This document shows, in pieces, positions 1-21,948 of a stretch of 21,948 bases of DNA. A program made the position numbers and the translations under genes. Location of the stretch: NCBI GenBank assembly GCA_913009315.1, contig CAJVZA010000028.1, positions 1 to 21,948 of the forward strand, given 5' to 3'. The stretch comes from an uncultured Hippea sp. GTDB taxonomy: Bacteria > Campylobacterota_A > Desulfurellia > JAADFJ01. A model generated the notes under the pieces. That model was not told where the DNA came from. It saw only the letters and a program-made list of their open reading frames with translations, and searched no databases. The stretch's first letter is position 1. The number at the start of each line of letters is the position of its first letter.

Positions 1-63
1 TAGATGTGATAGAGTGAGATCACAGTGGTCAGATACCTGTTCCGGTTTTATTTTGTTATTATC
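1..63. other. Unassigned sequence left of an adapter
   Basis: These 63 bases precede a T-run and a complete sequencing adapter. I see no reading frame or motif that I recognise. Because the adapter's own 5' end is the physical end of a library molecule, whatever lies to its left was probably joined during assembly or by a chimeric read. It should not be treated as genomic context for the gene that follows. Confidence 0.6.
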
Positions 64-132
64 TTTTTTTTTTTAATGCTACGGCGACCACCGAGATCTA
101 CACTCTTTCCCTACACGACGCTCTTCCGATCT
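64..132 (+). other. Illumina P5/TruSeq adapter with T-linker (artefact)
   Basis: Bases 75-132 match the 58-nt Illumina universal (P5 plus read-1 primer) adapter end to end, from AATG at 75 to the terminal CTTCCGATCT at 123-132. The only difference I see is C for A at 79. The 11 T residues directly before it (64-74) resemble the T10 linker of the P5 oligo grafted on flow cells. This is synthetic DNA left in the contig. Genomic sequence starts at 133. Confidence 0.97.
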
Positions 133-1310
133 GCAGGAAAGTCAATGCCGGTAGTTTGGAAGGATTCATGAAAGTTCTATCGAATATGTTCCCGGAGGAG
201 AAAGAAAATATTCGTGCTTTCTTTGATGATGCTAAAAAGGCTTATGAGGAATGCTATAGCGATGTCGAAGCCTACGGCACGCCTTTACCTGCCTGGCTGA
301 TTGTTAAAGTCTCCGGTGAGAAAAAACTTTTAGATTACCCAAAAGAACACCCCCACTTTTACGAATGGATGAACAAGACGTATAAGCAAAAGCTTGATGA
401 ATATTTCACCAATAAGGACTTAAAGACTTTGCTCTGCGCTTTGTTGGGTTACGTGGGAACAAAAACTGAGAAAACTTCGGCAAACAGTGCACTTTTCGCT
501 GTAGTTTCGTATTACATTCACGGTGGATATTTCCCAAAGGGAGGGGCTCAAAGGTTTGCAGACACCCTGAAGGAAGTTGTTGAGAGTAATGGCGGTAAAG
601 TCCTGCTTAGGCATAAAGTGGACAGGATTTTGGTAGAAGATGGGAAGGTTAGGGGTGTGAAAGTTAGGAATAAGGTTTTTAGAAGCCCAATAGTTGTTGC
701 CAACGCAAATGCTAAAACCACATTTTTGGAGCTCGTCGGAGTGGAGAATTTGAATAAGGAGTTCGTTGAGTACATAAAAAGCTTGAAGATGTCTCCCTCA
801 TGCTTTATGGTATTCTTGGGAGTAGATATGGATTTATCAGATTATCCGACACTTATCGAGAATTTGGACGAGGGGTACAGTATTGTTGTTAATTCAAACG
901 CTGATTCAAGTTTAGCGCCGAAGGATAAAGCAAGCGTTACAATATTAACGAGTGCAGATTACTATAATTTTCCAGAAAGGGGAACTATGGAGTATTTGGA
1001 AAAGAAAAAAGAGCGTGCAGAAATACTCATAAAAAAAGCGGAGAAAGCGATTGCAGATTTAGGCAGGCATATAATTGTGCAAGACGCAGCAACACCGAAA
1101 ACTTTCGAAAGATACACATTTATGCCGGAAGGGGCAATTTATGCATTCGATCAGTCAATTGGCACCAAGAGACCCTGCTTTAAAACACCGATAAAAGGTT
1201 TATATTTGGCAAGCGCTTCTACGTTCCCGGGCGGAGGAATTGAAGCTGCAGTAATGTCCGGAATGATTTGTGCCAATGACGTATGCAACTGGAAGATTAA
1301 GGTATCATGA
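133..1310 (+). CDS. Phytoene desaturase/carotenoid isomerase-like FAD oxidoreductase, 5'-truncated
   Basis: This is the C-terminal part of a CrtI/CrtH-type NAD(P)/FAD-dependent oxidoreductase, a family that desaturates, isomerises or saturates polyprenoid chains. The frame stays open from the adapter junction (first whole codon at 135, reading RKVNAGSLEGF), so the apparent TTG start at 156 is internal. About 392 residues remain of the usual roughly 490-500. The N-terminal dinucleotide-binding GxGxxG segment is therefore missing. Visible family marks are the substrate-domain stretch YYIHGGYFPKGGAQRFADTL and the C-terminal FAD-contact motif GLYLASASTFPGGGIEAAVMSG, in which the PGGG is typical. 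The frame has no internal break. The gene ends in TGA just before a hairpin-rich spacer. No carotenoid partner genes are visible, so the substrate cannot be named. Truncation is due to the assembly artefact, not to biology. Confidence 0.85.
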
Positions 1311-1488
1311 ACGAACTCTCCGCTAACACTCCGACCCTTACGGGTACGTATAGCGCGGACTATGTGACTTTGCTATGCTCCATCCGAATCTTCCACCTTC
1401 GGCTCGGAACTTTGCATATCTGCAAGACGTTGTCAACAATCACAGAAAGAGTAAAAGTAAAATTTTAACTATATTCAAAGGAGGAAAT
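1311..1488. other. Hairpin-rich, relatively GC-rich intergenic spacer
   Basis: The stretch from about 1320 to 1430 is visibly richer in G+C than the AT-rich DNA around it. It contains several short inverted repeats: ACCC-TTA-CGGGT near 1335, ATAG...CTAT near 1347-1360, CCGAA...TTCGG near 1385-1403, and GCATATCTGC near 1413. The word ACTTTGC occurs twice (near 1366 and 1408). No gene is supported here. The following gene's ribosome site AAAGGAGG sits at 1478-1485. The spacer could be a structured RNA, a degraded mobile repeat or an attC-like recombination site, but I could not find a convincing pair of attC core sites. Confidence 0.4.
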
Positions 1489-2067
1489 ATGACAAAAAAA
1501 GTTTATCAAATTCAAATAGCATTAAAAGGATTTAAACCCAAGATTTGGAGAAGATTATTGATTCCGTCTGACTTGTTGTTGCCGGATTTTCATAAAATAA
1601 TTCAAACATCAATGGGATGGACAAATTCACATCTGCATCAATTTATTAAAAATAAAACTTTTTACACAGAAAGAATGCCTGATGATGATTTGTGGAATGA
1701 AATGAACAATGTGGATTACAAAAAAATGAAAATATCGGATTTATTAAAAAAGGAGAAAGAAAAAATAATTTACGAATACGACTTTGGTGACGGATGGGAA
1801 CATAATATTATTTTAGAGAAAATTCTCCCGCTTGATGATAAAATTACTTATCCGGTTTGTTTGAAAGGAAAAATGAATTGTCCTCCGGAGGATTGCGGAG
1901 GAGTATGGGGCTATTCGGAAATGTTGGAAATACTTAAGCAGCCCGACCATGAAGAATATGAAAGTTATATTGAATGGTTAGGAGGCGAATTTGACCCTGA
2001 ATATTTTGATAAAGACGAAGTCAATGAGTTATTAAGAGAAAAAGATTATGGATGTTTTGAACTTTAG
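1489..2067 (+). CDS. Plasmid pRiA4b ORF-3-like protein
   Basis: This 192-residue protein belongs to the pRiA4b ORF-3-like family, whose biochemical role is unknown. Family features are the opening YQIQIALKGFKPKIWRRLLIP, the histidine-rich segment W-x3-HLHQF near residue 45, the YEYDFGDGWEH motif around residue 100, and the CPPEDCGG-x-WGY motif around residue 145. The start at 1489 is chosen because AAAGGAGG ends four bases upstream. A longer upstream extension in the same frame would read through the hairpin-rich spacer. The gene is very AT-rich and A-run-rich, and it stands alone between that spacer and a membrane protein gene. Members of this family are often found on plasmids and in mobile cassettes, so recent acquisition is plausible but not shown. 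Confidence 0.85.
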   Translation: MTKKVYQIQIALKGFKPKIWRRLLIPSDLLLPDFHKIIQTSMGWTNSHLHQFIKNKTFYTERMPDDDLWNEMNNVDYKKMKISDLLKKEKEKIIYEYDFGDGWEHNIILEKILPLDDKITYPVCLKGKMNCPPEDCGGVWGYSEMLEILKQPDHEEYESYIEWLGGEFDPEYFDKDEVNELLREKDYGCFEL

Positions 2068-2205
2068 GTGCCTCCATTAATTACGACTAAATTGTGGATA
2101 TCGGCATGTATTATCAAAAATTAATTGTACAGCAGTCTCATTAACAAAAAGAGCGAATTATTATTGCAGCATGCAAAAAATTAAGCAAAATTCACAGGAT
2201 ATGGT

Positions 2206-2601
2206 ATGACGAACACACTGCTTGCAAACCTGATATTGTTTCTTCATTTTTTCTATGTTTCGTTCATCGTTATCGGACTGGCGATTATCTATTTAGGCTA
2301 TTTTATGAAATGGGTATTTATCAGAAATCCTGTTTTTCGATGGATACATCTATCTGCTATGGCGATTGTCATCGTTGAAGTTTTGTTTGGTATTTTTTGT
2401 CCGCTTACAGAATGGGAGGCGGAGCTTCGCGGCGCACAGAAAATATCTGCTTATTCATCCGGATTTATCCCGTATTGGGTGCATCATCTGCTTTTCTACA
2501 ACTGGTCTCCATGGGTTTTTGAGTTAATTTATATTCTTCTGTTTCTTTTTATGATAGTCTCAATGTTTATTGTTCCGCCCAGCTATAAGCGGCGAAAATA
2601 G
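2206..2601 (+). CDS. DUF2784 family membrane protein
   Basis: This 131-residue integral membrane protein matches the DUF2784 family in length and pattern. It has about three or four hydrophobic segments (residues 5-33, 45-66 and 103-124). The family-typical loop CPLTEWEAELR lies near residue 65-75, and a basic tail SYKRRK ends the protein. The function of the family is unknown. The start is preceded by a short AGGA about ten bases upstream, a modest ribosome site. It is followed by a 50-bp gap and the convergent end of the DUF35 gene, with no obvious partner. Confidence 0.75.
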   Translation: MTNTLLANLILFLHFFYVSFIVIGLAIIYLGYFMKWVFIRNPVFRWIHLSAMAIVIVEVLFGIFCPLTEWEAELRGAQKISAYSSGFIPYWVHHLLFYNWSPWVFELIYILLFLFMIVSMFIVPPSYKRRK

Positions 2602-2652
2602 CCATCTTAAATCGGCAACAAACAGAATTATTGAATAACCCGGCTATGTAAG

Positions 2653-3039
2653 TCATTGGAAACATGGCACTGTAACTTCCCCAATCTTTCTCCAAACAAC
2701 TTTAACCTTCCGGCCGCATCTCAGCTTTGCAAAATCGCAATCTACAATATTAGTCAATAAATGCGGACCTTCTTTCAGCCTGACAACCGCAACAACATAG
2801 GGAACCTTATTTTTGAAATTGCTGTTGAATACCGCATGATATATAACAAAACTATAGATTTCCCCTTCGCCTTCGGAAACAATATAGCTCGTTTTCATAG
2901 AATGGCATTTGGGACATATTATTGATGCCGGCCATCTAACATGACCGCATTCATCGCACTTTTGAAATCTTAGTTGATGATTGCTGCAGCCTTCCCAAAA
3001 AAAGACCGTGTCTGCGGTAGCAATTCTGTTAATTTCCAT
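2653..3039 (-). CDS. DUF35 Zn-ribbon/OB-fold partner protein
   Basis: A 128-residue DUF35 protein made of an N-terminal rubredoxin-like zinc ribbon and a C-terminal OB fold. The zinc ligands are visible as C28-x2-C31 and C42-x2-C45 (QKCDECGH, ICPKCHS), and residues 55-128 form the beta-rich OB part. In characterised systems, DUF35 proteins bind thiolase-fold proteins tightly and contribute to the acyl-CoA site, as in ChsH2(DUF35)-Ltp2. Here its ATG follows the thiolase stop directly (TGA-ATG), and the Shine-Dalgarno AGGAGG is formed by the two terminal Arg codons of the thiolase gene. The two chains should therefore be made in step. That they form a complex is inference from family and coupling. 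Confidence 0.88.
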   Translation of the reverse strand: MEINRIATADTVFFWEGCSNHQLRFQKCDECGHVRWPASIICPKCHSMKTSYIVSEGEGEIYSFVIYHAVFNSNFKNKVPYVVAVVRLKEGPHLLTNIVDCDFAKLRCGRKVKVVWRKIGEVTVPCFQ

Positions 3040-4230
3040 TCATAACCTCCTCAATATCAAACATGAGTGAGTTTGCAAAACACCTCCGTTATCACTGCAC
3101 AAAATTATCTCAGGCTTATTCGTTCCGGTTTTTTCTCCTAATTGTCTTTCGCCGCAACGTCCCATAAGCTGCATGACTCCTTCGGTGATCGGAGTAAGTC
3201 CCATAAAATATGCTTCCGAAAGCAGACCTCCTGAGGTATTTACCGGCATTTTACCTCCAGGAGCAGTTTTTCCATCCTTAAAAAACTCATTACCTTCGCC
3301 GGGGCTGAAAAACCCGTAATCCTGCATTGTTATCTCAACCGTATAAGTGAAACAATCGTATATTTCGCATGCATCAATTGCATCAAGTTTTATATCGGCC
3401 ATGCCAAACGCCGTTTCCGATGCCTTTTTTGCTCCCGTGGGTCCGCTCATATAGGCGGACTGATGAATATCGACCGACGGATTCGCCTCTCCGACTCCCA
3501 TAATGGCAACTACCGGATGCCGAAGATCTCTTGCCCTCTCCACAGAAGTTACAACGCATGCCCTGCCGCCATCAGATATCAAACTTGCATCCAGTCTTCT
3601 GAAAGGTTCGGCAAGATACGGAGAATTCATATATTGGTCATAATCAAGAGTTTTATTATGCATTGCAGCCATTTGGTTAAGATTCGCCCATTTTCTCTGA
3701 TTTACCGCTATTTCCTTCCATGTATCAGGTCCGGTTTTAAACTGATGCATAGCTCTTCTTGCCGCCATTGCATAGTCTGCAACAAATCCAAATTCTCCAT
3801 AGGCAAAGTTATATGCAGGTGATTCCGAATGTGTTGCTTCATTGATAAACATCCTCTTGCCGGAAACGGCATTATCGGCATAAATTATCAGAACATAGTT
3901 GCAAAAACCGGCCTCAAGCAAAGAAACGGCCTGAATAAACTGATGTCTCGGGCAATAAGATTCCTGACTCAAAATAGCAGGTGTTATTCCCAAATGCTGG
4001 GCAACGAGATATGGAGTTGCTTCCGGTTCATCATTAGCGGCGGGGAACTGCCTGTAGCATATGAGAGCATCTATCGCATCTTTTTTTAAACCGGCATCTT
4101 GTATGGCATTTGCACCTGCCTCGGCATAAAAGCTCATTGCGGTTCGTCCGGGAATCTTGCCTTGAGGTGTATAACCGACACCGACAATAGCATATTTGTC
4201 CCTTAACTTTCTAATACGCGTATAGTTCAT
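3040..4230 (-). CDS. SCP-x/Ltp2-type thiolase-fold protein, probable acyl-CoA aldolase
   Basis: A 396-residue thiolase-superfamily protein of the SCP-x/lipid-transfer clade. The start is ATG at 4230: AGGAGG (4241-4236) lies five bases before it, whereas the GTG at 4236 overlaps that site. The N-terminal YAIVGVGYTPQGK and the late segment NTSGGLLSEAYFMG are family marks. Classical thiolases carry a GHP histidine in that late loop. Here the position is Tyr341 in LSEAYFMG, and a second candidate tyrosine occurs at EIYDCF (Tyr291). This pattern resembles the steroid side-chain aldolase Ltp2, where tyrosines replace the thiolase catalytic residues. A retro-aldol role on a beta-hydroxyacyl-CoA is thus more likely than beta-ketothiolysis. 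It is translationally coupled to the downstream DUF35 gene. The substrate is unknown, and no steroid genes are in the window. Confidence 0.8.
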   Translation of the reverse strand: MNYTRIRKLRDKYAIVGVGYTPQGKIPGRTAMSFYAEAGANAIQDAGLKKDAIDALICYRQFPAANDEPEATPYLVAQHLGITPAILSQESYCPRHQFIQAVSLLEAGFCNYVLIIYADNAVSGKRMFINEATHSESPAYNFAYGEFGFVADYAMAARRAMHQFKTGPDTWKEIAVNQRKWANLNQMAAMHNKTLDYDQYMNSPYLAEPFRRLDASLISDGGRACVVTSVERARDLRHPVVAIMGVGEANPSVDIHQSAYMSGPTGAKKASETAFGMADIKLDAIDACEIYDCFTYTVEITMQDYGFFSPGEGNEFFKDGKTAPGGKMPVNTSGGLLSEAYFMGLTPITEGVMQLMGRCGERQLGEKTGTNKPEIILCSDNGGVLQTHSCLILRRL

Positions 4231-4275
4231 GGACACCTCCTGATTTAAAAAATAGATGAAAGTCCGTTATCATTT

Positions 4276-4281
4276 ATTATA
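4276..4281 (-). promoter_or_regulatory. Candidate -10 box for the thiolase-DUF35 operon
   Basis: A perfect TATAAT reads on the minus strand 46 bases upstream of the thiolase start, in the 148-bp divergent gap shared with the amidohydrolase. No good -35 hexamer sits at 16-18 bases, and the TTGCAT nearby is only 12 bases away. On the plus strand a TATATA at 4364-4369 is a weak candidate -10 for the amidohydrolase gene. Confidence 0.3.
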
Positions 4282-4378
4282 TAATAACTTTTTATGCAAA
4301 GATAGCGCAGGCTAATGTTTTTAATTTAGACAGGTTTTCTCCTTTTTCAACTTTTTCGACATTTATATAGAAACTAAT

Positions 4379-5230
4379 ATGATATCTGATAAGATTAGAA
4401 GCATGGATGATAGAAACTTTTCAAAAGAGCAGAACTGCATTGACGTTATGAGAGAATTAAACCAATTCAAAGTTTTCGACAGTCATTTTCACATTATCGA
4501 CAAAAATTTTCCTCTTGTTCCAAACCAAGGATATTTGCCGGATAATTTTTCAGTAGAAGATTATAAAAAAAGAACCAAAAATTATAACATCGTCGGCGGG
4601 GCCGTTGTCTCCGGTTCATTTCAGGCATTTGATCAAACTTACCTGCTCGCCGCCTTAAAAAAACTCGGACCCGGCTTTGTCGGCGTTACTCAACTGCCTG
4701 CAGACGTTTCCGACAATGAATTAATCAAGCTGAACGAAGCAGGCGTGAGAGCAATTCGTTTCAATTTGAAACGCGGCGGTTCCGAGTGCGTTGAAAATCT
4801 TGAACGATTTGCCAAGCGGGTCCACGATACAGTCGGGTGGCACACTGAATTATATGCAGACTCAAAAGATCTATTAGAGCTGCACAAAATGCTTATCTCA
4901 CTTCCATCTGTCAGCATTGATCATCTGGGTCTGTCCAAAGCAGGCTTTTCCAATCTGCTGTCGCTTGTAGAAAAAGGCGTATATGTCAAAGCCGCAGGTT
5001 TCGGCAGGGTCGATTTTGATGTCAAAAAGGCAATAAAGGAAATTATCGCAATTAATCCAAATGCTCTTGTATTCGGCACCGATCTTCCATCCACCAGAGC
5101 ACCAAAACAATATTCCGACAAAGATTTTTTTATGATTATCGATGCGATAGGTGAAAAAATGGCGAGAAAAGTATTTTACGAAAATGCCGTCAGTTTATAT
5201 CAACTTCAAAATACGGAAAAAAACCTATAG
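4379..5230 (+). CDS. Amidohydrolase family 2 (TIM-barrel metal-dependent hydrolase)
   Basis: A 283-residue amidohydrolase-2 (COG3618-like) protein, a family that includes lactonases such as 2-pyrone-4,6-dicarboxylate hydrolase and some decarboxylases. The metal-site order is visible: D34-S-H36-F-H38 at the end of strand 1, H155 in GWHTELYA, H182 in SIDHLG, and D235 in FGTDLPSTR. No signal peptide is seen, so it should act in the cytoplasm. The ATG at 4379 has no clear ribosome site. ATGs at 4403 and 4448 are alternatives, and either would shorten only the poorly conserved N-terminus. It is divergent from the thiolase-DUF35 operon, which suggests a shared catabolic theme. The substrate cannot be deduced. 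Confidence 0.82.
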   Translation: MISDKIRSMDDRNFSKEQNCIDVMRELNQFKVFDSHFHIIDKNFPLVPNQGYLPDNFSVEDYKKRTKNYNIVGGAVVSGSFQAFDQTYLLAALKKLGPGFVGVTQLPADVSDNELIKLNEAGVRAIRFNLKRGGSECVENLERFAKRVHDTVGWHTELYADSKDLLELHKMLISLPSVSIDHLGLSKAGFSNLLSLVEKGVYVKAAGFGRVDFDVKKAIKEIIAINPNALVFGTDLPSTRAPKQYSDKDFFMIIDAIGEKMARKVFYENAVSLYQLQNTEKNL

Positions 5231-5403
5231 CAAACAATTACACATGAGTAAAATAAAACTGCATCCACTTCTCGCCACCCCATTTAGCCGTGGGAACTTA
5301 TGGACATTTCTATTAATTTCCGGTATTTCGGATTGAGAGCTCAAAATGATAGGTTTAATAGAACTGTCCCTCGCTAACCCTCAAAAGATATACAGGAGAC
5401 AAA

Positions 5404-6480
5404 TTGAATCAGCAGCGCATATTTCTTGATTTTTTATTAAAAGAATGGCTATTTTTTGCATCTGCTGCAGGGATTATTCTTACCTCTGTTTATTTGAATC
5501 AGCTGCCCTCTTTTTCAAGAGATGATATTCAGATTATATTCATTCTGACAGTACTTTTTATTACGGTTAAGGGGCTTGAACGCAGCGGCCTGATGATACA
5601 TTTGTCTCAGAGCCTTGAAAAAGGAACACGTCTTCCGCTGAAGTTGATATGTGCCGCTTTCTTTTTGTCGATGTTTATAACAAACGATGCGGCTCTGATT
5701 GTAATCGTTCCGCTGACATTGGCGCTTACGACCGACCGTAAGGACATACTCGTTATTCTCGAAGCTCTGGCCGCTAATGCAGGCTCAGCTTTAACGCCTT
5801 TCGGCAATCCGCAGAATTTATTCATCTATTGGTTTTATAATATTCGGCCTGAAACATTTATTTTGTCTATCGCGCCATTCTCAATAACATTCCTGACGCT
5901 GTTCATCCTGGCATCACTTTTTATCAAAACAGCAAACAACAGAAAAACCAATCATTCAAATTCCCCGATAAAATACAGGGCGTTTATCTATGGGGTATTA
6001 TTATTAACCGTTATCTTGACGATTCTTCGTGTTTTGCCGGTTCAAGCGGGAATAATCGTTATAATCTATGTTATATTATTTGATCGGGGCAGTCTTAATA
6101 TTGACTATATTCTTTTACTTACTTTAATCTGTTTTTTCGGTATTTCAGAAAATATGAAGAGCATTTTCGCCGCCAATCTTGAGAACGCAGGGCATATCTT
6201 CATCTTCTCCGCCTTGGCAAGCCAGGTTGTCAGCAATGTCCCGGCAACGTTATTGTTCGCCAAGTTTACAACTCAATGGAAGGCTTTGCTCTGGGGGGCA
6301 AATGTCGGCGGGTTCGGAAGTCTTGTTGGATCGCTGGCCAATCTGATTGCCTACAGACTTTATACATCGCATAAAGATACACATAACCCGGCAGCGTTTA
6401 CAACAAAGTTCATCATTATAGGTTACATTGCTTTTTTCATCGGGATCGGGCTCTATTTCGGCATGGAAAAAATACTGTAA
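5404..6480 (+). CDS. ArsB/NhaD/SLC13-type anion or cation permease
   Basis: A 358-residue polytopic inner-membrane protein with about ten hydrophobic segments, of the ion-transporter superfamily that includes ArsB, NhaD and citrate/anion permeases. Diagnostic stretches are FITNDAALIVIVPL near residue 95 and the re-entrant-loop-like NAGSALTPFGNPQNLFIYW near residue 125. A second repeat late in the chain (SQVVSNVPATLLFAKF, then GANVGGFGSLVGSLANLIAY) reflects the family's internal duplication. The start is TTG at 5404, supported by AGGAG at 5394-5398. The protein is shorter than typical 410-430-residue relatives. The transported ion cannot be assigned. The gene stands alone, with a short gap to the convergent tRNA. 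Confidence 0.8.
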   Translation: MNQQRIFLDFLLKEWLFFASAAGIILTSVYLNQLPSFSRDDIQIIFILTVLFITVKGLERSGLMIHLSQSLEKGTRLPLKLICAAFFLSMFITNDAALIVIVPLTLALTTDRKDILVILEALAANAGSALTPFGNPQNLFIYWFYNIRPETFILSIAPFSITFLTLFILASLFIKTANNRKTNHSNSPIKYRAFIYGVLLLTVILTILRVLPVQAGIIVIIYVILFDRGSLNIDYILLLTLICFFGISENMKSIFAANLENAGHIFIFSALASQVVSNVPATLLFAKFTTQWKALLWGANVGGFGSLVGSLANLIAYRLYTSHKDTHNPAAFTTKFIIIGYIAFFIGIGLYFGMEKIL

Positions 6481-6577
6481 CAGCTCAAAAGAACAACAGG
6501 CTACCGGAGCAATCTTTGATTCTCTGCAAATCTTTCTTTTTATGAATCGCTTGGTTTTTTAACATCGAAAGAAATTT

Positions 6578-6654
6578 TGGTGCGCCTGAGGGGATTCGAA
6601 CCCCTCGCCTCCAGATCCGGAGTCTGGCGCTCTATCCGTATGAGCTACAGGCGC
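6578..6654 (-). tRNA. tRNA-Arg (anticodon CCG)
   Basis: A 77-nt cloverleaf with the CCA end encoded. The acceptor stem GCGCCTG/CAGGCGC pairs fully, and so does the D stem GCTC/GAGC. The anticodon stem CCAGA/TCTGG closes the loop CTCCGGA, giving anticodon CCG, which reads CGG. The variable loop is five bases, the T arm is AGGGG-TTCGAAT-CCCCT, and the discriminator is A. Its first ten bases are shared with the 3' end of the upstream TusA-like gene, so it is probably cut out of the dnaX-recR operon transcript. No integrase or attachment-site repeat is visible nearby. Confidence 0.97.
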
Positions 6655-6866
6655 TTGAGTGCAACAATCCAATTAACTTCATTCTTTTTCAGTACGCTCA
6701 TAACCTCGATATTTTCAATTTGCCTAATTTCGTCAAGCATTGAGATGCCGCAAATATAAATCAGTAATCGCCTACCGGCTTCCATATCAGCTATCTTTGC
6801 TTTAAGCAAAGCTGCATCATTTTTTTCTCTCAAATCGATATCCAACGCAATATTCGTTTCTTTCAT
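6645..6866 (-). CDS. Small TusA/SirA-like protein lacking the catalytic cysteine
   Basis: A 73-residue protein with a good ribosome site (AAGGAGAT, about eight bases before ATG). It lies 52 bases after recR in the same direction. Its pattern follows the TusA/SirA sulfur-carrier fold: LDIDLRE, then LLKAKIADMEAGRRLLI, then a short helix and a final strand WIVALKRL. TusA proteins carry a CPxP motif at the start of the first helix; here that place reads NDAALLKAK, with no Cys-Pro. If the assignment is right, it cannot carry a persulfide in the usual way. The family match is by eye, so treat it as tentative. The existence of the gene is better supported than its function. Its last codons and TAG stop lie inside the tRNA-Arg gene. 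Confidence 0.65.
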   Translation of the reverse strand: MKETNIALDIDLREKNDAALLKAKIADMEAGRRLLIYICGISMLDEIRQIENIEVMSVLKKNEVNWIVALKRL

Positions 6867-6918
6867 AAAATATCAATCTCCTTATTTTGCAAGATATTTT
6901 TATCGGAAATATTATATC

Positions 6919-7515
6919 TCAAAATTGACTTCTCCCGACAATTGCCTTACCCAAGGTTGTTTTGTCAATATAACCCAATGATACACCAAATGGTATTCCA
7001 TAAGCAATTCTTGTTATTTTGACATTATACGATTTTGCAAGCTCTTTAATATACAAAGCCGTATTCTCACCATTTGTATCGGGATTAGTAGCAATTAGAA
7101 TTTCGTCAATCAGATTTCTACGCAACTTTTCGAGCATAGGTTCGACAAAAAGCTTATCGGTTCCGATCCCCTCAAGAGGGGAAAGGTGGTCTCCAAGAAC
7201 AAGATAAATTCCTCGAAAAGAATCACTGTTTTCAATATTGATGAGATCGTCTACAGTTTCAACAATACAAAAAAGCCGCTTATCTCTCTTGTCGTCCAGG
7301 CAGATATTACACAACCCGGCCTCAGTCATATTTCCGCAAAAAGGACAGCTTTTTATACTGTTTGCAACCTCTTTTATTGCAAGTTCCAGGTTAACCGCCA
7401 AATCATGATTTTTAAACAGATGAAGAGCCATTTTGGTCGCTGTTCGCTTGCCTACACCTGAAAATCCTGATAAAGCATCAACAAGATTATTGAATTTCTC
7501 CGGAAATCTTATCAT
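6919..7515 (-). CDS. recR: Recombination mediator RecR
   Basis: RecR, a ring-forming cytoplasmic protein that works with RecO (and RecF) to load RecA onto SSB-coated single-stranded DNA. At 198 residues it has the family's normal length. It shows the helix-hairpin-helix FSGVGKRTATKMALHL (residues 18-33), the zinc finger C57-x2-C60/C69-x2-C72, the Toprim domain opening LFCIVET, then YLVLGDHLSPLEGIG and ATNPDTNGENTALYI, and the C-terminal IAYGIPFG...TLGKAIVGR. The ATG overlaps the ybaB stop as ATGA. No strong ribosome site is seen, which fits translational coupling. The dnaX-ybaB-recR order is widely conserved in bacteria. Confidence 0.98.
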   Translation of the reverse strand: MIRFPEKFNNLVDALSGFSGVGKRTATKMALHLFKNHDLAVNLELAIKEVANSIKSCPFCGNMTEAGLCNICLDDKRDKRLFCIVETVDDLINIENSDSFRGIYLVLGDHLSPLEGIGTDKLFVEPMLEKLRRNLIDEILIATNPDTNGENTALYIKELAKSYNVKITRIAYGIPFGVSLGYIDKTTLGKAIVGRSQF

Positions 7516-7838
7516 AACAGATTCATCATATCGACACCGCCGGCAAAAATTCCAAGCTTCTCCTTTGATAATTCTTTCGCTTTTTTTTCAGCACAATGAA
7601 TAGCAGAAATTATGAGATCTTCCAAAAATTCTCTATCGTTTAATTCAGCTGTTTCGCTTATTTTAATCGATATAACCTTGCCCATTCCGTTCAGTGTAGC
7701 CTGAACCATTCCTCCGCCGCTTTCACATGTTACCCTGGCCTCTTCAAGACCGTCCCTTATTTTTTTAAAATGTGCGGTAATTTCGCTGCTTTTTCCAAGC
7801 AGTTCGCCTATATTTCCAAAATTAAACAGATCAGACAT
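7512..7838 (-). CDS. ybaB: YbaB/EbfC nucleoid-associated protein
   Basis: YbaB/EbfC family DNA-binding protein, a small homodimer usually about 105-110 residues long. The start is placed at ATG 7838 (MSDLFNFGNIGELLGKSS), giving 108 residues. An in-frame ATG at 7865 would add nine residues from inside dnaX. The family core GGGMVQATLNGMGKVISIKI (about residues 41-60) and the C-terminal GGVDMMNLL are clear. Its start overlaps the dnaX stop (ATGTCTGA) and its stop overlaps the recR start (ATGA). The three proteins are thus coupled. Confidence 0.95.
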   Translation of the reverse strand: MSDLFNFGNIGELLGKSSEITAHFKKIRDGLEEARVTCESGGGMVQATLNGMGKVISIKISETAELNDREFLEDLIISAIHCAEKKAKELSKEKLGIFAGGVDMMNLL

Positions 7839-9387
7839 AATTTTTCCATACCACGGCAGCATCATATTTTTCTTTTAAAAGCTTCACCATTTTATCCTCC
7901 GTGTCATTTTTCTTATATACAATTTCACTGTTCTTATTAGAAACGATCTTCTTCTCATTCTGCTCGCCATTAATAATAGATTCTATATTAAAAGAGGTCA
8001 ACCTTAAAAAAACGGTATTTATTTTTCCAAACTCATCTTCTATGCGTTTGCGTGAACCGCCGTTTCCATTGATTTGTACCAGATACCATTTCTCATTTTT
8101 TTTCTTGAGTTCAAAATAGTTTTTAAGACAACTTTTTGTAAAGCCTTCATCAAGATTATCCAACAGTTCATTCCAGATGTTATTATCATTTTCATTATGC
8201 ATTACTGCATTTCCGCTCGAAGAAACAGCTTGAACATCCGGAACCGTTTCAGTCTTTTGCTCGGTTTTGTATTCTATCTTACTTTCCGATATAGCCGAAT
8301 CAGTTGTCACAATTTTATTATACTTGCTGCGCTGCGCATTTCTCGTTAAAGATTCAATAAAAGAAGCTGCATCATCAATTTTTTTTGTATAAGCTGCTTT
8401 CAGAGTGGCATTTCTTAAAAAAAGCATTGATTCGCCTATCATTCTGCTTTTTATCATGCCGGATATAAGCAAATCTGCGATATTGAACCATATATGGACA
8501 TTCTCACCCGATATAACCTTATCCTGAGCACGCATAGCAGCCCTTTTTGCAAAATTATAAGGATCATAATTCTTTTCTTCGAGATCATCCAGAAATTTGT
8601 TAAGCCCCTCAATATCTTCGGATGCTATCAACGCAAGATAATTGTCAATCGCTTTTTCTGATGAGATGCCCAACGCCTTTGAAATGTTCTCCGACAATAT
8701 TTTGCCGCCGGAATAAAATAAAAGTTTCTCAGCAGCAGTTTCTGCATTTCTTAAACTACCTTCAGAAAATTGAGCCACCTCATTGAGCGCTTCTTTTTCA
8801 TACTCTATATTTTCTTCTTTACAGATATGCTCCAGCTGATCAGAAATCAGTTTAACCGGAATCCGCTTAAATTCAAACTGCTGGCAGCGCGAAACGATGG
8901 TCGGAAGAACTTTATCGGGTTCAGTCGTGGCAAATACAAACGTCACATACTCCGGAGGCTCTTCTATTGTCTTAAGAAGCGCATTGAAAGCCTCTTTTAT
9001 AAGCATATGAACCTCGTCAATAATTATTATTTTTCTTTTTCCTATAGGCGGATAGTCGAGCGATCTGGCCAATTCTCTAACATCATCCAATTTTCGCCAG
9101 CTCGCACCATCAATTTCTATTATATCCGGATTACTGGAGTCAAACGATGATCTGCAGCTTTCACATTTAAGACAAGCTTCCCCTGCCTCCTGATTTTCGC
9201 AATTCAACGTTCTTGCCAAAATTCTTGCCACGGATGTTTTTCCTGTTCCCTGAGGACCATTAAAAAGATAAGACGGAACCGTCATCTTTGATTTAATGCT
9301 GTTTTTCAGAACAGTTACAACGACATTCTGGCCTATTACCTCTGCAAATCTTTGAGGACGCCATTTTTGAGCTAAATTTTTATACAT
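7831..9387 (-). CDS. dnaX: DNA polymerase III subunit gamma/tau
   Basis: Clamp-loader ATPase DnaX, 518 residues, cytoplasmic. It shows Walker A GPQGTGKT (44-51), zinc-binding cysteines C63, C72, C75 and C78, Walker B IIIDEVHM (121-128), and the SRC sensor/arginine-finger motif (166-168). Domain III runs to about residue 355, followed by a variable tail. The start YKNLAQKWRPQRF is the standard DnaX N-terminus. At residues 428-430 three Lys codons form an A8 run; gaining one A there, or a -1 shift, gives TGA at once and a 431-residue protein. The ATG lies about ten bases after the predicted 3' end of the SRP RNA. No separate promoter or ribosome site is evident, so it is probably read through from the ffs promoter. 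Confidence 0.97.
   Translation of the reverse strand: MYKNLAQKWRPQRFAEVIGQNVVVTVLKNSIKSKMTVPSYLFNGPQGTGKTSVARILARTLNCENQEAGEACLKCESCRSSFDSSNPDIIEIDGASWRKLDDVRELARSLDYPPIGKRKIIIIDEVHMLIKEAFNALLKTIEEPPEYVTFVFATTEPDKVLPTIVSRCQQFEFKRIPVKLISDQLEHICKEENIEYEKEALNEVAQFSEGSLRNAETAAEKLLFYSGGKILSENISKALGISSEKAIDNYLALIASEDIEGLNKFLDDLEEKNYDPYNFAKRAAMRAQDKVISGENVHIWFNIADLLISGMIKSRMIGESMLFLRNATLKAAYTKKIDDAASFIESLTRNAQRSKYNKIVTTDSAISESKIEYKTEQKTETVPDVQAVSSSGNAVMHNENDNNIWNELLDNLDEGFTKSCLKNYFELKKKNEKWYLVQINGNGGSRKRIEDEFGKINTVFLRLTSFNIESIINGEQNEKKIVSNKNSEIVYKKNDTEDKMVKLLKEKYDAAVVWKNYV
8096..8103 (-). promoter_or_regulatory. A8 run in dnaX, possible slippage site for a gamma form
   Basis: On the coding strand the codons are AAG-AAA-AAA-AAT-GAG, an uninterrupted run of eight A. 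One extra A in the mRNA, or a -1 ribosomal shift, produces AAA followed by TGA. Thermus dnaX makes its gamma form by transcriptional slippage on A9, and E. coli does so by -1 frameshifting. The frame of this run does not fit the X-XXY-YYZ heptamer well, so transcriptional slippage is the better guess. Function here is unproven. Confidence 0.35.
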
Positions 9388-9397
9388 AAAACTTTTG

Positions 9398-9507
9398 GTC
9401 AGCCTGCTGAAGTTTTCCGTGCACCCGACAGTTTTTCCTACCGTTGCTTCCTTCCGGATCTGGCGGAGTTCAGAGAAAAGCCGTTGCCGGAAACCTCAGC
9501 CGACTGA
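9398..9507 (-). ncRNA. ffs: 4.5S signal recognition particle RNA
   Basis: Small bacterial SRP RNA, partner of Ffh in co-translational membrane targeting. The conserved apical domain is clear: GCCAGATCCGGAAGGAAGCA around 9445-9464, with the AGGAAGC symmetric-loop core and the GGAA-type tetraloop. The flanking arms pair: GCTGAGGTTTCCG (from about 9500) against CGGAAAACTTCAGC (ending near 9405), with a likely extension to CAG/CTG. The ends are judged from this pairing and could be off by a few bases. No Alu domain is present. A TTGACA/TATAAT-like promoter lies just upstream, and the dnaX start codon follows within about ten bases. Confidence 0.93.
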
Positions 9508-9527
9508 TAATAAAGATCTTGTAGAAG

Positions 9528-9553
9528 ATTATAACATTCGGAAGAATTGTCAA
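9528..9553 (-). promoter_or_regulatory. Promoter of the ffs-dnaX-ybaB-recR operon
   Basis: A consensus TTGACA (9553-9548) is followed on the minus strand by TATAAT (9533-9528) with 14 bases between. Reading the -10 as TAATCT instead gives a 16-base spacer. Either way, transcription should start around 9518-9521, about 12-15 bases before the predicted mature SRP RNA. I see no other convincing promoter for the cluster. Confidence 0.6.
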
Positions 9554-9640
9554 GGGTACTTCTCGAATTTTCGGCGGTTTTCATATACTGCACAGGGCTC
9601 AAATTTTGGTTGACTAATGATCCATTCTGATATAACTTTA

Positions 9641-11353
9641 ATGATTGTGAATAAGCAAAACGTAAAAAGTATTCTGACTTTAATCATTGCCGTAACTGTA
9701 TTGGGAATTTTTGCCGGCTGCAGCCGTAAAGTGACCGAAATAAAAAACAGCACTCATATTAAGAAAATAGAAAATCCATACTATCCATATATCAAATCTC
9801 TCCTATATTTAAGAGACGGCAAAATAAACCCGGCCATAAACAAAGCTATAGAAAGCGAACGTATAAAGCGATCTCCTGAAATACTAATCTATATATCAAA
9901 ACTTATGTTCCTGAAAAATAAACATGCGGCTGCCAATATTGTACTTTATGCGCACAGAAAATATCCCCGGAATAGAAAAATAATAATATTATTGTTAAAT
10001 AGAACTATGCCCATAAATACTGATAAAAAAATAACCGTTGCAAAAAAATATCTTAAAAATAAAAATGATAACAGTATAAGAATTATACTTGCAGATATGT
10101 ATGCTCAAAAACAACAGATTTCAAAATCAATTTCTACGCTTTCGAAGATAACAGGGAAAAATAATTCGAAAATTTTAATTTCCGAAGGAACAATCTATTT
10201 GAAATTAGGCTTAAAAGGCAAGGCGGAAAAGCTGTTTGAAAAGGCATACAAGTTAGATAGCTCAAATATCAAGCTTGGACTCTTTTTGGCAAAACTTAAA
10301 GAAGAAAAAGGAGCTGTCGCGAAAGCAATAAAAATTTATAGAAAAATTGCTGTCCGGAGACCGAAAGATATGTTTCTGCGCTACCACATTGCAAACGATT
10401 TAGAAAGAATAGGCAAAGACAAAGAAGCGCTTTTATATTACAATGAAGTTTTAAATAATGGACAACGGTTTAAGAACCGTGCGGCATTTTCAGCCGGTCT
10501 GATCTACCTGAAATTCGAAAATTTCAAAAAAGCTGAAGTCCTTTTTGAGCAGCTTCTAAAAGATGACACAATAGGTTATCACGTAGAATATTATCTTGCT
10601 CTGGCAAAAAAAGGCATGGGAGAGCTAAAATCAGCATATAATCTTTTTTCACGCATCAACATAGGATCTGATTTTTATGCTGATTCCATAATAAATATGG
10701 CTGAAATCAAAAACAGTTTAAACAAAACTGAAGAAGGATTGAAGCTCATAGAACATGCCTTAAAACTGAAACCTGCCAATATCAAGCTGAAAATAACAAA
10801 AGCACGCCTTCTGAGGATTTTAAAAAGATACGATGAATCGGTTTCTTTATATAAAAAGCTGCTATCCGGTCGAATCAACAGCGATAACAAGCAATATATA
10901 TATCTTAATATTGCAGATATAGAATATGCGAATAAAAACAATACAAAAAGTGCCATTATTTTTCTCAAAAAAGCAATTTCACTAAACCCTAAAAATGCCG
11001 AAGCCATGAACTACCTGGGGTATATCTACATAGACAAAAATATCAATATACATAAAGGGATACGTATGGTTAAAAATGCATTAAAAATCTATCCCGAAAA
11101 CAATTTTTATCAAGACAGTTTAGGATGGGGCTACTTTAAACTTGCTAAATACCGGAAGGCCGTTAAGATACTGAAAAAAGCAGCCAAAAGCGGTGATCCC
11201 ACAATTCTTAAACATTTAGGCTATGTGTATAAAAAATTAAAAAAATACAATGCGGCATATAGAGTTTTTTTAAAATCCTATCATCAGAAAAATGACAAAT
11301 CCGTATATAAACAGTTGATATTGCTGAAAAAGCTTATGAATTCATCACGATAA
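9641..11353 (+). CDS. TPR-repeat lipoprotein
   Basis: A protein of about 570 residues with a lipoprotein signal and many tetratricopeptide repeats, a scaffold fold for protein-protein contacts. The hydrophobic segment SILTLIIAVTVLGIFAGC ends in a lipobox-like FAG-Cys, placing the mature protein in the envelope after lipidation. The frame is open from ATG 9617. I prefer ATG 9641 (or GTG 9647) because it gives a signal of normal length (25-27 residues). No ribosome site settles the matter. Repeats with the usual spacing run through the chain, e.g. YLKLGLKGKAEKLFEKAYKL, a KAIKIYRKIAVRRP helix pair, and AEAMNYLGYIYIDK near the C-terminus. The specific role is unknown. It is divergent from ffs-dnaX and followed by a long gene-poor gap. 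Confidence 0.83.
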   Translation: MIVNKQNVKSILTLIIAVTVLGIFAGCSRKVTEIKNSTHIKKIENPYYPYIKSLLYLRDGKINPAINKAIESERIKRSPEILIYISKLMFLKNKHAAANIVLYAHRKYPRNRKIIILLLNRTMPINTDKKITVAKKYLKNKNDNSIRIILADMYAQKQQISKSISTLSKITGKNNSKILISEGTIYLKLGLKGKAEKLFEKAYKLDSSNIKLGLFLAKLKEEKGAVAKAIKIYRKIAVRRPKDMFLRYHIANDLERIGKDKEALLYYNEVLNNGQRFKNRAAFSAGLIYLKFENFKKAEVLFEQLLKDDTIGYHVEYYLALAKKGMGELKSAYNLFSRINIGSDFYADSIINMAEIKNSLNKTEEGLKLIEHALKLKPANIKLKITKARLLRILKRYDESVSLYKKLLSGRINSDNKQYIYLNIADIEYANKNNTKSAIIFLKKAISLNPKNAEAMNYLGYIYIDKNINIHKGIRMVKNALKIYPENNFYQDSLGWGYFKLAKYRKAVKILKKAAKSGDPTILKHLGYVYKKLKKYNAAYRVFLKSYHQKNDKSVYKQLILLKKLMNSSR

Positions 11354-11946
11354 CTCACCTTATGAGCCTGATAGAAAACTTTAGAGCAATTTCTGAGATT
11401 CCAATAACATTTGTCAACAGTCTTTTGCTGCATCGCTATAGGCTAAGAAAACGAAATAAAAATGCTTGTGAGTATCTATTGAGGGAACGGGCAGGATAAG
11501 TTAAATATCAGACGATCCGTATTTGTAAGCTTGTAGTCATTAATCCTACAAAATTCTCTAACATTTTACCACAAGCAATAGAATCTTTTCCGACATATAG
11601 CGCAATTAATACTGCTAAGCTTTAATAAGGTTAGGTTGTTGTAAATTTAATTTGAGGCTTGGAAGCGCCCGAAAGCAAGAAAAAAATATGGGTAACGATG
11701 TAAAAGGTGCGAATCATTGCTTAAACTTATTCTACCTAAAACAGAAACAAAGATCCATATTTGCCGATCTGCAGCAGTCATAAAATATTGTTTCCAAATC
11801 GGGAAATACGGAGATATATGTTAAAGATGAAAAAACGAGTAAAATAGAATTATAAATATATATTGTTGAGACTTAATAATAGTAGTCTTATGTAATAGGA
11901 TTGAAGGTTTTGTAAATTTGCAGTTAAAAAAAATAAGGAGGTAAAG
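11354..11946. other. 593-bp gene-poor gap
   Basis: AT-rich DNA between the TPR lipoprotein and the molybdoenzyme operon. It holds a 45-codon open frame (11362-11499, MSLIENFRAISE...) without a ribosome site or recognisable family. That frame could be a decayed remnant. The rest shows no gene, RNA cloverleaf or long repeat that I can support. A weak promoter candidate lies at 11866-11894. The ribosome site AAGGAGG for the next gene is at 11935-11941. Confidence 0.5.
11866..11894 (+). promoter_or_regulatory. Candidate promoter of the molybdoenzyme operon
   Basis: TTGAGA (11866-11871) and TATGTA (11889-11894) are spaced by 17 bases, about 50 bases upstream of the first gene. Each hexamer differs from consensus, and AT-rich DNA gives such matches by chance. 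I found no sigma-54-type GG/GC pair with proper spacing. Confidence 0.3.
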
Positions 11947-12726
11947 ATGAATCAACGGAAACTGCTGATGATGGATCTTGAAAGGGCAATGAAAAAACCT
12001 GTTTCAGAAAGATCCTGGGTTATGATGATTGATGTTCGGAAATGCGTTGGCTGCACAGCTTGCGTGGTTGCATGTGCCGCAGAAAATGTTTGTTCGCCGG
12101 GAACGTCCTATAGGTGGGTTTTTGATCAGGAATTTGGCGATTATCCCAATGTAGATAGATTTTTTATGCCTACAAACTGCCAGCAGTGCGACAATCCTCC
12201 CTGTAAAAAGGCAGCTGACAAATATGCAAAAAATGCCATTACAAAAAGAAAAGACGGGATAATTGTGTTTGACTATGTAAAATTTGCAAATAATAAAAAG
12301 GCCGGAAAGGCTGCAAAGGCTGCATGTCCATATAATGCAATTTCTTACGATGGGGGTGATTTCTATACAGATGGAACACCAAAAAGAGAACCGTATGAAA
12401 CCAGAAGATTCTATGCATACGGGGAATTACTTACAAGAAAAAATACAACAGGTTCAATAAGAGCATGCACTTTTTGCGTGGATCGGTTAGATAACGGCAT
12501 GCTGCCTGCATGCGTGACAACCTGTATCGGAGATGCGATGTATTTTGGCGATGCAAATGATAAACATAGTTTAGTATATAAGCTCTTAAAGGAAAGCAGA
12601 TGGAATCCATATGGTAAATTGGGTACAAAACCGCGCGTGCATTACATAGGATATGCACGAAGATCGAATATAGCATTTGCAACTAATAAAACCTGTGAAA
12701 TTTGCCACTCCAAAGGAGGTGAATAA
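11947..12726 (+). CDS. Iron-sulfur electron-transfer subunit of a molybdoenzyme (TtrB/PsrB-type), three-cluster variant
   Basis: A 259-residue ferredoxin-type subunit that should pass electrons to or from the molybdoprotein encoded next. Motif I (C33, C36, C39, C43) and motif IV (C174, C177, C189, C193) are complete. Motif II has C78, C81 and C86 but Ala at 90, the expected fourth Cys. Motif III keeps only its last Cys (C127), with Lys, Gly and Ala at 117, 120 and 123. By the family's pairing rule these absences remove all four ligands of a single cluster and leave three clusters intact. The tail carries CEICH (250-254), a c-type haem motif. There is no signal peptide, so it probably exports with its Tat-tagged partner. 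A strong AAGGAGG precedes the ATG, and the final KGGE codons supply the next gene's ribosome site. Confidence 0.92.
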   Translation: MNQRKLLMMDLERAMKKPVSERSWVMMIDVRKCVGCTACVVACAAENVCSPGTSYRWVFDQEFGDYPNVDRFFMPTNCQQCDNPPCKKAADKYAKNAITKRKDGIIVFDYVKFANNKKAGKAAKAACPYNAISYDGGDFYTDGTPKREPYETRRFYAYGELLTRKNTTGSIRACTFCVDRLDNGMLPACVTTCIGDAMYFGDANDKHSLVYKLLKESRWNPYGKLGTKPRVHYIGYARRSNIAFATNKTCEICHSKGGE

Positions 12727-15700
12727 TGAAAAAGCTGATAGATTGCGATATCCTTAATAAAGAAATCACAAGGAGAGCATTTTTTAAATCAAGTGCGCTT
12801 CTTGGCGGATCGGTACTTTTAACGAGTCAGATCGATTTGGCTTTCGGCAACATTAAAAATGCCGAGGCATCGGTTTACTATTCATTGTCAAAACCTGAAA
12901 ATATTATTTATTCGGTCTGTCTGCAATGCCACACCGATTGCCCGATAAAAGTAAAATTGGAAAATGGTGTAGCTGTCAAGATTGACGGCAATCCGTATTC
13001 GGCTCAGAATATGGTCCCGAATCTTAAGCAGAATACTTCACCTTCGGTAGCAGTAAAAATCGATGCCAAACTATGCCCGAAAGGTCAGGCCGGAATTCAA
13101 TCACTTTATGATCCTTATAGAATTATTAAGGTACTTAAACGAAACGGCCCGAGAGGCAGCGGCAAATGGAAAACTATTTCATTTGACAAGGCAATCGGTG
13201 AAATTGTTGAAGGCGGCTATCTTTTTAAAGATATAGGAGAAAGCCGTTACGTTGACGGGCTCAAAAAAATCTACAAAATGAGAAATCCCAAGCTATCAAA
13301 AAGTATGGCATCCGATGCCAAAAAAATCACCGAAAAAAAGCTCAGCATCAATCAGTTTAAATCAAAATACAGAAACAATCTTGATCTTTTGATAGATCCT
13401 GATCATCCTGATCTCGGAGTTAAAAACAATCGGTTTGTATTTATGGCCGGTCGAATCGAACATGGGAGAAAAGAATTTGCCAAGCGGTGGACTACCGGAA
13501 GCTTCGGGTCGGTAAACTTTTTTGAACACACAGCTATCTGCGAACAATCTCATCATATTGCATACAAACAGGCAACAAGACAATACAGCAACGGCAAATG
13601 GGGCAAACCGCAAACAGAACAGATGAAACCCGACGCTTTGAATTCGAAGTTTGTAGTTTATTTCGGAACAGGTTTTGCAGAAGCGAACTTTGGTCCTACA
13701 AATATGGCTGCCAAAATTACGAATAGATTGGCCAAGGGTGAGATGAGTATAGCCGTAGTTGATCCGAGATTCAGCAAGAGTGCATCTAAGGCATCAAAAT
13801 GGCTGCCTGTTGAGCCGGGAACTGATGCTGCCTGCACCCTTGCAATGATTAGATGGATCATAGTAAACAAAAAATATGATAAAGAATATTTGAAAGCCGG
13901 AAATAAGGCTGCGGCACAAAAAATTGGCGAAACAACCTGGTCTGATGCAACGCATCTCGTACGTATAGAAGATGACGGTCCTGGAAAGTTTTTGAGAGCA
14001 TCTGATATTGGCTTGGGAGAAACCGAGCTTGTAGTAGTTAACGATGATGATAAACCTGAAAAGGTTTCTGATGATGCTGTTTTCGGAAGGCTTGATTATG
14101 CCGGAAGCGTTAATGGCATAAAGGTTAAAACAGCTTTCAGACTTCTGAAAGAACAAGCGTTGTCAAAGAATATGACTGAATGGTCAAAGGCATGCGGCGT
14201 TCCTGTAAAAGATATAGAGTGGGTTGCAAAGGAATTTAGTTCTCACGGTAAACGCGTGGCAGCTGAGTTATACAGAGGACCCGTCAAACATACTAACGGT
14301 TATTACAACGCTCAAGCTATAATTGCCTTAAATATCCTAATGGGAAATATAGACCACAAGGGAGGTCTGACTACCGGAGGCGGACATTGGCATGAAGACG
14401 GAAGCAAGCCGGGTCAACCGTTTCCTATGAAACTTTTGAATCCTTATAAGCTTCATTCATTCGGGACAAAACTTACAAGGGAAGGATCAAGATATGAAGA
14501 GAGTACCCTTTTTGAAGGCTATCCTGCAAAACGGACATGGTTTCCATTCTCGGGTAATATTTACCAGGAGATACTTCCGTCTGCTTCAAGCGAATATCCG
14601 TATTCGGTAAAAGCGTTATGGATTCACAAAGGAAGTCCGGGTTTATCTATTCCTGCAGCAAACGAAATGCTCAAAATTCTCTCCAGTACAGAGGATATAC
14701 CGCTTCTAATTGCTGATGATATCGTAATTGGCGACACATCGATGTACGCAGATTATATATTCCCGGATTGCGCGATTTGGGAAAGATGGGGAATTCCTCA
14801 TACATCCCCGGATGTGACTCAAAAATCGGCCAAAATAAGACAACCTACAGTAACTCCTCTCACTGAAGTTGTTGAAATAAACGGTGAGAAACAGCACTGC
14901 TCTATGGAAGCGGTAATGTTCGCAATTGGCGAAAAATTGAATCTCGGTGGAATCGGAAAAAATGGGTTTGGAAATGGCATTGATTTTACAAGACCTGAGG
15001 ATTTTTATCTGAAAATGGCAGCAAATCTTGCTTATGGAGATAAAGCCAACGATTCCGTTCCTGATGCATCGGAAGAGGAGCTGAAATTATTCATTAAATC
15101 GAGACGATATATGGGACCCGCTGTCTTTGATATAGACAGATGGAAAAAAACAGTCGTCGATTCAAAACTGTGGAAAAAGGTGATCTACATTCTCAACAGA
15201 GGAGGCAGATGGGAAAATTTCAGCAAAAGCTTTCTGGGAAACAGCGGTTTTGTTGTTCATAAATATGCAAAAGGCGTAAATTTTTATGCTGAATCCGTAG
15301 CATTGGAAAAACAGAGCTTTACGGGAAAAAGATTCAGGGGAATCACCAATTTTGAACCGATTAAAAATGCTGCAGGAGCCGTTGTGCACGATAGCGATTT
15401 TCCGCTGAAACTCATTACATATAAGGACATAAGAGGCGGCCAGTCAAGAACCTTGCCGCAGGATTATTGGTTATCTCTTACATTGCCCGAAAACTACATA
15501 TTGATAAATCGCAAGACAGCAAAGGATGCAGGTTTGAGAGACGGAGATATGGCGCAGATTATATCAAGCACAAATACCGATGGCGCATGGCATCTTCCCA
15601 ATCGAATCGACAAGGAGATAACGGGGAGAATTAGAGCTGTTGGCGGAATGAAACCGGGTGTTGTTGCGGTAAGCTGGTCTTTTGGCCATTGGGGATACGG

Positions 15701-15878
15701 ATCATCGGATGTTGATATTGACGGAGAGATTATTAAGGGCGATAAAAGAAGGGCAACAGGTTTATGTCCCAACGCTGCAATGAGAGTTGACTCCGCTCTC
15801 AAAAACGCCCCCATGAGCGATCCTATAGGTGGTAGTGTATCATTTTATGATACGAGAATAAAACTTTTGAAAGCTTGA
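12726..15878 (+). CDS. Tetrathionate reductase-like molybdopterin oxidoreductase catalytic subunit (TtrA family)
   Basis: A 1050-residue DMSO-reductase-family catalytic subunit. The Tat signal TRRAFFK (RR at 16-17) followed by a hydrophobic stretch predicts export to the periplasm. Ligands for the N-terminal [4Fe-4S] cluster are C65-x2-C68-x3-C72 and C117. C272 in HTAICEQSH sits where TtrA carries the molybdenum-ligating Cys. Length and many segments recall TtrA: KWKTISFDKAIGEIVEGG, SWxxATHLV-like TWSDATHLVRIED, EDFYLKMAANLAY, LNRGGRW, FTGKRFRG and FPLKLITYKD. The clade also contains reductases for other sulfur and selenium or arsenic oxyanions, so the substrate is open. Its ATG overlaps the upstream stop (TAATG). 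No NrfD/TtrC-type membrane anchor or chaperone gene adjoins; a terminator follows. Electron exchange with the quinone pool must use something else. Confidence 0.9.
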   Translation: MKKLIDCDILNKEITRRAFFKSSALLGGSVLLTSQIDLAFGNIKNAEASVYYSLSKPENIIYSVCLQCHTDCPIKVKLENGVAVKIDGNPYSAQNMVPNLKQNTSPSVAVKIDAKLCPKGQAGIQSLYDPYRIIKVLKRNGPRGSGKWKTISFDKAIGEIVEGGYLFKDIGESRYVDGLKKIYKMRNPKLSKSMASDAKKITEKKLSINQFKSKYRNNLDLLIDPDHPDLGVKNNRFVFMAGRIEHGRKEFAKRWTTGSFGSVNFFEHTAICEQSHHIAYKQATRQYSNGKWGKPQTEQMKPDALNSKFVVYFGTGFAEANFGPTNMAAKITNRLAKGEMSIAVVDPRFSKSASKASKWLPVEPGTDAACTLAMIRWIIVNKKYDKEYLKAGNKAAAQKIGETTWSDATHLVRIEDDGPGKFLRASDIGLGETELVVVNDDDKPEKVSDDAVFGRLDYAGSVNGIKVKTAFRLLKEQALSKNMTEWSKACGVPVKDIEWVAKEFSSHGKRVAAELYRGPVKHTNGYYNAQAIIALNILMGNIDHKGGLTTGGGHWHEDGSKPGQPFPMKLLNPYKLHSFGTKLTREGSRYEESTLFEGYPAKRTWFPFSGNIYQEILPSASSEYPYSVKALWIHKGSPGLSIPAANEMLKILSSTEDIPLLIADDIVIGDTSMYADYIFPDCAIWERWGIPHTSPDVTQKSAKIRQPTVTPLTEVVEINGEKQHCSMEAVMFAIGEKLNLGGIGKNGFGNGIDFTRPEDFYLKMAANLAYGDKANDSVPDASEEELKLFIKSRRYMGPAVFDIDRWKKTVVDSKLWKKVIYILNRGGRWENFSKSFLGNSGFVVHKYAKGVNFYAESVALEKQSFTGKRFRGITNFEPIKNAAGAVVHDSDFPLKLITYKDIRGGQSRTLPQDYWLSLTLPENYILINRKTAKDAGLRDGDMAQIISSTNTDGAWHLPNRIDKEITGRIRAVGGMKPGVVAVSWSFGHWGYGSSDVDIDGEIIKGDKRRATGLCPNAAMRVDSALKNAPMSDPIGGSVSFYDTRIKLLKA

Positions 15879-15922
15879 TAATATTGCTTTATAGAAAGCC
15901 CTTTTGTTCTTATTTATTCTAA

Positions 15923-15970
15923 AAGCAGGTCATTCACCCATATATATGCCTGTGGGTGAATGGCCTGCTT
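15923..15970. terminator. Bidirectional hairpin terminator between convergent operons
   Basis: Arms 15923-15940 and 15953-15970 pair over 18 bases with one G-U and a 12-base loop. The minus-strand side is followed by TTTTAGAATAAATAAG, a fair U-rich tail, so it fits best as the end of the aroC operon. On the plus strand it can also stop the molybdoenzyme operon, 45 bases after its last stop codon. Confidence 0.85.
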
Positions 15971-16060
15971 TGATATTCTGAAATCCCAGAATAAACGGGT
16001 ATCAAATAAATTCTCGATAATAAAATAGCGGCAGATAAAAATAAAAAAATTTAAGGCAAA

Positions 16061-17248
16061 TTACAGATCTGCTTCGAAGCTTGAGGCTATATATCTTCCT
16101 GAAGTATTAAGATACTCCAGATATCTGTTGTGAGAATCAATTACTTCGCTCATCGTATCACCGGCAAATTTCATAAGAAAAAACCGGGACAAAACAATCG
16201 CTACGACAGACTGAGCAACAATACTTGCCGCTCTGACTGCAGAGGTATCCGATCGTTCACGTATTGCTTTATCCGGCTTTCCAGTCTTGAGATTTATAGA
16301 ATTCAGCGATTTCATAAGTGTTGGAATCGGCTTCATAAAGCAGCGGATATCTATGGGCTCCCCATTGCTCATTCCGCCTTCTATGCCCCCTGCCCTGTTT
16401 GTTCGTCTTGCAATTCCACCATTCTCTGAAAAAATCTCATCGTGAACCTGGCTTCCAAACAGACCGCTGTTTTCTATCGCATTTCCTATCTCTATGCCTT
16501 TAACTGCACCAATAGAAATTACGGCATGCGCTATTGCGCTGTCGAGCCGGAGATCATCATCGGTAAAGCTGCCTATACCGGGAAGAACTCCTGTTGCAAT
16601 TACCCTGATTACACCGCCTATCGTATCTCCATTTTTCTTTGCTTCATCAATGCTTTTTTTGAATGCCTGTTCGTATTGTCTGTATGGAGTTCTAAACAGT
16701 GAGGCTGAAATATCACTTTTTAGAGTCGTAAAGTTAATCTTTTCATTCACCTCTATGTTATGCACCCTTTCCAAAAAGCCTGTCACTTCCATACCGAAAA
16801 CCGCAAGAAACTGTTTCAGGAGACTGCCGACGGCAACCTTGATTGCCGTTTTTCTTGCACTTGATCGCTCTATAATATTTCTCAAATCATCCTGATGAAA
16901 TTTTGTTGCTCCGGCAAGATCGGCATGTCCGGGTCGCGGAACAAGCAGATTATTGTTATCTGTATTCTTTTGTGCAGAATCCATAGTCGATTTCCAATTA
17001 TCGAAATCTCTGTTTTTAATCTGAAGCGTTACCGGAGATCCCATTGTGAGACCGCCTCTAATGCCTGATTGAATAATTACCTCATCGGCTTCAATAGTCT
17101 GCCTCGCTCCTCTGCCATACCCTTTTTGACGTTCGGAAAGGTCCTCGTTTATTTCATCGATATCAACCTTTAGCCCGTATGGTAATCCTGTTATTATTGC
17201 AGTGAGTGCCGGTCCATGACTCTCTCCGGCATCTACAATATTAAGCAT
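16061..17248 (-). CDS. aroC: Chorismate synthase
   Basis: Converts 5-enolpyruvylshikimate-3-phosphate to chorismate with reduced FMN, the last step of the shikimate pathway, in the cytoplasm. Signatures are GESHGPALTAIITGLP at the N-terminus, GYGRGARQTIE, SGIRGGLTMGSPV, RPGHADLAGATKF, ERSSARKTAIKVA and the C-terminal GGIEGGMSNGEPI and RERSDTSAVRAAS. I prefer the ATG at 17248 (MLNIVDAGESHG, 395 residues), which matches the family's usual N-terminus; a TTG at 17257 would add three residues. The ATG overlaps the stop of the upstream Lon-like gene (ATGCTTAA), so the two are coupled. A hairpin terminator follows. Confidence 0.97.
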   Translation of the reverse strand: MLNIVDAGESHGPALTAIITGLPYGLKVDIDEINEDLSERQKGYGRGARQTIEADEVIIQSGIRGGLTMGSPVTLQIKNRDFDNWKSTMDSAQKNTDNNNLLVPRPGHADLAGATKFHQDDLRNIIERSSARKTAIKVAVGSLLKQFLAVFGMEVTGFLERVHNIEVNEKINFTTLKSDISASLFRTPYRQYEQAFKKSIDEAKKNGDTIGGVIRVIATGVLPGIGSFTDDDLRLDSAIAHAVISIGAVKGIEIGNAIENSGLFGSQVHDEIFSENGGIARRTNRAGGIEGGMSNGEPIDIRCFMKPIPTLMKSLNSINLKTGKPDKAIRERSDTSAVRAASIVAQSVVAIVLSRFFLMKFAGDTMSEVIDSHNRYLEYLNTSGRYIASSFEADL

Positions 17249-19595
17249 TTTTTTCAAAACTCATACCATATCTGGCATATTTTTTTAATTTTTTATCAAC
17301 AAGAAAGTGAACACTATTTTTTTCATATCCAATCTTTGTGGCCTTTCCGGCAAAACTCCCCATGAAAAGCTCTATAGCATCATCAATGCTGCTCATCGTA
17401 AAGAGGTGAAATTTCTCATTTTTTATTGCTTCTTCAATCTCACCCGGCAGCATCAGATTTATGACATTTTGCTCTGGAAATAGAACACCCTGTGTGCCGG
17501 TGAGTCCTTTCTCTTTGCAGATTCTGTAGAATCCTTCTATTTTCTCGTTAATTCCGCCTATAGGCTGAACTTCTCCTGCCTGAGATAGTGATCCGGTTAC
17601 CGCAATATCTTGTCTTATCGGAATATCCGCTATTCTCGATAAGATTGCCGTCAACTCGGCCACCGAAGCGCTGTCACCGTCAATCATTCCGTAAGATTGC
17701 TCAAATGCCAGAGAGGCAGAAAGTGAAAGCGGGTGCTTTTGAGCATATTTTTGCCCCATGTAGCCGGCAATTATCATAGATGCCTTATTGAAGGTTTTTC
17801 CGGAAAGATCAGATTCTCTTTCAATATTGATGACTCCTGATTTTCCCATAAAACAGGAGGCTGAAATGCGGCTTAGCGTTCCAAATGTGAAATCTCCATC
17901 CCGCAAAACCGCCAATCCGTTTATCTGGCCGATTTTTTTACCTTTCGTTTCGACAATTATCTGATTATCTTTAACAGCTTCAATAATCTTTTCTCTCAAA
18001 AGTTCTTTTCTGTATATGTCGTTTTTTATTGCATCCCGTATCTGTTTTCCGGTAATTTCTATGCTGTCCCCGCTTACGCTGTTTTTCGCCCGCGAAACAG
18101 CCTCTTCGCATATAGATGCAATTCTGGTAATATCAGGGCTTATCTTTTTTCTACTGCCTGCTGTTTTTGATGCATACTTTACAATCTCTTCAAAAGCAGA
18201 TTCGCTGAAATTTACATTATCATAACGGTTCTTCAGTATCGCAAGTATTGATCCTGCATTCTCGTTTGATAAGGTAAGCGAATAGTCGAAATCGGCTTTG
18301 AGACCAAAAAGCTGATTGAACTCATGATCATGCGCCGAAAGCAAAACATAAAGATATCTTGACCCCAAAAGAATCACCTTTGTGGACAGCTCTATCGGTT
18401 CGGGCTTCATGCTTGTAGCCGACAGAAACCCAAATTGCTCCTGCATATCCTCTATTTTGATTGACTTTGAAAGCATAGCATTTTTTAGCGCCCACCAGCT
18501 TCCGGGTTTTGAAAGCACCCTTTCGGCGTCAAGAATAAGATAGCCGCCGTTTGCTTTATGCAGCGCTCCATGCTTTATAAGGGTAAAGTCTGTTATAAGA
18601 TTACCGAACATTGCCTTTTTCTCAATTTTGCCGACGATATTATAGAATGTCGGGTTATCCTCATACACAACAGGAGAATTATTTTGTCCTGAAGCATCGA
18701 TAAGTATATTGACCTCAAACGGCAGCATTTTACCATCGGTTGGAAACATAATTCGAGGCGTCTTTTCCGGCAAAAACTGTTCGGCGTTTTCAAGCGTATA
18801 TTCCTCTATAGCCTTTAAATATTCCTTTATCCTATCGCAGTCATAATGATATTTTTCTATCTCATCAATATAATGGCTTATCACAAGCAATATGGCCTCT
18901 TTTTTTATTCTCTCTATTTCATCCCACCGTTTTTTCTCTAAAATTCTTACTTTTTCAAGATAGTCTACAATTTTGCTGTCCAAGGCATGCCGTCTCTGCT
19001 CTATCTGCTTTTTTTGTTCGCTGCTTAATACGGAAAACTCCCGTTCGGTAACCATCTTACCGTTTATCAACGGATTAACCTGCAATCCTTTCGCTGACGG
19101 TTTAACTATAAAATCAAGTTCTGCCGCTGCATCTTTAAGGATACTGAAACTTTTATCTATCTCGTCGTTTATTCGATTGATAATCTGTCTTATACGCAAA
19201 GAAAAGTCTTTGCTTTCCAGTACTTCAGGAATTTCTCTCTTAAAACTTTCCAGCAGCTTTTTCATCTGAGATTTGAATTTAGATGCTCTGCCCGGAGACA
19301 ACTTAACTGCTATTGGATTCATCGGCTCTTTAAAATTGTAAATATAGCACCAATCATAAATTTTATAATCTTTTTTGATGTTGCCTTTAAGCAGTTTTAC
19401 GAGATATTTTCTATCCTCAGGAGTAAAATTGCCCGAAAGATAAAGATTTCTGTCGTCATAACCGTTTATAATCTGCTCTATAGCATTTTTGACCCTTTTC
19501 TGATCAAACCACTGATCGTCGCTGCTGTTTGTTTTTAGCAAATCCTTCGCTATCTGAAATTTTACATCATTAAATGCCAATTTATTAAGTGCCAT
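17241..19595 (-). CDS. lonC: Lon-like protease without a Walker A motif (LonC type)
   Basis: A 784-residue Lon-family (S16) protease. The C-terminal protease domain has the Ser-Lys dyad: Ser642 in IDGDSAS and Lys685 in GGINEKIEG, 43 residues apart as in E. coli Lon (679/722). The N-terminal half aligns with the AAA_32-type Lon-like ATPase module. The P-loop position reads LSGNFTPEDRK (53-63) instead of GxxxxGK[ST], while the Walker B-like GGYLILDAE (350-358) remains. This fits LonC enzymes, described from Meiothermus as degrading unfolded proteins without ATP. A charged segment at about 190-235 is likely coiled coil. It is cytoplasmic. The upstream 78-aa gene ends one base before its ATG, and aroC overlaps its stop. 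Loss of ATP use is inferred from the missing motif. Confidence 0.88.
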   Translation of the reverse strand: MALNKLAFNDVKFQIAKDLLKTNSSDDQWFDQKRVKNAIEQIINGYDDRNLYLSGNFTPEDRKYLVKLLKGNIKKDYKIYDWCYIYNFKEPMNPIAVKLSPGRASKFKSQMKKLLESFKREIPEVLESKDFSLRIRQIINRINDEIDKSFSILKDAAAELDFIVKPSAKGLQVNPLINGKMVTEREFSVLSSEQKKQIEQRRHALDSKIVDYLEKVRILEKKRWDEIERIKKEAILLVISHYIDEIEKYHYDCDRIKEYLKAIEEYTLENAEQFLPEKTPRIMFPTDGKMLPFEVNILIDASGQNNSPVVYEDNPTFYNIVGKIEKKAMFGNLITDFTLIKHGALHKANGGYLILDAERVLSKPGSWWALKNAMLSKSIKIEDMQEQFGFLSATSMKPEPIELSTKVILLGSRYLYVLLSAHDHEFNQLFGLKADFDYSLTLSNENAGSILAILKNRYDNVNFSESAFEEIVKYASKTAGSRKKISPDITRIASICEEAVSRAKNSVSGDSIEITGKQIRDAIKNDIYRKELLREKIIEAVKDNQIIVETKGKKIGQINGLAVLRDGDFTFGTLSRISASCFMGKSGVINIERESDLSGKTFNKASMIIAGYMGQKYAQKHPLSLSASLAFEQSYGMIDGDSASVAELTAILSRIADIPIRQDIAVTGSLSQAGEVQPIGGINEKIEGFYRICKEKGLTGTQGVLFPEQNVINLMLPGEIEEAIKNEKFHLFTMSSIDDAIELFMGSFAGKATKIGYEKNSVHFLVDKKLKKYARYGMSFEKNA

Positions 19596-19596
19596 A

Positions 19597-19833
19597 TCAA
19601 CCTATGTAGATAATTCTGATTACATCATCATGCAGAATAATTCTTGCCGAACATTGTGTTTTATACAAAAACCTCTTTATCATATTGAGACTCTCCTCAT
19701 CTAAAGCAGTAGAAACAATACATCTTGATACCGTCTCGGTAAACCAAGATTCGTATTGAATGTCATTATCTTCAAGAAATTCAACGAGTTTCCATTTATA
19801 AATTCTTTCAACAATAATATCAGCTTTTTCCAT
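19597..19833 (-). CDS. Small unknown protein, first gene of the lonC-aroC operon
   Basis: A 78-residue protein, MEKADIIVERIYKWKLVEF..., that I do not recognise. It alternates charged amphipathic helices with hydrophobic strands (SARIILHDDVIRIIYI at the end), suggesting a small alpha/beta domain. It has no signal peptide or membrane span, and single Cys residues near 38 and 61. It sits one base upstream of the LonC start and is expressed with it, so a role as adaptor or regulator of the protease can be imagined but has no direct support. No Shine-Dalgarno is seen before its ATG, and the only strong promoter predicts a transcript starting almost at the ATG. Confidence 0.7.
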   Translation of the reverse strand: MEKADIIVERIYKWKLVEFLEDNDIQYESWFTETVSRCIVSTALDEESLNMIKRFLYKTQCSARIILHDDVIRIIYIG

Positions 19834-19840
19834 AGTTTAT

Positions 19841-19868
19841 ATTTTATGCTATAAGGAAGCCGTGTCAA
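19841..19868 (-). promoter_or_regulatory. Near-consensus sigma-70 promoter of the lonC-aroC operon
   Basis: On the minus strand a perfect TTGACA (19868-19863) is followed after 16 bases by TAAAAT (19846-19841), one base from TATAAT. The predicted transcription start is about 19833-19835, at the ATG of the 78-aa gene (A at 19833). The resulting mRNA would have no 5' leader, which agrees with the lack of a ribosome site. Confidence 0.65.
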
Positions 19869-20479
19869 ACTGGTTAATTTGTTGAATTTGAAAGCAACAG
19901 CTGCCGCACCTTGTTTTGAAGAAGAAGAAAACGTTTAATAAACAAAAGAATATTGAAGATACAAGCTATATAATTCAACATTTATAATTCATTTATCTAT
20001 CTTTTGTTTTTACTATTTCTGCTCTTTTTCCCCTTACGGCATTACAAAATCTGCGTATAGAAATCTGAATAAAAATGCGTATAAAAAATAATGTTTGAGC
20101 GAAAGCGCAGAAGTTCTTTGTTTATTGAGTATAACCTTATTTATAGAATTGCATTTTATAGGAAAGAAAAGTGCGAGTTTTATTTTTTTAGTATTTTTGC
20201 GAATGATTTTAGCGGATTTTGTACAGCCTTGATTTTTTCGTTCTTTTTTATCAAGAAAAAAAAACAGAAGAAAAAATAAGATGAGTATAGTATTTATATT
20301 CCTATTAAACTGTAGCCTTTAATCAAATGAAATAGGAGAGGGATTGATTATACTGTCAGCTTAGAGAATATTGATTGCAGAGCATCGGTGTATTAGTAAT
20401 GTCCAGGTTTATTTCTCTTATTTCCGTATTGATAACAGCTCTCTCTTTACTTTTATTGCCGCATCAATAAGATTGCCTC
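19869..20479. other. AT-rich divergent intergenic region
   Basis: About 610 bases between the lonC operon promoter and the U32 gene. Its middle (20190-20280) is low-complexity T- and A-run DNA. I see no tRNA, long repeat or strong promoter for the U32 gene. A short hydrophobic open frame lies just before that gene (20399-20470). A 62-codon plus-strand frame at 20091-20279 reads through the homopolymer tract and looks spurious. Confidence 0.5.
20399..20470 (+). CDS. Possible 23-residue hydrophobic small protein
   Basis: The frame encodes MSRFISLISVLITALSLLLL followed by PHQ and stop, a short basic N-terminus and one membrane-length hydrophobic stretch. It ends nine bases before the U32 gene start. 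The ribosome site is poor (GGTG nine bases upstream). It could be a leader peptide or a small membrane protein, but chance is a serious alternative in AT-rich DNA. Confidence 0.2.
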   Translation: MSRFISLISVLITALSLLLLPHQ

Positions 20480-21673
20480 ATGATTGAACTGCTTAGCCCC
20501 GGGGGCGATTTTCAAAAGATAAAAACTGCCGTAAATTATGGAGCAGATGCCGTATATGCAGGTCTTAAACGATTCAGTCTGCGCTCCAATGCAGGAAATC
20601 TTGACGATAATGAACTTAAGGAATCTATAAAATTTGTCCACAAAAATCATAAAAAAATCTATATAACTCTTAATACATTTCTTTTTGATAATGAATTTGA
20701 TGAATTCATTAAAGTACTGAAGCTGCTGAATTATTGCCGCCCCGATGCAGTCATATTGTCCGATCTGGGCGCCCTTGAAGCGGCAAATGAGATTTTAGAT
20801 ATCCCCATTCATATAAGCACTCAAGCCAATATAACAAATTCTCATGCTGCTAAACTGCTAAAAAATTTTGGAGTCAAGCGGATTGTAGCTGCCAGGGAGA
20901 TGAGCTTGAATGACATAAAAAACTTTACGCAAAATTCCGATATGGAACTTGAACTGTTTGTGCATGGCGCAATGTGCATGGCGTATTCGGGAAGATGCTT
21001 TATGAGCTCATGCATGGCAGAAAGAAGTGCAAACAAAGGAGACTGTACCCAAAGCTGCAGATGGAGTTATGAAATTGTGGAAGAAAAACGGCCTAATTTA
21101 CCTATGAGCGTAGAAGAAGACAAAACCGGAACTTTCATTTTTAATTCTTATGATTTATGCGCATTACCGATACTGGATAAACTGATTGATGCAGGAGTAA
21201 AATCACTTAAAATAGAAGGACGCATGAAAAGCAGCTATTATGCAGCCCTGACGACGGCTGTTTACAGGAAAGCCATAGATGCCATATCGAACGGCGAAAA
21301 CTTTCACTCAAAAATTAACTTTTTTCTTGAAGAACTCGAAAAAATAAGCCACAGACCGTATTCACTCGGCTTCTTCGAAAATGAACCGCTTCAATACAGA
21401 AAATCATCAAAATATATGCGCGGCTCTGAATTTATCGCCGTTACTCAAAAGATAGAAAATAATAAAATATTCCTGAAACTTAAAGGACAGATAAAGCCCG
21501 GCGTGTATCAGTTTCTTACTCGAAAATTTGAAATAATCACGATAAACATAGACAAACTTTACACAATAGACGGAGAAGAAAAAGCAATAGGAAACCCCAA
21601 CGATCTCCTATACATTCACAGCAATATCAAAGTCGAAAAATTGGATATATTGAGAAAGATAACTAAATTATGA
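20480..21673 (+). CDS. Peptidase U32 family [4Fe-4S] protein (TrhP/UbiU-like)
   Basis: A 397-residue U32-family protein. Members once listed as collagenases include TrhP/YegQ (tRNA wobble-uridine hydroxylation), RlhA (23S rRNA hydroxylation) and UbiU/UbiV (O2-independent ubiquinone hydroxylation). The N-terminal LLSPGGDFQKIKTAVNYGADAVYAG starts the TIM-barrel-like core. The signature ELFVHGAMCMAYSGRC-x-MSS spans 158-177. C166-x6-C173, C189 and C227 match the four-cysteine spacing of the UbiU-type [4Fe-4S] site, with C178 and C193 extra. The C-terminal part (about 310-397) holds a small beta domain typical of longer U32 proteins. The exact substrate cannot be fixed; TrhP-like tRNA modification is the most general guess. 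Its last six bases overlap the end of murG. Confidence 0.88.
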   Translation: MIELLSPGGDFQKIKTAVNYGADAVYAGLKRFSLRSNAGNLDDNELKESIKFVHKNHKKIYITLNTFLFDNEFDEFIKVLKLLNYCRPDAVILSDLGALEAANEILDIPIHISTQANITNSHAAKLLKNFGVKRIVAAREMSLNDIKNFTQNSDMELELFVHGAMCMAYSGRCFMSSCMAERSANKGDCTQSCRWSYEIVEEKRPNLPMSVEEDKTGTFIFNSYDLCALPILDKLIDAGVKSLKIEGRMKSSYYAALTTAVYRKAIDAISNGENFHSKINFFLEELEKISHRPYSLGFFENEPLQYRKSSKYMRGSEFIAVTQKIENNKIFLKLKGQIKPGVYQFLTRKFEIITINIDKLYTIDGEEKAIGNPNDLLYIHSNIKVEKLDILRKITKL

Positions 21674-21948
21674 CTCATGATTGAGATTACAAAGCATAGC
21701 TTCCATTTTGTGAAAAATCACAATATCTGCATCCGGCCGCCTGATCTTTTTTAGACTATCGGACATCTCCTGAAGCCGAGCAGATACCTCCTTTATTGTT
21801 TTATAAAGAAGCTCTCCTGACAATTTGCCGTTCTCGATGATCACTGCTCCGCCTGTCCTGACGATCTCATCAGCATTGATTTTTTGGTGATTATTTGCCG
21901 CAAACGGATAAGGAACAAATATAGCAGGAATCAGCAGATAAGAGAGCT
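21668..21948 (-). CDS. murG: MurG, C-terminal fragment (cut by window end)
   Basis: The last 92 codons of UDP-GlcNAc:undecaprenyl-PP-MurNAc-pentapeptide GlcNAc transferase, the enzyme that makes lipid II at the inner face of the membrane. The frame enters at the window edge (first whole codon at 21946) and ends in TAA. The recognisable segment is PAIFVPYPFAANNHQKINAD, which matches the MurG donor-binding region (P-Y-P-F/x-A-A-D/N-x-H-Q-x-x-N-A), followed by GGAVIIE and a helical tail with RRPDA. The rest lies outside the window. Its stop overlaps the convergent U32 gene by six bases. Confidence 0.9.
   Translation of the reverse strand, partial: LSYLLIPAIFVPYPFAANNHQKINADEIVRTGGAVIIENGKLSGELLYKTIKEVSARLQEMSDSLKKIRRPDADIVIFHKMEAMLCNLNHES

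Follow-up and report, generated by a model that had tools for sequence, protein, structure and literature searches.

The stretch of DNA that we analysed (21,948 nucleotides, hereafter the window) encodes on its forward strand an iron-sulfur subunit, B, and a molybdopterin catalytic subunit, A, whose start overlaps the stop of B, A beginning at the last base of B. The features of the pair are as follows:

11947 to 12726, + strand: B gene, an open reading frame of 259 aa encoding a tetracubane-type Fe-S (beta) subunit that lacks FS4 and has a C-terminal CXXCH
12043 to 12075, + strand: motif I, C33-C36-C39-C43, Cys1-3 of FS1 and Cys4 of FS2, intact
12178 to 12216, + strand: motif II, C78-C81-C86, Cys1-3 of FS3, kept; Cys4 replaced by A90, an FS4 ligand lost
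12295 to 12327, + strand: motif III, Cys1-3 replaced by K117, G120 and A123, FS4 ligands lost; C127, Cys4 of FS3, kept
12466 to 12525, + strand: motif IV, C174-C177-C189-C193, Cys1-3 of FS2 and Cys4 of FS1, intact
12694 to 12708, + strand: C250-E-I-C253-H254, a CXXCH motif for c-type heme attachment, carried by a short extension at the C-terminus
12726 to 15878, + strand: A gene, a TtrA-like molybdopterin catalytic subunit of 1050 aa with a Tat-like signal (ITRRAFFKSSALLGG), matched by NCBIfam TtrA and Pfam Molybdopterin

Tetracubane beta subunits of complex iron-sulfur molybdoenzymes (CISM) have four motifs with 16 ligand cysteines for four clusters. B has 12 of the 16, and the missing four are precisely those of FS4, the distal cluster, while the sets of FS1, FS2 and FS3 are full. 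The original prediction that a single cluster was lost at A90, K117, G120 and A123 was borne out in the reading frame and in relatives of B, and the retention of C78, C81, C86 and C127 was confirmed in the 259-aa frame. Three cysteines of B do not belong to this set of 12, namely C49 and the C250 and C253 of the CXXCH at the end of the protein (TNKTCEICHSKGGE). The 4Fe-4S dicluster domain of CISM beta subunits was recognised by Pfam Fer4_11 (PF13247; 74.8 bits, cut-off 26.2). The best NCBIfam matches of B were TtrB, DsrO and ArrB, every one far under its cut-off (TtrB, NF011569, 112.2 bits against a curated 416; ArrB, NF041715, 101 bits against 450), and TtrA (NF011567) scored 451.8 bits on A, below its curated cut-off of 1750. 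In the tetracubane fold, FS4 is the cluster farthest from the Mo site and closest to the membrane subunit, as in NarH and FdnH. A review places the quinone site of PsrC near a [4Fe-4S] cluster of PsrB (PMC8076601).

An AlphaFold2 model of B, built with 39 sequences, had a pLDDT of 88.6; the emptied FS4 region was well ordered (94-98 over residues 81-130), and the last ~15 residues, which form the tail, were of low confidence (51-58). Its best structural matches were PsrB (Z 22.4; 2.3 Å over 191 residues) and ArrB (6cz7, Z 21.9), followed at lower scores by BthL (Z 18.6) and FdhB (Z 17.6-17.9). The structural alignment with FdnH extends to FdnH residue 242, shortly after which the membrane helix of FdnH presumably starts, and since the alignment ends just ahead of that helix, the tail of B may exit at the membrane-facing pole.

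The NrfD-type membrane subunit of TtrBCA operons has no counterpart beside B, where the B-A junction is overlapping. Two NrfD genes were found in the window's genome (87.6% complete); an orphan NrfD as the missing partner was rejected, as both sit beside other Fe-S subunits. Export and heme attachment appear to be within the host's means: A has its Tat-like signal, and cytochrome c assembly proteins (PF01578) are encoded in the window's genome, as in all 17 of the 17 host genomes searched. B in the window has no signal of its own, and a simple pattern detected Tat-like signals on the B proteins of L035, L101, L102, L075 and L088. Elsewhere in the window, positions 2653 to 4236 on the minus strand encode a ChsH2-type OB-fold/zinc-ribbon protein adjoining a thiolase-like protein; the two are arranged like a thiolase/DUF35 pair.

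We classified 40 sampled loci by FS4 ligands, C-terminal tail and operon, which gave 16 FS4-deficient loci, including the window, and 24 FS4-complete loci. In relatives at 80, 79, 63, 62 and 58% identity, each from an assembly of its own, these four ligands are missing too, and the 12 remaining positions are conserved apart from Cys2 of motif I in three of them. Chance and sequencing or assembly error were ruled out as the source of the missing ligands, which are the same in independent assemblies. Those three, at 58-63% identity, have Asp at this position, an FS1 ligand, giving CVGD (L033:953-1726, L034:4995-5768 and L073:363-1118), and their FS1 may be a [3Fe-4S] or an Asp-ligated cluster. 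Remoter FS4-deficient members (41-54% identity) lack some or all of the four FS4 ligands. Close relatives with all 16 cysteines, which would have spoken against the original prediction, did not turn up: four-cluster relatives were found only at about 50% identity or below; one of these (L003/L089) comes from the same genus as the window. As the loss is shared by the relatives at 80-58% and the 16 cysteines appear only farther out, the loss is conserved in the group and four clusters were likely the ancestral state. A further sample of the same phylum gave no new case, plasmid sequences gave relatives below 60% identity only (38% being the best among the matches listed), and viral contigs gave none. 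Downstream of L103:5750-6505, the match to the A gene is split in two, which may reflect a frameshift or an assembly error.

The loss is graded within the group. L081/L082 lack only Cys3 of motif III, and L074 and L077 retain Cys4 of motif II. The original prediction had read the clean set of missing ligands as a product of selection and not of decay; the loss is indeed conserved in the group, but the clean set is the endpoint of a graded loss, which is better explained by FS4 becoming less necessary once the membrane partner was gone than by selection against the cluster.

FS4 deficiency goes together with the C-terminal CXXCH, which is present in 14 of the 16 FS4-deficient proteins, B included, versus none of the 24 FS4-complete ones; the whole short extension is missing from four-cluster relatives. 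Fisher's test gave p = 5e-9, a value that ignores shared descent and overstates an association that the tree traces to one or two events. Within the tail only the two Cys and the His are conserved, the His being invariant (14/14), and the rest varies in length and sequence, with 8 to 17 residues between the last strand and the CXXCH; the L103 protein terminates at the His. Judging from the motif, which is that of c-type cytochromes (C250-C253-H254 in B), the tail most likely holds a covalent heme c. A search of the alignment for a group-specific axial ligand brought out M74 only, weakly (Met in 12/14), and neither a cytochrome domain nor an axial-ligand partner for the tail was identified. The two tail-less FS4-deficient proteins are L075 and L088. 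Near L088, which has neither FS4 nor tail, no cytochrome gene was found, and the tail is thus not obligatory. The FS4-less, tail-less B-A pair of L075 (1-7015) is flanked by genes with 4, 3 and 10 CXXCH motifs, and its genome (G263) has both kinds of locus, L075 and a B-NrfD-A locus (L076). In literature mostly outside the subscription journals, we found nothing on a heme-motif tail, on CXXCH with TtrB or on a link between such a tail and FS4 loss.

The second correlate is the membrane subunit. None of the 16 FS4-deficient loci, all of the order B-A, has NrfD beside B, whereas 21 of the 24 FS4-complete loci do, 18 of them as B-NrfD-A with NrfD directly after B and three with a weaker upstream NrfD match. 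Where a locus lies close to the end of its contig, as those of L073 and L033 do, the absence refers to the B-A slot, which is empty, and a distant NrfD is possible. The three FS4-complete loci without NrfD are L105, L114 and L115. For the trees, the FS4 region and the tail, which hold the trait columns, were left out of the alignment. Without outgroups, the FS4-deficient sequences all lie on one side of a branch (92/89); rooted with outgroups, they form one clade (93/83) nested among FS4-complete sequences, and their sister group (90/84) consists of the very three loci that keep FS4 and have no NrfD, which makes it probable that loss of the anchor preceded the erosion of FS4. In L114 (4260-4568) and L115 (7756-8064), a small triheme-c gene with three CXXCH motifs lies just upstream of B. 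All members with partial FS4 ligand loss (L081/L082, L074 and L077) have the tail, and the tree allows one gain of the tail and one loss, in view of the tail-less L075 and L088. These relations lend moderate support to the simplest order, in which NrfD would have been lost, a cytochrome contact adopted, and then the tail gained and FS4 eroded. The original prediction was thus right about which cluster is missing but incomplete about the cause, as loss of NrfD and the C-terminal CXXCH, the main correlates, had escaped it.

Several known systems resemble the pair in part. ArrAB (6cz7) is likewise an AB molybdoenzyme, of a neighbouring branch; its gene order is AB, and its beta subunit has four clusters although the enzyme, which we take to be soluble, has no anchor, so that anchor loss does not force FS4 loss. 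In the beta subunits of Desulfovibrio FdhAB (6sdr_B and 1h0h_B, from D. vulgaris and D. gigas), FS4 ligands are missing at the same four places as in B, and FdhAB is also a periplasmic AB enzyme without a membrane subunit, the whole enzyme containing four [4Fe-4S] centres (PMC9774666). It differs in being a formate dehydrogenase and not of the Ttr/Arr branch, the match shows no C-terminal CXXCH, and its Z score is below that of PsrB. The Pelobacter transhydroxylase subunit BthL (4v4c_B) also has no FS4 ligands and keeps FS3, but it works with another catalytic partner and in another reaction, and no heme motif is present in the match. BthL, named originally as the three-cluster precedent, does lack these ligands, but it is not the only one, as the two FdhB subunits show. 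B shares with FdhB and BthL the three-cluster pattern (FS4 ligands gone, FS1-FS3 kept), which does not imply common descent, and cluster loss alone is therefore an already known kind of change. With TtrBCA the pair shares its best NCBIfam matches, TtrB and TtrA, and the position of B before A; it differs in scoring far under both cut-offs, in having no TtrC, in its 12 instead of 16 ligand Cys and in its CXXCH tail. TtrAB without TtrC, an operon without a membrane subunit as in the window, is noted for Desulfobulbus propionicus, Caldimicrobium thiodismutans, Dissulfuribacter thermophilus and others (PMC9751629), in passages that mention neither missing ligands nor a heme motif. The TtrAB of those hosts perhaps belongs to the same clade as the window's pair.

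We consider it probable that the window's B-A is a soluble, cytochrome-linked AB molybdoenzyme that has lost NrfD and FS4, with the tail heme c as its most likely outer relay. In the mechanism that we infer, B and A would form a soluble periplasmic enzyme of the tetrathionate/arsenate/polysulfide reductase branch. Its ancestor would have been a membrane complex, B-NrfD-A, in which electrons passed from quinol through NrfD, FS4, FS3, FS2, FS1 and FS0 to Mo. Once NrfD was lost, the membrane-facing FS4 would have become needless and its ligands eroded, and electrons would now come in or go out close to FS3. Most members would use the tail heme c in place of FS4 as the outermost relay, in contact with c-type cytochromes of the periplasm; the path would run between Mo and these soluble cytochromes by way of FS0, FS1, FS2, FS3 and the tail heme. 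B, signal-less here, would be exported together with A via Tat. With confidence slightly better than even, we extend this to the clade as a whole, which would have swapped an Fe-S cluster for a covalent heme on the tail of B in passing from a quinone-linked membrane complex to a soluble cytochrome-linked enzyme, the window's subgroup carrying the heme on a signal-less B through Tat co-export.

The tail can also be read otherwise. In a soluble enzyme without FS4 it could be a thiol arm for sulfur or arsenic species, or another metal site: the substrates of the family are oxyanions of sulfur or arsenic, DsrC and SoxY have Cys arms at their C-termini, and the tail is flexible in the model. A thiol arm, however, does not need the invariant His after the second Cys, the motif and its spacing match c-type heme sites, and the hosts encode cytochrome c assembly proteins; we regard this reading as unlikely. 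The three Cys that B has beyond its 12 ligands could, together with H254, in principle restore FS4 or place another Fe-S cluster there, an outcome that the original prediction had named as contrary to it. Yet C49 is not conserved in the clade, L081/L082 have the tail though they keep most FS4 ligands, and the spacer is variable in length and predicted to be flexible, which makes such a cluster very improbable.

Plain decay, by which FS4 was lost neutrally, the tail is incidental and soluble cytochromes are reached through FS3 alone, as in FdhAB, would be consistent with a functional FdhB on three clusters, with the graded loss and with the absence of both FS4 and tail from L088 and L075. We think it quite improbable, as the CXXCH is kept in 14 proteins with identities to the window's B down to ~41% while the tail around it diverges. 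It is hardly credible that the pair still belongs to a membrane complex with NrfD encoded elsewhere; the genome is incomplete, which leaves room for such a gene, but each of the two NrfD genes found has its own Fe-S gene, and the B-A order without NrfD recurs at 16 of 16 FS4-deficient loci.

The substrate may be a sulfur or an arsenic oxyanion, the neighbouring genes in relatives being no more than suggestive. Upstream of B-A, L031 (886-4614), L032 (750-4553) and L034 (1-3302) have genes for PhnD-type sensors whose Cys pattern resembles that of AioX. They have the Tyr/Cys/Ser/Ser/His/Asp pattern reported for the arsenic sensors AioX/ArxX/ArrX (PMC5908839), in a comparison confined to these sensors, suggesting control of these three operons by an arsenic oxyanion; the Cys is present too in the sensor of a four-cluster relative (L106). 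L031 also encodes a sigma-54 regulator and a histidine kinase, and a rhodanese gene follows. Other neighbours include an ArsC-like gene (L033), ArsR- and ArsP-type genes (L073) and SBF-family transporters (L077 and L103). Next to the window's B-A, there are no sensor, Ars-type, SBF or rhodanese genes.

Our analysis suggests a finding stronger than the loss of a cluster, namely that a membrane anchor and FS4 were exchanged for a heme-motif tail. The heme on this tail is a yes/no prediction for biochemistry. FS4 is tied to membrane contact, and soluble Ttr-type enzymes, which might otherwise pass in annotation for plain tetrathionate reductases, gain a mark at the sequence level. The series from four clusters with an anchor, through four without it and a partial FS4 with a heme-motif tail, to FS4 gone would make readable a route from a quinone-linked to a cytochrome-linked respiratory complex.
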